Shown: in pieces, positions 1 through 64,000 of the stretch
Position numbering within the stretch: position 1 is the stretch's first letter
Layout: each line of letters starts with the position of its first letter
Assembly (NCBI RefSeq): GCF_024347435.1
Contig: NZ_AP025480.1
Span: forward strand, 2,542,001 to 2,606,000
Length of the DNA stretch: 64,000 bases
DNA from: Vibrio cyclitrophicus
GTDB taxonomy: Bacteria > Pseudomonadota > Gammaproteobacteria > Enterobacterales > Vibrionaceae
Direction of reading: 5' to 3'
Made by a program: the position numbers and the translations under genes
Notes under the pieces: model-generated
Told to the model about the DNA's origin: nothing
Database searches by the model: none
The model's input: only the letters and a program-made list of their open reading frames with translations

Positions 1-182
1 ATATACTGAGAAAGGAATACTGTTGATTTTGATATGGATGTCACTCTATTCAGTAGAATCGTTTGCTTAGGATGGTATTTCGCCAATTTATCCAAAAAAC
101 AGTCAACTCTCGCAAAACCAATAGAATTAGTGGTGCATCAAGATGCATTGCCATCTTAAAGTTCCGTCATTTAGATCATTAA

Positions 183-198
183 TGTGATCGATCTCACC
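183..198 (+). promoter_or_regulatory. CRP-type site upstream of ompK
   Basis: The sequence TGTGA-TCGATC-TCACC matches the CRP consensus (TGTGA-N6-TCACA) except for the last base. It lies 129 bases before the ompK start. The E. coli relative tsx is controlled by CRP and CytR, so cAMP control is plausible here. Nothing else was recognised in the gene-free stretch 1-326. Confidence 0.6.
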
Positions 199-326
199 AT
201 AATAATTGTAGTTTACACTCCGTCTCACTTTTATTTGAGAACAAAATCGCTATTATGCTCGGCATTCGGACATATAAACACGCACGGATTAGCGGGTTAC
301 TTATTTCAAACATAGAGAGTTCCATT

Positions 327-1118
327 ATGCGTAAATCACTTTTAACTCTTGGCCTACTTGCAGCAGCATCTGCTCCAGTAATGGCGGCTGATTATTCTGA
401 CGGCGACATCCATAAGAACGATTACAAATGGATGCAGTTCAACCTTATGGGTGCTATTGATGAACTTCCAGGCGAATCAACTCATGATTACCTAGAGATG
501 GAATTTGGTGGTCGCTCTGGAATCTTCGACCTATACGGTTACGTTGATGTATTCAACCTAACTTCTGATCCAGGCAGTGATAAAGATGGCCAAGAAAAAA
601 TCTTTATGAAGTTTGCGCCACGTATGTCTCTTGACGGCCTAACTGGCAAAGATCTATCTTTCGGTCCAGTCCAAGAGCTTTATGTTTCTACACTTATGGA
701 ATGGGGCGGAAACTCTGGCGTTAACACTCAAAAAGTTGGTCTTGGCTCTGACGTGATGGTTCCTTGGTTGGGCAAAATTGGCCTAAACCTATACGGTACA
801 TACGATTCAAACAACAAAGATTGGAACGGCTACCAAATCTCGACTAACTGGTTCAAACCATTCTACTTCTTCGAGAATGGTTCATTCATCTCTTACCAAG
901 GTTACATCGATTACCAATTCGGCATGGATGATGATAACAAAGCGTTGAATACATCAAATGGTGGCGTTATGTTCAACGGCCTTTACTGGCACTCAGATCG
1001 CTTTGCTGTTGGTTACGGCCTTAAAGGCTACAAAGACGTTTACGGTCTTAAAGATGACGGCCTAGCAGGTAAAACGACAGGCTTCGGTCACTACGTAGCG
1101 GTAACTTACAAGTTCTAA
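327..1118 (+). CDS. ompK: Outer membrane protein OmpK (Tsx-like channel)
   Basis: This 263-residue outer-membrane beta-barrel belongs to the nucleoside-specific channel (Tsx/OmpK) family. In vibrios OmpK is known as the receptor of the broad-range phage KVP40. A signal peptide of about 20 residues ends in PVMA before ADYSDGDIHKNDYKW, and the chain ends in aromatic Phe (AVTYKF), as expected for BAM-dependent barrel assembly. An upstream in-frame ATG at 255 would add 24 residues before the signal peptide. I chose 327 because AGAGAG lies about 7 bases before it and the signal peptide starts there. The gene stands alone, with a CRP-type site upstream and an intrinsic terminator downstream. Surface loops of this protein are expected to vary between strains under phage pressure. 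Confidence 0.93.
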   Translation: MRKSLLTLGLLAAASAPVMAADYSDGDIHKNDYKWMQFNLMGAIDELPGESTHDYLEMEFGGRSGIFDLYGYVDVFNLTSDPGSDKDGQEKIFMKFAPRMSLDGLTGKDLSFGPVQELYVSTLMEWGGNSGVNTQKVGLGSDVMVPWLGKIGLNLYGTYDSNNKDWNGYQISTNWFKPFYFFENGSFISYQGYIDYQFGMDDDNKALNTSNGGVMFNGLYWHSDRFAVGYGLKGYKDVYGLKDDGLAGKTTGFGHYVAVTYKF

Positions 1119-1142
1119 TCGAACTTCTAAGAAAGTTTCCTC

Positions 1143-1168
1143 AATGGCACCCTCGGGTGCCATTTTTT
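1143..1168 (+). terminator. Intrinsic terminator of ompK
   Basis: The arms AATGGCACCC and GGGTGCCATT pair around TC and are followed by a run of T. It ends the ompK transcript. Confidence 0.85.
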
Positions 1169-1228
1169 ATTGCTTTCATTTAATGCCTCGCTATCCTTGC
1201 AGCACCACTTTCTTATCTCGGTATTGCT

Positions 1229-2122
1229 GTGAACATTACTATTGTTGGGCCTGGGGCTATTGGCTCTTTGTGGGCGATAAAACTACTTCAAGCGGGTCAT
1301 AATGTCTCTTTGTGGGGCCGCTCTGCTAACAACTCAATGGAACTATCATTGGATGAGCAAGCTTCTCTTTCCTTCAGTAATCACAATATCGAAAAGCTAT
1401 CTGAAAGTGATTTAGTCATCTTCACGGTCAAAGCTTGGCAAGTAGAAGAAGCAACCACTCCGCTACTTCAACACCTCGATCCCGACACCATTCTCATGTT
1501 CCTGCACAACGGAATGGGTGCGGTCGATCAGATAGCAACTCAAATTGATGCTCACCCAGTAGTATTGGCGACTACCACCCAAGCTGCATTCAAACCCGAC
1601 CGCAATAATGTATCTCACACAGGAATCGGCCAAACACAATTGGGGACTTTTAACCTCAAGGGTCAACAGTGCACTTTTTTAGTCGATGTGTTGGAACATG
1701 CCTTACCTACTGTAAGTTGGAACCCAGAGATAAAAACAGCGCTATGGACTAAGCTCGCCATCAATTGTGCCATCAACCCATTGACTGGGCTGGAACAAAT
1801 CACAAACGGAGAGCTTGTTGACCAAAGATTTAGCGAAGTTTTGAGTTCTATAATTAGAGAAATCACACAAGTGATGCTGGCAGAAGGCATTACTTGTTCA
1901 TTCGACGAATTAGAGACAAGCGTCAACAAGGTTATTCAAGCGACAGCAAAGAACAACTCTTCAATGAAGCAAGATATGTTTTACCAACGAAAGACAGAGA
2001 TCGACTTCATTACCGGACACCTAATAAAGACGGCACTTAAGCATCAGATAGATGTTCCTGTTAACCAAAAGCTCTTCGATCAGGTTAAAGAACGAGAAAA
2101 TAGTTGGAATCAGCAAGATTAG
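1229..2122 (+). CDS. panE: 2-dehydropantoate 2-reductase family protein
   Basis: This is a 297-residue cytosolic NADPH-dependent reductase of the ApbA/PanE family. The family reduces ketopantoate to pantoate in pantothenate and CoA synthesis. The N-terminal Rossmann motif GPGAIGSLWA starts at residue 7. The C-terminal helical half contains TALWTKLAINCAINPLTGL, the family's substrate-binding segment with Lys and Asn. The start is GTG (GTG AAC ATT ACT), because the Rossmann strand MNITIVGPG begins immediately there. It is followed after 87 bases by csdA on the same strand, so co-transcription is possible. Several PanE paralogues exist in bacteria, so the exact substrate is an inference. Confidence 0.85.
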   Translation: MNITIVGPGAIGSLWAIKLLQAGHNVSLWGRSANNSMELSLDEQASLSFSNHNIEKLSESDLVIFTVKAWQVEEATTPLLQHLDPDTILMFLHNGMGAVDQIATQIDAHPVVLATTTQAAFKPDRNNVSHTGIGQTQLGTFNLKGQQCTFLVDVLEHALPTVSWNPEIKTALWTKLAINCAINPLTGLEQITNGELVDQRFSEVLSSIIREITQVMLAEGITCSFDELETSVNKVIQATAKNNSSMKQDMFYQRKTEIDFITGHLIKTALKHQIDVPVNQKLFDQVKERENSWNQQD

Positions 2123-2209
2123 TCAGCAACCGTTCACAAGTCGCGATAAAATAACGATACCGCTCAGCATAACGCTAGCACCAATTTCCAAGATTTTAGG
2201 TAAAAATAG

Positions 2210-3421
2210 ATGCTTGATATCAATCACATCCGAGAGCAGTTTCCTGCGCTATCACAAACCATCAACCAACAACCGTTGATTTACTTAGACAGCGCGGCAA
2301 CGACACAAAAACCTCAGGTGGTTATTGATGCCATTAGCCAGTATTACTCCAAGCAAAATGCCAATGTTCATCGTGGTAGCCACAGCTTAACAGCGAACGC
2401 GACCAGTCAGTTTGAAGCAGCAAGAGATAAGGTCGCTCAGTTTATTGGCGCGACATCGTCAAAAGAGATCATCTGGACTCGCGGTGCCACCGAAGCGCTC
2501 AACCTAATTGCTCAAACCTACGCAAGAAGCACGCTTCAGCCCGGCGATGAGATCTTGGTTAGCGAAATGGAGCATCACGCCAACATTGTACCTTGGCAAA
2601 TTGTGGCAGAACAAACCGGCGCTAGAGTCGTTAAAGTACCGATGACATCAGATTGTGAATTTGATCTACAAGCTTTTGATCATCTGCTTAATGATAAGAC
2701 CAAAATTGTTGCATTAGCTCAGATAACCAACGTTACCGGTTCTCGTCAGCCGATTAAAGCTGTCATAGAAAAAGCCCACATGAAGAATGCGATTGTTGTG
2801 GTCGATGGCGCACAAGGCATCGTTCATGAGCCAGTTGATGTTTCTTCTTTAGATGCGGATTTCTATGTTTTCTCAGGGCACAAGCTCTATGCCCCTGCAG
2901 GTATCGGTGTCCTTTATGGCAAACTTGAATTGCTCGAAGTAATGCCACCTTGGCATGGTGGTGGCAAAATGGTCGAGCGCGTCTCTTTCTCTGGCACCAC
3001 ATTTTCTGAACTGCCTGGTAAATTTGAAGCTGGCACGCCAAACGTGGCGGGAGCCATCGCATTAAGTACAGCGATAGAATGGTTACATAAGTTTGAGCAG
3101 CACGATGTGGAAACTCACATCCACCAGCTACAACAGAAAACCTACCAAGCACTCAACCAATTGGATGATATCCAGGTTCTTGGCTACAAACCCAATTCAA
3201 GTGTGATTACTTTTGTGATGGACGGTGTTCACCATCAAGATATTGCGACACTGTTGGATCAACAAGGTATTGCGGTTCGAGCAGGACATCATTGTGCTCA
3301 CCCATTGATGGATGCGCTTAATGTAAAAGGAACGGTTCGAGTTTCATTTGGTATTTACAACAACATGGATGATGTTGAAAAGCTCGTTGCGGCGATAGAA
3401 AAAGCCGTTGATATGCTATAG
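2210..3421 (+). CDS. csdA: Cysteine desulfurase CsdA (SufS-type)
   Basis: This is a 403-residue PLP-dependent group II cysteine desulfurase. It removes sulfur from cysteine as an enzyme-bound persulfide and passes it to CsdE. PLP Lys225 lies in FSGHKLYAPAGIG, and catalytic Cys362 lies in RAGHHCAHPLMD. The N-terminal segment YLDSAATTQKP is typical of the SufS/CsdA class. The partner genes csdE and tcdA lie immediately downstream but on the opposite strand, convergent with csdA. In E. coli csdA-csdE and tcdA run in one direction, so this arrangement differs. SufS is the alternative name, but the neighbours favour CsdA. Confidence 0.93.
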   Translation: MLDINHIREQFPALSQTINQQPLIYLDSAATTQKPQVVIDAISQYYSKQNANVHRGSHSLTANATSQFEAARDKVAQFIGATSSKEIIWTRGATEALNLIAQTYARSTLQPGDEILVSEMEHHANIVPWQIVAEQTGARVVKVPMTSDCEFDLQAFDHLLNDKTKIVALAQITNVTGSRQPIKAVIEKAHMKNAIVVVDGAQGIVHEPVDVSSLDADFYVFSGHKLYAPAGIGVLYGKLELLEVMPPWHGGGKMVERVSFSGTTFSELPGKFEAGTPNVAGAIALSTAIEWLHKFEQHDVETHIHQLQQKTYQALNQLDDIQVLGYKPNSSVITFVMDGVHHQDIATLLDQQGIAVRAGHHCAHPLMDALNVKGTVRVSFGIYNNMDDVEKLVAAIEKAVDML

Positions 3422-3454
3422 ATAGTAAAGAATAACGAGTAGCTAAATTATTTA

Positions 3455-3482
3455 GGGTTGGCGTTTAGCGCCAACCCTTTTT
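3455..3482 (+). terminator. Terminator of csdA, between convergent genes
   Basis: GGGTTGGCG pairs with CGCCAACCC around TTTAG and is followed by TTTTTTG. It sits in the 83-bp gap between the convergent csdA and csdE and clearly serves csdA. The T-run on the other strand is weaker. Confidence 0.85.
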
Positions 3483-3504
3483 GTTTCTGTGTATCTAAGA
3501 GATG

Positions 3505-3933
3505 CTAAGCACTTAGCTCTTGGATTTGAGCAACAATCGCTTTTAATCCATTACCGCGAGATGGGCTTAGATGAGTAATTAGACCGATGTTTTCAAAATA
3601 ACTATCAATATCGAACGATTGTATCTGTGCTGATGTTTTTCCATCAAAAGCAGACATCACTAATGCGATAAGACCGCGAACGATACGAGCATCAGAATCA
3701 GCACAAAAGTACCAAACACCGTCGATGTTCTGAGAAACTAGCCAGACTTGGCTTTCACAACCAGAAACAACAACCTGCTCATTTTTCAGCTCGTCAGGCA
3801 TGGTTGGCAGTTTCTTGCCCCATTGAATCACTTGACGATAACGTTCTTCCCAACCGCTGAAAGTCTGCATCTTTGCGACAATATCATCACTGGTAATTTC
3901 TTGGCCGAATGGAGAACTTGGAAATGACGTCAT
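3505..3933 (-). CDS. csdE: SufE-like sulfur acceptor CsdE
   Basis: This 142-residue SufE-family protein accepts persulfide sulfur from CsdA and stimulates its activity. The acceptor Cys59 lies in VVSGCESQVWL, the SufE hallmark. The conserved segments FCADSDARIVRGL and HLSPSRGNGL also fit. It follows tcdA by 41 bases on the same strand, so the two probably form an operon. CsdE is known in E. coli to interact with CsdL/TcdA, which supports a functional link despite the inverted csdA. Confidence 0.93.
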   Translation of the reverse strand: MTSFPSSPFGQEITSDDIVAKMQTFSGWEERYRQVIQWGKKLPTMPDELKNEQVVVSGCESQVWLVSQNIDGVWYFCADSDARIVRGLIALVMSAFDGKTSAQIQSFDIDSYFENIGLITHLSPSRGNGLKAIVAQIQELSA

Positions 3934-3974
3934 TTTTATATCCAGTAAATTCTTAGTAAGCTCAAAGTAACGAG

Positions 3975-4784
3975 TTACTTAGTATGCTTTTGAACGATCT
4001 TTTCTACGATACGTGAAACCGCCACAAAACCAAACGTAGCCGTTACCACCGTTGCTGCGCCAAAACCTGTCGCACAATCCATTCGTTTTGGCCCTTCTGC
4101 GGTCGCTTTCGCAGCACATACACTGCCGTCAGCTTGAGGGTATTTAAGTTGCTCAGTCGAGAACACACAATCGATGCCAAACTTACGTGCTGGGTTCTTA
4201 GGGAAATTGTGATGACGACGTAATGTGTCTTTCAATTTCTTCGCTAACGGGTCTTGAATCGTCTTAGTCAGATCAGCCACTTTGATTTGAGTTGGGTCGA
4301 CTTGGCCACCCGCACCACCCGTGGTGATCACTTTGATTTTGTTACTACGACAATACGCCAACAGCGAAGCTTTAGCTTTCATGCTATCAATCGCATCGAG
4401 AACAAAATCGAACTCTTTCGACAAATACTCAGCCTGATTGTCAGGACCAATAAAGTCATCAATCAGGTTCACTTTACACTCAGGGTTAATCAACTTAACG
4501 CGCTCAGCCATCACTTCGATTTTGCTCTTGCCAACCGTACCCGACATAGCGTGGATCTGACGGTTAATGTTAGTCACGCACACGTCATCCATATCGATCA
4601 ACGTTAGCTCACCTAAACCAGTACGTGCAAGCGCTTCAACCGCCCATGAACCGACGCCACCAATACCGATCACACACACATGTGCCGCTCTAAGTATGTC
4701 GACTTCACTATTGCCATACAGACGGCGAGTGCCACCAAATCGTTGGTCATAGTTTTCTGAGGCTGGTGTGGTCAATTCACGCAT
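3975..4784 (-). CDS. tcdA: tRNA threonylcarbamoyladenosine dehydratase TcdA (CsdL)
   Basis: This 269-residue E1-like enzyme uses ATP to cyclise tRNA t6A37 to ct6A. The nucleotide-binding motif VIGIGGVGSW lies near residue 35, followed by TLIDMDDVCVTNINRQ, which is typical of ThiF/MoeB/E1 folds. The segment CVFSTEQLKYPQ and the C-terminal hydrophobic tail GFGAATVVTATFGFVAVS match E. coli CsdL. ATG at 4784 was chosen because the family starts shortly before QRFGGTRRLYG. A TTG at 4796 would add four residues, and neither start has a strong ribosome site. It is upstream of csdE on the same strand. Confidence 0.92.
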   Translation of the reverse strand: MRELTTPASENYDQRFGGTRRLYGNSEVDILRAAHVCVIGIGGVGSWAVEALARTGLGELTLIDMDDVCVTNINRQIHAMSGTVGKSKIEVMAERVKLINPECKVNLIDDFIGPDNQAEYLSKEFDFVLDAIDSMKAKASLLAYCRSNKIKVITTGGAGGQVDPTQIKVADLTKTIQDPLAKKLKDTLRRHHNFPKNPARKFGIDCVFSTEQLKYPQADGSVCAAKATAEGPKRMDCATGFGAATVVTATFGFVAVSRIVEKIVQKHTK

Positions 4785-4801
4785 TATTGCCGCCAATTTA
4801 T

Positions 4802-4841
4802 TTCTGAGAAAAAGAAAAGAGTGCGTTTTATACGCACTCTT
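4802..4841 (-). terminator. Terminator of mltA
   Basis: AAGAGTGCGT and ACGCACTCTT form a 10-bp stem around a 5-base loop. On the minus strand it is followed by TTTCTTTTTCTC. It lies between the mltA stop and the tcdA start, so it ends mltA. Confidence 0.8.
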
Positions 4842-4897
4842 GAATTAAAAGTCTAGGGGATTAGCGATTCGCTTTCAATGCCCTATTTTATCGTCGT

Positions 4898-6010
4898 TTA
4901 CTCAACCTTCTCAGGAGGCAAAGCCCAAGGCGCTTCGGTTGCAGAGCCATCTAGGCCAAGTTTCCATACACGACCAAAGTGCTTATAGTGACCCGCTTCA
5001 GTACCCGCTCTTGGCCCCATACCATGGTAGAGATCTAAATGGTTCTGCTTAACTGCGCCGCCCGTATCCAAAACCAGTAACAATCTTAGTTGGTGCGCGC
5101 CGCTCCACGTGCCATCGGCATTCAACAATGGAACCTCAGCCAAAATAGGTGTACCCATAGGTAATATCGAACGATCTCCAGCAACGGCAGCCATTGGTAA
5201 CAATGGAATACCAGCACTTCCCATTACCGACAAATCTGCTCTAGAACTAAAGAATACAAAAGAAGGGTTTTGTTCAAGTAGCTCTTTTACCACTTCAGGC
5301 TCATTCGCCAATACCCACTCTTTGATTGCTTTCAGTGACATTTTTTCACGAGGAACCAAGCCTCTATCGATCAATACACGACCAATACTCACATAAGCTT
5401 TGTTGTTCTTTCCTGCATAAGCAAAGTACTTGAGCGTGTCGTCGTCACCAAAATGCACAAAGCCACTACCTTGCACCTCCATCATAAACGGGTCGATACG
5501 GTTTGCTGCATAGCCAAGTTCAAGGCCTTGCCCATCCAACGCACCATTGTAGATTTCTTCGCGAGTGGGACACTCTTTACCGCAATCAGGGAGCCCATAG
5601 ACAGGAAATTGATATTCTTCGTTCGCTTCATGGCGTAATTCTATGACTGGAGAAAAGTAACCAGTAAACAAAACATTACCTTGCTTATCGCCACCACCAA
5701 GTTGAGCGGTTTGAACACCGAAATTAGCTAATTCGCTAGGATCGCCACTCAGCATCGCCCACTCATTGAGTTGCTGATACAACGGTTCATAGATCTTAGC
5801 CATTGAAGGAGATTTAGAAACCACCATCTCAGCTTGTTCTGCAAATGCGGTGTAGTCTCTTGGTTTGTTGGATTCAACCTGATCGACCTTATTTAAGGTA
5901 CGAGGAAAGTCATCATCAAAGTGTTGTTGAGCACGATCGGTGGGTTGAGCACAGCCAAATAGTAAAGAGGCAGCAACAAGGGGAAGCCATTTTTTAATCA
6001 CAAGAGTCAT
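4898..6010 (-). CDS. mltA: Membrane-bound lytic murein transglycosylase A
   Basis: This 370-residue outer-membrane lipoprotein cleaves peptidoglycan glycan strands to 1,6-anhydro-muropeptides. The signal peptide ends in a lipobox SLLFGC. The C-terminal 3D domain with LDTGGAVKQNHLDLYHG holds the conserved aspartates of the double-psi-barrel active site. The MltA domain precedes it (LFTGYFSPVIELR, MMEVQGSGFV). ATG at 6010 gives a standard 20-residue lipoprotein leader. ATG at 6025 and TTG at 6040 are upstream alternatives, and no strong ribosome site decides between them. Confidence 0.92.
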   Translation of the reverse strand: MTLVIKKWLPLVAASLLFGCAQPTDRAQQHFDDDFPRTLNKVDQVESNKPRDYTAFAEQAEMVVSKSPSMAKIYEPLYQQLNEWAMLSGDPSELANFGVQTAQLGGGDKQGNVLFTGYFSPVIELRHEANEEYQFPVYGLPDCGKECPTREEIYNGALDGQGLELGYAANRIDPFMMEVQGSGFVHFGDDDTLKYFAYAGKNNKAYVSIGRVLIDRGLVPREKMSLKAIKEWVLANEPEVVKELLEQNPSFVFFSSRADLSVMGSAGIPLLPMAAVAGDRSILPMGTPILAEVPLLNADGTWSGAHQLRLLLVLDTGGAVKQNHLDLYHGMGPRAGTEAGHYKHFGRVWKLGLDGSATEAPWALPPEKVE

Positions 6011-6091
6011 CCTAAAAATTCTATGCATCGAGGATGACAAAAACGGTCAGATAACACAATCTTAGATTGTAAGAGTTTACAGTAAGATAAC

Positions 6092-6580
6092 CTATCGAAC
6101 TGAATTAACCATATGTCCCTTAAGACGGAAGACAGGATTATAGTGAGCGTCTGAATCGAGCACCATCTCTGTGTTGTCAGAGTTAGTGATACGAAAACGA
6201 TAGGCTCTATCTCCCGTCTTATATTCGAAGTAGTTCCCATCGAAATCAAAACTAGTCGACACAACAGATCCTCGTACTGACACACCATTGGCATTGAGCA
6301 CAAATTCGTCCGTTACATAATGTGCAACGTCCTGCTCTACCCAAGTGCCATACAACAAGTGGTCAGGCGTTGCTGCATCTTGTACTCGTGAAAGCACGTC
6401 GCTGAATAAAGAAACCACAGCAAATGAACCCACTAGGGCCAATACCATCAAGCAACGTTCGATGATCTTACGCTTCAATTTAGACTGATTGCGTTGTTCT
6501 GCTTCGCTGTAAAGGTTTTCCGTTATCTCATCGATCTTGTTCTTTCTTGCTGGCGCTTGCTGCATTCGGTTACTACTCAT
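6092..6580 (-). CDS. DUF2850 family membrane-anchored protein
   Basis: This 162-residue protein resembles the DUF2850 family of vibrios, which has no known function. It has a basic cytosolic N-terminus of about 40 residues and one transmembrane helix (CLMVLALVGSFAVVSLFSDVL, about residues 43-63). A periplasmic domain follows with LYGTWVEQDVAHY and FEYKTGDRAYRFRI. It lies between mltA (same strand) and argA (divergent). A cell-envelope role is only a guess. The family assignment is from memory of vibrio neighbourhoods. Confidence 0.72.
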   Translation of the reverse strand: MSSNRMQQAPARKNKIDEITENLYSEAEQRNQSKLKRKIIERCLMVLALVGSFAVVSLFSDVLSRVQDAATPDHLLYGTWVEQDVAHYVTDEFVLNANGVSVRGSVVSTSFDFDGNYFEYKTGDRAYRFRITNSDNTEMVLDSDAHYNPVFRLKGHMVNSVR

Positions 6581-6676
6581 AAAGATGCTGTATATATTCT
6601 ACACTGAGACCGTTTGTATAATGAAGTCTCGATGAGAATAGTTTGCGCTTTATTCCAAAAACATGTTGTTTAAATT

Positions 6677-6690
6677 TGAATTTAAATGCT
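6677..6690 (+). promoter_or_regulatory. Possible ArgR half-box upstream of argA
   Basis: TGAAT-TTAA-ATGCT at 6677-6690 resembles an ARG box (TGAAT-N4-ATTCA) with a clean left half and a poor right half. It lies 37 bases before argA, a gene normally repressed by ArgR. A second box was not found, so this is weak. Confidence 0.3.
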
Positions 6691-6726
6691 AAATTAGCGA
6701 ATAAATAAACAAAATGGACTTGTTCT

Positions 6727-8064
6727 GTGAAATTAAGAAGTACAGCGCTAGTAAAAGGCTTCAGACAATCAACACCTTACGTAAATGCTCACCGTGGCAA
6801 AACCATGGTCATTATGCTAGGAGGCGAAGCTGTTGCTGACAAAAATTTCGGCAACATTATTAGTGATATAGCCCTACTCCACAGCCTAGGAGTCAAGATT
6901 GTTCTCGTTCACGGGGCAAGACCACAGATAAATCAGCTGCTAGCAAAGCAAGATTGCCATACGCCTTACCATAAGAACATTAGAGTCACTGACGAATATT
7001 CTTTAGGGGTAGCGATGCAAGCCGCAGGTCAATTACAGCTGGCTATTACAGCTCGTCTTTCGATGAGCCTTAATAACACCCCAATGGCAGGCACTCAACT
7101 GAATGTGATGAGTGGTAACTTCATTACGGCTCAGCCGCTAGGCGTAGATGACGGTACGGATTATTGCCACAGCGGACGTATTCGTCGAATCGATATCGAA
7201 GGGATTAATCGCACACTTGATCAAGGCTCTATTGTCCTGTTAGGTCCAATTGCTAGCTCCGTGACAGGAGAAAGTTTTAACCTGCTTTCTGAAGAAGTCG
7301 CAACACAAGTCGCGATTCGCTTAAAGGCAGACAAGCTGATTGGATTTTGCTCCGAACAAGGGGTAACCGACGAAAGCGGTAATGTACTCGCCGAACTGTT
7401 CCCTAAAGACGCTAAACAAATCCTAGAACGCTTAACGGAGTCTCAGAATCCGACCGAAGATATGAGCACGGGAACACTACGCTTCCTAAAAGGTGCTATC
7501 TCCGCTTGTCGAGCCGGTGTTCCACGTTGCCACTTAATCAGTTACAAGGTCGATGGCGCGTTAATCCAAGAGCTGTTCTCTTTTGACGGTATTGGTACCC
7601 AAGTCGTGATGGCAAGTGCTGAGCAAGTAAGACAAGCTCAGATTGATGATATTGGTGGCATATTTGATCTCATTCGGCCCCTGGAAGAACAGGGTATCTT
7701 AGTTCGTCGCTCAAGAGAGCAGTTAGAACAGGAGATCCATCGCTTTACCATTATTGAAAAAGACGGGCTTATTATTGGGTGCGCTGCGCTTTATGCGTAT
7801 CCAGAAGATCACATGGCAGAGATGGCGTGCGTCGCTATCCACCCTGATTATCGAGATGGGAACCGTGGTCAATTGCTACTGGATTACATGCGTCACCAAT
7901 CCAAGTCTCGAGATATCGACCAGATATTTGTTCTTACCACGCACAGCCTTCATTGGTTCCGCGAACAAGGGTTTTACGAGATTGGGGTTGATGAATTACC
8001 GATGGAAAAGCAGGGGCTTTATAACTATCAACGAAATTCAAAAATCTTAGCATTGAACGTATAA
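6727..8064 (+). CDS. argA: N-acetylglutamate synthase (classical ArgA)
   Basis: This 445-residue cytosolic enzyme makes N-acetylglutamate from acetyl-CoA and glutamate, the first step of arginine synthesis. The N-terminal amino-acid-kinase-like domain (about residues 20-290) contains [12 protein letters not shown]. The C-terminal GNAT domain (about 300-445) contains [20 protein letters not shown], the acetyl-CoA loop. The length fits the two-domain ArgA. The start is GTG (GTG AAA TTA AGA AGT). The gene is divergent from the DUF2850 gene. Arginine feedback inhibition and ArgR repression are known for the family. Confidence 0.94.
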
Positions 8065-8227
8065 TTAAAAATTCAGATCGAAATCTCACTTTGATCCAAA
8101 AATAATTGCAAATGTAATCGTTTACTATATGAGTTTTATCAAGTATGCACTTTAACTCACACCAATAATTGTATAGAATTTGCACGTTTTATGGATATGA
8201 ACAAACGTTTTTATTGGAATACCCCCA

Positions 8228-8308
8228 ATGTTTGAACCTGTAACATTGAGGAGGTCACTGCACGGATTGCTATCCCCGTTAACGTTTAACACGACATCAA
8301 TATGTTGA
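8228..8308 (+). CDS. Candidate 26-codon leader ORF
   Basis: An ATG at 8228 opens 26 codons ending in TGA at 8306-8308. This stop overlaps an ATG at 8302, the first of two possible starts of the next small ORF. There is no clear ribosome site before it. A very strong ribosome-site-like GAGGAGGT lies inside it at 8248-8255, just after an inverted repeat AATGTT-N9-AACATT. It may be chance, or a translationally coupled leader. No homologue is recognised. Confidence 0.25.
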   Translation: MFEPVTLRRSLHGLLSPLTFNTTSIC

Positions 8309-8343
8309 GCGTTAATATAAACAGCAAAAAGAGCAACATTGAT

Positions 8344-8535
8344 ATGAGAACCATTGTTTGTAATTCGCTGCAAAGTTTTTGGGATATGGCTGATAACCAA
8401 TTCTTAGAAGGTTTAGACGTACACTGCGTTTTCCCTGTGAGCGAGAATCTAAAAGAGTTTATCTTGAACTGCCAAGCCAAATACAAGATAAACCATATAT
8501 CATTTACTCGAGCGTTTTTAGGAACAGATTCTTAA
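8344..8535 (+). CDS. Hypothetical small protein (63 aa)
   Basis: This short ORF starts MRTIVCNSLQSFWDMADNQ and ends FTRAFLGTDS. Its composition looks protein-like (mixed hydrophobic and charged residues, two Trp/Phe-rich segments, three Cys), and it fills the space between argA and recD. GAG at 8331-8333 lies 10 bases before the chosen ATG. An upstream in-frame ATG at 8302 would add 14 residues. No family is recognised and no membrane segment is seen. It could be a small vibrio-specific protein or a non-coding frame. Confidence 0.45.
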   Translation: MRTIVCNSLQSFWDMADNQFLEGLDVHCVFPVSENLKEFILNCQAKYKINHISFTRAFLGTDS

Positions 8536-8652
8536 TAACGCTCAAAGCGACCAGGGATGGTTGCTTTATGTACTACCTTTTAGCCATTTAGCTGCGTTAC
8601 CCCTCGCGATGCCCCTCACTAGAACCCACTAACAGTTGAAGTGAACAACTCA

Positions 8653-10890
8653 TTAGCCGGTTAAACGACTTCCTAAACCGCTAACTCGCTCTGTTTTCAC
8701 TTTAATACCACGTTTTAGTACATTGGTATCACTGAACATCATCAATCGTTTCTTTGCACGCGTAATACCGGTATAGATAAGCTCTCGCGTTAGAATGGGG
8801 CTAAAATCTGGCGGCAGGATCATTAAGGTCAAATCAAATTCGCTACCCTGAGATTTGTGAATCGTCATCGCATAAGCCGTTTCATGATCGGGAACTCGGC
8901 TTGGAAGCACCGCTTTCACGCTGCCATCCGGCAATTCAAAATACACCTTCAATCTAGGCGCAGAACTCGCAGCTATTGAATGGGAAATATCATAAGAAGC
9001 ACTACTGGAATCGGCCTCAAGCATGCAGATACCAATATCACCATTATATAAACCTAAACCATGGTCATTACGCGTTACCATTACTGGTCGCCCGTGATAC
9101 CACAATTCGTCATTGTGCGGATTCACCAAACGTCTTGCTGCTAGCGCCCTTTCGATCCTGTTATTCAAACCTTTAACACCAAAATCGCCTTCACGAACAG
9201 AGCACAGCAATCGACATTTGCTGAACAAATCGAGAACCGATTTAGCTCGCGCTTCTTGAGTCTCTAGCTCGTTTAAAGGAACATTCATTCTATTGAGATA
9301 CTCACCATACTCATTAACTAAGGTACGCAGCATCAAGTTATAGCTATCACTCGACAGCGGGTGATTTTCAATGTCTCCAAATCCTTTAGCAAACACTTGA
9401 TCGACCTGATTAGCAGAGCCGTTATTGATTGCTTTTGCCAACTGCCCGATACCTGAACGAGCATCGAAACGATAACTCTTCTGCAGCATACACAAGCTAT
9501 CTGCAATCGCAGGAGGGTTAACCGATCCAGCTTTGACCTGCCCTGTATTAGCTATCGCGTCAAAACCGGTCATCTCTGCAATCAAATTACCTTGCGCTGT
9601 GCTGTAGCCTGTTGAATTAAACGAGCAGATATCACCTAACACCGCGCCCGCTTCAACGGAAGCGAGTTGGTCTTTATCCCCCAACAAGATAAGCCTTGCG
9701 TGTTCAGGGAGTGCATCCACCAGCTTATACATCATGGATAAGTCGACCATCGAAGCTTCATCCACCACCAAGATATCAAGGTGAAGTGGATTACGTCGGT
9801 TGTGTCTAAACTCCGCTCGATTAGGGATCGCGCCGAGTAATCTGTGTAAAGTACTCGATTCCGTTGGTATGTTGGCTTTTACTTCAGGCGCTAAAGGCAG
9901 CTGCTCAATCGCTTTGCCAATCGACTCTGTTAAACGTGCCGCCGCCTTACCTGTCGGTGCCACCAGCTTGATCGTCGGTGTTTTACCTTGGCTTAACGAT
10001 TGCTCGACCATAGCCGACAGTAATTTGGTTACCGTGGTCGTTTTACCAGTACCCGGCCCACCAGAAATCACAGCAAAACGACGACTTAACGCCACTGCTG
10101 CTGCGACCTTTTGCCAGTTCAAACAGACGGATAACGGCACTAGGCTATCCAACACCTCTAGATCCATTACTTGCTTGGCTTGAACAATCACTTGGTCGAT
10201 CGCGCCCCAATCTAGAGCCTGTTCATCAACGATATCGAGATGGTCACACAGCAACTGTTGGCGTAACACCTGAGAGGTTTGTTGACTCGAACCAGCCTTG
10301 GCTAATGCGTTAAACAAAAAGTGATAACTGCGTGCGAATAACTGATTCAGCGTTTCAGTGAGCGCCTTCTTCTGTTCAATATTGAACTCGACTGGATTAC
10401 TTAGACGGTTTAACGTTTCAGCCAACACAACTTCGTAGTTCCAATAGCGCTGTAAATAAACTCGCTGTCCATCAAACATCAGCGGCTTAACGCAATCATT
10501 AGTTGTACCAACTAGGTTTGACGATTGAAGTACCGCCACCCAATCAATACCTAATAACTTTTGATTCAGTTGCAGTGCCGTTTCACCGTACAACCCAAGT
10601 AACTGAGCAAGATCCGCCGTTTGTTCAGGGCCTACCGTATACTGCTGTATAAGCTGAGTACAGATATGCCCCTTGCCTAATTCATGGCTCACCACCCCTG
10701 CGAGAAAACCGACTTCTTGAGAGTGAGCCGCTGCTTGCTGAGCAATAAAACGGGCAAATTGATAATCCAACTGACGAATTGAGCCCTTATCAGCGAGGAA
10801 CTTTAATACATCCATGAGTTGCTCAGGGATAAGTGAAACTGGCTTAACTGAGTTCGCTGTCTCTATGCTGGTATTAGTGGTCGTTGTCAT
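8653..10890 (-). CDS. recD: RecBCD subunit RecD (exodeoxyribonuclease V alpha)
   Basis: This 745-residue fast 5'-3' helicase motor of RecBCD acts in double-strand-break repair and linear DNA degradation. Walker A GGPGTGKT lies at residues 277-284. The Walker B segment DILVVDEASMVDLSMM and the C-terminal SF1 motifs (YAMTIHKSQGSEFD, ELIYTGITRAKKRL) are present. E. coli RecD is 608 residues. The extra length lies mostly before Walker A, including a segment of about 60 residues just ahead of the conserved NWQKVAAAVAL. The ATG overlaps the recB stop (TAATG), showing tight translational coupling. Confidence 0.95.
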   Translation of the reverse strand: MTTTTNTSIETANSVKPVSLIPEQLMDVLKFLADKGSIRQLDYQFARFIAQQAAAHSQEVGFLAGVVSHELGKGHICTQLIQQYTVGPEQTADLAQLLGLYGETALQLNQKLLGIDWVAVLQSSNLVGTTNDCVKPLMFDGQRVYLQRYWNYEVVLAETLNRLSNPVEFNIEQKKALTETLNQLFARSYHFLFNALAKAGSSQQTSQVLRQQLLCDHLDIVDEQALDWGAIDQVIVQAKQVMDLEVLDSLVPLSVCLNWQKVAAAVALSRRFAVISGGPGTGKTTTVTKLLSAMVEQSLSQGKTPTIKLVAPTGKAAARLTESIGKAIEQLPLAPEVKANIPTESSTLHRLLGAIPNRAEFRHNRRNPLHLDILVVDEASMVDLSMMYKLVDALPEHARLILLGDKDQLASVEAGAVLGDICSFNSTGYSTAQGNLIAEMTGFDAIANTGQVKAGSVNPPAIADSLCMLQKSYRFDARSGIGQLAKAINNGSANQVDQVFAKGFGDIENHPLSSDSYNLMLRTLVNEYGEYLNRMNVPLNELETQEARAKSVLDLFSKCRLLCSVREGDFGVKGLNNRIERALAARRLVNPHNDELWYHGRPVMVTRNDHGLGLYNGDIGICMLEADSSSASYDISHSIAASSAPRLKVYFELPDGSVKAVLPSRVPDHETAYAMTIHKSQGSEFDLTLMILPPDFSPILTRELIYTGITRAKKRLMMFSDTNVLKRGIKVKTERVSGLGSRLTG

Positions 10891-13800
10891 TATAAAAGCC
10901 CCATCTGTCCAGTTTCATCGTCATTCAATTGTGCTGAACGTCTGTCTATCACTTTACCGTCAATCAATTGATCCATTTCATCGAGCAAACCCAAGGTTGG
11001 TTTAGCCGAGAAAATACCTTGTTGAGATTGTCCGTCCATTCCTCTTAAGAACAAGTAATAAACCCCACCAAAATGCTGTTCGTAACTGTAATTGGCAACA
11101 CGACTACGTAAGAAACGATGCAGCGCCAATGCATAGATTTGATATTGCAGGTCATAGCGGTGGGCGGCCATCGCCGATTTCAATGCTTCACCATGGTAGA
11201 CGGCAACATCATCACCTAAATGGTTCGATTTCCAATCGAGCACGTAGTATTTACCTTGATGCTCAAACACCAAATCGATGAAGCCTTTCAGCATGCCTTG
11301 CACGGTTTGGAAACCTAGGTCGCCCGCCTTGGCCGACAAGGGATCATGATACTGAATGGTTTGATTGAGCTCAGATGCGGCCAACACTTCTATCGGCAAC
11401 AAGAACTCCATCTCGACCAATCGTTGCGTTGAGTCTTTCTTGCTTAGCTTTAAGTCCTTACCATCTAACGCGGTGTTCAGCACCGTATCGACCAGTTGTT
11501 GAAGTACAGGTAACCACTCTATTTCGTATTGCTCTGATTCTAATAAGTGAGTGATTACTTGCGTGTTATGTTCGCTGGTTGCTGGCTCGGTAAATTCAAC
11601 ATCCTCAAACAAGGTATGTAAGAAGGTACCTGGGCGAGCACCGCGAGGGAACGAGAATATAGAACGTTCCGGTTCAATCAATTCCGACTCGTCTTGTTCA
11701 TCCGCTGAGTCGATATCGAAACCAGACACCTCAATGGTCGCATCATGGCTCGCGCCGTGACTGCCCTGTTTGACTAAGCCTGAGTAACTGGTAATACGCC
11801 AAGATCGGTCAATTGAAGCCTTGAGTTCACTGGCCTGTAAGTCGTCACTCACTTGCTCTGTTTGCACAAAAACTTGTTCGTGAGCGGTAGGCGTTTCAGA
11901 CAATAGTACGCTTGAATTCTTACTCTCAATCACTAACAAAGCTTGATGCAACTCGGCAATACCTTGCTCCTGTCCATTTTGAACCAAATAGCCCATAGCA
12001 CTTAAGTGAACACCGGTCGGCTCTTTGGTTGAGCGCCCTTTACGTAAAGGAGCCATACCAATAAAACAGCCATAAACCGCACGAGTAAGCGCCACGTAAA
12101 TCAAACGTAGATCTTCTGCCAATCGCTCTTTATCCGCTTGTGCTAGAGCACTATCACTGCCCGTAATATCAAGTACCGTGGTATCTGAGTCATGGTCGTA
12201 GAATTTACCTTCACTCGCTTCTCGGTAGCTCGCCACGAACGGCAAAAATACGAGGTCATATTCCAAGCCTTTCGACTTATGAATAGTAACAATTTGAACT
12301 AAGTTTCTTTCTGATTCAAGGCGTTGAATGTCGTCTTCACTGCCACCTAAACCATTTTGAGCATCGGAAATCGCTTCTGCTAACCAGCGCAGCAAGCCAT
12401 AATCACTGTCGAGTTCCTGCCTTGCTTGTTGCAACAATTCGCCAATGTGCATTAAATCAGTGAGTGAGCGCTCACCATTTTCTTCTTCCAGTAAACGTTC
12501 CGCGAGATGTCGTTTACTGATCACACTGCGAAGCATTGGTAACACACCACGTTGCAGCCACAACTTACGATATTCTCGAAATTCGTTAACGACGTTTTCC
12601 CAAACCACTTCATCGTTGTTGAGTTCATCCAATGAGGCGGCATCCAGAGCAAACAACTCCGACGCTAAACTGGCGCGTAATGCACGGTCATTTTCAGGTG
12701 TCAGCACCGCCTGTAGTAAACGCTGAATATCTTGTGCGACCAAGCTGGTGAAAACGCTATCTCGGTTAGACAAATACACGCTTGCAATGCCTTGTTCAGA
12801 CAACGCGTTCTTAATCAGGCGACCTTCACTACCAGTACGAACCAAGACTGCAATATCACCCGCATTCACAGCATGTTGTTTTTTGCCGTTATCAAAATAG
12901 GCTTGTTGATTTTGAGAAGTGGTCAGAATGGTTTGAATTTGACTCGCCGTCGCCTCAGCCATGGCTTTGTGATATTCGCCTTTCGGTAATGGCTTATCTT
13001 CCGCTTCTTGTAGCCAAAAGGTCAATGCATGCTGAGTTTCACCATTCATCACCCACTGGCGTTTGTCAGCCGATGGGCTGGCTGCGACAGGTAAGAATGG
13101 AATATCTTGATCATAGATAAACGGGCTATCCGAATTCATAAACACTTGGTTTACCGCACTGACCATGTCAGCACTCGAACGCCAGTTAGTCCCCAGCGTG
13201 TAGTGAGCACTAACTTGGTTTCTCGCCTTAATGTAGGTAAAGATATCCGCGCCACGGAAGCCGTAAATTGCCTGCTTCGGATCACCGATCATAAACAAAC
13301 CGCATTGCGGATTATCTAAATAGATTCGGCTAAAAATACTGTATTGCAACGGATCGGTATCTTGGAATTCATCAATCATCGCTACTGGGTATAAGGTGCG
13401 AATTCTCTCCACCAGCAGTGATTGCTCATCCACATCGATTGACGCGGATAACTGAGTCAGCAAATCATCAAACGATAACCACTGCTTCTGCTGCTTAGCC
13501 TTAGCCAACATAGTTCGACAATGAGTAATCGCATGTGCCAGCAAAGGAGCTTTTAGATCTGCTGGAGAATTTAAGAAGTCTTCAATCGCTTCGAAAACTG
13601 CGTGTTGAGGTGCAGTGCCTTTTGGTGTTTTTTCAATTAACGTTGCTTGTGAGAACTTCTCTAGTTTATCTGGAAACTGGTAATCATGAGTGTCGCTTTG
13701 CGCCCATGCTGTGACGGCTTCTAACCAAGTCGGCAAAGACTTCTTAGTGTAGCTGCGCTTATTCACATCCGATCCAGAAATCAAAGCCAAAAAGTCCGCT

Positions 13801-14564
13801 TCGGATTCACACCACAACGCCTTAAGTTGCTTCACTTTATCTAAGTTTTGATTGTGCAGAGTTTGCAGGTCTCCCGACATCGCATCTACCGTCAATTTCA
13901 GCGGAGAGCCCGTCAGATAGCGATTTACATCGGCAAGTAACGAAGCGGGAGAACCCCAAATATTTCGCACCTCACCTGCAAGTTGAATGGGTAACGGATA
14001 AAACTGTTTACGCCAATAGTCGGCAACCACTTGTGCTTTCAGATGGCTTTCATCGGTCACAAATTCATTATCAAAGCGGCTTCCAGACTCGAAGGCATTC
14101 TGAGTCAACATTCTCTGACAGAAACCGTGAATGGTGTATACCGCCGCTTCATCCATTTGCCTTTCAGCATTGAGCAGAGTTTTCGCCGCACCAGCATGAT
14201 CATCGATGGCTTGTAAGAGAGGAGCAATCACTGGGTCGTCACTTTGACCACGAGCAAACGCAATACGTGCATCATGGATTCGCGCACGAATACGATCGCG
14301 TAGCTCTGCGGTTGCCGCTTCAGTAAAAGTCACAACCAGAATTTGGTCTACGGTCAGCGGCTCATGGTGTCGAGTAGCTTCCGTCAGATCACCTTGCGGC
14401 GCAGCAGTACCGTGCCCGAGCAGTAAACGTAAATACAAGCCAGCAATAGTAAATGTTTTACCCGTACCCGCTGATGCTTCAATTAAACGCGCGCCATGAA
14501 GTGGAAACGTCATGGTATCAAGTGTTTGTGGAACGATTACCTGAGCACTGCTTGTAGTCGTCAT
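10890..14564 (-). CDS. recB: RecBCD subunit RecB (helicase-nuclease, beta)
   Basis: This 1224-residue subunit carries the 3'-5' SF1A helicase and the single nuclease domain of RecBCD, and loads RecA after Chi. Walker A ASAGTGKT lies at residues 30-37. Helicase motif II is AMIDEFQDTDPLQY, and motif VI contains LRLIYVALTRAV. The C-terminal nuclease has VLDWKSN at about residues 1108-1114, holding the catalytic Asp and Lys. Length is close to E. coli RecB (1180). It is followed by recD with a one-base overlap. It is separated from recC by a 427-bp gap where E. coli carries ptrA. Confidence 0.96.
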   Translation of the reverse strand: MTTTSSAQVIVPQTLDTMTFPLHGARLIEASAGTGKTFTIAGLYLRLLLGHGTAAPQGDLTEATRHHEPLTVDQILVVTFTEAATAELRDRIRARIHDARIAFARGQSDDPVIAPLLQAIDDHAGAAKTLLNAERQMDEAAVYTIHGFCQRMLTQNAFESGSRFDNEFVTDESHLKAQVVADYWRKQFYPLPIQLAGEVRNIWGSPASLLADVNRYLTGSPLKLTVDAMSGDLQTLHNQNLDKVKQLKALWCESEADFLALISGSDVNKRSYTKKSLPTWLEAVTAWAQSDTHDYQFPDKLEKFSQATLIEKTPKGTAPQHAVFEAIEDFLNSPADLKAPLLAHAITHCRTMLAKAKQQKQWLSFDDLLTQLSASIDVDEQSLLVERIRTLYPVAMIDEFQDTDPLQYSIFSRIYLDNPQCGLFMIGDPKQAIYGFRGADIFTYIKARNQVSAHYTLGTNWRSSADMVSAVNQVFMNSDSPFIYDQDIPFLPVAASPSADKRQWVMNGETQHALTFWLQEAEDKPLPKGEYHKAMAEATASQIQTILTTSQNQQAYFDNGKKQHAVNAGDIAVLVRTGSEGRLIKNALSEQGIASVYLSNRDSVFTSLVAQDIQRLLQAVLTPENDRALRASLASELFALDAASLDELNNDEVVWENVVNEFREYRKLWLQRGVLPMLRSVISKRHLAERLLEEENGERSLTDLMHIGELLQQARQELDSDYGLLRWLAEAISDAQNGLGGSEDDIQRLESERNLVQIVTIHKSKGLEYDLVFLPFVASYREASEGKFYDHDSDTTVLDITGSDSALAQADKERLAEDLRLIYVALTRAVYGCFIGMAPLRKGRSTKEPTGVHLSAMGYLVQNGQEQGIAELHQALLVIESKNSSVLLSETPTAHEQVFVQTEQVSDDLQASELKASIDRSWRITSYSGLVKQGSHGASHDATIEVSGFDIDSADEQDESELIEPERSIFSFPRGARPGTFLHTLFEDVEFTEPATSEHNTQVITHLLESEQYEIEWLPVLQQLVDTVLNTALDGKDLKLSKKDSTQRLVEMEFLLPIEVLAASELNQTIQYHDPLSAKAGDLGFQTVQGMLKGFIDLVFEHQGKYYVLDWKSNHLGDDVAVYHGEALKSAMAAHRYDLQYQIYALALHRFLRSRVANYSYEQHFGGVYYLFLRGMDGQSQQGIFSAKPTLGLLDEMDQLIDGKVIDRRSAQLNDDETGQMGLL

Positions 14565-14991
14565 GCCTTACTGCCTTCTGATAAATGTGTTGTTACAAAT
14601 GTGACCTAGCGTAGAAAATGTCATTCAATTTACGTCCTACGCCAATTTGTTAATAGTTAGTGCGATCTCTCTCACGGATCAATTCAGATCGCCTCGCTAC
14701 TATGCGCCCACGAGTTCAGGACCGCCTACGAGTTTTATACTCATGCGTTACTTTGAACCACTGAATAATGGTCCCTCTGACCTGTGGCCGTACAGCGAAC
14801 GCCCTACACTAATAATGATTTACTGGCGGCCACTTTATTTCCTGTACCTTGATTCCTCATAAACGACTTCCTCTCGTCATTTTATAAGCCCTGCACACCA
14901 AGTTTACATCTAACTCTTTATTTCCCATGCTTTTATTCAAACGCATCTCTTTGATAAGCATATTGTTGGTGATCTTGCTGATCACTGCCGA
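14565..14991 (-). other. Gap between recC and recB with a possible 18-codon ORF
   Basis: No ptrA-like gene is present. On the minus strand an 18-codon ORF (14804-14860, MRNQGTGNKVAASKSLLV) follows a good ribosome site, AGAGGAAG, spaced 6 bases from ATG. The same strand contains arms that can pair over distance: GTGGCCG with CGGCCAC, GGACC with GGTCC, and GCGATC with GATCGC. This could be a recB leader, a small RNA or degenerated sequence. A longer frame on the plus strand here has no protein-like features. Confidence 0.35.
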
Positions 14992-17900
14992 TTATTCCTG
15001 ATCTTCAAGATCGGCAGCGGCGAGTCTTGCGGCCTGCAGCACAAGCGTTGAATACATTCGCGACTCAGCAGCCAGAGCATCATCCCACTTAGACCAAATA
15101 CGTGAGATGTAAGTATCTCGACCCTCGCCAGTAAAGGCGAAGCTGTCATTAAAGGTATCAGCCATTTTCTTTAGGGACTTTTCTTCGTCATCAACCCATT
15201 TACCGCGGCTAAAGCCCGCTTCAACACCAGCTAACGCGGTTTTCGGGAAGTAAGGCAGTGGTGCTGTCATGCCTTGATAAAACAGTCGTACTAACTCAGC
15301 CAGCAAACTCTTCGCCTGAAGCGCATCGCCAATAGGTTGTAGCGTTTGGTGAACCACGCCTTCTTTTCTGTCGTAGCCAATAATATGGGTCGTTTTTCCA
15401 TGTCCCATCACTGCACAACATAGATGATCAATCCACGCTGCCAAATAATCTTGAGAGCGTATTTTACCGCTACGGAAACGAACTAGACCCGATTGATAGT
15501 TTTTAGTTAACCAACCCATCAAACGAACAGGTTTGCCTTCGCCTAACACATCAAATTCGATATTCACTTCGAGATCTTGCTGCGGTGATCCGCTCACAAA
15601 TCGAATTTCTTTGGCTAAGTCTTCCGCTTGAACACGGTTGGTTTCAAATTCGATATCACCAAAGGCGCCGACCGGTAATCGACCCTGTGCTTTTTGCTCA
15701 GAGACAAACAGGCGCACCGCTTCATCTGCACCTTCAGGATGGTCCAGCAACACTTGCAGCAGCGCATCTTTAAGCTGGAAGCTCTCTAGTCCATTGAGTA
15801 CGAACGGCTCATCGTCTTCCATCACAGGAAGTGGCGGTTCAAACACCACTTTTAGACGGCGATTAAAGAAGTACTGCACTGGCAAACGCCAAAAACGCTG
15901 TAACTCAACCAAGTCGAGTTCCAACGGGTACGTTGCACCCAACAAATAGTCATCCAAGGCACGATTGAATTCACCACTACGTTCACCGGAACGGTTAGCC
16001 GCAGGAAGCCATTCTTTGGCGTAACTCAGCACATGGTTTGCGTCACCTTGAGTAAAGGCTGCAGGGCTAAATGGTGTCATGGTATGTTCAAAGCTGATCG
16101 CTTGAGTCAGCTTGATACCTGAATCATCACTTGGTAGGGATTGGTCTTCACTTAAGCAGTAGTTCTGTTGGCAGTACTCAATTAACTCTGAAACCAATAC
16201 CGACGGCACTCGCTCGGTATTATCTTGAATTGAACGGCCGACATAGCTGATGTATAAGCACTCTTGCGCCGACAACATCGCCTCTAAGAATAGATAGCGG
16301 TCATCATCACGACGAGAACGATCGCCCGGTCGTGTGCGTCCGTTCATTAGATCAAAACCTTCTGGCGGCATTGAGCGAGGGTAAACACCATCATTCATAC
16401 CTAACAAACAGACGGTTTTGAACGGAATAGAACGCATCGGCATCAAGGTACAAAAGTTAACTTGGCCCGCTAAGAAACGTTGGCTAATACGAGCGCCAGA
16501 TAGCTTATTATTGAGGTACTGGTAGATAATGCTTGGCGACAATTCTTGTTCATACAAGGCATCGTCAAGTTGTTCATTCAGTTGCGAAAGTGCATCACGA
16601 ATCGATTTGAGTACCACCTCGCCTTCTAGCTCAACCGCAAAGAAATCATCAATCATTTGCAGCAAGGTTTCACGCCACATATCGATAGATTGTGTTTCAG
16701 TTAAGCGTTGACGGTAATGGGCAATACGATCGATAAAGTGCGCTAACTTACCAGCAAGTTCGGCGTTAATGCCTTGAACTTCGTTATAAGCGGCAATCGG
16801 AGAGTGTTCAGTTTCAAATAAACCTGCAGAGTCCGACATCGCATAGCCTAATAACATGCGCTGAATGCCGAATAGCCAAGTATTTTGCTCGGTCGCAGGT
16901 AGATCAAATTCTGTCGCCGTTGAAGCATCAACACCCCAACGGATACCCGCTTCTTCAACCCATTGCTTGGCTTGCTCGAACTGAAACTCGTCAATACCAA
17001 AGCGTGTCATCATTGCAGGGATTTCTAATAGCTCTAACAACTCAGAGGCTAAACAACGCGTGTTCGGTAGCGCGACCAACTGCATGAAGGCAGTTAGTAT
17101 TGGGCTTTCTTGATCGGCGGTTCTATCAGAGATCGAGTAAGGGATATAACGCTCACCCGGAGCATTACCAAATACCGCCTGAATCGCTGGACTATAAGCA
17201 TTAATGTCAGACACCATCACGATGATATCGCGTGGTTTCAGTGTCGGATTGGCATCAAACATCGCCAACAGCTGATCATGAAGGACTTCAACCTCGCGCA
17301 TAGGGCTGTGACAAGCGTGCACGGTTAGAGAGCGATCGCCAAGCTCAACCACCTGTTTATGGTTGCTGGAATCTAAGATGTGGTCGTCTTGATGCTCTTC
17401 TAACTGGAGAATATCGGCTTGCAGTTGATGCAGCAGGTTATCCCTATCAACATCAATAAAGAACTCGTGCTCTTCGCTATCTGATTGAGATAGCAAAAAC
17501 AGGTTATCTCTGCCCAATTTACCCATAGACGCCAACAAGCTATTACCCACGGCTTGGCTGGTGTGCAGTTCATCTTCAACGTTGGCTTCAATACCATCTT
17601 TCAATGGTGATACTTCACCTTCTAGCTGAGGTAAACCATCAACTAACGCAAACTGCTTACGGCGCTGAGCTTCGACTCTTGCCAAGTATTTACGATCGCG
17701 AATATCGCCCCAGTAATGTTGGCAAGGGTTAGTAAACATCAAATGCACATCAATCTGCTCACCTAACGCTTTCAGTGCATCCATGTAGCGAGGAGGCAGA
17801 GATGATATGCCAAACACGAACAGGCGCTTAGGCAGATGCTGCAGCTGACCTTGTTGCTTGGCTAACGCTTCAATGAAGTCGTGATACAAGTTGCCACGGT

Positions 17901-18468
17901 GGTATTTTGATTGCCCTTGAGAGAGAGTTTGCTCATAAAGAGCTTGCCACAAAATCGGCTGCCAGGGGTGATCTTGCAGCCCTTCTTCATCAATTAATTC
18001 TGCAACGGGCTCTCCCGCTTCCCACATCGCCATCCACTCAGGTCGATACACCAAGTAACCATCGAAGATGTCGGCAATTTTCTCTGCCAATTGATACAGC
18101 TTCGAATCATCCTCGTCGTTTTCAAGATAGCGTTGCAAGGGTAAAAAATCAGGGTGGTCAAGTTTAGCGGGCAGCAAACTCATCAGCTTCCAAGTCATCG
18201 CTTCTTTGTTGAAAGCACTGCGTTTAGGCACATCTGGAAGCACTTGGGTAAACATATCCCAAGTGAAGGTTGCTGGAAGTGGAAAGTCTATATTTGCTGC
18301 TACACCAAACTCTTTGGCGAGTTCCATCTTAAGCCATTGAGACATGCCTGGGCTCTGAACCAAGATCTGCTCTTTTTCGAAAGGGTTGGCTAAAGGGTCA
18401 CTTTTGATTAAGTGAACGAGAAGGATTTTTAAAGTATCGACTTTATTGGAATGGTAAACAGTAAACAA
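14992..18468 (-). CDS. recC: RecBCD subunit RecC (gamma)
   Basis: This 1158-residue subunit recognises Chi and splits the DNA strands in RecBCD. It has inactivated helicase-like domains rather than an intact Walker A. Recognised segments are QSPGMSQWLKMELA near the N-terminus, PRDIIVMVSDINAYSPAIQAVFG, and FCTLMPMRSIPFKTVCLLGMNDGVYPR (the helicase-like core, residues about 660-690). Length matches E. coli RecC (1122). It is the first gene of the recC-recB-recD series on the minus strand. It starts 128 bases from the TDT gene. Confidence 0.95.
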   Translation of the reverse strand: MFTVYHSNKVDTLKILLVHLIKSDPLANPFEKEQILVQSPGMSQWLKMELAKEFGVAANIDFPLPATFTWDMFTQVLPDVPKRSAFNKEAMTWKLMSLLPAKLDHPDFLPLQRYLENDEDDSKLYQLAEKIADIFDGYLVYRPEWMAMWEAGEPVAELIDEEGLQDHPWQPILWQALYEQTLSQGQSKYHRGNLYHDFIEALAKQQGQLQHLPKRLFVFGISSLPPRYMDALKALGEQIDVHLMFTNPCQHYWGDIRDRKYLARVEAQRRKQFALVDGLPQLEGEVSPLKDGIEANVEDELHTSQAVGNSLLASMGKLGRDNLFLLSQSDSEEHEFFIDVDRDNLLHQLQADILQLEEHQDDHILDSSNHKQVVELGDRSLTVHACHSPMREVEVLHDQLLAMFDANPTLKPRDIIVMVSDINAYSPAIQAVFGNAPGERYIPYSISDRTADQESPILTAFMQLVALPNTRCLASELLELLEIPAMMTRFGIDEFQFEQAKQWVEEAGIRWGVDASTATEFDLPATEQNTWLFGIQRMLLGYAMSDSAGLFETEHSPIAAYNEVQGINAELAGKLAHFIDRIAHYRQRLTETQSIDMWRETLLQMIDDFFAVELEGEVVLKSIRDALSQLNEQLDDALYEQELSPSIIYQYLNNKLSGARISQRFLAGQVNFCTLMPMRSIPFKTVCLLGMNDGVYPRSMPPEGFDLMNGRTRPGDRSRRDDDRYLFLEAMLSAQECLYISYVGRSIQDNTERVPSVLVSELIEYCQQNYCLSEDQSLPSDDSGIKLTQAISFEHTMTPFSPAAFTQGDANHVLSYAKEWLPAANRSGERSGEFNRALDDYLLGATYPLELDLVELQRFWRLPVQYFFNRRLKVVFEPPLPVMEDDEPFVLNGLESFQLKDALLQVLLDHPEGADEAVRLFVSEQKAQGRLPVGAFGDIEFETNRVQAEDLAKEIRFVSGSPQQDLEVNIEFDVLGEGKPVRLMGWLTKNYQSGLVRFRSGKIRSQDYLAAWIDHLCCAVMGHGKTTHIIGYDRKEGVVHQTLQPIGDALQAKSLLAELVRLFYQGMTAPLPYFPKTALAGVEAGFSRGKWVDDEEKSLKKMADTFNDSFAFTGEGRDTYISRIWSKWDDALAAESRMYSTLVLQAARLAAADLEDQE

Positions 18469-18595
18469 AGTGCACTCACGCTAATCTTGCCACAATATAA
18501 AGCCAGATTAGCATAAGTGCCGAGTTTGGATTAGGAATATAAGCTGATGAAATACCGAAAGCTTAAGCTCTGTTTACCTTTTGAACTATTGCTTC

Positions 18596-19591
18596 TTACA
18601 GTCGACCCGCTACCGCACCTAAAACACGATGAGGTTTGTAGTTCATGTAGTAACGAACAGCGACATAACCGACCACTAAGGTTGCCACAATCAGTTCTAG
18701 GTACGCTAGATTGAACACTTGGCTAATGTAGTGTGCTTCAACACCTTGTACTTGCATCCAAGCCGCCAATTTAAACAAAGCTGTTGCACCGATTACAATT
18801 GGGAAGGTAAACGCTGCGTAACCTGGGCTAAATGGCAGGCGAAGTAGTTTGAAGAACGCCACGTAAATAATGAACGTCATTAACACCGCTATACCAAATA
18901 ACAGACCAATGATCACTGGTGAAGGTGTTGCAGTAACCGTTAAGTAACCCGCTAAAGATAAACTCGCTGGTGCCGCCATAATTGCAATGGTTGGTTTTGC
19001 TGCATCTGGCACTTCATGAGAAAAGATCAAACGGTAGATCATGAGCGGTAGCATTACAGCATAAACCAACAAGCCAAACACTAAAGTTGCGTGTGCCACT
19101 GGTTCTAAAATAGGGTTCCCAGAGAAAGAAACGTCTGCCACGATAATACCGATCGGTGGGACAAACCAACTCGGTACCATGTGGTGTATCTCAAAGTTTT
19201 TAGCTCTGTGGTACAAAAAGCTCACTAAGAAAACAACATGCAAAGCCACTGAAGCTAACCACATTGCTTCTTGCAGAAACTGAGAGAGTGGGGCCAACGA
19301 AGCTGAAACCACCATACAACCCATCGCGAATGTAGGAACAACACTGCCGACAACAGGATGAGCAAGATCTTCACGCAAAAGGTGACCATGAATTAAAAAT
19401 TTCACGGCTAAAACAAGAAGTAATACCGCAGCAATACCAGCACTGATCCACTGCACCAAACCCGGAGTTGATAAGATACCTTGCGCGACTAAAACACCAT
19501 CCCAACACCAGCCCAAGCTTGCAATTGCTAGTGCCAACCCTGCCATGGGTGTTGGAGCTCCTGTTAATCTATATTTAATACGTTGAATCAT
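18596..19591 (-). CDS. TDT family (TehA/SLAC1-type) membrane transporter
   Basis: This 331-residue protein has about ten predicted membrane helices and belongs to the tellurite-resistance/dicarboxylate transporter (TDT) family. The family includes TehA-like anion channels and C4-dicarboxylate or sulfite carriers. The N-terminus has LTGAPTPMAGLALAIASLGWCW, a typical TDT opening with Pro and Gly. ATG at 19591 was chosen because AAGAGAGG lies 6 bases upstream; an in-frame start at 19621 lacks this. It is divergent from a LysR-type regulator, which is its likely controller. The transported ion cannot be told from sequence. Confidence 0.85.
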   Translation of the reverse strand: MIQRIKYRLTGAPTPMAGLALAIASLGWCWDGVLVAQGILSTPGLVQWISAGIAAVLLLVLAVKFLIHGHLLREDLAHPVVGSVVPTFAMGCMVVSASLAPLSQFLQEAMWLASVALHVVFLVSFLYHRAKNFEIHHMVPSWFVPPIGIIVADVSFSGNPILEPVAHATLVFGLLVYAVMLPLMIYRLIFSHEVPDAAKPTIAIMAAPASLSLAGYLTVTATPSPVIIGLLFGIAVLMTFIIYVAFFKLLRLPFSPGYAAFTFPIVIGATALFKLAAWMQVQGVEAHYISQVFNLAYLELIVATLVVGYVAVRYYMNYKPHRVLGAVAGRL

Positions 19592-19697
19592 GTCAGCCTC
19601 TCTTAAACTTAATTCACTCAATTTGTGAACTCATCAGCTTGTTGAAGCCATAATACGCTTGCGCTTCGTTTAACAATATCCAATTATATATAACAAG

Positions 19698-19716
19698 CGT
19701 TCATTAATTCTGAACG
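19698..19716. promoter_or_regulatory. Candidate LysR operator in divergent promoter region
   Basis: A perfect inverted repeat CGTTCA-N7-TGAACG lies between the divergent TDT and LysR genes. It contains the T-N11-A pattern (TCA-N7-TGA) expected of LysR-type binding sites. It is probably where the adjacent regulator acts on both genes. Confidence 0.55.
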
Positions 19717-19753
19717 AAATTTATTTCACCAACAGTGTAGAAATAGGAATCTG

Positions 19754-20650
19754 ATGGCTAATATTTCAATCAAACAACTCAAAGTGTTTGTCACCATTAC
19801 CCAACACTTAACGCTTACCTCAGCGTCAGAAGCCCTGTTTTTATCAAAGGCAGCTGTGAGCATGGCGCTAGGTGAAATGGAAAAACAACTGGGTCACTCT
19901 CTATTTGACCGGGTCAACAACCGATTAATTCTCAATCAGGAAGGACAAAAGTTGCTTCCCTTAGCTGATGAAATACTTCACCGAGCGGCAGGCATCGATG
20001 TGTTGTTCCGTGATGACCAACCATTAAGTGGCAATCTAAAGGTCGGTGCGAGTGACACGATTGGTAATCAAGTGGCACCCTTTATTTTGTCAGGCTTCCG
20101 TGAGCGAACTCAGCATCAAGATCAAAGCTTGTTCATTTCAAACAGTGCCCTGATCTGTCAAAAGTTGGTGGATTATGAACTGGATATTGCGCTAATTGAA
20201 GGGAAAACACTTCATCCAGAACTGCTCTCAAGCCAATTCAGTAGCGATGAAATGTGTATTATTGTTAGTAATCAACACTCTTTAGTGGCAAAAGACAAAG
20301 TTAATTTGAGAGATTTAGAAGGCAGCCACTGGATACTTAGGGAATCAGGTTCAGGAACTCGTGAGTTCTTCCTGCGTACCGTTGCTCCTCGTATAGAGCA
20401 TTGGTATGAGTCATTTGAGCTAAATACCACGGAAGCGATCATCAACTCTGTTTCTGCAGGTCTTGGCTTTGCCTGTTTATCGCGTTTAGCGGCACAACGC
20501 GCGATTGATTCAGGCCGAGTGAAAGCACTTGATGTACCACTCGACATGAAACGCCGATTTTGGATACTGGTCCATAAAGACAAATATCAAAGCCCACTGC
20601 TGAAATCTTTCATGGGTTATTGTGAAGACTGGGCTACACATCAAGATTGA
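19754..20650 (+). CDS. LysR family transcriptional regulator
   Basis: This 298-residue regulator has an N-terminal winged helix-turn-helix (about residues 5-65, with LTSASEALFLSKAAVSMALGE). A periplasmic-binding-like effector domain follows (about 90-295, SGNLKVGASDTIGNQ and SVSAGLGFACLSRLA). The layout resembles the YeiE/CysB-like LysR group. It is transcribed away from the TDT transporter gene, and this divergent pairing usually means control of the neighbour plus autorepression. The effector is unknown. Confidence 0.88.
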   Translation: MANISIKQLKVFVTITQHLTLTSASEALFLSKAAVSMALGEMEKQLGHSLFDRVNNRLILNQEGQKLLPLADEILHRAAGIDVLFRDDQPLSGNLKVGASDTIGNQVAPFILSGFRERTQHQDQSLFISNSALICQKLVDYELDIALIEGKTLHPELLSSQFSSDEMCIIVSNQHSLVAKDKVNLRDLEGSHWILRESGSGTREFFLRTVAPRIEHWYESFELNTTEAIINSVSAGLGFACLSRLAAQRAIDSGRVKALDVPLDMKRRFWILVHKDKYQSPLLKSFMGYCEDWATHQD

Positions 20651-20693
20651 GGCCGCATAGTTAGGCCCTCAACTGGACTTTTTGCACCAGAAA

Positions 20694-20709
20694 CTGTATA
20701 AAAAGCCAG
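20694..20709 (+). promoter_or_regulatory. LexA box of yebG
   Basis: CTGTATAAAAAGCCAG fits CTG-N10-CAG with the preferred TATA core start. It lies 30 bases before the yebG start. E. coli yebG is a LexA-regulated SOS gene, so regulation appears conserved. Confidence 0.8.
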
Positions 20710-20738
20710 TAAAATTTATCAAACTTAGAGGATTAACC

Positions 20739-21032
20739 ATGGCTGTTATCGTCAAGTACGTGGTGGAACGCAACGGAGAAGAGAAAATGACTTTTACCTC
20801 TAAAGCCGAAGCTGACGCATACGACAAAATGCTGGATATGGCTGATGAGCTTTTTGAACTGTTAGGCAAAAGCGATTTAGTTGAAGATGAAGGCAAGCAA
20901 GAAGAACTTGCAATGTACCTAGCGAAGAATAAAGAAGAAGTTCTTTACGCATTGGGCGCTAAGCGCAAACCAGTACCAAAGAAAGCGAAGAAGCTTGAAG
21001 CTGTTGAAGATGCAGAAGAAGATGCAGCATAA
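20739..21032 (+). CDS. yebG: YebG family SOS-induced protein
   Basis: This 97-residue acidic small protein matches the E. coli YebG family. The N-terminus MAVIVKYVVERNGEEKMTF and the segment KAEADAYDKMLDMADELFELL are diagnostic. The C-terminal tail is Lys-rich, then Glu/Asp-rich (KKAKKLEAVEDAEEDAA). YebG is induced by DNA damage; its exact role is not established. ATG at 20739 has AGAGGA 6 bases upstream and was chosen over an in-frame ATG at 20682, which would lie upstream of the LexA box. Confidence 0.9.
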   Translation: MAVIVKYVVERNGEEKMTFTSKAEADAYDKMLDMADELFELLGKSDLVEDEGKQEELAMYLAKNKEEVLYALGAKRKPVPKKAKKLEAVEDAEEDAA

Positions 21033-21052
21033 CTAGCTGTTCCCTTTCTAAA

Positions 21053-21100
21053 AAACGTCAATAACACCTCTAACAAGAGTCCGTTATTGGCGTTTTTTTT
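21053..21100 (+). terminator. Terminator of yebG
   Basis: AACGTCAATAAC and GTTATTGGCGTT pair with one G-T pair around a 17-base loop and are followed by eight T. It separates yebG from the riboswitch leader. Confidence 0.75.
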
Positions 21101-21195
21101 ATACTTATTGAAATATAATAAAGCTTGTTTATAGTCGAAATCGCTCTAAACATTCGCTTGCACAAAAGTGTGATAAAGATCTAATCTATAGCCAT

Positions 21196-21269
21196 CAGGT
21201 GATGGGGTTCCACCTAAGCTTTTGCTTCAACCGCCCGTTCTTTCGAGCAGTGCTAATGACTCCTACAGA
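21196..21269 (+). ncRNA. Fluoride riboswitch-like aptamer (crcB motif)
   Basis: The element opens with AGGTGATGGGGTTCCACCT, a hairpin holding GATGG and GTTC. It continues with AACCGC and ends with GCTAATGACTCCTACAGA. This is the layout of the fluoride (crcB) aptamer as I remember it from the Thermotoga petrophila and Pseudomonas syringae examples. The pseudoknot strand GGGGT (21203-21207) can pair with ACTCC (21259-21263) using one G-U pair. The stem GCCCGTTC can pair with GAGC-A-GTGC with one mismatch and one bulge. A small AAGC-TTTT-GCTT hairpin sits in the joining region, an extra compared with those examples. It lies about 200 bases before a NifU-like gene. Confidence 0.75.
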
Positions 21270-21466
21270 ATCGAAAACAGGTAATACTGTTGGACGTATC
21301 GCTACTCCTCCATTTTGAAATGGACTTAGTCTATCAAGACCAAGCTTCATGACACCTTTGGATTATCGATACTCAAGATCTGTAGTGAATTAGCCGCACC
21401 TCTTCCAACACGTCCTGTTTTCTCAACGCCCTAGGTCTTAAATGGCTCTATCAATGAGAAAACATT
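21270..21466 (+). promoter_or_regulatory. Long leader / expression platform after the aptamer
   Basis: This 197-base leader has local hairpins: AACAG-N6-CTGTT, CCATTT-TG-AAATGG (21310-21323) and CTTAGTC-N6-GACCAAG (21325-21344). GAAAACAGG at 21273-21281 is fully complementary to CCTGTTTTC at 21414-21422. GGACGT at 21292-21297 is complementary to ACGTCC at 21410-21415. The two long-range pairings compete for the same CC. No T-run follows, so control by translation or Rho is more likely than an intrinsic terminator. Confidence 0.5.
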
Positions 21467-22159
21467 ATGCACTACTCTTCAGAAATTCAATCAATGTGCC
21501 CTATTCAAAGGGGTGATCTTCACACTTCAGCTCCAATTCCAGTTGAAGGCGCCATGGTTAGCCCAAAAGATGTCATCGCTATTTCTGGCTTAAGCCATGG
21601 CGTAGGCACTTGTGCACCACAACAAGGTGCAGCCAAACTGACGCTCAACGTAAAAAACGGCATCATCGAAGAAGCACTAATCGAAACGATTGGTTGTTCA
21701 GGCATGACTCAATCAGCCGCGATGGCAGCCGAAATCCTCACAGGAAGAACCATTCTTGAGGCCCTGAATACTGACTTAGTGTGTGACGCGATTAACGTAG
21801 CCATGCGCGAAATCTTTCTGCAATTTGTTTACGGTCGAACTCAATCTGCATTCTCTGAAGGCGGCCTAGAAATTGGCGCGGCATTAGAAGACCTAGGTCA
21901 AACACAACGTAGTCAAGTAGGTACTAGCTATTCAACTTCAGCGAAAGGCGTTCGTTACCTAGAGCTAGCCGAAGGTTACGTGACCAAGCTTGCACTTGAT
22001 GACCATAGCGAAGTAATTGGCTACGAATATCTCAACCTCGGCAAAATGATGAAGGCGATGAATCAAGGTATGTCAGCCAATGAAGCAGCAGACCTTGCTA
22101 TGGGAACCTACGGTCGCTTCGATGAAGCTGTAACCACCATTAATCCACGCCAACAATAA
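21467..22159 (+). CDS. NifU-like iron-sulfur scaffold protein
   Basis: This 230-residue protein contains a NifU/IscU N-terminal-type scaffold domain (about residues 35-130). Cys49 in GVGTCAPQQG and Cys77 in IETIGCSGMTQSAA match two of the three cluster-ligand positions of IscU. The third, normally a Cys further on, is not obvious; Cys106 in LVCDAIN is off position. The C-terminal half is not assigned. It is followed after 24 bases by the GGGtGRT gene, so they form an operon. The leader carries a fluoride-type aptamer. Its partner enzyme is unknown; it is not a standard Isc or Suf gene. Confidence 0.75.
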   Translation: MHYSSEIQSMCPIQRGDLHTSAPIPVEGAMVSPKDVIAISGLSHGVGTCAPQQGAAKLTLNVKNGIIEEALIETIGCSGMTQSAAMAAEILTGRTILEALNTDLVCDAINVAMREIFLQFVYGRTQSAFSEGGLEIGAALEDLGQTQRSQVGTSYSTSAKGVRYLELAEGYVTKLALDDHSEVIGYEYLNLGKMMKAMNQGMSANEAADLAMGTYGRFDEAVTTINPRQQ

Positions 22160-22183
22160 TTTTTGCCAATTTAGAGGAAAGAT

Positions 22184-23173
22184 ATGATGAACACTCAATT
22201 TAATGAATCAGTAACTCGCGTATTGGCAGAAATGAACTTCGACTCTTTAGAGCAAGCGAACCAATACTGTAAAGCCCACAACGTTGATCCAAAAGCCATG
22301 GTGATGGACACCCAACCTATTGCTTTTGAAAGCGCTGCCGATGCTTATATCCTTGGTTCAGCACTAGCTCTATTCCGCAAAGCAAGCAACGCTGAACAAG
22401 CTGCGAATATCATTGGTGAAGGCCTTCAAGCATTCACCAAACCTGGCAGCGTTGCTGAGCAACGCCAAGTGGGGATCGGCCACGGTGCGCTAGCTGCGCG
22501 TCTTCTAAATGAAGAAAGCCACTGTTTTGCTTTCCTTGCGGGCCATGAATCTTTTGCTGCTGCAGAAGGTGCGATTAAAATTGCACTCAACGTCAACAAA
22601 TCACGTCACAACCCATTAAAGGTAATACTCAATGGTCTAGGTAAAGATGCGGCTTACTTAATTTCTCGCATCAATGGTTTTACCTACGTGCGCACTCAAT
22701 ACGATTACCAAACGGGTGAGCTTGTTGAAACAGAACGTCGCCGCTTCTCACAAGGCCCTCGCGGAGAGATCTTGTGTTACGGCGCTGATGATGTACGTGA
22801 AGGCGTGGCAATCATGCACAGAGAAGAAGTAGATGTAAGTATTACAGGTAACTCAACTAACCCAACGCGCTTCCAACACCCTGTTGCAGGTATCTACAAA
22901 GCAGAGCGTACTCGCCAAGGTTTACCTTACTTCTCAGTTGCTTCAGGCGGCGGTACAGGTCGAACATTACACCCAGATAACGTGGCAGCAGGCCCTGCGT
23001 CTTACGGCATGACAGATACCATGGGCAGAATGCACGCTGACGCTCAGTTCGCTGGTAGCTCTTCTGTTCCGGCTCACGTGGCAATGATGGGCTTCATCGG
23101 TATGGGTAACAACCCAATGGTAGGCGCGACAGTCGCTCTCGCGGTTGCTGTTAGTGAAGCTCAAAACGCCTAA
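22184..23173 (+). CDS. GGGtGRT family protein, function unknown
   Basis: This 329-residue protein contains the motif GGGTGRT at residues 255-261, which names its family. It also has HGALAARLLNEESHCFAFLAGHESFAAAEGA and SRHNPLKVILNGLGKDAAYLI segments rich in His, Gly and small residues, suggesting an enzyme. No signal peptide or transmembrane helix is convincing. The ribosome site AGAGGA precedes ATG 22184; a second ATG follows at 22187. It is cotranscribed with the NifU-like scaffold, suggesting it may need an Fe-S cluster. Cys29, Cys114 and Cys198 are the only obvious thiols. Its reaction is unknown. Confidence 0.8.
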   Translation: MMNTQFNESVTRVLAEMNFDSLEQANQYCKAHNVDPKAMVMDTQPIAFESAADAYILGSALALFRKASNAEQAANIIGEGLQAFTKPGSVAEQRQVGIGHGALAARLLNEESHCFAFLAGHESFAAAEGAIKIALNVNKSRHNPLKVILNGLGKDAAYLISRINGFTYVRTQYDYQTGELVETERRRFSQGPRGEILCYGADDVREGVAIMHREEVDVSITGNSTNPTRFQHPVAGIYKAERTRQGLPYFSVASGGGTGRTLHPDNVAAGPASYGMTDTMGRMHADAQFAGSSSVPAHVAMMGFIGMGNNPMVGATVALAVAVSEAQNA

Positions 23174-23275
23174 CGACTGAACTTAGTAAATCTAATTAGA
23201 GGCTCCATAAGAAATCCGTTAATTGATAAACCGACAATAACGCGCAAATGAACCTCGACATCTATCACTAAATCT

Positions 23276-23304
23276 AAACAGCCAGTTTGAAGCTGGCTGT
23301 TTTT
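23276..23304 (+). terminator. Terminator of the GGGtGRT operon
   Basis: AAACAGCCAG and CTGGCTGTTT form a perfect 10-bp stem around TTTGAAG, with T following. Confidence 0.85.
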
Positions 23305-23405
23305 CATCCATATTTGCTCTACTATCTATTCCTAATCGTTATTTATCTATAAGATTAAATGCACCTATCGCTAGGTATTTAACCTTATATTTTTAAAGGA
23401 ATAAT

Positions 23406-24047
23406 ATGAAAGAGTTGATCATTCATACCATCACCGTATTCATGGGCTTTTTTGCCATCATGAATCCCATCGCCAATACCCCAATATTTTTGGGTTTAAC
23501 GGCTGATAGCAATAGAGAGATGGTTAAGTCGATCGCTTTCCGCTCAGTGTTCATCGCCTTTATCATCGTGAGTACCTTTGCTATTTCCGGCAAGCTCATC
23601 TTTGACCTGTTTGGTATCACGCTTTACGCACTGCGCATAACCGGCGGTATTCTTGTATTTCTGATTGGTTTTCACATGCTACAAGGTGACTCGACGCATG
23701 CCAAAGCAAAAGAGAAGGTCAATTCAGACGCGCAGCAAGATGCAGCATTGAGTATCGCGGTATCACCTTTAGCCATGCCAATACTAGCGGGTCCCGGCAC
23801 CATTGCAACTGCGATGAACTTTGCCAGCACAGAGGGGATTTACGAGACCATCATTACCATTGTGGCGTTTGGCCTCCTATGCACCCTAACCTACATACTG
23901 TTTGTATTCGGGGAGCGCTTTGTTAAAGCTGTCGGACCAAGTGCGTTGAACGTAATTACTCGAATGATGGGTTTGATACTTGCAGTTATTGGTATGCAGA
24001 TGTTGATTGAAGGGATAGAACAGGCTTACAAGGCGCTGTTTATCTAG
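23406..24047 (+). CDS. MarC family integral membrane protein
   Basis: This 213-residue protein has about six transmembrane helices and belongs to the MarC/YhgN (NAAT) family. Diagnostic segments are FFAIMNPIANTPIFLGLT near the N-terminus and SPLAMPILAGPGTIATAMN at about residues 120-140. The family is placed with small-neutral-amino-acid transporters, but the E. coli members have no confirmed substrate. The ribosome site is AAAGGA 6-7 bases before ATG. It stands alone between two terminators. Confidence 0.85.
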   Translation: MKELIIHTITVFMGFFAIMNPIANTPIFLGLTADSNREMVKSIAFRSVFIAFIIVSTFAISGKLIFDLFGITLYALRITGGILVFLIGFHMLQGDSTHAKAKEKVNSDAQQDAALSIAVSPLAMPILAGPGTIATAMNFASTEGIYETIITIVAFGLLCTLTYILFVFGERFVKAVGPSALNVITRMMGLILAVIGMQMLIEGIEQAYKALFI

Positions 24048-24071
24048 TTAATACCTCAAAATTCCAATACA

Positions 24072-24104
24072 AAAATAGCCAGCAATTTGCTGGCTATTTT
24101 CTTT
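24072..24104 (+). terminator. Terminator of the marC-like gene
   Basis: AAAATAGCCAGCA and TGCTGGCTATTTT form a perfect 13-bp stem around ATT. On the plus strand CTTTC follows. A-T pairs at the base would also serve as a U-tract on either strand. Confidence 0.85.
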
Positions 24105-24180
24105 CAAGGTTAATCTATAGCCTTGTATTTTAAGACATTCATTAACAATACATAACGCTCCGATAAGAGCGATATCAGTA

Positions 24181-26175
24181 TTATTTGTATTCCATCGTTG
24201 TTGTTTCAAAGCCTAGTGGTTCTAATACTTTCTTATGCTCAACCCAAGAAATAAATGATTCTGCATCAGTATTACATACGTCACCTGAACCTTCCGCGCA
24301 TGGTTTAATACCACCGTCATAGTTGACGCTATATTTCTCGGTACTTCCATCGTATGTCAGGTTATTAACTTTATAAGTTTTAAAACCATTGCCTGAAATG
24401 ACAATGTCTTGACGATCTGTAGATATTAATTGAGCATCGCCTAATACATTCCAACCATCACTACCACTTGCATTATAGTTATTAACGATAACAGTGTAGT
24501 TATCAACATCGTTCATTGTCGCCCACACTGGATTGTCTTCTGTTCCAGTATTTACCTCAAGAGTTGTCACTGTACCTGATACACCTTTCACATCTTCTGT
24601 AAACGTGTAACGCATGCCTGATACGTAAGGGAACTTGCCAGCATGAGCACCTTCCGCAAGCGTCGGCTCAATTGTGCTGTCAATAAGGTTTCGAATCACT
24701 TCGCCTTTAACGGTTAAAATCGACAAGTAGTTCGAGAATGGTAATAGTTCTAACGTAGCATTGCCTTCCCTGAAATCACCAGACGTAATATCCGTTCGAA
24801 CACCACCAGCTCCCACCAAACCAATCTGAACATTTTTACCGGTAACCGTTGTTACCGACGGTTGATTTGCCCAATAAATCATACCTTGAGCAATCATAGG
24901 AGCAACATCTGAACCATGCTTATCAGTTCCAGCATCACCAGGACGGCGCTCATGACTGATTTCAGTCGGTGCAGCTGCAACAACATCACCATACGCAGCA
25001 TCGAGAGCTGGCTTATAAGTTGCGTCGATACGGGTTCTTAAATCAATATCTTCATCTTTTATCGTGATTTTTTCATTATTATCAATAAACGACGTTACAT
25101 CATCTTTATCAGTACTAATCATTTGATGTTCTCGATGAGAATCGTGATAAAACTCATCATTTGATAATAGAGTATTGTTCCCAACACATGAGATGAGATT
25201 GCCGTCTACGTCAAATGATACATCAACGTCCCCGATAGCTTCCGCATATTGGCCAGCTTGAACCACACAAGTATTTTGTACCTTGTCTTTTTGTGGGATC
25301 ATTTCCGCGTAAATACCATTATTACCTTGATCAAGATCGGTAAAATCACCAAGTAAAGTATGAGAGTGACCGCCAACAATGATATCGATACCCGTTGTAT
25401 TGGCAGCCAGATCCTTATCGGCAGCATTTCCTATGTGTGATAGAACAATGATTTTATTCACACCCTTGGTTTTTAAATCATTTATAGTGGCTTGAGTTGC
25501 TGTAATTTGGTCACTAAATGTCACATCACCAGTTCCGGTAGCTATCGTTGGCATATCACCCAAGACAACACCTATTACCGCAACAACTTTCTCATCATCA
25601 CTTGCATCAGAAACAGAGGTAATTGCTCTTTTTTCTGAGCCTTCAAATGCAAACAGTTGATACGGATATAAATTATCTACATTACTTAAAGACTGATCTT
25701 TTGATGCATCCATATTATTTGCTAATACAGGAAAACTAACTGTATTGATGAACGATGCGAGCTTGTCGGTATCTAAGTCGAATTCATGGTTCCCAAGTAC
25801 CATTGCATCTAACCCCATCTGGGACAATAAGTCTGCGTTTGCAGCACCTTCATTTAGCTTAAAGTAAGCGGTACCTTGCCATGCATCACCACCATGCAAG
25901 AATAACAAAGGTTCTTTGTCTGCTTTAGCCCCCGCTTTGATATCGTCAGCGGCTTTCAATAGGCGAGGATAACCGCCAAATTCGTTATAAACCTTCTTGC
26001 CATCAGCACCCATAGTAAAACTGGATTTTACAGGATCAAAATTTGAGTGGGTGTCATTCACATGTGCTATGCGCAATGTCATATTGGGGGCAATAATATT
26101 GTCGTCATTGTCCGAGCCACAACCAACCATCGCTACGCCGATAGAGAGCACCAGTAAAGACTTAGTAAAATTCAT
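24181..26175 (-). CDS. UshA-type 5'-nucleotidase/metallophosphatase lipoprotein
   Basis: This 664-residue exported lipoprotein has the lipobox VAMVGC after a short signal peptide. The N-terminal calcineurin-like metallophosphatase domain shows the metal-binding motifs HVNDTHS, HGGDAWQGT, LGNHEFD, SHIGNAAD and GGHSHT. The C-terminal 5'-nucleotidase domain contains GGVRTDITSGDFREG, LLPFSNYLS and NNYNASGSDGW. The family hydrolyses extracellular nucleotides or UDP-sugars for uptake of nucleosides, sugars and phosphate. It stands alone in its direction. It could equally be an NAD-active (NadN-like) nucleotidase; the exact substrate is not visible. Confidence 0.88.
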   Translation of the reverse strand: MNFTKSLLVLSIGVAMVGCGSDNDDNIIAPNMTLRIAHVNDTHSNFDPVKSSFTMGADGKKVYNEFGGYPRLLKAADDIKAGAKADKEPLLFLHGGDAWQGTAYFKLNEGAANADLLSQMGLDAMVLGNHEFDLDTDKLASFINTVSFPVLANNMDASKDQSLSNVDNLYPYQLFAFEGSEKRAITSVSDASDDEKVVAVIGVVLGDMPTIATGTGDVTFSDQITATQATINDLKTKGVNKIIVLSHIGNAADKDLAANTTGIDIIVGGHSHTLLGDFTDLDQGNNGIYAEMIPQKDKVQNTCVVQAGQYAEAIGDVDVSFDVDGNLISCVGNNTLLSNDEFYHDSHREHQMISTDKDDVTSFIDNNEKITIKDEDIDLRTRIDATYKPALDAAYGDVVAAAPTEISHERRPGDAGTDKHGSDVAPMIAQGMIYWANQPSVTTVTGKNVQIGLVGAGGVRTDITSGDFREGNATLELLPFSNYLSILTVKGEVIRNLIDSTIEPTLAEGAHAGKFPYVSGMRYTFTEDVKGVSGTVTTLEVNTGTEDNPVWATMNDVDNYTVIVNNYNASGSDGWNVLGDAQLISTDRQDIVISGNGFKTYKVNNLTYDGSTEKYSVNYDGGIKPCAEGSGDVCNTDAESFISWVEHKKVLEPLGFETTTMEYK

Positions 26176-26479
26176 AGAAGATCCTTTATTAATCGTTTTA
26201 ATGTCGTTATGGCAGGCAATATACTGACATCTTGCAGGGTTTTAGTGATCGTTCTCTTAATTACACTTCTGGAAAATTGAGTATTTACCCTAACTGTAGG
26301 CACAAGCGATTAATCAACAGAAGTCGAATAATTCTGATAATAAACATGAATTTATAAAGAAAGTGTGACTCACTCTATTGATACTGCTAACAAGAGGATG
26401 GGCTAAAGATAAGTGTCAGGTGTGGAAATGAAATGGCACAGCGCTACTTAAGCAAGCACGCCCCTGTTTAAGAGCGAGG

Positions 26480-26485
26480 TATAAT
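26480..26485 (+). promoter_or_regulatory. Candidate -10 element upstream of dapD
   Basis: A perfect TATAAT lies about 195 bases before dapD. No good -35 hexamer is found 16-18 bases upstream. It is the best promoter candidate in the 505-base gap 26176-26680, which also holds a small hairpin and a possible leader ORF. Confidence 0.4.
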
Positions 26486-26550
26486 ATCCGGATAATGAAA
26501 ACTATCGCTAAAAAGACAAGCAATATCATTTTACAGACTTTATCCCGATA

Positions 26551-26579
26551 CGCCCTTTCATAACGAGGGCGCTCTCTTT
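26551..26579 (+). promoter_or_regulatory. Hairpin before candidate leader ORF of dapD
   Basis: CGCCCT pairs with AGGGCG around 9 bases and is followed by CTCTCTTT. It could be a weak terminator or attenuator. It would also hide the GAGGG that precedes the small ORF at 26580. Confidence 0.4.
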
Positions 26580-26648
26580 ATGATGAACGCAATTAAATTA
26601 ACTTTGCTAACGGCAGCGCTTGTTATTCGAGCTTCTGTTATTGAATAG
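26580..26648 (+). CDS. Candidate 22-codon leader ORF upstream of dapD
   Basis: ATG ATG opens a 22-codon frame ending TAG 32 bases before dapD. The encoded peptide begins MMNAIKLTLLTAALV, giving it a short hydrophobic core after one Lys. It contains a single lysine, so classical lysine attenuation is not supported. No homologue is recognised. It may be chance. Confidence 0.25.
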   Translation: MMNAIKLTLLTAALVIRASVIE

Positions 26649-26680
26649 CAAAATCAAGACTCAACACATGGAGATTCAAC

Positions 26681-27712
26681 ATGGCTTACTTTTCACTAGC
26701 CTTCGGTACGGCAACCACAAATCGCGACAATAAAATTATTGAAGCGTTCTTCCCTAATCCACTTCTAAATCCAAGCGACGCTCTTGTGGCCGCAGTGGCT
26801 GAAGTATCAGGTTACTCTGAAGGCAACCAAGCTATCGAAATCTCTGCTGCACAAAGCGCAGAACTAGCGAAAGCATTCGCAGCAAACGACGAGGCAGCAA
26901 ACGCATCTTTCGCAGAAAAAGCTGCAGCGTCTGAACAGCCACTTGTTCTTGTTATTCTTGCTACTGACGAGAAGCCTGCATCTGTTGCTGAAGGCTTCCT
27001 AAAGCTACAACTTATCTCTAACCGCTTAGTACAACCGCACGGTACGGTACTAGACGGTATCTTCGGTTTACTGCACAACATCGCATGGACAAACGAAGGC
27101 CCTATCGACCTTCCTGAACTAGCGGAGCGTCAAATTGAAGCTCGTCTAGCTGGTCGTGCTCTGACTGTAGATTGCGTAGACAAATTTCCTAAAATGGTGG
27201 ATTACGTGGTACCAACAGGTATTCGTATCGCTGATACTTCTCGTGTTCGTCTTGGCGCACACGTAGGTGAAGGCACAACAGTAATGCACGAAGGTTTCAT
27301 CAACTTCAATGCAGGTACAACTGGTGTGAGCATGGTTGAAGGTCGTATCTCTGCTGGTGTTGTTGTGGGTAACGGTTCTGATATCGGCGGCGGCGCTTCT
27401 ATCATGGGTACTCTGTCAGGTGGCGGTACTATGGTTATCTCTATCGGCGAAAACTGTCTACTAGGTGCAAATGCAGGTCTTGGCTTCCCAATGGGCGACC
27501 GTTGTACGGTTGAATCGGGTCTTTACGTGACTGCGGGAACTAAAGTTCGCATGCTAGATAAAGAAGGCAACGAAGTAGAAATCATTAAAGCTCGTGACCT
27601 TGCTGGCGTTTCTGATCTGCTGTTCCGTCGCAACTCGATCACAGGTCAAATTGAGTGCCTAGCGAACAAGTCTGCTGTTGAACTAAACAGCGAGCTACAC
27701 AGCAACAACTAA
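26681..27712 (+). CDS. dapD: Tetrahydrodipicolinate N-succinyltransferase DapD (long form)
   Basis: This 343-residue cytosolic enzyme transfers succinyl from succinyl-CoA to tetrahydrodipicolinate in diaminopimelate and lysine synthesis. The C-terminal left-handed beta-helix with hexapeptide repeats spans about residues 170-290 (IADTSRVRLGAHVGEGTTVMHEG, GGGASIMGTLSGGG). This is the longer class found in Vibrio and Pseudomonas, distinct from the 274-residue E. coli form. The ribosome site GGAG lies 8 bases before ATG. A strong terminator follows. Confidence 0.94.
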   Translation: MAYFSLAFGTATTNRDNKIIEAFFPNPLLNPSDALVAAVAEVSGYSEGNQAIEISAAQSAELAKAFAANDEAANASFAEKAAASEQPLVLVILATDEKPASVAEGFLKLQLISNRLVQPHGTVLDGIFGLLHNIAWTNEGPIDLPELAERQIEARLAGRALTVDCVDKFPKMVDYVVPTGIRIADTSRVRLGAHVGEGTTVMHEGFINFNAGTTGVSMVEGRISAGVVVGNGSDIGGGASIMGTLSGGGTMVISIGENCLLGANAGLGFPMGDRCTVESGLYVTAGTKVRMLDKEGNEVEIIKARDLAGVSDLLFRRNSITGQIECLANKSAVELNSELHSNN

Positions 27713-27754
27713 TCTAAACGTTAGACGCTAAATTACTAGATACTAAAAACTACA

Positions 27755-27790
27755 AAGCCGCTGGGGGTTTAATCCAGCGGCTTTTCTTTT
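27755..27790 (+). terminator. Terminator of dapD
   Basis: AAGCCGCTGG and CCAGCGGCTT form a perfect 10-bp stem around 9 bases, followed by TTCTTTT. Confidence 0.88.
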
Positions 27791-27810
27791 ATAAGAATAA
27801 ACAAACTAGA

Positions 27811-28344
27811 TTATGCTTTTTCGGCTGCCAGCTGCTCAAGAGCCTGAATAGAAGTTTCTGAAACCAATGTACCATCCATGTAGTAACTGACTTTGTCACC
27901 ATCACGAACCCCCAACAAGACTGCTTTTTGTCCATCATTGTAAGTGATGTCCATACGTATGGTATTTTCATCAATTTGTTGCATTTCACCTTGCTCGATA
28001 TGACGATTGTTGAAACCAAGTGGGGCTTCTTTCAGCGAATCATCTAGGCTGTCGTTCACATCAATCATGGTGTCGACTTTGCTATCAAAGATGTGAGGCG
28101 CTCCAGTGAGTGGGTTTTTTCCTACCCAGAATTCGATCGAGTTGAATACGATATAATCGGCTGCGAATGTTAAAGCGTAAACTGGAGCAAGCAAAAAGTT
28201 GACCCCGGCACGAGCGTAACGGTTATCTACAACCTCAACGTTAAACTTCATTAGTTTCCCAGTAACCGCATTACTACCAACACACCCAGCTAACGACATG
28301 ACAATCGCTGCTACTGCAACGGCTTTTGTAATTGTTGTTTTCAT
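27811..28344 (-). CDS. DUF3332 family lipoprotein
   Basis: This 177-residue lipoprotein has the lipobox MSLAGC at about residues 16-21. It resembles the DUF3332 family, whose function is unknown. A hydrophobic stretch FLLAPVYALTFAADYIVFNSIEFW lies near residues 50-73. The C-terminal half has a beta-rich pattern (NTIRMDITYNDGQKAVLLGVRDGDKVSYYMDG). It runs convergent to dapD, and its stop lies within 25 bases of the dapD terminator. An envelope location is sure from the lipobox; the role is not known. Confidence 0.75.
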   Translation of the reverse strand: MKTTITKAVAVAAIVMSLAGCVGSNAVTGKLMKFNVEVVDNRYARAGVNFLLAPVYALTFAADYIVFNSIEFWVGKNPLTGAPHIFDSKVDTMIDVNDSLDDSLKEAPLGFNNRHIEQGEMQQIDENTIRMDITYNDGQKAVLLGVRDGDKVSYYMDGTLVSETSIQALEQLAAEKA

Positions 28345-28524
28345 AGTTCCCTCTTATGCCACAATGATCGATTCAGTTTTTGCATGGTCGAACAGAACTC
28401 TCCCTGTTTTATTACAGATATTATCCGCCTAACAAATTGATTCCATAACATTTAGCGTAGTGGAATTTTTTAGAACAGCAAACTGCAAACCTAATTTATT
28501 TCGCGTTGGTTCTTAAAATTTGTG

Positions 28525-28560
28525 TAATAAAAAAGCGCAGACCTTTCGATCTGCGCTTTT
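28525..28560 (-). terminator. Terminator of purL
   Basis: AAAAGCGCAGA and TCTGCGCTTTT form an 11-bp stem around an 8-base loop, with T continuing on the minus strand. It is the end of the purL transcript. Confidence 0.88.
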
Positions 28561-28608
28561 CAGTTTTGCATAACCTAGCCTAGATTAATGCGGCCTGTAA
28601 GAAAGTGA

Positions 28609-31600
28609 TTAACCCACATTCTTACGTGCGTTTTGGAACATACGCATCCAAGCACCATTCTCGCCCCAACCTTCTGGAGACCAAGAGTTAGCAACCGTAC
28701 GGAATACACGCTCTGGGTGAGGCATCATGATAGTCACACGGCCATCCGTCGTTGTTAGACCTGTGATAGCGTTTGGTGAACCATTCGGGTTGTTCGGGTA
28801 TTGCTGCGTTTGGTTACCGTTGTTATCAACGTAGCGTAGAGCAACCGTACCTGAGTTTTCAATCGCGTTTAGGTGGTCGTTGTCACGCACTTCTACGCGG
28901 CCTTCACCGTGAGAAACAGCGATAGGCATACGAGAACCTTCCATACCGTTGAAGAATACAGAATCAGACTTCTGAACTTCAACTAGGCTGAAACGAGCTT
29001 CAAAACGCTCTGATTCGTTACGAACGAAACGTGGCCAGTACTCTGCACCCGGAATAAGTTCACGTAGGTTAGACAACATCTGACAACCGTTACACACACC
29101 TAGAGAGAAGGTATCTTCACGTTTGAAGAAGTTTTCAAATTGATCACGAGTCGAGTCGTTAAATAGAACCGACTTAGCCCAACCTTCACCTGCGCCTAGT
29201 ACGTCACCGTAAGAAAAGCCACCACAAGCCACAAGGCCGTTGTACTCTTCTAATACCGCTTGACCCGTTAGGATGTCGCTCATGTGAATATCCGTTGCTT
29301 CGAAGCCTGCACGGTCAAATGCTGCTGCCATTTCAACGTGAGAGTTAACACCCTGCTCACGCAGAATCGCCATCTTAGGCTTAGCACCCGTGTTGATGAA
29401 TGGTGCTGCAATGTCTTCATTTACGTCGAAGCTTAGTTTAACGTTCAGACCTGGGTCAGAGTTGTCTTTCTTCGCTTCGTGCTCTTGGTCTGCACAGATT
29501 GGGTTATCACGTAGACCTTGCATCTTGTGCGTGGTTTCAGCCCAGATAGTACGTAATTCAGTGCGGTTACGTTCAATCACTACAGACTCGCCAGACTTAA
29601 TCACTAGCTCATCAGAGGCTTCAACAGAGCCGATTACGTGTGAACACGCTTCTAGGCCATTTGTTGCAAGAGTTGAAAGTACTGTGTCTAGGTCGTCGTT
29701 ACGAACTTGGATTACCGCACCCAGTTCTTCGTTGAATAGTGCTGCTAGAGCATCTTCGCCTAGCGCTGCAATATCAGCATTAACACCACAGTGACCTGCG
29801 AACGCCATTTCAGCTAGCGTTACGAATAGACCGCCATCGCCTTTATCGTGGTAAGCGACAACTTGGTCGTTCGCTACAAGTGCTTGAACGCCTTCGTAGA
29901 AGCCTTTTAGCTGTGCCGCGTTGTCTACGTCTGCTGGCTTATCACCAAGCTGCTTGTAAACCTGAGCAAGTGCTGTTGCACCCATGCGGTTTTTGCCGTT
30001 ACCTAAATCGATAAGAACTAGACTTGTATTACCTAGTCCTTCAAGGTTATCAGGGGTACGTAATTGAGGAGTAATCGTTTTACGAACATCTTCAACACGT
30101 GCAAACGCAGTGATAACAAGAGATAGCGGAGACGTGACTTCTTTCTGCTCGCCGTTCTCTTCCCACTTAGTCTTCATCGACATTGAGTCTTTACCCACAG
30201 GGATAGTTAGACCCAGTGCCGGACATAGCTCTTCACCCACGGCTTTAACCGCTTCATAAAGGCCTGCATCTTCACCAGGGTGACCTGCTGGAGACATCCA
30301 GTTAGCCGACAGTTTAATGTGTTTGATATCGCCGATGTTGGTCGCTGCAATGTTAGTGATTGCTTCACCAACCGCTAGACGAGCTGACGCGCCGAAATCA
30401 AGTAGTGCAACTGGCGTACGCTCACCAAGAGACATCGCCTCACCGTGGTAAGAGTCGTAACTTGCTGCCGTTACCGCACAGTTAGCAACTGGAACCTGCC
30501 ATGGGCCAACCATTTGGTCACGAGCTACAAGACCCGTTACCGAGCGGTCACCGATAGTGATTAGGAATGTTTTCTCTGCCACTGTTGGTAGGCGAAGAAT
30601 ACGGTCAACCGCTTCGTTTAGTTCGATACCAGAACGGTCAATCGCAGGATTGTTTGCTTTTAGCGTCTTCGCGTCACGGTGCATCTTAGGTGTTTTACCT
30701 AATAGGATGTCCATAGGCATGTCGATTGGCGTGTTGTCGAAGTGTGAATCTTCTAGTTTCAGATCACGCTCTTCTGTTGCCTTACCAACCACTGCATATG
30801 GTGCGCGTTCACGTTTACAAATCGCGTCGAACGTTGCCATGTCTTTATCAGCAACCGCCATAACGTAACGCTCTTGAGATTCGTTACACCAGATCTCAAG
30901 TGGGCTCATGCCCGGCTCATCGTTTGGTACGTCACGTAGATTAAAGATACCGCCACGCTCGCCGTCGTCGACTAGCTCAGGAAGAGCATTCGAGATACCG
31001 CCCGCGCCCACATCGTGGATGAATGCGATTGGGTTCGCATCACCAAGCTGCCAACAACGGTCGATAACTTCCTGACAACGACGTTCCATCTCTGGGTTTT
31101 CACGTTGTACAGAAGCGAAATCTAGGTCTTCAGAAGATGAACCCGAATCCATTGAAGATGCAGCACCGCCACCAAGGCCGATGTTCATTGCTGGCCCACC
31201 AAGAACGATTAGGCTTGCACCTACTGGGATCTCTTTCTTCTGAACATGATCATCACGAATGTTGCCTAGACCACCAGCAAGCATGATTGGTTTATGGTAC
31301 CCACGCACTTCTTCGCCTGCGTGAGAATTTACTTTCTCTTCGTATGTACGGAAGTAACCTAATAGGTTTGGACGACCAAATTCGTTGTTGAATGCTGCGC
31401 CACCAAGAGGACCTTCAAGCATGATATCCAAAGCAGTAACGATACGGCTCGGCTTACCAAAGTCAGTTTCCCAAGGTTGAACGAAGTTCGGGATCTTAAG
31501 GTTAGATACAGAGAAAGCAACAAGGCCAGCTTTTGGCTTACCACCAATACCGGTTGCGCCTTCATCACGGATTTCGCCGCCTGAACCTGTTGATGCGCCC

Positions 31601-32520
31601 GGCCATGGAGAGATTGCCGTTGGGTGGTTATGCGTTTCAACTTTCATCAAGATGTGTGTTTTTTCTTGGTGGTAGTTGTATTGGCGAGTTTCTGGATCTG
31701 GGAAGAAACGACCTACTTCAGAACCGGTCATTACCGCTGCGTTATCTTTATAAGCAGACAGAACGTGTTCTGGTGTCGTTTCAAAGGTGTTCTTAATCAT
31801 CTTGAACAATGATTTTTCTTGCTTAACGCCATCGATAGTCCAATCAGCGTTAAAGATCTTGTGACGACAGTGCTCTGAGTTCGCTTGTGCAAACATCATT
31901 AGCTCGATGTCAGTCGGGTTACGACCTAGCTTTTCAGTAAAGCTTTCAAGAAGGTAATCAATCTCATCTTCTGCAAGTGCTAGACCTAGGGTAACGTTTG
32001 CTTCTTCAAGCGCTTTACGCCCACCAGTTAATAGGTCAACTTCCGCATATGGAGCAGGCTCAGCAACTGTAAATAGTGCAGCCGCTGATTCGAAGTCAGT
32101 GAAAACCACTTCCATCATACGGTCGTGCAGGATTGCTTTCAGCTCAACAAGTTGAAGCTCAGAAAGTTCAGAAGAGGTTTCAATGTAGAAAGCAGTACCG
32201 CGCTCTAGACGTGACACTTTAGCCAGTCCGCAGTTATGTGCGATATCTGTTGATTTTGAAGACCAAGGCGAGATAGTGCCTGGGCGTGGCGTTGCAAGCA
32301 GCAATAAACCTTCAGGCTCATGCTCTTCAATCGTTGGACCGTAAGTCAGTAGCTTTTCTAGCTTCTCAACTTCAGACTCGTCTAGGTCTGCCGTTAGATC
32401 AGCAAAGTGGGCAAACTCAGCGTAAATACCTGTTACAGGTAAGCTTAATTCACGACAAAGCTCTAAAAGCTTGTTAACACGAAACTCAGATAGAGCTGGG
32501 GAGCCACGCAAAATTCTCAT
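28609..32520 (-). CDS. purL: Phosphoribosylformylglycinamidine synthase
   Basis: This 1303-residue single-chain FGAM synthase performs the fourth step of purine synthesis with ATP and glutamine. The N-terminus [19 protein letters not shown] matches E. coli PurL. The synthetase domain contains [16 protein letters not shown] and [21 protein letters not shown]. The C-terminal class I glutaminase contains [12 protein letters not shown] with the nucleophile Cys, and [10 protein letters not shown] with the catalytic His and nearby Glu. Length is right for the large type. A PurR box lies 177 bases upstream, so guanine/hypoxanthine repression is likely. Confidence 0.96.
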
Positions 32521-32696
32521 GTGCTTAGGTCTCTTATGCAGTTGATTAAGGTAGTATTGGAATAAATTCAGTGGGTTATAGGAACAACCTAACTGTTTTC
32601 TTCGAAGCTATTCCCGAAGGTTGCCAAACCTATGCCGATCCCACCTCTTCAATGCGAGCGCATTATAAAGCATTTCTTTTTGTGACGTAACACCAA

Positions 32697-32712
32697 AAGC
32701 AACCGTTTGCGT
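32697..32712 (-). promoter_or_regulatory. PurR operator of purL
   Basis: AAGCAACCGTTTGCGT matches the PurR consensus ACGCAAACGTTTGCGT at 14 of 16 positions and keeps the central CGTTTGCG. It lies in the 329-base gap between purL and the divergent mltF. The rest of that gap (32521-32849) shows no gene. Confidence 0.75.
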
Positions 32713-32849
32713 TATTTTTTTTATCTTTCTGCTCAAATGGAACTTTTGCTGCATTTATCAGCACTTTTACAACTGTTTAATTAAAGCAGCTTTGCCAGTC
32801 TTGCGGGGTTTGGTATAAAGGAGCTTCTACTTTTTGAGATTTCATTTTG

Positions 32850-34418
32850 ATGCCTAAATTTACGCTCATCTTTTCGTCTAAATTCCTTCTGGTCGCTATC
32901 GCTCTGTTTGGGTTAGCGGGATGCCAGATTGAATCTGAACCTAAAAGTGTTCTTGAGCAGATACGAGACCGTGGCGTTCTTCGTGTCGGCACCTTGAATA
33001 ACCAACTCTCTTATTACATCGGTCCAGATGGCCCAGCAGGCTTGGATTACGAATTAGCTCGTGAGTTTGCGCAAGAGCTTGGTGTAAAGCTTGAGGTTAA
33101 ACCCGCTTACCGTTTATCCGGCCTATTCCCAGCGTTACAGAAAGGCGAAATCGATCTTATCGCAACTGGGTTAACGCAAAATAGTAACCTGACACGCGCT
33201 TATCGCGCTGCGCCAGCTTATTATTATGTAAGCCAACAAGTCGTGTACAAAAAAGGCCAGTGGCGACCAAGAAACCTTGAGCAACTGATCAAGTTTGAAA
33301 ATGAACGTCAGGCTGAGTTTGAAAAAGCACAAACTGAATCAGAAGAGGCGTCATCAAGCGAAACACTGACCCCCTCTTTAGTTGTAGTAAAAGACTCACA
33401 CTTCGAGCCAACACTAAAACAGCTACAGAACACACATGATGACTTTACCTACGATGCGGTCGGTAATGCGGACGTCAACGACCTACTAAAAGAAGTCTCG
33501 ACAGGAGAGCGACTGTTTACCGTTGCAGATTCAATTGAGCTTTCATTGGCGCAACGTTTGTATCCAGAGGTCGCTCTCGCTTTTGAGCTAACAGAAGACC
33601 AACCTATCTCTTGGTACTTACAGAAATCTGAAGACGAAAGCCTGTATGCTTTACTGATTGAATTCTTCGGCAACCTAAAACAATCTGGTGAGCTCGCATC
33701 ACTCGAAGAGAAGTACATAGGTCACATTGGTACCTTTGATTACGTTGATACTCGCGCCTTTATCCGTGCACTGGATAGCAAACTGCCAAAATGGTCGCCA
33801 CTCTTTCAGGAATACTCTCAAGAGTTTGACTGGCGCTTGATTGCCGCTTTGGCATACCAAGAGTCACACTGGAATCCTGTTGCTCGCTCACCAACCGGTG
33901 TACGTGGCATGATGATGCTGACGCTACCCACAGCGAAAAGCGTTGGCGTGACTAACCGTCTTGACCCTAAACAGTCGGTACAAGGTGGTGTTGAATACTT
34001 GCGTCGTATCGTTAACCGAGTTCCAGACTCAATCACCCAACACGAAAAAATCTGGTTTGCCCTAGCCTCATATAACGTCGGTTACGGACATATGATGGAT
34101 GCACGTCGCTTAACCAAAGCGCAAGGTGGCGATCCTGACGCTTGGGGTGATGTAAAAGATAGGTTACCTCTGCTAAGACAAAAGAAATATTACAGCCAAA
34201 CTCGGTACGGGTATGCACGTGGTGATGAAGCTAGGAACTACGTAGAGAACATTCGCCGTTATTACCAAAGCATTATTGGCCATGTAAATAAGCGAAATAA
34301 AGAACAAGAGGCTAACCTTGAAGATTTGGTGGTGATCCCACCTCTAGAAATCTCAGGTGCTGAATCGACTATCAGCGCAGCTCAGCCGACAGTCAGCAGT
34401 TCAGAATCCTTGCAGTAA
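32850..34418 (+). CDS. mltF: Membrane-bound lytic murein transglycosylase F
   Basis: This 522-residue outer-membrane lipoprotein cuts peptidoglycan glycan strands. The lipobox FGLAGC lies at about residues 20-25. An extracellular solute-binding type domain (about 40-290, RGVLRVGTLNNQLSYYIG, GLDYELAREFAQELG) acts as a regulatory module in the family. The SLT domain carries catalytic Glu in LAYQESHWNP, followed by SPTGVRGMMMLT and ASYNVGYGHMMDARRL. A Glu/Ser-rich segment with EKAQTESEEASSSETL interrupts the binding domain. ATG 32850 is preferred over the TTG three bases earlier. A terminator follows. Confidence 0.93.
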   Translation: MPKFTLIFSSKFLLVAIALFGLAGCQIESEPKSVLEQIRDRGVLRVGTLNNQLSYYIGPDGPAGLDYELAREFAQELGVKLEVKPAYRLSGLFPALQKGEIDLIATGLTQNSNLTRAYRAAPAYYYVSQQVVYKKGQWRPRNLEQLIKFENERQAEFEKAQTESEEASSSETLTPSLVVVKDSHFEPTLKQLQNTHDDFTYDAVGNADVNDLLKEVSTGERLFTVADSIELSLAQRLYPEVALAFELTEDQPISWYLQKSEDESLYALLIEFFGNLKQSGELASLEEKYIGHIGTFDYVDTRAFIRALDSKLPKWSPLFQEYSQEFDWRLIAALAYQESHWNPVARSPTGVRGMMMLTLPTAKSVGVTNRLDPKQSVQGGVEYLRRIVNRVPDSITQHEKIWFALASYNVGYGHMMDARRLTKAQGGDPDAWGDVKDRLPLLRQKKYYSQTRYGYARGDEARNYVENIRRYYQSIIGHVNKRNKEQEANLEDLVVIPPLEISGAESTISAAQPTVSSSESLQ

Positions 34419-34423
34419 AATCC

Positions 34424-34457
34424 AAAAGAGCAATGCCAATTAGCATTGCTCTTTTTT
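34424..34457 (+). terminator. Terminator of mltF
   Basis: AAAGAGCAATGC and GCATTGCTCTTT pair around CAATTA and are followed by TTTA. Confidence 0.88.
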
Positions 34458-34501
34458 ATTGCCTGCAAGATAAGAAGCAAAATAGCAGAATCTCTGACTG
34501 A

Positions 34502-34556
34502 GTAACTAAGTAACTAGCAACTAAGCAACTAAGCAACTAAGCAACTAAGCAACTGG
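34502..34556. repeat. Short tandem repeat, 8-bp unit
   Basis: Seven copies are seen in sequence, four of them identical GCAACTAA. Before these are variants GTAACTAA and a 7-base GTAACTA, and the array ends in GCAACTGG. It lies in the gap between mltF and the small basic-protein gene and is not inside a gene. The gap 34458-34794 otherwise shows nothing recognised. Confidence 0.9.
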
Positions 34557-34794
34557 GGATTCTCACCATAAAACTGTGTTGTGAAATTAGGAATGTCATA
34601 TTGCAGTAACAATCGAACCTTATAACGGCACACCACAATCAAGATTATGCTCTGTTGAACTTCGATGCTGGCTTTAGACTAGAACTGCTCTTCTAAGTAA
34701 GCCAAGCGTACGACAGGCCAAATAAACGAATAACACTATAATTAAATCGTTAGTCCAAATTAAAAAGTCAGACGACAAATAGGAAGTCATTGAA

Positions 34795-34929
34795 ATGATG
34801 AAGAACAAGCTGAAATCGAAACGCCTTGATAAGACTGTTGCTGCAAACCGTCGTAAGCGTATGCTTTCAAATAATAAGAAAAAGATCATTTGGCGCAACC
34901 GTGCTTTCATGCAGATGATTGCTGAGTAA
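34795..34929 (+). CDS. Small basic protein (44 aa), unknown
   Basis: This 44-residue ORF is preceded by AGGAAG eight bases before the first of two ATGs (34795 and 34798). The product is extremely basic: MMKNKLKSKRLDKTVAANR at the start, then a run of Arg/Lys, ending IIWRNRAFMQMIAE. This charge pattern suggests binding to nucleic acid or the ribosome, but no family is recognised. A hairpin lies just downstream. The good ribosome site and clean stop favour a real gene. Confidence 0.65.
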   Translation: MMKNKLKSKRLDKTVAANRRKRMLSNNKKKIIWRNRAFMQMIAE

Positions 34930-34956
34930 ATGCCATGATGACCAAGTAAGTTTGCT

Positions 34957-34988
34957 TAGGCACTCTTAAAAGATAGAGTGCCTATTTA
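34957..34988. terminator. Hairpin between the small basic protein gene and tadA
   Basis: TAGGCACTCT and AGAGTGCCTA form a 10-bp stem around TAAAAGAT. The T-run is short on either strand, so it may serve both convergent genes weakly. Confidence 0.6.
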
Positions 34989-34996
34989 GATGGGCC

Positions 34997-35521
34997 TTAT
35001 TTCTGTCTCGATTCTTCCTCTGAGCGCTCTTGCTTTCTTTTCTCTTTGATCTCTTTTCTACGACGCTTGAAAAACGCCTGCAATTGCTCACGACACTCAG
35101 CTTCTAGCAAGCCATGTTCAACGTCGGCATAGTGGTATGAGGCTTGGCTTTCAAACAAATTAAGTACTGTACCTGCAGCTCCCGCCTTTAAGTCTGGCGC
35201 TCCAAAGACAATTCGTTTTACGCGGCTGTGTAACAAAGCACCTGCGCACATAGGGCATGGTTCTAAAGTGACGTATAACGTAGTATCAAGTAAGCGATAA
35301 TTTTCCAAAGCTTGGCCCGCTTTGCGTAAGGTTTCGATTTCAGCATGTGCTGTCGCATCGTGGCTGCCAATCGAACGGTTCCACCCTTCAGCGATAATCT
35401 CTCCACCTTTAACCAGTATCGCACCAACGGGAACCTCTCCCTCTTTCTCAGCTTGCTTCGCTACCTCGATGGCGCGTCGCATGAAGATTTCATCTTGAGG
35501 GCTAAATTGATGGTCTGACAA
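34997..35521 (-). CDS. tadA: tRNA-specific adenosine(34) deaminase TadA
   Basis: This enzyme (174 residues from the chosen start) deaminates A34 to inosine in tRNA-Arg(ACG). Zinc and catalytic residues are seen in DATAHAEIETL (His, Glu) and LEPCPMCAGALLHSR (two Cys). The C-terminus is a long Lys/Arg/Glu tail (FKRRRKEIKEKRKQERSEEE). The chosen start is TTG at 35521, with GGAG 6 bases upstream, giving MSDHQFSPQDEIFMRRA. Longer in-frame starts at 35569 and 35605 would place coding sequence across the terminator of the upstream gene, so they are unlikely. Confidence 0.92.
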   Translation of the reverse strand: MSDHQFSPQDEIFMRRAIEVAKQAEKEGEVPVGAILVKGGEIIAEGWNRSIGSHDATAHAEIETLRKAGQALENYRLLDTTLYVTLEPCPMCAGALLHSRVKRIVFGAPDLKAGAAGTVLNLFESQASYHYADVEHGLLEAECREQLQAFFKRRRKEIKEKRKQERSEEESRQK

Positions 35522-35543
35522 AGGGAACTCCAAAAAGGTAAAG

Positions 35544-35574
35544 CAAAAAATAGGTATGCGGTGAAGCATACCTA
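35544..35574 (-). terminator. Terminator of the CNNM/CorC-like gene
   Basis: TAGGTATGC pairs with GCATACCTA around 5 bases (plus coordinates about 35551-35573). On the minus strand it is followed by TTTTTTGC. It ends the upstream gene and helps fix the tadA start. Confidence 0.75.
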
Positions 35575-35656
35575 ATCTTAGTAATAATGAACAATAGCGA
35601 GACAACGAACAATAGCGAGATTAAAGATATTAACGGCAGGCCTGTTCATTGAGTCA

Positions 35657-36946
35657 CTAACGACTAGCGTCGCTAAAGTCGTTGGTTATCGGAGTCGCTT
35701 TGACGCTGACAATTCGATTGTTTTCAACCGAGGTAATTTCAAACTGCCATTGCTGATATTCGACAACCTCGCCAACCTCAGGTAAGCGACCAATTAACCA
35801 AGAGATTAAGCCGTTCAACGTCTGGAAACCTTCTTTCTCAACTTCTAGCTCTGATAGCTCTAAGCGATTCTTTAGTTCACTGAGCGGGATCAATCCATCC
35901 ACCAGTAAACCGTCTTCGACCTCCTCAGTCCACAGGTCTTGAGGGTTATTAGACAGCTCACCGGCAATCGCTTCAAGAATGTCATAGTGCGTCACAAGGC
36001 CTTGCACATCGCCATATTCATCAACAATAAAGACCATCTCAGCACCTGAACCTTTAAAGTAGCTCAGTAAGCGCAACGCCTTCATCGACTCTGGAACATA
36101 GATTGGGGATTTAGAGAGCCCCATAATAACTTGAATACTTAAATTGCCCGCCTGATTCAGCAAAGCTTTGGCTGACACCGTACCGACGACTTGATTAAGG
36201 TGGTCTTGGCAAAGTGGAAATACGCTGTGCTTTGATAAACGCAGCTTCTTCAGCAACTGCTCAACAGGTTGGTCAATATCCAGAAAATCGACGTCTCGCC
36301 GTGGGGTCATCAACGAGCTCACAAGACGATCATCAAGCTGCAAGATATTACGAATCATCTCTTGCTCGCCACGTTCTATCACACCAGATTCAGAGCCTTC
36401 TTTCACTAGGGCATGAATGTCATCTTCAGTGACACTATCTTCTTCACTACCACGTCCCATTAATTTGAGAATACCTTCGGTTGAAGCAGACAACGCAAAC
36501 ACAAATGGTGTCGCGATTTTAGATAACCAGAAGATAGGCAATGCGACTAACACGGCGATGTTTTCAGCTTGGGATTGAGCAAAACGCTTTGGCACCAACT
36601 CACCCACAACAATCGCGAAATAAGTAATACCAACAACGACGATCGCAGTAGACAGGATATTTGCTTGTGCAGGGTCGAATTCCCAGAGTTCAAGTTGAAC
36701 GGCCAGTGGCGCAGATAGGGTCGCCTCACCCACAATACCGCTGAGTAGGCCTATCACTGTAATACCAATCTGAATGGTTGAAAGGAAACGAGTAGGATTT
36801 TCTTTGAGCTCGAGAGCAACCTGAGCGGAGCGATGTTTTTCGGCTAAGCGTTTCAACCGACTATTCTTTGCTGCTACCAGTGCAATCTCTGACATAGCAA
36901 ACAGACCATTTAAAACAATTAACCCCACTAAAAGCAGAATCTTCAT
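35657..36946 (-). CDS. CNNM/CorC-like transporter (HlyC/CorC family)
   Basis: This 429-residue inner-membrane protein has an N-terminal DUF21/CNNM domain of about three transmembrane helices (LLLVGLIVLNGLFAMSEIAL; IGITVIGLLSGIVGEATL; VGITYFAIVVGELVPKRFA). A CBS-domain pair follows at about residues 215-330 (LMTPRRDVDFLDI, VFIVDEYGDVQGLVTHYDILEAI). A C-terminal transporter-associated domain ends it (ESELEVEKEGFQTLNGLI-like). The family is linked to Mg2+/Co2+ export and was often misnamed hemolysin. ATG 36946 fits the start of the first helix; the longer in-frame start at 37099 adds non-conserved residues. Confidence 0.85.
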   Translation of the reverse strand: MKILLLVGLIVLNGLFAMSEIALVAAKNSRLKRLAEKHRSAQVALELKENPTRFLSTIQIGITVIGLLSGIVGEATLSAPLAVQLELWEFDPAQANILSTAIVVVGITYFAIVVGELVPKRFAQSQAENIAVLVALPIFWLSKIATPFVFALSASTEGILKLMGRGSEEDSVTEDDIHALVKEGSESGVIERGEQEMIRNILQLDDRLVSSLMTPRRDVDFLDIDQPVEQLLKKLRLSKHSVFPLCQDHLNQVVGTVSAKALLNQAGNLSIQVIMGLSKSPIYVPESMKALRLLSYFKGSGAEMVFIVDEYGDVQGLVTHYDILEAIAGELSNNPQDLWTEEVEDGLLVDGLIPLSELKNRLELSELEVEKEGFQTLNGLISWLIGRLPEVGEVVEYQQWQFEITSVENNRIVSVKATPITNDFSDASR

Positions 36947-37076
36947 GTAGCTTGGATTTCCTAATTTTACCGGCCAACAATTAGCCGTAATCCGGAGTAT
37001 AAGCTGAGTGCCTTGATTTTGAATATAAAAAGTTGTGGATATAAAAAGTCTTAGATATAAAAAAATAGACAAAAAT

Positions 37077-37113
37077 AGCGAAAAAAAAAGCCCGCACATT
37101 TTGGTGCAGGCTT
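37077..37113 (-). terminator. Possible terminator between CNNM gene and the abgT-like gene
   Basis: AAGCCCGCAC and GTGCAGGCTT pair with one mismatch around 6 bases. On the minus strand a run of nine T follows. It lies downstream of the abgT-like stop and ends that gene. Confidence 0.85.
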
Positions 37114-37155
37114 CGATGATTTTATCTTACTAACTTTTTGCTTTTCTTACTTAGC

Positions 37156-38718
37156 TTACATTGTGTAAGTGTAAGGAGCTTGGATACCTAGTGGGATACC
37201 AAGAGCCCAGTAAGCTAGCAAGAAGATTGACCAACCGATTAGCATAGCAATCGAGAATGGCATCATTAGAGAAGCTAGAGTACCGATACCTGTCGACTTA
37301 ACGTAACGTTGACAGTAAACAACAACCAGTGGGAAGAACACCATCAATGGAGAGATGATGTTAGACACTGAATCACCAACACGGTAAGCCGCTTGAGATA
37401 GCTCTGGAGAGATACCCACAACCATTAGCATAGGAACTAAGATAGGACCAATAAGAGCCCACTTAGCTGAAGCTGAACCCACAAGAAGGTTAACTGCAGC
37501 CGTTAGTAGAATCATACCAACAACCGTTGCTTCACCTGGAAGGTCCATCGCTTTCAAGCCTTCTGCACCATAAAGTGCCAGCATAGTACCGATGTTTGAT
37601 TGAGCGAATGCAGATAGGAACTGAGCACAGAAGAACGACATTACAATGTACGCGCCCATCGTTGCCATTGTCTCAGACATTGCTTTGATAACATCATTAC
37701 TATTCTTGAAAGTACCCGCTACACGGCCGTAGACGATACCTGGAATAATAAACAGGATGAAGATCAGAGGAACAATAGACTTCATTACTGGCGCTGAGAA
37801 CGCTGTTAGTTCACCTTCAGGCGAACGAAGTGCTGAGTTTTCAGGAACCAAAGCTGCGATAAGTAGACCAATACCCGCAACCATTGCCCAACCAGCAAAT
37901 TTGAATGCTTTAGATTCAATCGCTGTGAATGTACCTAGGTCAGGTGCCTGTTCTGCATCTTCATCAACAGGTGTGTTAGCAAGACGAGGCTCAATAACCT
38001 TCTCTGTTACGTACCAACCGATACCAACGATTAGAACTGAAGATAGGCCAGTAAAGAAGATGTTCGCTAGAGGGTTAACCACGTATGCAGGGTCAAGAAC
38101 GTTTGCCGCGGTTTGAGTGAAACCTGCTAGTAGCGGATCAATACCTGAAGGAATGAAATTCGCTGAGAAACCACCTGATACACCAGCAAACGCTGCTGCA
38201 ATACCCGCTAGAGGGTGACGACCCGCTGCGTGGAAGATGATACCGCCAAGAGGAATGACTAGAACGTAACCTGCATCTGCTGCTGTGTGAGACACGATAG
38301 CAACCAAGATTAGCATTGGCGTTAATAGCTTAGCTGGCGTGAAATTAAGCATCTTCTTAAGGCCAGTCGTAATGAAGCCTGAAGAGTCAGCAACGCCAAC
38401 ACCTAGCATAGCAACAAGTACGATGCCTAGAGGTGCGAAACCTGTGAACGTGGTAACCATATTCGCGAGGAAGCTAGCAAGCGCTTCACCAGTGAGTAGG
38501 TTGTTAACTTCTAGAGCAGCACCCGTTTGAGGGTTGATTAGATCGAATGAAAGATTCGACAAAAGTGCAGATGCTACCCATACAATAACTAGAGCCCAGA
38601 AGAACAGAATTGCTGGATCTGGAATTTTGTTGCCGGCGCGTTCAATGAAGTTTAGAAAGCGGTCCATTCCACTGATCTTCTCAGTCGATGGTGCTTTTTT
38701 TACGGCTTGGTTACTCAT
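37156..38718 (-). CDS. AbgT family transporter
   Basis: This 520-residue membrane protein has about 12 hydrophobic helices and belongs to the AbgT family. The family includes the p-aminobenzoyl-glutamate importer AbgT and the sulfonamide/drug exporter MtrF. Recognised segments are NKIPDPAILFFWALV near the N-terminus, VSGGFSANFIPSGIDPLLAGFTQTAA, and TAAVNLLVGSASAKWALIGPILVPM. The N-terminal 30 residues are cytosolic and basic. It could import folate breakdown products or export drugs; the sequence does not tell which. It is alone in its operon. The gap 38719-38988 shows no gene. Confidence 0.88.
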   Translation of the reverse strand: MSNQAVKKAPSTEKISGMDRFLNFIERAGNKIPDPAILFFWALVIVWVASALLSNLSFDLINPQTGAALEVNNLLTGEALASFLANMVTTFTGFAPLGIVLVAMLGVGVADSSGFITTGLKKMLNFTPAKLLTPMLILVAIVSHTAADAGYVLVIPLGGIIFHAAGRHPLAGIAAAFAGVSGGFSANFIPSGIDPLLAGFTQTAANVLDPAYVVNPLANIFFTGLSSVLIVGIGWYVTEKVIEPRLANTPVDEDAEQAPDLGTFTAIESKAFKFAGWAMVAGIGLLIAALVPENSALRSPEGELTAFSAPVMKSIVPLIFILFIIPGIVYGRVAGTFKNSNDVIKAMSETMATMGAYIVMSFFCAQFLSAFAQSNIGTMLALYGAEGLKAMDLPGEATVVGMILLTAAVNLLVGSASAKWALIGPILVPMLMVVGISPELSQAAYRVGDSVSNIISPLMVFFPLVVVYCQRYVKSTGIGTLASLMMPFSIAMLIGWSIFLLAYWALGIPLGIQAPYTYTM

Positions 38719-38988
38719 GGTAACTCCATATGTGATGTTGTTTGTTTAGGCCTAATATAAGTTTGGACCATGGCCTATTGGTGCAGCACATATTCTATTA
38801 AAGTCGTCATTAAAAAGCACAAGATTCCATCTTATTTTCCATAAATGGAGACATATTTTGCAAAAATACCATACAACAGCAACAATATAAAAACACAAAA
38901 CATACCATTCCATATACAGAGTTTTAACTGGCACATAAAGAATGTCCGAGAAGAGCAAACTATCACGACATTGAAGTTATAAACCCAA

Positions 38989-39399
38989 TCAATCGAACTC
39001 GCTGTATTTAGAAATCATGGTATGTAATTCGATCTCTTGATTATTACCAAACCGGTCTTCCCATGAGCTTGTTATCTGAACGGTCTTCAGCGCTCCGGAT
39101 AAACTGTTCGTCACTGTCCAATCAAGTTGATATTTAAAATGCGAGTGATCCATGCCATCAACAATATCCGTAGCAAAATCCGCAGGCGTTATACTCGATA
39201 AAGCGGCAGATGCGCCTCGAGTTCTAAACCATTCCAGCTTATTTTCAGCCAAATTCAAAGCTTCTACACTATGAATAGCAAAGTCAGACTTTTGCTCAAC
39301 ATATGTTTGTAACTTAATTAGCCCTAGCGAACCGACTCCTATCAATAAAAATGAAATGAGTACTTCAATTAGGCTAAAACCTTTTTGCTTATAAATCAT
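38989..39399 (-). CDS. PilV-like type IV minor prepilin
   Basis: This 136-residue minor prepilin has the class III leader and cleavage site KQKG/FSLIEVLIS with Glu at +5. The hydrophobic helix follows (FLLIGVGSLGLIKLQTYV). The rest is a globular domain of unknown fold. ATG 39399 overlaps the end of the upstream PilX-like gene by 11 bases. In the T4P minor-pilin order fimT-pilW-pilX-pilV, this gene is last. The length and AT-rich coding sequence look like its neighbours. Confidence 0.8.
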   Translation of the reverse strand: MIYKQKGFSLIEVLISFLLIGVGSLGLIKLQTYVEQKSDFAIHSVEALNLAENKLEWFRTRGASAALSSITPADFATDIVDGMDHSHFKYQLDWTVTNSLSGALKTVQITSSWEDRFGNNQEIELHTMISKYSEFD

Positions 39400-40684
39400 T
39401 CCATGAACCTTTTTGCCATCTTGGCTTAGGTGAAAATTCGAACTCATCAATAACATCTGAATTGAATGAAAAATTCAGAGAGTTATTAAATAGCGCCATT
39501 TGCCCTTCTGTATCAAAAAATTGTCCCCCCGTGAAACTGAATGCGCCAGCTTGCGCATAAGTTGCATGATATGGCGTAAGAGTACTTGAAGAACCATACA
39601 TAGTATTAATTAGGTCACTAAATACTGAATTTACAAAAGGTTTCACTTCCGTCATCGAGTCCCATTGAGAAGGAGTGGGAGAGTAAGTATTATTAAAATG
39701 AAAAAATACACCGCTAATATCGCCAGAACCAGTGACCCCAAAAACACCGTCATGAACAAGTAAAAACAAATCGGTTCCCGGGTGTGCAGCCTGTAAATTT
39801 ACAATATTCGTCACATCAACTGGCGCTAGTTGGCAAGAGCCATCAATCCAAACTTTATTGGGCTGTCCATTCACTATTGAATCAGAAAATTGGCTATAGC
39901 AATCAACACTACTAGAAGGCATTGAAACTTTAATAAATTCGTTATCTACATCATCACGAACCTCTTGCCACTTACTTTTATCGACTCCGAAAAAATCTTT
40001 AAAAGGGTCGATAGTGTCATCTCGCTGAATATCTAACCCAACATTATGAGAACTTATCACTCCAAAGGAGTTCTCCCATATCCCTGATTTAACAGCTGTC
40101 GATGTCTTATGAGAAGGCTTACAATCCTTAGTGGGATCATGCCCGGCTCCTGGAGATTCAATAGAACTACTTACGCCATGATTGGTAATACCAGTCGCAA
40201 TAAACCTATATTTAACCACTGCCCCGATACACTCATAAGCTTCAGCAGCCGAGTCAAATTCACCAGGGTCTGGTGGTGAAAAAAGTGCTGAGCCAAAAGA
40301 AATAACATCAGAAGTCGACTTCATAGCTCCATAACCAACTGAAGATGAAAAGATTATTTTTTTATTAACACTGCTATGACCAACTTGAGAAAGCAAAATT
40401 TCAGGGTTTGTAAAGTCAGCATTTAAGGAAGAAAAACTATACGAGTTACAAACTGTCGCTAAATTATTGGGTATTGATTGCAATTTTTGATTAACAATAT
40501 ATGTAAAACCACACTCTAGACCTCCCTCTGCTTCCCAATGTTGCTTGCGCGCTTCTACTTCATTCTGAGATCTTTTTATTTGATAAAAAACAGAGCGATA
40601 ACTACCAAAAGTCAACATTAACGCAGTAACTAGTAATACACTTGTTGTAAGTAAAACAACCGCACCTTGTTGATTTTTATTCAT
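39389..40684 (-). CDS. PilX-like minor pilin, large
   Basis: This 431-residue protein has an N-terminal segment MNKNQQGAVVLLTTSVLLV like PilX, without the Glu5 that other pilins use. After the single transmembrane helix comes a long domain with many Ser and Phe residues, including FFHFNNTYSPTP and SSTLTPYHATYAQ. PilX proteins are usually about 150-200 residues, so this one is unusually large. ATG 40684 has AGGA 7-8 bases upstream and overlaps the pilW stop (ATGA). The large C-terminal domain may be an adhesive or species-specific addition, which is inference. Confidence 0.7.
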   Translation of the reverse strand: MNKNQQGAVVLLTTSVLLVTALMLTFGSYRSVFYQIKRSQNEVEARKQHWEAEGGLECGFTYIVNQKLQSIPNNLATVCNSYSFSSLNADFTNPEILLSQVGHSSVNKKIIFSSSVGYGAMKSTSDVISFGSALFSPPDPGEFDSAAEAYECIGAVVKYRFIATGITNHGVSSSIESPGAGHDPTKDCKPSHKTSTAVKSGIWENSFGVISSHNVGLDIQRDDTIDPFKDFFGVDKSKWQEVRDDVDNEFIKVSMPSSSVDCYSQFSDSIVNGQPNKVWIDGSCQLAPVDVTNIVNLQAAHPGTDLFLLVHDGVFGVTGSGDISGVFFHFNNTYSPTPSQWDSMTEVKPFVNSVFSDLINTMYGSSSTLTPYHATYAQAGAFSFTGGQFFDTEGQMALFNNSLNFSFNSDVIDEFEFSPKPRWQKGSWNDL

Positions 40685-41283
40685 CGCCAATTCCTATTTT
40701 TTACAATCACACTTGATGAATAATTAACGGACGTATCTCCTACTAATTCAGCAGAAATCATAATGGCTGTAATACCTGAACTAACCCCTTGAGATTCAAT
40801 ACTTGACTGATTCGCATGAAAATCAACGACTCTAATTTGATTCGGCTCAAAGATAGAAGAGCACCCACTAATCGCCGCTGATACTGTTTTTACGATACTG
40901 GAGGGGCTATCACACACCTTGACCAAACCTGAATCAAATACAAAAGCGACATTTCGAATCTCTGATTGATGAGTGTAAGCATATGCAACCGTTTTTGAAT
41001 CAGGAGAAATATATAAAGTATCGGTGGAGCCTGATAATTTTAGAGATACACCTGTCCCTCCATCGTAGCCCGCACGCTGGATATCTTCTTTAAAGTATTG
41101 AAGAGCTCCTGAAACTTGTTGTAATAGTAATAATTCTTTACTTCTCTCGGATGCGATGTTTTGTCCGGATATAAATACCGACCCCACACTTCCAATAACG
41201 ACAATTCCCAAAATGGAAGAGATCATAAATTCGACTAATGTTGCACCGAACTGCTGCCTCCTAAGTGCAGATCTGATAACCAT
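40681..41283 (-). CDS. PilW-like minor prepilin
   Basis: This 200-residue minor prepilin has a leader ending RRQQFG/ATLVEFMISS: the cleaved residue is Ala and Glu is at +5. The helix continues with ILGIVVIGSVGSVFISG. The globular part has an internal GYDGG motif, typical of PilW-like proteins. ATG 41283 overlaps the upstream fimT-like gene by 23 bases, and its end overlaps pilX. Overlaps on both sides suggest coupled translation in a single operon. Confidence 0.75.
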   Translation of the reverse strand: MVIRSALRRQQFGATLVEFMISSILGIVVIGSVGSVFISGQNIASERSKELLLLQQVSGALQYFKEDIQRAGYDGGTGVSLKLSGSTDTLYISPDSKTVAYAYTHQSEIRNVAFVFDSGLVKVCDSPSSIVKTVSAAISGCSSIFEPNQIRVVDFHANQSSIESQGVSSGITAIMISAELVGDTSVNYSSSVIVKNRNWR

Positions 41284-41761
41284 AAAAGTCTCCTTCTACA
41301 CCACAAATTCTCATTCTTCCTGAAGTACGATATGTTATAAGCTTTAAAGGCTTAGAGTTCATATCAAATAAGAGATGGCCATCTTTAGCTTTACCGTTTA
41401 CTCCACTAAATTTAATTTGTTCAGAACTGTAGTTAACGGTGAAATCTACGTTTCGAAATGAAGCACCTTCCAGTGTAAGAATTGTCGTACCAGTATTCGG
41501 AATATCGAATTCGGTCAATTCAATTTTCCAATCACCGGTGTCATTTGAATTACCATTCATTAAAAAATGAGCCCAAAGATCAGTATTTCTCATAACTGCC
41601 TCAGATTTTGCCTGCATCATAAAACCATTCAACTCAGTAGCTAACCGTTGCATCTTCACTGTTTCCGAGACAGAACTAAAACTTGGAGCGGCAACAGCCA
41701 ATAATATAGAGAGCACTGATATGGTTATGAGTAGCTCTAAGAAGGTAAACCCGCGAGACAT
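41261..41761 (-). CDS. FimT/GspH-type minor prepilin
   Basis: This 166-residue prepilin opens MSRG/FTFLELLITISVLSILLAVAAPSF, a short leader with Glu at +5. The GspH/FimT domain follows, with MMQAKSEAVMRNTDLWAHF and a C-terminal CGVEGDFYGYQICT cysteine pair. It is the first gene of the minus-strand minor-pilin operon. The divergent pilE-like gene begins about 100 bases away, so the intergenic space must hold both promoters. Confidence 0.82.
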   Translation of the reverse strand: MSRGFTFLELLITISVLSILLAVAAPSFSSVSETVKMQRLATELNGFMMQAKSEAVMRNTDLWAHFLMNGNSNDTGDWKIELTEFDIPNTGTTILTLEGASFRNVDFTVNYSSEQIKFSGVNGKAKDGHLLFDMNSKPLKLITYRTSGRMRICGVEGDFYGYQICT

Positions 41762-41863
41762 TTCCCAAATTCCTATGTAAACCGATACGTAACCGTATTT
41801 AATCTTGCAAGGATGCTACCACCGAAGAAAAATAGGCTGAATATAGAGAAGGAACTACTCGTG

Positions 41864-42295
41864 ATGATTCGAAAAAATAAATGCAACAACAACAACTTAA
41901 GTTGCAAAGGGATGACATTGATCGAACTATTGGTCGCAGTGGCTATTATTGGAGTGCTAACCGCTATCGCCTACCCAAGCTATACCGAACATGTCATTAA
42001 ATCGCATAGAACAGCAGCATTAGCTGATATGGCAAAAATACAACTCACACTTGAGCAGTCATACAACGGTGTCTATAACTGGGGCAGTATTATTTCAGGA
42101 GGGGCTTGTGCTATATGTGAATCACCAAGTGATCGCTATGTATTTTCTGTCGCAAGTTCAAGCAGCATGGCATATACAATAACCGCCACGGCACAGTCAA
42201 CTAAGGGGCAAAGTGGTGACTCTTGCCTAAGCACTCCCAAAACAATGACACTCAAATCTTCAGGTGAAGAATCCCCTGTAAATTGCTGGAACTAA
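41864..42295 (+). CDS. PilE-like type IV pilin
   Basis: This 143-residue pilin has a leader ending CKG/MTLIELLVAVAIIGVLTAIAYPSYTEHV, with Glu at +5. Downstream there is LEQSYNGVYNWG and C-terminal cysteines (SCLSTPKTM, NCWN) that may form the D-loop. ATG 41864 was chosen, with GAAGGA about 11 bases upstream; GTG 41861 is an alternative. It is divergent from the fimT-pilW-pilX-pilV operon and probably contributes to the same pilus. The IS element begins 99 bases beyond its stop. Confidence 0.82.
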   Translation: MIRKNKCNNNNLSCKGMTLIELLVAVAIIGVLTAIAYPSYTEHVIKSHRTAALADMAKIQLTLEQSYNGVYNWGSIISGGACAICESPSDRYVFSVASSSSMAYTITATAQSTKGQSGDSCLSTPKTMTLKSSGEESPVNCWN

Positions 42296-42374
42296 TAGAA
42301 GTTAATATCCTTGGTATGAGTAATGAATGACTAAGCATATACATAGCTGCATTTTTTAACTAAACGAGAAGATC

Positions 42375-42385
42375 AAAAAAGCCTG
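42375..42385 (-). terminator. Left arm of a terminator split by the IS
   Basis: AAAAAAGCCTG lies just outside the IS. Its partner CAGGCTTT lies at 43906-43914 beyond the other end. Without the IS the two form an intrinsic terminator with T6 on the minus strand, placed right after dnaJ. The insertion is in the loop. Confidence 0.75.
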
Positions 42386-42417
42386 CACATAGGCCTGTCT
42401 CTTGATCACAAGTCTGG

Positions 42418-43794
42418 TTAATCAAGAGACTTAGCGAGTTCATACCCTTCAAGGATGGTTTGTAACCTGAACCATCCTTGCCATAACGTCTTTATGGAAG
42501 CGCGACCCGTTCGCTTGGTATTCTTCCAGCCACCTAACCGAGCAATACCATTGTAAGCCCATGATATATTGGGCGCTTCCTTCGGCAGCTGCTTTTTCTC
42601 CAACTTTAGCCACATTAACTTCCATGCTTTGCCTTTTAATACCTGCTCACAACTGGTCTTAGATAACTCATCGGACTCATTCATGAACCTCAACTGGAGT
42701 AAGCGAGTCGCGATAAAAGCTAAAATGACGCTGAGCCTTTCTAAGTTATCTTTACTCTGCATTCTCAGTTGCTCAACTTCAGTCCCTTCACTTTTCCAGA
42801 CTTTATGAAAATCTTCTATTAGCCAGCGCCGCTCATAATAACTGACCATTTTGAGGGCCTCTTCTTTGCTCGTTATCGGCTCCGAAGTCAGTAAGTGCCA
42901 GGCTAGCTTATCGTTATTCTCTCCTTGTTCTATACATCCCACGTAGTAAAGCGGAATGTTATCGAACTCTTTCTTGTTTGCAGGAGACTTGAGTGTCACG
43001 GGGGCATATTTAATATCTAAATGAGCCTTGCGAGCTTTGCGACCGCCTTTTTGCGGTATTTCGAGCACTTTCTCCCCGGCTGATGACAGAGTAGATGCAT
43101 AGCTATAAAGACGATTATCATGCTCTTCAATACAGCGGCTTTGCATGGAACGAACGAGGAATCTTTGTTGTTGCTCTCGCTTGTAAGTGAGGTATTCAAA
43201 GAGGTCGGCTTCTCTATCGCACACCGAAATGACATCCGACATTTTATCGCCAAGTCGCTCAGCGACATAGCGAGAGGCTTGTTCCCACTTATAACTTTCT
43301 TTCTCTTTGTATGGTCGAGTCGCATGCTGGTGTCTTTGACCTCGCTTTTCTATATCACGAGTCCAGCGCTGTTGTTCAATTAAACCAATCACAGATTGAG
43401 TGTCGGGCGCAAAAAGTAAGGTAGAGTGTACGAACATCGCTCGATGTCGATTGCCTTGATTGGAGTGTCCGAGTTCATCTCGAATACTGCGATGGGCGTA
43501 ACTCAGAGAAGTCGTGTCTTCTAAGGCAAGAAGTGTTTGTTGCTTTAACGCTTCTTGCGCAGTGACATAAAACCCTGCCTCTGCGATATCTTCTGCTTTG
43601 ATTTTCTCATTACGGATGAAGCGATAAGCCCCTTCCATTTCAGCCGGTGAGATAATGAGTTTCGAGACAGGTACGCCAGGTTGCTCGGCCAGTGAAGCTG
43701 CGAGAGCAACGAGTCTTTGAGTACGTCTTGGGTCATTAAGGTGGGCTTGACCGAACTGTTTTTGTGCCCAAAGGGTTGGCTCTATATAGGTCAT
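42418..43794 (-). CDS. IS4-family transposase (IS50 group)
   Basis: This 458-residue DDE transposase matches the IS50/Tn5 group. Asp93 in ALEDTTSLSY and Asp193 in ISVCDREADLF are the first two catalytic residues. Glu327 lies in the YREK signature (Tyr320, Arg323, Glu327, Lys334). These spacings match Tn5 Tnp (97, 188, 326). The C-terminus ends LAKSLD. ATG 43794 has AAGGA about 9 bases upstream. The frame is complete with no premature stop. Confidence 0.92.
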   Translation of the reverse strand: MTYIEPTLWAQKQFGQAHLNDPRRTQRLVALAASLAEQPGVPVSKLIISPAEMEGAYRFIRNEKIKAEDIAEAGFYVTAQEALKQQTLLALEDTTSLSYAHRSIRDELGHSNQGNRHRAMFVHSTLLFAPDTQSVIGLIEQQRWTRDIEKRGQRHQHATRPYKEKESYKWEQASRYVAERLGDKMSDVISVCDREADLFEYLTYKREQQQRFLVRSMQSRCIEEHDNRLYSYASTLSSAGEKVLEIPQKGGRKARKAHLDIKYAPVTLKSPANKKEFDNIPLYYVGCIEQGENNDKLAWHLLTSEPITSKEEALKMVSYYERRWLIEDFHKVWKSEGTEVEQLRMQSKDNLERLSVILAFIATRLLQLRFMNESDELSKTSCEQVLKGKAWKLMWLKLEKKQLPKEAPNISWAYNGIARLGGWKNTKRTGRASIKTLWQGWFRLQTILEGYELAKSLD

Positions 43795-43850
43795 GATAAT
43801 CATCCTTGTCATTGCTTAGATGATCAGATCATAGAACCTCAAAATAGTTC

Positions 43851-43882
43851 AAAAAAAATCCCTAAGCATAGCTTAGGGATTT
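43851..43882 (-). terminator. Terminator inside the IS end, upstream of the transposase
   Basis: AAATCCCTAAGC and GCTTAGGGATTT form a perfect 12-bp stem around ATA. On the minus strand a run of eight T follows. It would stop dnaJ transcripts that enter the IS before they reach the transposase gene. Confidence 0.85.
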
Positions 43883-43937
43883 GTGTATAAGAGACAGGCA
43901 CATAGGCAGGCTTTAAAATTTTCAAACCACGATCTAA

Positions 43938-45086
43938 TTACTTAGTAAGGTCATCGAAGAAGTTTTTAACACCGCTGAAGAAACCTTCAGACTTTGGCTT
44001 ATGTTTGCTTGCTGCTTCGCCACAGCATGTTTCTTCGAACTCACGCAGTAGTTCTTTTTGACGAGAGCTTAGCTTAACCGGTGTTTCAACCACTAGCTTA
44101 ACGATTAGATCACCCACACCGCCGCCACGAACGCCTTTAACGCCTTTGCCACGCATACGGAACATACGGCCCGTTTGTGTCTCTTCTGGCACCTTAAGGT
44201 TTACACGGCCATCCAATGTCGGAACTTCAACTTCACCACCTAATGCTGCCATGGTGAAACTAACTGGTACTTCGCAGTAAAGGTTGTTGCCGTCACGCTC
44301 AAAGATGTTGTGCTCTTTTACGTGAACTTGTACGTACAGGTCGCCAGCTGGAGCGCCCTGCTCTCCCGCTTCACCTTCGCCAGATAGACGAATACGGTCG
44401 CCAGTATCAACACCAGCAGGGATCTTAACGTTAAGCGTTTTAGTCTTCTGTTTGCGACCTTGGCCATGACATGAGTTACATGGATCCTTGATGATCTTGC
44501 CTTTACCATTACAAGTAGGACAAGTCTGTTGAACCGCAAAGAAGCCTTGACGCATTTGTACTTGGCCATGGCCATGACAAGTGCCACATGTTTGTGCTGA
44601 AGAGCCCGCTTTAGCGCCACTACCATCACAAATATCACACTCAACAAGTGTTGGTACTTCGATTTCTTTAGAAACACCACGAACCGCTTCTTCTAGAGAA
44701 AGCTCCATGTTGTAACGTAAATCTGAACCACGTTGTGCTCGCGCTTGACCACCACCACGACGACCACCGCCGAAGATATCGCCAAATACGTCACCGAAAA
44801 TATCGCCGAAATCACCTTGACCACCGCCGCCGAAACCGCCGCCGCCGCCCATACCGCCTTGTTCAAAAGCGGCATGACCGTATTGGTCATAAGCTGCTTT
44901 CTTTTGTGGATCGGTCAGGATCTCGTACGCTACTTTTACTTCTTTAAACTTCTCTGGCGCAGTATCGTCACCTTGGTTACGATCCGGGTGAAACTTCATC
45001 GCTAAGCGTTTGTACGCTTTTTTAATATCGCGCTCTGATGCATCGCGGCTTACGCCTAATACTTCGTAAAAATCACGTTTTGACAT
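43938..45086 (-). CDS. dnaJ: Chaperone DnaJ
   Basis: This 382-residue type I Hsp40 stimulates DnaK ATPase and delivers substrates. The J domain carries HPD at residues 33-35 ([12 protein letters not shown]). A Gly/Phe-rich region follows, with [18 protein letters not shown]. The zinc-binding domain has four CxxCxGxG-type motifs ([42 protein letters not shown]). The C-terminal substrate-binding domains complete it. It lies downstream of dnaK on the same strand. Its native terminator appears to have been split by the IS. Confidence 0.97.
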
Positions 45087-45220
45087 GTTCTAGGTCACCA
45101 AAATAATTGCTACTACCGAATGATCACTTCAGTAGTCTGTGTATCAATCTAGATAAAAGTTCTGTCGGCTGAAATACCGAATAAAGCTATTATCTAGATA
45201 GACAAGTCTAAATACAAATT

Positions 45221-45252
45221 TACGGGCGTTAGAGTTACCTCTGACGCCCGTA
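45221..45252 (-). promoter_or_regulatory. Strong hairpin between dnaK and dnaJ
   Basis: TACGGGCGTTAGAG and CTCTGACGCCCGTA form a 14-bp stem (one G-U) around TTAC. No T-run follows it on the minus strand. In the 306-base gap (45087-45392) it could be an mRNA-processing or stability element that sets the DnaK to DnaJ ratio, or a weak terminator. No other feature was seen in the gap. Confidence 0.6.
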
Positions 45253-45392
45253 TATTTAGAAATCGAAAAACGACTTTTTCTAAGCTAAAACACGTTAGTT
45301 CAAGGAGAAGGCACGGACTTTCTTAACCAACCAAAAGGTAAGTGTAAGTGAGTACCTTCGACGCAGAAATCACGTGTTATAGCGACGAAAAA

Positions 45393-47306
45393 TTATTTTT
45401 TGTCGTCTTTAACTTCTTCAAACTCCGCGTCAACAACATCGTCGTCTTGCTTAGATTGTTCACCAGCGTCAGCACCTGCTTGTTCAGCTTGAGCTTTCTG
45501 TTGAGCAATTTCCATTAGCTTTTGAGCAGCTTGCATAAGTTCTTGAACTTTAGCGTCGATAGCTTCTTTGTCGTTACCAGACTTAACTTCTTCTAGTGCC
45601 GTGATAGCCGCTTCGATCTTCTCTTTCTCGTCAGCAGGTAGAGCTTCACCAGCTTCTTCTACTTGCTTCTTAGTGCCGTGGATCATTTGGTCAGCTTGGT
45701 TACGTGTAGTAACTAACTCTTCGAACTTTTTGTCCGCTTCTTTGTTAGCTTCTGCTTCTTGTACCATCGCTTCGATCTCTTCCTCAGACAAACCGCCTGA
45801 TGCTTGGATAGTGATCTTTTGCTCTTTACCTGTTGCTTTATCTTTAGCAGATACGTTCAGGATACCATCAGCATCTAGGTCGAATGTTACTTCGATTTGT
45901 GGCATGCCACGTGGTGCTGGTTGGATACCTTCTAGGTTGAACTGACCAAGAGACTTGTTGTAAGTCGCTTGTTTACGCTCACCTTGAAGAACGTGAATAG
46001 TTACTGCGTTTTGGTTGTCTTCAGCTGTAGAGAACACTTGATCCGCTTTAGTAGGGATAGTTGTGTTTTTCTCGATAAGCTTAGTCATTACGCCACCCAT
46101 CGTTTCGATACCGAAAGATAGAGGAGTAACGTCTAGTAGTAGAACGTCTTTAACGTCACCAGCTAGTACACCACCTTGAACAGCAGCACCCATTGCAACA
46201 GCTTCGTCAGGGTTCACGTCTTTACGTGGCTCTTTACCGAAGAATTCAGTTACTTTAGCTTGAACCATAGGCATACGAGTCTGACCACCAACTAGGATAA
46301 CGTCAGTGATTTCGCCTACAGATAGGTCAGCATCTGCTAGAGCTACTTTTAGTGGCTCTAGAGAACGTTGAACTAGGTCTTCAACTAGAGACTCAAGCTT
46401 CGCACGAGTCACTTTGATGTTCATGTGCTTAGGACCAGTCGCATCAGCAGTAACGTAAGGTAGGTTTACGTCAGTTTGAGTAGTAGAAGAAAGCTCGATT
46501 TTCGCTTTTTCTGCTGCTTCTTTAACACGCTGCATTGCTAGTGGATCAGCTTTAAGGTCGATACCTTGCTCTTTCTTGAACTCATCTACTAGGTAGTTGA
46601 TCATGCGGTTATCGAAATCTTCACCACCAAGGTGAGTATCACCGTTAGTTGAAAGAACTTCGAAAGTCTTCTCGCCTTCTACTTCATCGATTTCGATGAT
46701 AGAGATATCGAATGTACCACCACCAAGGTCGTATACAGCGATAGTGCGATCACCACCTTGCTTGTCTAGGCCGTAAGCCAGAGCAGCAGCAGTAGGTTCG
46801 TTGATAATACGTTTAACATCTAGACCAGCGATACGACCAGCATCTTTCGTTGCTTGACGTTGAGCATCGTTGAAGTAAGCAGGAACAGTTACAACTGCAC
46901 CAGTTACTTCTTCACCTAGGAAGTCTTCAGCTGTTTTCTTCATTTTCTTAAGAACTTCAGCAGATACTTGAGGAGCAGCCATTTTTTGGCCTTGCGCTTC
47001 AACCCATGCATCACCGTTGTCAGCCTTAACAATGTTGAAAGGCATGATTTCGATATCGCGTTGAACTTCTTCATCTTCAAAACGACGACCGATTAGACGC
47101 TTAATAGCGAACAGTGTGTTTTGAGGGTTAGTAACAGCTTGACGTTTTGCAGGTTGACCAACTAGCGTCTCGCCTTCAGTGTATGCGATTACCGATGCTG
47201 TTGTGCGTTCGCCTTCAGCATTCTCTAGTACGCGTGGTTTGTCGCCGTCAAGAACAGCAACACAAGAGTTAGTAGTACCTAAATCAATACCAATGATTTT
47301 ACCCAT
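45393..47306 (-). CDS. dnaK: Chaperone DnaK (Hsp70)
   Basis: This 637-residue Hsp70 chaperone refolds client proteins with DnaJ and GrpE. Signatures are [15 protein letters not shown] at the N-terminus, [18 protein letters not shown], and [14 protein letters not shown]. The substrate-binding domain ends in an acidic lid and tail ([17 protein letters not shown]). Length matches E. coli DnaK (638). A sigma-32-like promoter lies upstream. Confidence 0.98.
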
Positions 47307-47347
47307 CAGGCCATCTCCGAATATATATTATTTAGTTTTTTGCTATA

Positions 47348-47361
47348 CCCACATATGTGGG
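47348..47361. repeat. Palindrome in the dnaK leader
   Basis: CCCACATATGTGGG is a perfect 14-base palindrome in the dnaK 5' leader. It could form a short hairpin or a binding site; nothing more can be said. Confidence 0.5.
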
Positions 47362-47433
47362 GGTGGTAATCAGGGAATCAACCCTAATACACAAAATTAA
47401 AGTGCAAATGTAATTTGCTTTCGTATGCACCAT

Positions 47434-47461
47434 AGATAAGGGCTGCAAACTGGTTTTCAAG
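47434..47461 (-). promoter_or_regulatory. Sigma-32-type promoter of dnaK
   Basis: On the minus strand, CTTGAAA (47455-47461), 12 bases, then CCCTTATCT (47434-47442) matches the sigma-32 pattern CTTGAAA-N11-16-CCCCATNT. It lies about 128 bases before dnaK. The remaining sequence 47307-47677 holds a terminator and no gene. Confidence 0.7.
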
Positions 47462-47607
47462 GGAAAAAGTAAAAAAAATCTGATTTTTTCCCTATCTTTC
47501 TGCTTAAGAAGAAAAAGTAGCTCATCCCTTACGGTTTAAGGCGCCAAAGTTGACACATTCATGCGTTCACCTTCAGCAATAAAATAGTCGCCCTATTCTA
47601 TTTCACA

Positions 47608-47639
47608 TAAAAAAAGACCTTCACTAGGAAGGTCTTTTT
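47608..47639 (-). terminator. Terminator of the alginate lyase gene
   Basis: AAAAAGACCTTC and GAAGGTCTTTTT form a 12-bp stem around ACTAG. A-T pairs at the base supply the T-run on both strands. It lies beyond the lyase stop. Confidence 0.88.
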
Positions 47640-47677
47640 CAAATAACGCTTGTTCAGTTAGTTAAGGATTCGCAATA

Positions 47678-48715
47678 TTATTGATTGAGAATTAACTGGT
47701 AGAAGCTCGCTTGTGTGTAGTCACCCGCTTCCATACCACGCCACTCACATGCCGAACTCGACTTCTTAGTGTTACATTGATTGTATGCACCCGCTTTGAA
47801 GTACATCCAATCTTGACCATAGCCAAGATCAACGTCGTGTCCTTGATATTTACCTTTCGCCAGATCAACATCATATGTCTTCACAATTGGATCCGACGAG
47901 TTTGGATTCTTAGTAAACGTCAAGTGCATGATGTTATCTTTAATATTTACATCATATGAAAAAACTTCACCTAACTTAATGCCATCGCTAGGGTCAGAAC
48001 TGCCCTTTTTCAAATTGTATTGACCAAATACATCATGGCGAATGTCTTTACGAAGTTTCTTTCCATTTTCATCTTTCGCGTTTTTCAATTCTTTCGGCGG
48101 GTTGAGCTCGTAGTTCCATGTTAATGAACCATGCTCATGCTCTGGTAGTTTACGGTAAACAATTTTAAGAGGTTCATTGTCCGAGCCGTGAATTTGCCCG
48201 ATGACGACTGAAAATGCGCCTGTTTTATTGTAGTTACCACTGGTACTCACCTGATCGACAGAAAGCGTCGCCGTCATTTGGCCGCCAATAGAGCCAAACT
48301 CTTCTGCATTCTTATGGCTCGAAATAGCAAAGTTGTTACTCGGAGCTGAGTAACTATCCGCCAGCATTGCTCTTAGCTCACTACGAGTGTTCTTACTGTT
48401 TGGTGTCGTTGGTGCCGTATTCGGAGCCACAAATACCATCGCCCCAGATTCTGCATCAGTGTAGAACCATTTCGGGTGAACGTAAGGTGTGTCTACATTC
48501 GACAGTTCTTTCTTACCGATCTCTAGCGTTTTGCCTTTTCTAGATCCTTCGGTCGTTAACTCAGGTAAGTTAATTTTCCATTTAGATAAATCAAAGTTTT
48601 GTGCTGGTGCTTTTGCAGGGTCAAGATCAAATTGTTGACCAACATTGATATTTGAAGCGAGAGCTGGAACAGCTAAAAGAGTGGCCGTCAGTAAGCTAAG
48701 GTAAGACAACTTCAT
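47678..48715 (-). CDS. PL7 family alginate lyase, secreted
   Basis: This 345-residue exported enzyme cleaves alginate by beta-elimination. A signal peptide of about 20 residues ends PALA/SNINVGQ. The PL7 signatures are present: RSELR at residues 111-115, QIH at 174-176, and YFKAGAYNQ at 305-313. The jelly-roll domain runs from about residue 40 to the end, with no extra carbohydrate-binding module. The gene lies between dnaK and an intron plus symporter, where it looks like an accessory insertion into a conserved region. Alginate is the main brown-algal polysaccharide, so the host is likely able to use seaweed. Confidence 0.93.
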   Translation of the reverse strand: MKLSYLSLLTATLLAVPALASNINVGQQFDLDPAKAPAQNFDLSKWKINLPELTTEGSRKGKTLEIGKKELSNVDTPYVHPKWFYTDAESGAMVFVAPNTAPTTPNSKNTRSELRAMLADSYSAPSNNFAISSHKNAEEFGSIGGQMTATLSVDQVSTSGNYNKTGAFSVVIGQIHGSDNEPLKIVYRKLPEHEHGSLTWNYELNPPKELKNAKDENGKKLRKDIRHDVFGQYNLKKGSSDPSDGIKLGEVFSYDVNIKDNIMHLTFTKNPNSSDPIVKTYDVDLAKGKYQGHDVDLGYGQDWMYFKAGAYNQCNTKKSSSACEWRGMEAGDYTQASFYQLILNQ

Positions 48716-48958
48716 TATTGGGTTTCCTTTATGTCGTCAGAATGTAGGTTGTCAAAACAATAAAATAATATTGTATTATTATATGTGATCGAGATTAAAT
48801 ATTGAAAATTGATGGCCTATTACGGTGCCAGAAAAAATAAAAAATGAGACTTACACCAGATACTCCCTATCGATTGACTAACCAATTCAACAGATCCGAC
48901 GCACTTTATGACAGACACATCGAGTAGGGTGAGGCGTTACCGCCTCATCCCTCTCACA

Positions 48959-48989
48959 GAACCGTACGTACGGACCTCGTATACGGCTC
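48959..48989 (-). ncRNA. Group II intron domain V
   Basis: In the sense strand GAGCCGTA pairs with TACGGTTC through an extended stem, with the catalytic AGC triad near the start. The RT stop codon (TGA) overlaps its first bases, as is usual for group IIC. Domain VI follows, with a bulged A near CTACTCGAT. Confidence 0.75.
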
Positions 48990-50271
48990 ATGCACACTTC
49001 CATTCAGCATATTGGCTGAACACATACCCTGTCCTTATTGTCCCAAGATTTACCAATCCTTGGTCATTAAACCATTGATTTGGCATCGCATAGCTTGATA
49101 GTGGACTCGCTGCACTGACCCAACTTGTCATTGAGATATGCTGGAACGGCGGCTTATACCCTAACTGTTTTAACTTTCGATGTAAGCGTTGAGGCTTCTT
49201 CCAAAGTTTCAACTGGATACTACGCAGTCTTCTTCGTAGCCATCCTGCTAGTCTTGAGAACTCCCTGCTGCTATTGGTGATCCTGAAGTATTGGCTGAAC
49301 CCTCTTAACACTGGGTTTAGATCTTTTATGACTTGCTCAAGTGGCTTACCGCACCCTCGCTTCGTCATTCGCTTTAACTTGCTTTTGAACACTTTCAGTT
49401 TTTTAGTTTGAATGCGGGTAAATTGACTCCCGATTTCTACACCTAAAAACTTCACGCCATCACTGCTGTGCGCTATATGTGATTTCGTCTGGTTCACTGT
49501 GAGTTTAAGCTCTCCTTCTAAGATCTTCGTCGCTTGTGCAAGGGCATTCTCTGCCCCTGCCTTGCTACGACAGAAGATGAGTATGTCATCCGCATAACGA
49601 ACGATCCTATGGCCGCGCTTTCGCATTTCCTGATCGAACGCATCAAGGTAGATATTGGCTATCAAAGGACTGATAACACCACCTTGTGGACTTCCTAGCT
49701 CTGTCTCCTGCCAACTACCGTCTATCATCACCCCACTTTTTAGAAACTGTTTTATCAGCTCTAATACACTGCTATCTGTGACTCGTTTTCTGATGCTTTT
49801 GATAATCAACTCGTGGTCGAGTTTGTCAAAGCACTTCGACAAGTCCATATCTACAACGTGTTGTAACCCGTAACGCCGGATGAACATCGTGGATTTGTTG
49901 ATTGCATCGTGACAGCTTCGATTCGGCCTATACCCAAAACTTGATGGGTGAAATTGCTCTTCGAAGATGGGGGTGAGGATATCGTTGAGCGCTTGTTGGA
50001 CAACTCTATCCCTAACTGTTGGGATCCCGAGCAATCGCACCCCTCCGTCTTCTTTGGGTATCTCTACCCGTTTGACTGGCTGAGGTTTGTATTGCTTGGT
50101 TTTAAGTTCAGAGAGGAGTTGATCGAGGTTATCACTCAGATTTTCGGCGTAGTTGCTCAGGCTCTGCTCATCTATTCCAGCCGCGCCTTTCGCTTTCTTT
50201 ACCTTTTTAAACCCTTTATACAGCCTCTCTTTGTTGAGTAGATGACCATATAAGCTGTAATAAACTCGCAC
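48988..50271 (-). CDS. Group II intron reverse transcriptase/maturase (LtrA-type)
   Basis: This 427-residue protein carries the fingers-palm RT domain (about residues 25-290). It includes the RT0/RT motif FGYRPNRSCHDAI, DMDLSKCFDKLDH, GSPQGGVISPLIANIYL and YADD at 226-229. The maturase (X) domain follows (residues about 300-400). No HNH endonuclease is seen, fitting class C introns. The start is GTG with AAGGAG 6 bases upstream (GTG CGA GTT TAT TAC). The catalytic Asp residues are intact, so the protein looks functional. Confidence 0.93.
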   Translation of the reverse strand: MRVYYSLYGHLLNKERLYKGFKKVKKAKGAAGIDEQSLSNYAENLSDNLDQLLSELKTKQYKPQPVKRVEIPKEDGGVRLLGIPTVRDRVVQQALNDILTPIFEEQFHPSSFGYRPNRSCHDAINKSTMFIRRYGLQHVVDMDLSKCFDKLDHELIIKSIRKRVTDSSVLELIKQFLKSGVMIDGSWQETELGSPQGGVISPLIANIYLDAFDQEMRKRGHRIVRYADDILIFCRSKAGAENALAQATKILEGELKLTVNQTKSHIAHSSDGVKFLGVEIGSQFTRIQTKKLKVFKSKLKRMTKRGCGKPLEQVIKDLNPVLRGFSQYFRITNSSREFSRLAGWLRRRLRSIQLKLWKKPQRLHRKLKQLGYKPPFQHISMTSWVSAASPLSSYAMPNQWFNDQGLVNLGTIRTGYVFSQYAEWKCA

Positions 50272-51013
50272 TTTCTCTCCTTGGATTGTGTGCTGTGTGG
50301 GGACAGGTGTTTCATCTTCAGCGTGGGTGTTATTTCTCTCTGCTGTTCAGCCTTCTAGCTCAGTGGCAATTTACTGAAGTGAGTCAGAGTTACTCCCCTA
50401 TACGGTTTCTTAGCGCAGTATCTTGCTTCCACAATCAACCAAACTAGGAATACCCCGATAGCGATTCGGTTTGGGTATCACTGAAAAAAAAAAAACATCT
50501 GTTCATCACAGACTTAAAGTGTACTTCCTCCCTTCGCAACACTGAGTGCTTTTGGCATTTCAGTGCTCCATCAGACTTGATGCTGCTGGTCAGCTAAGTT
50601 TTCTCCTCCACACCATTACTGGGCTTCTCTGGCTTAGCCTTACTCACTACTACGGATTCATCTGCCACCTCGCACCAACACACCTCTTAGCTTTCGCTTC
50701 GAGTTTGTGCTTCCAGACTGTCTGGATGTGGTGTCAGGCTTCCCCAGTTACTGCACTGGCTCCCTGTTAACAATGCCACCCTCAAGCACAGCATAGGTCT
50801 GACTGAGTATAGGGCTTCGCGCTATTTCGGACGCTTACCCACCTATACTGCCGAAGCAGGTTTACTTGCGTTGTGTACTGCTAACTTCCTATCGCTTCCT
50901 TCAGACCCTGCCGTTAGCCAACAACGCCCTTGCGATTCGGATTATCTTCCCCTCAGTCGGGGTGATTCAGGTTTCTTTCAACCTGACGGGTTTGCCAGCT
51001 TCGCTGGGCAAAC

Positions 51014-51048
51014 AAAAAAGCCCCGCTCTCATTGAGCGAGGCTTCCAA
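51014..51048 (-). terminator. Terminator of the dicarboxylate symporter; intron target
   Basis: AAGCCTCGCTC and GAGCGGGGCTT pair with one G-T wobble around AATGA, followed by a run of T on the minus strand. The intron begins at the first base after the T-run. Confidence 0.85.
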
Positions 51049-51069
51049 TTATCAAATCTTAATTAGGTA

Positions 51070-52344
51070 TTAAGCTTCTGCTTTCTGTAGTTCAGTTTCT
51101 TCGTTCTTTTCAACGCCGATTGCGCCTTCAGACTTAGCAACGATAGTGTTAACCGCTGTATCACCTACTACGTTAGAAGAAGTACAGAACATATCGTTGA
51201 TACGGTCTACTGCAGCAATGATAGCTAGACCTTCTGGTGGTAAACCTAGTTGGTGCAAAAGAACACCGACCATTACAACACCGCCACCCGGAACACCACC
51301 AGCACCGATAGACAGTAGCAAGATAGTTAGACCAAGAGTAAAGATGTCAGCAGTGTTGATTGGTTGACCGAATGCGTTTGCTACGAACATTGTCGCTAGT
51401 GCGATGTAGATAGATACACCAGACATGTTCATTGTCGCGCCTAGTGGAACACCGAAACCAGCCACTGATTTAGATACACCAAGCTTTTCAGTTAGGGTGC
51501 GCATTGTTACAGGAATTGTCGCATTCGAACTTGCTGTTGATAGTGAGAAAAGGATTTGCTCACGGATTGCACGTAGGAATTGCTTAGGTGTAATACCTGT
51601 CGCGATGCCAACCATCATTGGGTAGAAGAAGAAAATCCAGAACACTAGCATTGCAACAACCAGTGCTACATAACCAGCTACCGACATTAGCGTGTCTGCA
51701 TCAAGTGTTGCACCTAGTTGAATCATCAGTGCGAATACACCAAACGGAGCCAGGCTCATTACTAGGCCGATAAGCTTCATCATGATTTCATTAGCCATCT
51801 TGAACGTTTTGATCGCTGGACCACCACGTGAGTCAAGCGCTTGAATAGCAAGGCCTGTCAAAATTGCCATGAAGATAATTTGTAGCATGTCGCCACTTGC
51901 AAACGCCTGAACAGGGTTGCTAGGAACGATATTTACAACTAGAGAGAAGATATCTGGAGTTTCAGTTGTTGTTAGTTGAACTGTCTCTGAAATCGTACCC
52001 GCTAAGTCTGCGCCTGCACCTGGTTGGAAAATAAGGCCAACAGTGAGAGCTGCAGAAATCGCGATGATGGTGTTGATAATGTAAAGAGCAAAAGTCTTAC
52101 CACCTAGGCGACCGAAAGAACGGATGTCTTTCAATTCAACGATTCCACATACAATAGAAACGTATACCAGCGGAACAACCAATAGTTTGATCAAAGAGAC
52201 AAACATCCCACCGACACCTTCTGCTAAACCAAGCAGGTAAGTATCGAATACCGCAATACCGCTGAATAGGTACTGAATAGCAGTACCAATAAGTAGGCCA
52301 GCAAACAAGCCTACAAAAATCTTACTTGAGAGCGATTTATCCAT
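51070..52344 (-). CDS. Dicarboxylate/amino acid:cation symporter (DAACS family)
   Basis: This 424-residue inner-membrane symporter belongs to the GltP/DctA (DAACS) family. The serine-rich reentrant-loop motif is seen as SLSTASSNATIPV. The segment GATMNMSGVSIYIAL and the binding-site helix with VDRINDMFCTSSNVVGD fit the family. ATG 52344 has GGAGAAG 6 bases upstream; a longer in-frame start at 52404 lacks one. It may transport C4-dicarboxylates or acidic amino acids; the exact substrate is not visible. Confidence 0.9.
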   Translation of the reverse strand: MDKSLSSKIFVGLFAGLLIGTAIQYLFSGIAVFDTYLLGLAEGVGGMFVSLIKLLVVPLVYVSIVCGIVELKDIRSFGRLGGKTFALYIINTIIAISAALTVGLIFQPGAGADLAGTISETVQLTTTETPDIFSLVVNIVPSNPVQAFASGDMLQIIFMAILTGLAIQALDSRGGPAIKTFKMANEIMMKLIGLVMSLAPFGVFALMIQLGATLDADTLMSVAGYVALVVAMLVFWIFFFYPMMVGIATGITPKQFLRAIREQILFSLSTASSNATIPVTMRTLTEKLGVSKSVAGFGVPLGATMNMSGVSIYIALATMFVANAFGQPINTADIFTLGLTILLLSIGAGGVPGGGVVMVGVLLHQLGLPPEGLAIIAAVDRINDMFCTSSNVVGDTAVNTIVAKSEGAIGVEKNEETELQKAEA

Positions 52345-52617
52345 CGTTCTTCTCCAGTTTGTTGTGTTTGAAATTTGTACTTTTATAGTTATATATGCGA
52401 CCAAAATCGCTATATTGCAGTGGATTTTACATACAACAATAACAATTAAAAGTATTTATTTACAAAAACATTACAAATGTGACATCAAAACATTTCACAG
52501 ATATCAACTAGTTTCATAATATAAAACTCTAAATTAATAATCTGGGTAAAATTAAAGGAACGACATTCTTAATGCACCAATGATGACTATTTACGTGGAT
52601 TCTCAAGTGATAGGCAT
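52345..52617. other. Gap upstream of the symporter
   Basis: No gene is visible. An inverted repeat TGTGA-N12-TCACA lies at 52478-52499. Its spacing (12) does not fit CRP (6), so I do not name it a CRP site. The promoter of the symporter must lie here. Confidence 0.4.
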
Positions 52618-52644
52618 AAAAAAAGAGAGGCATAAGCCTCTCTT
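52618..52644 (-). terminator. Terminator of grpE
   Basis: AAGAGAGGC and GCCTCTCTT form a 9-bp stem around ATAA, with a T-run on the minus strand. Confidence 0.85.
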
Positions 52645-52703
52645 CTCATTTCACATTAATTAGTGAATTATTTCGCGACCGCTAAAAGTCACTTAACGAT
52701 AAA

Positions 52704-53285
52704 TTACTTAGCAACCATTACCATCGCAGGGCGAACTACACGACCGTTTAGCTCGTAGCCTTTTTGCATCACGAACATAACCGTGTTTGAATCGTGGTCA
52801 GGGCTCTCTTGAATAGACATCGCTTGGTGGAATTCAGGATTGAACACTTCACCTTCAGGATTAATCTCTTTAAGGCCAAATTTAGCAACAGTATCTACGA
52901 ATGTTTTATGCGTTAGCTCAACACCTTCAAACAATGGTTTAACCACTTCGTTTTCTGCATCTGCAGCTTGCATTGCACGCTCTAGGTTGTCGATCACAGG
53001 AAGTAGACCTTCAGCAAATTTGTTCAAAGCGAATTTACGCGCTTTATCAATTTCTTGCTCGCTACGACGACGCATGTTCTCAACTTCAGCTTTTGCGCGA
53101 AGAACAGAATCTTGCTGCTCTTTCACTTTAGATTCGCTAGAAAGCAGTGCCGCTTCTAGTTGAGCAATTTTTGATTCCTGCTCATCAGCCTCGTCTTCAT
53201 TCAGTTCAGCTTCTTCAACTTTCTCAGCTTCAGCAATGATCTGATCTAGTTCTTCTTCGGTTACTTTGTTTTCTTCGTTGCTCAT
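52704..53285 (-). CDS. grpE: Nucleotide exchange factor GrpE
   Basis: This 193-residue cytosolic dimer releases ADP from DnaK. The N-terminal part is Glu-rich with a long coiled coil ([18 protein letters not shown] and onward). The C-terminal beta-domain ends [21 protein letters not shown] and [21 protein letters not shown] 53285 has GGAGAT 4-5 bases upstream and matches the family start; the earlier in-frame start at 53369 would run through the leader. A very good sigma-32 promoter lies upstream. Confidence 0.96.
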
Positions 53286-53378
53286 GATATCTCCAGAATT
53301 CGTTTTCAATGCCAGTGACAGGCGTGTTTGCGCCTCAAATTGATATAAAACACTCGCATAGACGTTCAACTTGCCTTT

Positions 53379-53407
53379 ATTATGGGGATGAAGAATTTTG
53401 ATTCAAG
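53379..53407 (-). promoter_or_regulatory. Sigma-32-type promoter of grpE
   Basis: On the minus strand, CTTGAAT (53401-53407), 13 bases, then CCCCATAAT (53379-53387) matches the sigma-32 consensus closely. It lies within 30 bases of the divergent nadK start, so the two genes share this small space. Confidence 0.85.
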
Positions 53408-53428
53408 CCTAATTCGTTTGGAAACGTT

Positions 53429-54313
53429 ATGAAAAAGCCATTTGAAGTCATCGCTATTATTGGTAAACCTCGAGATCAGCAAGCAATTCAGACTCATAGA
53501 GAGCTCTATCAGTGGTTAAGTACTGAGGGTTATCAAGTATTTGTTGATGATAGGCTCTCCAGTATTTTGGACGATATCCCACAAGAACATTTTTCTAGCC
53601 TGATTGAGTTAGGTAAACGAGCCGATCTCGCAATTGTTGTGGGTGGTGACGGAAATATGCTCGGTGCGGCTAGAATATTGTCGCGTTTCGATATTTCAGT
53701 CATCGGTGTGAACCGAGGAAACCTTGGCTTCCTAACCGATCTCAACCCTGAAAACTTCCAAAGCGCACTTATCGATGTACTCAAAGGTGAGTTCATGGAA
53801 GAAGAACGCTTCCTACTAGAGACTGAAATTCATCGTCATGGCCAAATAAAAAGTCATAACGCAGCGCTCAACGAAGCCGTACTTCACCCAGGTCAAGTCG
53901 CACACATGATCGAGTTCGAAGTGTATATCGATGACAGCTTTGCGTTCTCACAGCGTTCTGATGGTTTGATCGTATCGACTCCAACGGGTTCAACGGCTTA
54001 CTCGCTTTCTGGTGGTGGCCCTATCTTGTCATCAAGCCTCAATGCAATCTCGCTAGTGCCAATGTTCCCACACACGCTTTCAAGTCGTCCATTAGTGGTT
54101 GATGGCAAACGTCGTATTAAACTTATCGTATCGCCTGATAACCGCGGCACTCAGGAAGTAAGCTGCGATGGTCAAATTTCACTGCCTGTTTCTCCTGGCG
54201 ATGAGATCCACATTTACCAAAGCCCGAATGTACTCAAGCTGATTCACCCTAAAGACTACAACTACTACCATGTCCTACGTAACAAACTAGGCTGGTCGAG
54301 TAAGCTGTTCTAA
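53429..54313 (+). CDS. nadK: NAD kinase
   Basis: This 294-residue cytosolic enzyme phosphorylates NAD+ to NADP+. The GGDGN motif lies at residues 72-76 ([11 protein letters not shown]). The second conserved part is [22 protein letters not shown]. Length fits the bacterial family. It is divergent from grpE and followed by recN, an order familiar in gamma-proteobacteria. Confidence 0.96.
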
Positions 54314-54348
54314 TTGAATTAGCGACTCTGGCATTAGACGAAAATTTG

Positions 54349-54380
54349 AAAGGTTGACGATGTTCGTCAGCCTTTTTTTT
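54349..54380 (+). terminator. Terminator of nadK
   Basis: AAGGTTGACGA and TCGTCAGCCTT pair with one wobble around TGT and are followed by a run of T. Confidence 0.85.
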
Positions 54381-54529
54381 GCCCGTCGAAACCTTATAAG
54401 TCCTCATAGCCCTAATGTACCTCCCCCCTTCACGCCCAGACTAAGTTGGGAATCTATAGCGGTTTCAGTAGCCTACAGGCAACCTCAATTCTGAGATCTG
54501 TCACAAAAAAATTTCACCTGTCGACTTTA

Positions 54530-54585
54530 CTGTATAAAGAAACAGTATATACTGAGCTTATATACAGTGTTGTTCAGTTATACAG
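54530..54585 (+). promoter_or_regulatory. Three LexA boxes of recN
   Basis: CTG-TATAAAGAAA-CAG (54530-54545) and CTG-AGCTTATATA-CAG (54552-54567) are complete CTG-N10-CAG boxes. TTG-TTCAGTTATA-CAG (54570-54585) is a degenerate third. The recN ATG is at 54596. Multiple LexA boxes before recN are known in E. coli. Confidence 0.85.
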
Positions 54586-54595
54586 GTAAATAAAA

Positions 54596-56260
54596 ATGCT
54601 GGCTCATTTAAGTGTTAATAATTTCGCTATTGTTAAGTCTTTACAGCTAGAACTCTCTAAAGGCATGACAACAATCACCGGTGAAACGGGTGCGGGTAAA
54701 TCTATCGCTATCGATGCTTTAGGCTTATGTCTTGGGGGAAGATCTGATGCAGGAATGGTAAGACAAGGAGAAGATAAAACCGAAGTCAGTGCCGCTTTTT
54801 TACTTGAGAACAATCTGCACGCTACACGCTGGTTAGAAGACAATGAACTGCTTGATGGCAGTGAATGCATCCTACGCAGAACCATCTCCAAAGAAGGTCG
54901 CTCTCGTGCATTCATCAACGGTAGTCCTGTCCCTCTTTCACAATTGAAATCACTAGGGCAGTTGTTGATCAACATTCATGGCCAACACGCGCACCACCAG
55001 CTGATGAAAAGCGACCACCAAATGGCCATGCTTGATCAATACGCAGGCCACTTAAACCTATTGAAATCGACACGTAATGCTTACCAAGCATGGAGACAAG
55101 CCGATAACTACTTAAAAGAGTTACGTGAAAATAGCCAGCAAAACCAAGCTCAAAAACAGCTTCTAGAATATCAAATCAAAGAGTTAAATGAGCTATCTAT
55201 TGGGGAGGAAGAATATGAAGACCTCGAACAAGAGCATAAGCGCCTCTCCAATAGCGGAGAATTGGCCTCAACCTGCCAGCAGGCTATCGAGCTTATTTAC
55301 GAAGGCGAAGAAGTTAATGCGCTTAGTATTCTGCAATCGGCCAATCACTCCCTAATTCAATTAGCTGAGCTTGATGAAAGGTTAGTTGATCTGCCCAACT
55401 TACTCTCTGAAGCCATCATTCAGATTGAAGAGACCAACAGTGAACTAAGAACCTACCTAGACAGCATTGATGTCGATCCAGGTCGTATGGTTTACGTTGA
55501 AGAACGCTTCTCAAAAGTGATGTCGATGTCTCGCAAGCATCACGTGTTGCCAGAAGAGCTTTACAAGCATCACCAAGATTTATTACAACAAGTTGAAGCG
55601 CTTGATTGTTCCGATGAAAAATTGGATGAATTGGCAAACGAGGTAGAAAACCAATACCAATCGTTCGTTGCTAAATCAGAGAAGCTTCATAAATCTCGAA
55701 CTCGTTACGCAAAAGAGCTCAACAAGCTGATCACGCAAAGCATGCACGAACTGAGCATGGAAAAAGCACAGTTTGCCATTGAAGTGAACAACACCAACAC
55801 ACACCCTTCTCCATTGGGTATGGATAATGTGACCTTCATTGTTTCGACCAACCCAGGCCAACCAATGCAGCCCATTGCTAAAGTAGCCTCTGGTGGTGAA
55901 CTTTCACGTATTTCATTAGCGATCCAAGTGATCACAGCGCAAAAAGTGGACACACCAAGCCTGATTTTCGATGAAGTCGATGTGGGTATCAGTGGGCCAA
56001 CAGCAGCAGTTGTCGGAAAAATGCTACGTAAGCTGGGCGAATCGACACAAGTAATGTGTGTGACGCACTTACCTCAAGTTGCCGGTTGCGGTCACCAACA
56101 ACTGTTTGTAGCGAAGAACACGAAATCAGGTAAAACCGAGACCCAAATGCACACGCTTGATGAGCAACAACGCGTCTCAGAGCTTGCTCGACTGCTTGGT
56201 GGCAGCCAGATTACCGAATCGACACTGGCCAACGCAAAAGAGTTATTAATCGCTGCTTAG
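54596..56260 (+). CDS. recN: DNA repair protein RecN (SMC-like)
   Basis: This 554-residue SMC-family ATPase helps join ends in double-strand-break repair and is a major SOS protein. Walker A GETGAGKS lies at residues 29-36. The long central coiled coil spans about residues 155-370. The ABC signature region [14 protein letters not shown] and Walker [14 protein letters not shown] complete the C-terminal half. The strong upstream LexA sites fit its SOS control. It is an essential companion to RecBCD here. Confidence 0.96.
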
Positions 56261-56427
56261 GTTACATATTCAGCAACTTTCTGATAATTTACCGAAAAAT
56301 CTTGGCAATTTTGCAACTTAATTCAAAATTGCCAGTCATAACAAGCTCAAAGCGCAAGGAGCTTTTTACTTCTTGCTGGAGCTTGTTTATTATCAGGCAG
56401 TATTTTAGCGAAGAAAGATCTCAGACT

Positions 56428-56787
56428 ATGCGAATTAAAAAGTGGTTAGTTGCAGTTCCACTTGCACTAACAATGTTGACCGGTTGCTCTCTACTAGAGA
56501 AGTTGGTTTATCGAATTGACATCAATCAGGGTAACTATGTTGAACAAGAAGCTGTCGATCAGCTGAAGTTTGGCATGACAAAAACACAAGTTCGTTACGT
56601 TATGGGCTCACCTATGCTTATCGAAAATGGCTACCCAGATACGTGGTACTACATTTACCACCACACAAAAGGCCATGAAGACTCGATTCAAAAAAATCTT
56701 GTTGTTAACTTTGATGCAACGGGCACCTTAGTGACGATCAATGGTGATTTTGAAGCCAGTGATGAATTCTTCGAAAGCCTTCGCTAG
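56428..56787 (+). CDS. bamE: BAM complex lipoprotein BamE (SmpA)
   Basis: This 119-residue outer-membrane lipoprotein supports BamA-dependent insertion of barrel proteins. The lipobox is TMLTGC with an expected cleavage before Cys. The SmpA/OmlA domain contains [19 protein letters not shown] and [13 protein letters not shown] 56428 was chosen because the signal peptide begins there; an earlier in-frame start at 56302 adds an unrelated N-terminus. It lies downstream of recN, in the usual order. Confidence 0.94.
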
Positions 56788-56792
56788 CTTTC

Positions 56793-56853
56793 AACCAACA
56801 AAGCTTTCCAGTCAAAAGCTATCAGTCGACAAAGCTCTCAGCCGACAAAGTAA
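56793..56853. repeat. Degenerate short repeats after bamE
   Basis: Imperfect units of about 16 bases recur: ACAAAGCTTTCCAGTC, AAAAGCTATCAGTCG, ACAAAGCTCTCAGCCG, then ACAAAG. No coding sequence is seen. It sits between bamE and its terminator. Confidence 0.6.
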
Positions 56854-56860
56854 GAATCGC

Positions 56861-56890
56861 AAAAGCCTGCTCACATGAGCAGGCTTTTTA
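56861..56890 (+). terminator. Terminator of bamE
   Basis: AAAAGCCTGCTC and GAGCAGGCTTTT form a perfect 12-bp stem around ACAT, followed by T. Confidence 0.88.
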
Positions 56891-56933
56891 ATATCCTGTA
56901 ACAAATTAATCTTCATTTTCAGGCTAACGGACA

Positions 56934-56960
56934 CAAAAAAGCTCGCCAATATAGCGAGCT
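56934..56960 (-). terminator. Terminator of ratB
   Basis: AGCTCGC and GCGAGCT form a 7-bp stem around CAATATA, with T6 on the minus strand. Confidence 0.8.
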
Positions 56961-56986
56961 CTCTTCTTACTCAAATTTGTTTAGCA

Positions 56987-57298
56987 TTACGATTTAGCTG
57001 CAGCCGCTTTTGCTTGTTCAGCACGCTTACGGCGAATCTCTTTGGGATCAGCTAACAATGCTCGATAGATTTCGATACGGTCTTTATCGCGAACCGTCGC
57101 ATCTAACTTAACGTTGCGGCTATATACGCCAACTTTATTTTTCGCCAAGTCGATTTCTGGATACAACTCTAAAACACCAGACTGCGCAATAATCTCTTCA
57201 ACGGTCGCGTTCTTATTTACCACTAAGGTAAATACACGCTGCTCATGTGGAAGCGCAAACACAACTTCTACGTGGATCATATCTGATTCAATAGTCAT
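56987..57298 (-). CDS. ratB: RnfH/RatB family protein
   Basis: This 103-residue protein has a ubiquitin-like fold seen in the RnfH/RatB family. The segment [26 protein letters not shown] is the beta-grasp core. The C-terminus is a Lys/Arg-Ala tail ([15 protein letters not shown]). It starts 3 bases after the ratA stop, so the two genes form an operon. No firm role is known. Toxin/antitoxin naming of ratAB is historical and not proved by sequence. Confidence 0.88.
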
Positions 57299-57301
57299 GG
57301 C

Positions 57302-57730
57302 TTAGTAAACCTGTTTCGCTCGTTGAGTAAAAGCACTGACCATATTGCTTGTCAGTTCATTGAAAATCTTGCCAAATGCCATTTCAATCATTCGACTAGA
57401 AAATTCAAACTCTAGTTTAAGTTCAACCTTACATGCTTGGTCGTCTAGAGGAGTGAAATACCAGCCCCCCTCCAGCTTCTTAAACGGGCCATCTACCAGC
57501 TCCATTAAAATTTCAGCACCATCCGCCATTCGATTCGACGTAGTGAATGTTTTACTGATACCAGCTTTAGAGACATCAACCGAAGCCACCATCGCGGAAT
57601 CTGAAGATTCGATCACACGAGAACCAGAACATCCTGGCAAAAACTCAGGATAACGAGCAACATCATTGACCAAGCTGAACATCTGGTCGGCACTAAAAGA
57701 CACTAATGCTGAACGAGTAACCTTTGGCAT
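57302..57730 (-). CDS. ratA: RatA family (START/Coq10-like) protein
   Basis: This 142-residue protein belongs to the START/polyketide-cyclase-like RatA/Coq10 family. Recognised segments are FSADQMFSLVNDVARYPEFLPGCSGSRVI at the N-terminus and a C-terminal helix FGKIFNELTSNMVSAFTQRAKQVY. In E. coli, RatA was reported to block 70S ribosome assembly, while Coq10-type relatives bind ubiquinone. It lies divergent from smpB and just upstream of ratB. Which role applies here is open. Confidence 0.9.
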   Translation of the reverse strand: MPKVTRSALVSFSADQMFSLVNDVARYPEFLPGCSGSRVIESSDSAMVASVDVSKAGISKTFTTSNRMADGAEILMELVDGPFKKLEGGWYFTPLDDQACKVELKLEFEFSSRMIEMAFGKIFNELTSNMVSAFTQRAKQVY

Positions 57731-57849
57731 ATAGACTCCTGTTAAAGACAGCGTTACATTAACACAAACTGCAATTTTAATTGTATTGGGCCAGAGCGCA
57801 AATAAAAAGGATTCCCCATCTAGGGCGCATTCAGTATAATGAGGCCATT

Positions 57850-58335
57850 ATGGCAAAGAATAAATCAAAATCAAAAGCCGGTAGTAATACCATTGCGCTT
57901 AATAAGAAAGCTCGCCACGAATATTTCATCGATGATGAGATAGAAGCGGGGCTTGAGCTACAAGGCTGGGAAGTAAAATCCCTACGTGAAGGCAAAACCA
58001 ATATCGCAGAAAGCTACGTATACATCCGAGATGGCGAAGCATTCATCAGTGGTATGACGATTACTCCGCTAACTCAAGCGAGTACTCATATCGTGGCGAA
58101 CCCAACACGTATCCGTAAACTATTAATGTCGAGAAAAGAGCTCGACAACCTTATCGGTCGTATTAACCGTGAAGGCATGACACTTGTCGCAACCGCACTT
58201 TACTGGTCTCGCTCTTGGGCGAAGATTAAAGTTGGCGTAGCGAAAGGTAAAAAGCTGCACGATAAACGTACTGATATGAAAGAAAAAGATTGGGCGAGAG
58301 ATAAAGCACGAATTATGAAGAGTAATTTGCGTTAA
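57850..58335 (+). CDS. smpB: SsrA-binding protein SmpB
   Basis: This 161-residue protein binds tmRNA and brings it to stalled ribosomes. The signature is [32 protein letters not shown], and the C-terminal basic tail ([28 protein letters not shown]) acts in the mRNA channel. ATG 57850 was chosen; an upstream in-frame start at 57781 adds 23 residues without a family match. ssrA follows 66 bases later. Confidence 0.95.
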
Positions 58336-58360
58336 TTTTAAGCACTTAAACGCACAGTGC

Positions 58361-58388
58361 TAGACAGGCAAAGCTTTTCTGGTACTAT
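58361..58388 (+). promoter_or_regulatory. Candidate ssrA promoter
   Basis: TAGACA (58361-58366), 16 bases, then TACTAT (58383-58388) lie just before the mature tmRNA 5' end at 58402. The extra distance allows for a 5' leader trimmed by RNase P. Confidence 0.6.
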
Positions 58389-58401
58389 GCAAATAACACT
58401 T

Positions 58402-58768
58402 GGGGCTGATTTAGGATTCGACAGGAATTTTGAAGTCTGAGGTGCATGCCGTGGGGCGGTTGGCCACGTTAAAAGCCGCAAAAAAATAGTCGCAAACGAC
58501 GAAAACTACGCACTAGCAGCTTAATAACCTGCTCAGAGCTCTCTTACCCTAGCTTCCGCTCGTAAGACGGGGACCAATAAGAGATCAAACCCAAACTAGC
58601 TAGCGCGGATTCTCCCACCTGAGAGGAAAAGCGCGAATTATAATTCAGGTTAGCCTTTAACTAGCGTGTCGGTTCGCAGGTTGCTGGTGAAATTAAAGAT
58701 CGACTAAGCATGTAGTACCAATGATGAATGATTTTTGGACGCGGGTTCAACTCCCGCCAGCTCCACCA
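58402..58768 (+). ncRNA. ssrA: Transfer-messenger RNA (tmRNA, SsrA)
   Basis: The gene runs from GGGGCTGATTTAGGATTCGA to CAGCTCCACCA and has an encoded 3' CCA. The tag frame 58492-58524 reads ANDENYALAA then TAA, the standard gamma-proteobacterial tag. The tRNA-like end with the acceptor pairing GGGGCTG/CAGCTCC is intact. It rescues stalled ribosomes with SmpB, its neighbour. Confidence 0.98.
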
Positions 58769-58777
58769 AACGTTTGG

Positions 58778-58812
58778 AAAGGGCCAACTCGAAAGAGTTG
58801 GCCCTTTTTTTA
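58778..58812 (+). terminator. Terminator of ssrA
   Basis: AAAGGGCCAACTC and GAGTTGGCCCTTT form a perfect 13-bp stem around GAAA, followed by a T-run. No phage or island lies next to the tmRNA 3' end. Confidence 0.9.
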
Positions 58813-58959
58813 TCTTTATTTTACTAGCCATAACAAGGAAAGTTTCTTTTTAACAGTGACTTACCTTTAGCACGTCAACAATAAAAAACCACACATCCCG
58901 TTGCTGAAATGTGTGGCCGTCTAGAACTGTTATCTTACGAACTTAGATAAGTTCAGGCG

Positions 58960-60840
58960 TTAATCCATCTCGCCCAGCAAGTAATCTTCATTACTGCTCA
59001 CTACTGCGCCGTGCTTTAAGAAGTTCTTACCTAGGATCATGCTGTATTCAAAGCGAGAGCGATCTTGAAGGTTTACCCTTACCTCTTTCTCTAAGTCACC
59101 TAACTTAACCTTCATTTCGACGACAGGGCGAATGTTCACCTTCTCGCCTTTCTTGGCTTTAATACGCATCACATCAATCACTGGCTTAGTGAAATCTTGC
59201 TTATCGCCTTGGTTGTTTTGATAGGTAAAGCTCACCATGTCTTGGCCGTCTTTCTTAAATCGTTTGATGTTGACTGCGTTCATTGAGCTTACATCTGCGC
59301 CAGTATCCAACTTGGCCGGGAACTTCATGCCGTTGACTTCAACAACTTCTATATGCCCCACTTTAAACAAAGGCTCCGATTTCAAAAGATAATCAGATCG
59401 AGTATTCACATATACCCCATCTTTCGCCATCTTTTTGCCTAACACGAAGTAGGACTCTTTCTCGTTGCTATTAAGTACGTCGATAGCAAATTCTTGTTGG
59501 CGAACTTTACCAGCACCTAAAAATTCACCACTTACAACTGGGCGAACGTCATCCCCAACTCGAAGCTTTTTGATTATTTTCTTAATGACTTTCTGTTGCT
59601 CACCATTCGCATCAATAAGGAAGAATTCAACGGACGCGTCTTTGCCCTTCCCTGTCATTTCAAAACTATCGACTTTGAGTAAAGGGGTATTTACGGTGAA
59701 TGAAGCAACTGCCTTCATAGGAAACCCATCTAAAGTGATATCTTCTTCCGGTGAGATGATCAGTGGCTCACTTTTTTTCGCGACATCGCTGAAACTCTCG
59801 GAGCCTTCAGAGAGAATATTTTCAGCGTTGGTATCAATCATGAAAAGTTCGCTAGCGGTGCTGGTTCCAAACCTCAACTGTGACTCACTACTTGAACGGT
59901 CACGTAAGTACACTAGAACATCTTTAGTGATGTTTTCATCGAGTTGAACAGGTACATACACCAAAGGTCTCTTCTTACCACTCACGCTCAACATACGAAC
60001 TAATGGCAGTGTCATTCCTTTTTGCTTACCGTCGTTATCGACCATATCAAACGTGACTTCATTGTTTTTCTTGTCTACATCGATATTTTTTGAATGCAAA
60101 ATACTGTATCGATTCTTTAAAGAGAAGGTCGCATTCATCGCCATTCCTGAAATAGACACCACCTCTTTTCGACCTACCACTGTCGCTTTTTCCTGCTCTT
60201 GCAAGTAGTCATAGCCTGCGAACACTAGCGCGTTATCCGCAAGGAAGGTTTTACCAATCAGCACTGGCGCAGAGAAATGGCTTCTGTCGGTCAGGTTAAC
60301 ATCGGTTTTTAGCTCTTGGTCTGCAATGGTGAGCGACATTTTTACGGTAGGACGAAGTAAAGGCGTGCTGCTGGTGCGGCTGCGTATCATGCTGACACGC
60401 TCTAAAGGCGCTTCGATTGATACCATGTCTCCCGTGCGTGGATTTTGAACCTTAAAAGACACCACAGCTTCATATTTCGTAAAGGTGCTGCCATCCCAAT
60501 CGTCGTAATCAACATCGGAATTGTTCAGCAGGTCTTCGGTTAACGCCGCCATCAACTCTTTGTCTTTAAGGTTCTTGTAATCGGCACTCGTGCTCTTCAC
60601 ATGAATGTCTTCCGCATGCATAGAGGTAGTTTCTGCACCAGTATCGATTTTACCAATGAAAGGAACGTCTTTTAGCCCTTGAACGCTAGAGAGGTATACA
60701 TTCTCAGTACGGCCTAATACCGCCTTGCCATCCAATTCATAAGTTGGGTTTTGAGTCGTGTGCGAAGTGTCTGTAGCCAAAGCATATTGTGAAAAAAGTA
60801 GCGTACTTAGAAGAGTTAGAGCCAAAGGTATCTTTTTCAT
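58960..60840 (-). CDS. Secreted protein with four retropepsin-like (Zn_protease-type) repeats
   Basis: This 626-residue exported protein has an N-terminal signal peptide ending YALA. It contains four repeats of the aspartyl-protease-like, RimB/ATP-dependent-zinc-protease-type fold (PF05618-like). Repeat 1 has IDTGAETTSMHAEDI (residues about 65-79) and repeat 4 has LDTGADVSSMNAVNI (about 511-525). Repeats 2 (about 225-345) and 3 (about 365-480) align at their ends (RDRSS; VLGKKMAKDG) but lack DTG. Repeats 1 and 4 end LIGKTFLADNALVF and ILGKNFLKHGAVV. ATG 60840 was chosen for the signal peptide; an upstream in-frame start exists at 60918. Target and activity are unknown. Confidence 0.75.
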   Translation of the reverse strand: MKKIPLALTLLSTLLFSQYALATDTSHTTQNPTYELDGKAVLGRTENVYLSSVQGLKDVPFIGKIDTGAETTSMHAEDIHVKSTSADYKNLKDKELMAALTEDLLNNSDVDYDDWDGSTFTKYEAVVSFKVQNPRTGDMVSIEAPLERVSMIRSRTSSTPLLRPTVKMSLTIADQELKTDVNLTDRSHFSAPVLIGKTFLADNALVFAGYDYLQEQEKATVVGRKEVVSISGMAMNATFSLKNRYSILHSKNIDVDKKNNEVTFDMVDNDGKQKGMTLPLVRMLSVSGKKRPLVYVPVQLDENITKDVLVYLRDRSSSESQLRFGTSTASELFMIDTNAENILSEGSESFSDVAKKSEPLIISPEEDITLDGFPMKAVASFTVNTPLLKVDSFEMTGKGKDASVEFFLIDANGEQQKVIKKIIKKLRVGDDVRPVVSGEFLGAGKVRQQEFAIDVLNSNEKESYFVLGKKMAKDGVYVNTRSDYLLKSEPLFKVGHIEVVEVNGMKFPAKLDTGADVSSMNAVNIKRFKKDGQDMVSFTYQNNQGDKQDFTKPVIDVMRIKAKKGEKVNIRPVVEMKVKLGDLEKEVRVNLQDRSRFEYSMILGKNFLKHGAVVSSNEDYLLGEMD

Positions 60841-61145
60841 TAGTTGGTCCGTTGTGATCAGTTCACTAATAATACTGGCGTTTCGGCGAAGAGTTCCCCT
60901 ACCAGCACAGGTTCTCACATAACGTTAACGCTATGAGTTTTTCAATGACAAACCGATGACTTTGCAGAGCAATACCTTATCGATTATTGACTAATGGATA
61001 CCCAATAACCTTTTTAATGCCTGGTGTTATATTGAAGAAATGAATATAAAAAAGGCCAACGACATACGTTGACCTTAGCGATTCAAAGCACACCTTAAGC
61101 AGGCTTAACTTGCTAAAACACAAACGGTTCTAGATAAACATAGCA
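60841..61145. other. Gap with the terminator of the M15 gene
   Basis: At 61046-61076 AAGGCCAACG and CGTTGACCTT pair around ACATA, with T6 on the minus strand, ending the M15 peptidase gene. The rest is the upstream region of the retropepsin-like gene and shows no ORF. Confidence 0.7.
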
Positions 61146-61973
61146 CTAAAAAGTCCCGACTGTTTTCTTTGCACAGATAGCGCGAGCTTTTTCTGCGTTC
61201 TCACCTTTATTTTTTGAATCACTGTGGTTCTTATTTAAACATTGTCGGTAAGATTCGACGTAACGCTCAAATAACACCTTTGCTTCAGGTAGAGGTTTAT
61301 CGAGCAGTTGGGTAACGAACTTTCTTGATCCAACCTCAAAATGTTGAGTATCGATTGGGCTATTCCAATCCCCTCCCCAGATCATAAAGCCATGATGGGC
61401 GAACAGCTCAACCACATCTTCTGCCATGCCTCGACGTTCAATTTCATCACGTGCGCGAAAGCGAGTACGGTTCACATAGCGAGTCGCAGATTGTGATGGT
61501 TTTACCGTGATTCTTCCGTTGCTATCGAACGCTAAGAAAGGGTTTTGAACTGGGTTGATGTCGATTGCCACACCATAGGCATGTTTCGACCAACCACCTC
61601 CACCAGTGATAGGCCGAGCGTTAAAGGCACTGCTGTTGTTCGCGTCCATTGAGGCGTTGTCGTCACCGTTAAACTCACGCATAAGGCGAGCAGAATGAAG
61701 CGGGAAATTACGCTGTTTTAACTCTGACAAGATTCGCTCAACTGAAGGTGCAATAACATCGAGCACAATCATATTGCCCTGTTGCGTTTCCCCTTTGAAA
61801 TTAATGAAATCGAAATCCACTTTGGATAATCGCTCACAACCGACAGGCGCACCACTGCTCAAGACGTTGTTCTTTTTCATCATGTCGCATTGCCATTGAG
61901 ATATAGGGGCAACTTGGGCATAACTCGCAGCACTGAGCACAGTGGCCAGCAAGCCGACAATAAAACGTTTCAT
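61146..61973 (-). CDS. M15 family peptidase, periplasmic
   Basis: This 275-residue protein has a signal peptide ending in SAASYAQ and matches the M15 D-alanyl-D-alanine carboxypeptidase (VanY-like) family. The zinc motif His131 and Asp138 lie in SKHAYGVAIDIN. The second zinc His211 lies in PIDTQHFE, with GGDW before it. Its likely substrate is the peptide side chain of peptidoglycan. It is downstream of the DUF429 and yeeE-like genes in the same direction, perhaps part of one transcript. Confidence 0.88.
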   Translation of the reverse strand: MKRFIVGLLATVLSAASYAQVAPISQWQCDMMKKNNVLSSGAPVGCERLSKVDFDFINFKGETQQGNMIVLDVIAPSVERILSELKQRNFPLHSARLMREFNGDDNASMDANNSSAFNARPITGGGGWSKHAYGVAIDINPVQNPFLAFDSNGRITVKPSQSATRYVNRTRFRARDEIERRGMAEDVVELFAHHGFMIWGGDWNSPIDTQHFEVGSRKFVTQLLDKPLPEAKVLFERYVESYRQCLNKNHSDSKNKGENAEKARAICAKKTVGTF

Positions 61974-62055
61974 ATCAAAGACTCAAAAATAGTAAAAGTG
62001 AAAAGTAGCAGAAGTTGGAAAGTAACATATTAAGCCAAGTTGAGCGCACGCTTTG

Positions 62056-62784
62056 TTAGCGCGTTTTGTTCCAATAAACAATCTCTCGAACTCGTCCGTT
62101 CTGGTCGACATCCGCCTCTCCACCAACATCTGAAGGCTCAGGTAAGGTCGATAGTTGCGGAGCGTAATAGGCAACCAACATAAGTACGAACGCATCGTAA
62201 ATATCGTCTATCGCGACGTCTTTACGCTTGGTATTTGAAATGGCCAACGACAAGCCGTCACACCATTGAGGGGCGAGTTGCTGAATAATAGAAAGCCGTT
62301 CCTCTTTGCCTTCTAGTGTTCGTTTGGAAAAGGTCAACGGTTCGCCTTTCAAAGCTGCAAACACGACCTCAGGATGTGATTCTCTTATAGAAAGATCTGG
62401 ATGAGCTTCAATGAGTTCATCAAGCTCACGGATCTTGGGCACAATTCCCCAAGTCTGTTTAGAAAACTTCTTATCAAGCTGCTCCACATTTGCACTGCAC
62501 GCCGCAATGTAATCGGTTTGATAAACCGCCTCACGACACGGTACCGGAAACACCGAAGATCCACGTTTGCTGGTAAGAAAACGCCTTGCTGCTTTGTCGC
62601 ATAATCTATCCGGAGTCTGTGAATCGCTAAAACCAATCGGCATATCGATTAACGTTGTTGCTCCCGTAAGATCGTCAAGCAACTCATCTAGGGTCTTTAC
62701 CACCTTGAACTCAGGTGGCTCATTGCCAGAGACAATCCAAGCGATCCACCCCGCCTTGCAGCCATCAATTCCGATGTATTTCAT
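62056..62784 (-). CDS. DUF429 family protein
   Basis: This 242-residue protein has an RNase H-like DUF429 core: IGIDGCKAGWIAWIV at the N-terminus and SHPEVVFAALKG inside. Residues Asp in IGIDG and later Asp/Glu could be a metal site, which is inference. ATG 62784 has GAG 7-8 bases upstream; an earlier in-frame start at 62802 adds six residues. It follows the yeeE-like gene by 45 bases. Confidence 0.82.
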   Translation of the reverse strand: MKYIGIDGCKAGWIAWIVSGNEPPEFKVVKTLDELLDDLTGATTLIDMPIGFSDSQTPDRLCDKAARRFLTSKRGSSVFPVPCREAVYQTDYIAACSANVEQLDKKFSKQTWGIVPKIRELDELIEAHPDLSIRESHPEVVFAALKGEPLTFSKRTLEGKEERLSIIQQLAPQWCDGLSLAISNTKRKDVAIDDIYDAFVLMLVAYYAPQLSTLPEPSDVGGEADVDQNGRVREIVYWNKTR

Positions 62785-62829
62785 TGTTTTCTCAAATTGC
62801 AAACTTACACTAGCTTGTACTTTCGCTAA

Positions 62830-63732
62830 CTATCGACTTTGAATCAACTTAACTCCGGTATATATGCCAATAATGATACTCAACACAGAAAATCCACCTG
62901 CTAGAGAAAGCACTGGCATCGCCACTAACAGCTGAGTATCATTCCCGCCACCAGCCATTACGGCTCCAAAGCCCATAAGCATCCCTGCAACTAAGTGTTT
63001 GCCAAATCGACGTATAGAGCTCAGCCTCAAAGAAAACGATCCAGTAAATAACGCGGCGCTAACCATTCCAACTAACAGCGAGATCATCAATATAAAGCGT
63101 TCACTGCTTGGCCAAGCTTCAGCTCTTCCATGCCAGAGTGAAGTCCCCATAGATTTCAACAACCCACTTGGCGTCCAATGTGGTTCATAAAGGAATACAA
63201 AGCCTGCCGTTAACCCAATCCCCAGCATTGATAACCATAACTTACGATTTACCGCATTCATGAAATAACAACTCACCACAATTGTGAACGAGATACTTCC
63301 AAGGAATACGTATCTAGAAAATTCGGACAGTACCAACCTAGCTCCTTTCAACTCCGAAGGCAAAACTGGAGCAAACACCAACCAAGCAACAAACCAACCG
63401 AATATAGTCGCCAACATAACCACTTCGCCGCGAGCTAACCGACTCACTGTAGAAACCCCACAACCACTGTTGATTGCCGCGCCAATACCAAACAGAAAGC
63501 CACCAAGCAATGAGAACAAACTCGGCCAAAATGCAGTGGATAAAAGCCGCCCTTCTACGACAGAACCTAGAGCCATAGAAACCCAAGCCAGCGAACCACT
63601 AAACACAATCGCGATGATGAACATCGGTGATCCGTTTATTGCCTCCTTTACTCCTCTCACCATACAAAGGCCCGTAGTTTGGGCAAGATACCCCAACAAA
63701 AAGATGCAGAGTAAAGCAAGAATAAACAACAT
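62830..63732 (-). CDS. YeeE/YedE family transporter
   Basis: This 300-residue membrane protein has about nine or ten hydrophobic helices and belongs to the YeeE/YedE family. Family members import sulfur compounds such as thiosulfate. Motifs are GLCMVRG (near residue 22) with a Cys, and GAAINSGCGVSTVSRLARGE with another. The C-terminal MGFGAVMAGGGNDTQLL repeats the pattern without the Cys. The two halves look like an internal duplication. Thiosulfate or sulfite is inferred as substrate. Confidence 0.83.
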   Translation of the reverse strand: MLFILALLCIFLLGYLAQTTGLCMVRGVKEAINGSPMFIIAIVFSGSLAWVSMALGSVVEGRLLSTAFWPSLFSLLGGFLFGIGAAINSGCGVSTVSRLARGEVVMLATIFGWFVAWLVFAPVLPSELKGARLVLSEFSRYVFLGSISFTIVVSCYFMNAVNRKLWLSMLGIGLTAGFVFLYEPHWTPSGLLKSMGTSLWHGRAEAWPSSERFILMISLLVGMVSAALFTGSFSLRLSSIRRFGKHLVAGMLMGFGAVMAGGGNDTQLLVAMPVLSLAGGFSVLSIIIGIYTGVKLIQSR

Positions 63733-63811
63733 ACATAGCCCCCGAATTGCATTGATTTTGCTGTCGTCGTCCGTTAAATATAGTAGGAAGCAAGAACCCT
63801 AAGGACAGAAT

Positions 63812-64000
63812 ATGCACCACAAGCTTATTGATTGGCATAAGTCTCGGCACCCTAATTACTTAGGAGACAACAAGGTTAATAAACTTTCTGCCACTGAGCT
63901 TCAGTGTTTAGTGGTTCAAATTTTACAGCCTATCGAACGCTCACTAGGAGAAGTAACGGTGACCTATGGTTATACAAGCCATACCCTTTTAAGGTGGATA
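63812..64000 (+). CDS. Partial gene, M15-like or unknown
   Basis: An ORF with AAGGA 6-7 bases before the ATG (63812) runs open to the end of the window, 63 codons. It begins MHHKLIDWHKSRHPNYLGD. A segment PIERSLGEVTVTYGYTSH looks like the entry of an M15-type peptidase domain (compare ITSGYRS), so a peptidoglycan or phage-like peptidase is possible. The 3' end is missing, so this is tentative. Confidence 0.5.
   Translation, partial: MHHKLIDWHKSRHPNYLGDNKVNKLSATELQCLVVQILQPIERSLGEVTVTYGYTSHTLLRWI

Follow-up and report, generated by a model that had tools for sequence, protein, structure and literature searches.

Fluoride riboswitches have previously provided a route to fluoride exporters and to fluoride-sensitive targets, and their aptamer class is already known. 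Genes associated with the class are reportedly listed in Baker 2012. In its accessible part, PMC11139923 describes as riboswitch-associated exporters, Na/H antiporters, pyrophosphatase, haloacid-dehalogenase-like proteins, enolase and formate hydrogen lyase. With respect to mechanism, examples from P. syringae and B. pseudomallei serve as translational controls in the accessible part of PMC13273304, so control of translation by the fluoride class is likewise already known. Here, we describe a fluoride-class aptamer in Vibrio cyclitrophicus that precedes a different kind of operon, namely a NifU-like gene followed by a gene of the GGGtGRT family. The literature we searched yielded no report of this link, which may nevertheless stand in the gene tables of Baker 2012. 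NifU is absent from the accessible main text of both PMC11139923 and PMC2864571, and fluoride appears in no title among the literature found for GGGtGRT.

A fluoride-class aptamer upstream of a NifU-like/GGGtGRT gene pair

Scanning the whole 64-kb stretch of V. cyclitrophicus DNA under study (the window; all features below lie on its plus strand unless noted) with cmscan returned a match to RF01734 at 21189-21272, which spans the full model (positions 1-64) and scores 48.2 bits (E = 2.8e-10), well clear of the gathering score of 34 bits. The original prediction had read this leader as a fluoride-class riboswitch on a NifU-like/GGGtGRT operon. The aptamer pieces it listed are present in the given order, with GGTGATGGGGTTCCACC at 21198-21214, the claimed GGGGT/ACTCC pseudoknot has its strands at 21204-21208 and 21259-21263, and the significant covariance-model match together with the Pfam matches of both genes bears the assignment out. 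Alignment, fold and covariation delineate the P1 helix GGUG/CACC and its loop (21198-21214; 21198-21201 with 21211-21214), covariation and fold the pseudoknot strands GGGGU and ACUCC, and the alignment P3 (21233-21253; 21233-21236 with 21250-21253), one pair of which is non-standard in the window. An extra hairpin, AAGC-UUUU-GCUU (21216-21227; alignment and fold), is located between P1 and P3; other leaders, such as L061 and L220, carry inserts of differing sequence at this site. We conclude that 21189-21272 belongs to the fluoride riboswitch class, from which its putative ligand follows, and that the regulatory RNA probably runs on as far as the start codon (21467).

This is the sole RF01734 match above the gathering score in the V. 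cyclitrophicus genome. A 24.9-bit match, below that score and on the strand opposite a 151-aa frame that we took for an Lrp-like regulator, was rejected as a second riboswitch and looks like a chance hit, and the whole-genome search gave no RF01734 match near the crcB gene located elsewhere in the genome. The window also contains two group II intron matches, RF00029 and RF02001, at 48919-48991 and 50755-50924 (minus strand).

As claimed at the outset, the genes behind the aptamer are an Fe-S scaffold-like and a GGGtGRT gene rather than the usual exporters. The first (21467-22159) encodes a 230-aa IscU/NifU-like protein with a borderline match to PF01592 (NifU_N, 22.1 bits against a cut-off of 22), and the second (22184-23173) a 329-aa protein that matches PF14057 over nearly its full length (561 bits).

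Covariation of the aptamer was assessed on 29 sequences, 28 of them distinct, with 25 taken from operons with the pair and four from exporter genes. Of 362 cells, 93.1% were paired, compared to 36-58% in slid versions, and the covariation score of 0.400 exceeded both shuffled (0.121) and slid (≤0.117) versions, none of 500 shuffles reaching it. Pairing amounted to 98% of cells in P1, where both Persicobacter rows are off by one column in the alignment, to 98% in the pseudoknot and to 82% in P3. In the pseudoknot, two of the five pairs change on both sides. Two of five whole-structure measures did not rise above shuffles: both-sided changes, found in 6 of 13 aptamer pairs (a number reached in 34 of 500 shuffles), and further pair types (9 versus 10.3 in shuffles, with 497 of 500 reaching this number). 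For the most part, Vibrio-type, Persicobacter and exporter rows have GGGGU/ACUCC or GGAGU/ACUCC as their pseudoknot and rows of the other clade GAUGU/ACGUC; the Clostridia genome G626, judged by eye and outside the covariation count, has GAAGU/ACUUC. Homologous leaders keep the pairing, pseudoknot included, with compensatory changes, contrary to the loss of pairing that would have spoken against the prediction.

We then charted the gene link in a sample of 197 genomes of the family. RF01734 was matched at E ≤ 0.001 in 115 of these and above the gathering score in 110, PF14057 in 85. By coordinate matching, 84 of the 85 GGGtGRT genes are preceded on their own strand by an aptamer at a distance of 812-1026 nt, each aptamer scoring above the gathering score; a script recovered a NifU-like frame in between for 83 of the 84, and the remaining locus has a matching start. 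The 130 RF01734 places in total comprise these 84 and 46 unlinked ones, eight of the latter below the gathering score. Of the other 38, 36 stand before a frame bearing the CLC-F-type motif, one before CrcB and one before a Na/H exchanger; Pfam bore out the exchanger (PF00999; locus L283 in genome G005), the CrcB and two of the CLC genes. Twelve genomes carry both linked and exporter aptamers according to our own reading of the match lists. The single exception, genome G011, contains both genes of the pair; a search for a relict switch with filters off gave nothing convincing (best 7.7 bits).

Among named relatives, those closest to the GGGtGRT protein come from Vibrio records, one of which (L072) also has the aptamer. 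None of the 368 other genomes in the class sample showed PF14057 above cut-off, and a weak match in the gammaproteobacterium G423 (18.5 bits, below cut-off) was set aside because it overlaps, on the opposite strand, a long frame read as a reductase. Two sub-threshold RF01734 matches, of 33.7 bits (L288 in G164) and 27.3 bits (L289 in G134), are positioned ~0.55 kb before similar frames of 127-129 aa.

A proposed expression platform in the Vibrio-type leader

In the predicted unconstrained fold of the window leader, the 3' tail of the aptamer, CUACAGA (strand 1, 21263-21269), pairs with UCUGUAG (strand 1', 21379-21385), and the Shine-Dalgarno strand UGAGAAAAC (21455-21463), which precedes the AUG at 21467, pairs with the anti-Shine-Dalgarno strand GUUUUCUCA (21417-21425). 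In the predicted ON fold, the antisequestor GAAAACAGG (strand 2, 21273-21281) pairs with CCUGUUUUC (strand 2', 21414-21422), which overlaps the anti-Shine-Dalgarno strand, and a nested helix joins GUUGGA (strand 3, 21289-21294) to UCCAAC (strand 3', 21404-21409). The computed energies—-50.4 kcal/mol for the OFF fold with the tail free and, with the tail blocked, -46.4 kcal/mol for the antisequestor fold versus -47.8 kcal/mol for the sequestered one—place the states close together, such that the tail shifts the equilibrium between them, though in the window not as far as parity. There, the Shine-Dalgarno helix retains an advantage of 1.4 kcal/mol over the ON fold, and switching would need a contribution from kinetics. 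Among the other leaders this difference takes either sign, the comparison covering the 60 of 84 leaders with sufficiently long helices.

Folding all 84 linked leaders with and without an enforced aptamer (P1 enforced, pseudoknot strands blocked, P3 left unenforced; 12 shuffles per leader) gave a mean unpaired probability of the Shine-Dalgarno zone of 0.18 when free and 0.32 with the aptamer, compared to 0.40 and 0.40 in shuffles. The 55 Vibrio-type leaders moved from 0.14 to 0.36 (shuffles 0.47 and 0.47), with a rise in 52 of them, by more than 0.1 in 35, and with start-region sequestration above shuffles in 54. The 29 leaders of the other type showed no ON/OFF effect (0.26 free, 0.25 enforced; shuffles 0.28 and 0.26).

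The longest tail, antisequestor and Shine-Dalgarno helices averaged 8.41, 9.67 and 9.20 bp over 49 non-redundant leaders, compared to 6.41, 7.02 and 7.33 bp in shuffles and 6.83, 8.10 and 8.19 bp when strands were swapped between leaders; taken singly, 19, 26 and 20 of the 49 leaders, respectively, beat 95% of their own shuffles. Taking CTGTTTTC or a close variant as the anchor, we scored the extension of helix 2 over the next five positions in each of the 55 Vibrio-type leaders. Uncorrected for kinship, 81 of 130 cells (26 distinct combinations) were paired versus 57.3 after permutation, with none of 5000 permutations as high, while the Shine-Dalgarno side reached 55 of 68 cells (17 combinations) versus 48.3, again uncorrected for kinship (68 of 5000 as high). 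The window's own helix-2 combination pairs at two of the five extension positions.

These analyses lead us to a new proposal, namely that tail, antisequestor and Shine-Dalgarno strand compete in the Vibrio-type leader, which predicts translation that is ON with fluoride; for this type, the regulatory logic is well supported in silico. The aptamer would bind fluoride together with Mg2+, as its class suggests. Without fluoride, folds and covariation imply that UCUGUAG captures the tail, which would open the pseudoknot and free CCUGUUUUCUCA (21414-21425) to pair with the Shine-Dalgarno strand, thereby, we propose, switching translation off. With fluoride, the aptamer would hold the tail, strand 2 would take strand 2', and the ribosome site would open. 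Overall, we think it probable that this two-gene operon belongs to the fluoride response and is switched on by a fluoride-responsive riboswitch.

The same aptamer might instead control the operon differently, through Rho-dependent termination, RNA decay or co-transcriptional kinetics, with the three-strand leader only partly meaningful. This would fit the absence of the predicted switch from other-type leaders, the frequency with which single leaders do no better than shuffles, the terminator-like hairpin with a U run seen by eye in G626, and the terminator platforms of the class modelled in the accessible part of PMC13273304. The extensions of the strand 2/2' helix nevertheless covary beyond permutation, sequestration exceeds shuffles in all but one Vibrio-type leader, and the window leader displays, by eye, no hairpin with a long U run 3' of the aptamer. 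We therefore regard this alternative as unlikely, if a serious one.

The gene link beyond the family

GGGtGRT genes occur in ten plasmid records, from Vibrio, Persicobacter, Collinsella, Parabacteroides, Bacteroides, Phocaeicola and Subdoligranulum; the loci of seven of the ten records were examined for the aptamer, and Bacteroidota were covered through plasmid records only. In Rfam searches, Vibrio sp. THAF191d and Persicobacter JZB09 both showed an aptamer ahead of the pair; the plasmid stretches of Collinsella, Parabacteroides, Phocaeicola and Subdoligranulum showed none. In P. psychrovividus, the order is aptamer, CLC gene, pair. The CLC gene (PF00654 Voltage_CLC, 244 bits) has a visible GNNLI-type motif, which we take to be the mark of CLC-F exporters, and would on this basis be of the CLC-F type. 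The best 80 contig loci listed (77 plus three), gut loci mostly from Coriobacteriia and some with short upstream stretches, contained no aptamer (model R1), and RF01734 exceeded the cut-off in one of 20 whole genomes searched behind them.

In a sample of 245 Clostridia genomes (the class of genome G565), 117 had PF14057 and 51 an RF01734 match, 43 of these above cut-off. Comparing the lists by eye, we found aptamer and pair linked in one of the 117 GGGtGRT-bearing genomes, G626, where they are 813 nt apart, and no link in the other 116, some of which contig breaks may hide. In the G626 locus (L328, 999-6195), an aptamer (38.5 bits) is followed by the NifU-like and GGGtGRT genes; beyond these come a fragment of crcB, another aptamer that at 33.2 bits misses the threshold of 34, and two MutS-like frames. 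In the accessible part of PMC2864571, mutS is among the genes named for the fluoride riboswitch RNA. The association of aptamer and pair is thus real, near-constant in the sampled family and present in two other phyla; looking for the same leader elsewhere, as the original prediction had suggested, bore fruit at 84 of 85 loci in the family and in two further phyla.

In a phylogeny of 100 GGGtGRT proteins, where Persicobacter and G626 occupy long branches, the riboswitch label has to change three times, and well-supported branches force two of these changes. We interpret the forced changes as the switch having been lost in G011 and as G626 having a state of its own, and so the tree alone is no proof of independent gains. 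Given the many anaerobes with the gene and no switch, the basic role of the pair is hardly fluoride-specific and probably metabolic.

The distribution also bears on the idea that the switch is inherited baggage, standing before the pair since an ancestor, with no fluoride role for the pair and with fluoride stress merely tracking low pH or anaerobic life. The sampled anaerobes, which mostly have the gene without the switch, agree with this idea, as does a tree that needs only three label changes, one possibly the G011 loss. Yet the link recurs in Persicobacter and in one Clostridia genome, other fluoride-type genes adjoin it in P. psychrovividus and G626, and it is kept at 84 of 85 loci across two deeply split protein groups while the aptamer continues to change in a compensatory manner. 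We consider it improbable that ancestry by itself explains the arrangement and retain the fluoride-responsive operon as our preferred reading.

The protein pair and its relation to known systems

The NifU-like protein falls below the TIGR01999 equivalog cut-off (22.6 versus 192.4 bits), and the V. cyclitrophicus genome has a proper iscU elsewhere (229 bits), so the gene encodes neither the only nor the housekeeping scaffold. Nineteen aligned family members share three invariant cysteines (C49, C77 and C106). We take the IscU signature to be three cluster-ligand cysteines plus an aspartate in set spacing. The alignment to IscU covers the core only, including the conserved GC motif; of the ligand set, this motif alone aligns, with the third ligand beyond the aligned stretch and the first IscU cluster cysteine unmatched. 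In 27 aligned GGGtGRT proteins, long invariant stretches surround GGGTGRTLHPDN, and the GGGTGR motif is invariant. A search for a solved relative by sequence returned none (best E 0.19), and three GGGtGRT proteins searched against Pfam showed no further families. The predicted GGGtGRT structure (pLDDT 80.3, pTM 0.81) consists of N-terminal helices followed by an alpha/beta domain, with the GGGTGR region (256-276) below pLDDT 50; the NifU-like model is poor (pLDDT 67.5, pTM 0.56).

Several observations relate to the integrity of the GGGtGRT gene. Additional short matches to only its last ~28 codons accompany the main gene in G752, G712, G761, G602, G801, G601, G698 and G057, and in some viral contigs the gene, or just its terminal part, lies at the edge of the contig (L153-L158; H13-H16); the 3' end looks like an attachment site for integrating elements. 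In G013 (L242) the gene is split over two frames and in G057 it is 3'-shortened, in both cases behind an aptamer above the gathering score.

Of 93 loci around GGGtGRT, some of them truncated, 77 yielded a NifU-like frame in a motif search, and Collinsella and Parabacteroides annotation places the two genes adjoining or one small gene apart. According to the accessible part of PMC10434189, Bacteroides thetaiotaomicron BT0173-0174, annotated as both families, are down 11- to 12.8-fold under iron deficiency, and a proteomic table from Clostridium pasteurianum that deals with iron supply has both names with neighbouring locus tags (PMC5395762, accessible part). The accessible literature found under the name GGGtGRT gives no function. 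We infer that the pair is an iron-dependent enzyme or cofactor pair. In the weakest step of the proposed mechanism, the two proteins would act jointly as an iron-dependent enzyme or as a cofactor-supply pair and stand in for, or restore, a metalloenzyme step blocked by fluoride, complementing fluoride export; fluoride control would fit a need for more of the pair, or for a substitute, at high fluoride. The suggestion of the original prediction that the pair may protect or replace a fluoride-sensitive enzyme draws on general knowledge and on the company the genes keep.

We judge it an even call that the pair constitutes an unrecognised, iron-dependent fluoride-response module that keeps a blocked step going rather than exporting the ion, is the commonest riboswitch target in the sampled family and, in its Vibrio type, is controlled by a covarying three-strand translational switch. 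Aptamer, covariation, gene link, Vibrio-type platform and the iron link of BT0173-0174 count in favor of the fluoride-responsive operon; the flat other-type leaders, the energy gap in the window, weak single leaders, the two aptamer measures level with shuffles, switchless anaerobes and the partial IscU signature count against it.

That the pair handles organofluorine compounds, as a fluoride-releasing enzyme or its cofactor supplier with the switch sensing the product, appears very unlikely to us: induction by a product would likewise give an ON switch, but Pfam matched no dehalogenase family, and the pair is frequent in gut anaerobes, in which we know of no general organofluorine metabolism. 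Although the motif is short, a chance RF01734 match can practically be dismissed and was rejected on linkage and covariation, given an E value of 2.8e-10 over the window, the link at 84 of 85 loci and the covarying helices.

Above the gathering score, 84 aptamers in the 197 genomes stand at the pair versus 37 at CLC-F-type and CrcB genes together. A widespread family with no assigned function, present in 117 of 245 Clostridia genomes, thereby gains a testable role and a ready assay, and the leaders form a diverse natural collection of probable translational fluoride switches for comparison with the transcriptional systems that have been modelled to date.

Among known systems, the fluoride riboswitch (crcB motif, RF01734) shares aptamer architecture, conserved core and pseudoknot with the window leader and in the same family also precedes CLC-F-type and CrcB genes. 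Unlike the known examples, the window aptamer bears an extra hairpin and precedes the NifU-like/GGGtGRT pair, which is absent from the genes named in the accessible parts of PMC2864571 and PMC11139923, and the long leader of the Vibrio type probably acts on translation through strand exchange. In the transcriptional platform of PMC13273304, as described in its accessible part, and by prediction in the window leader too, the ligand decides between the aptamer and a rival pairing farther downstream, whereas in the window leader the predicted competition ends at the Shine-Dalgarno strand. The NifU-like protein has the aligned core and GC motif in common with the IscU/NifU scaffold family (PF01592, TIGR01999), yet is 230 aa long compared to a 124-position model. 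With PF14057, finally, the GGGtGRT protein shares a nearly full-length match, the difference being that the window gene lies under a fluoride riboswitch.
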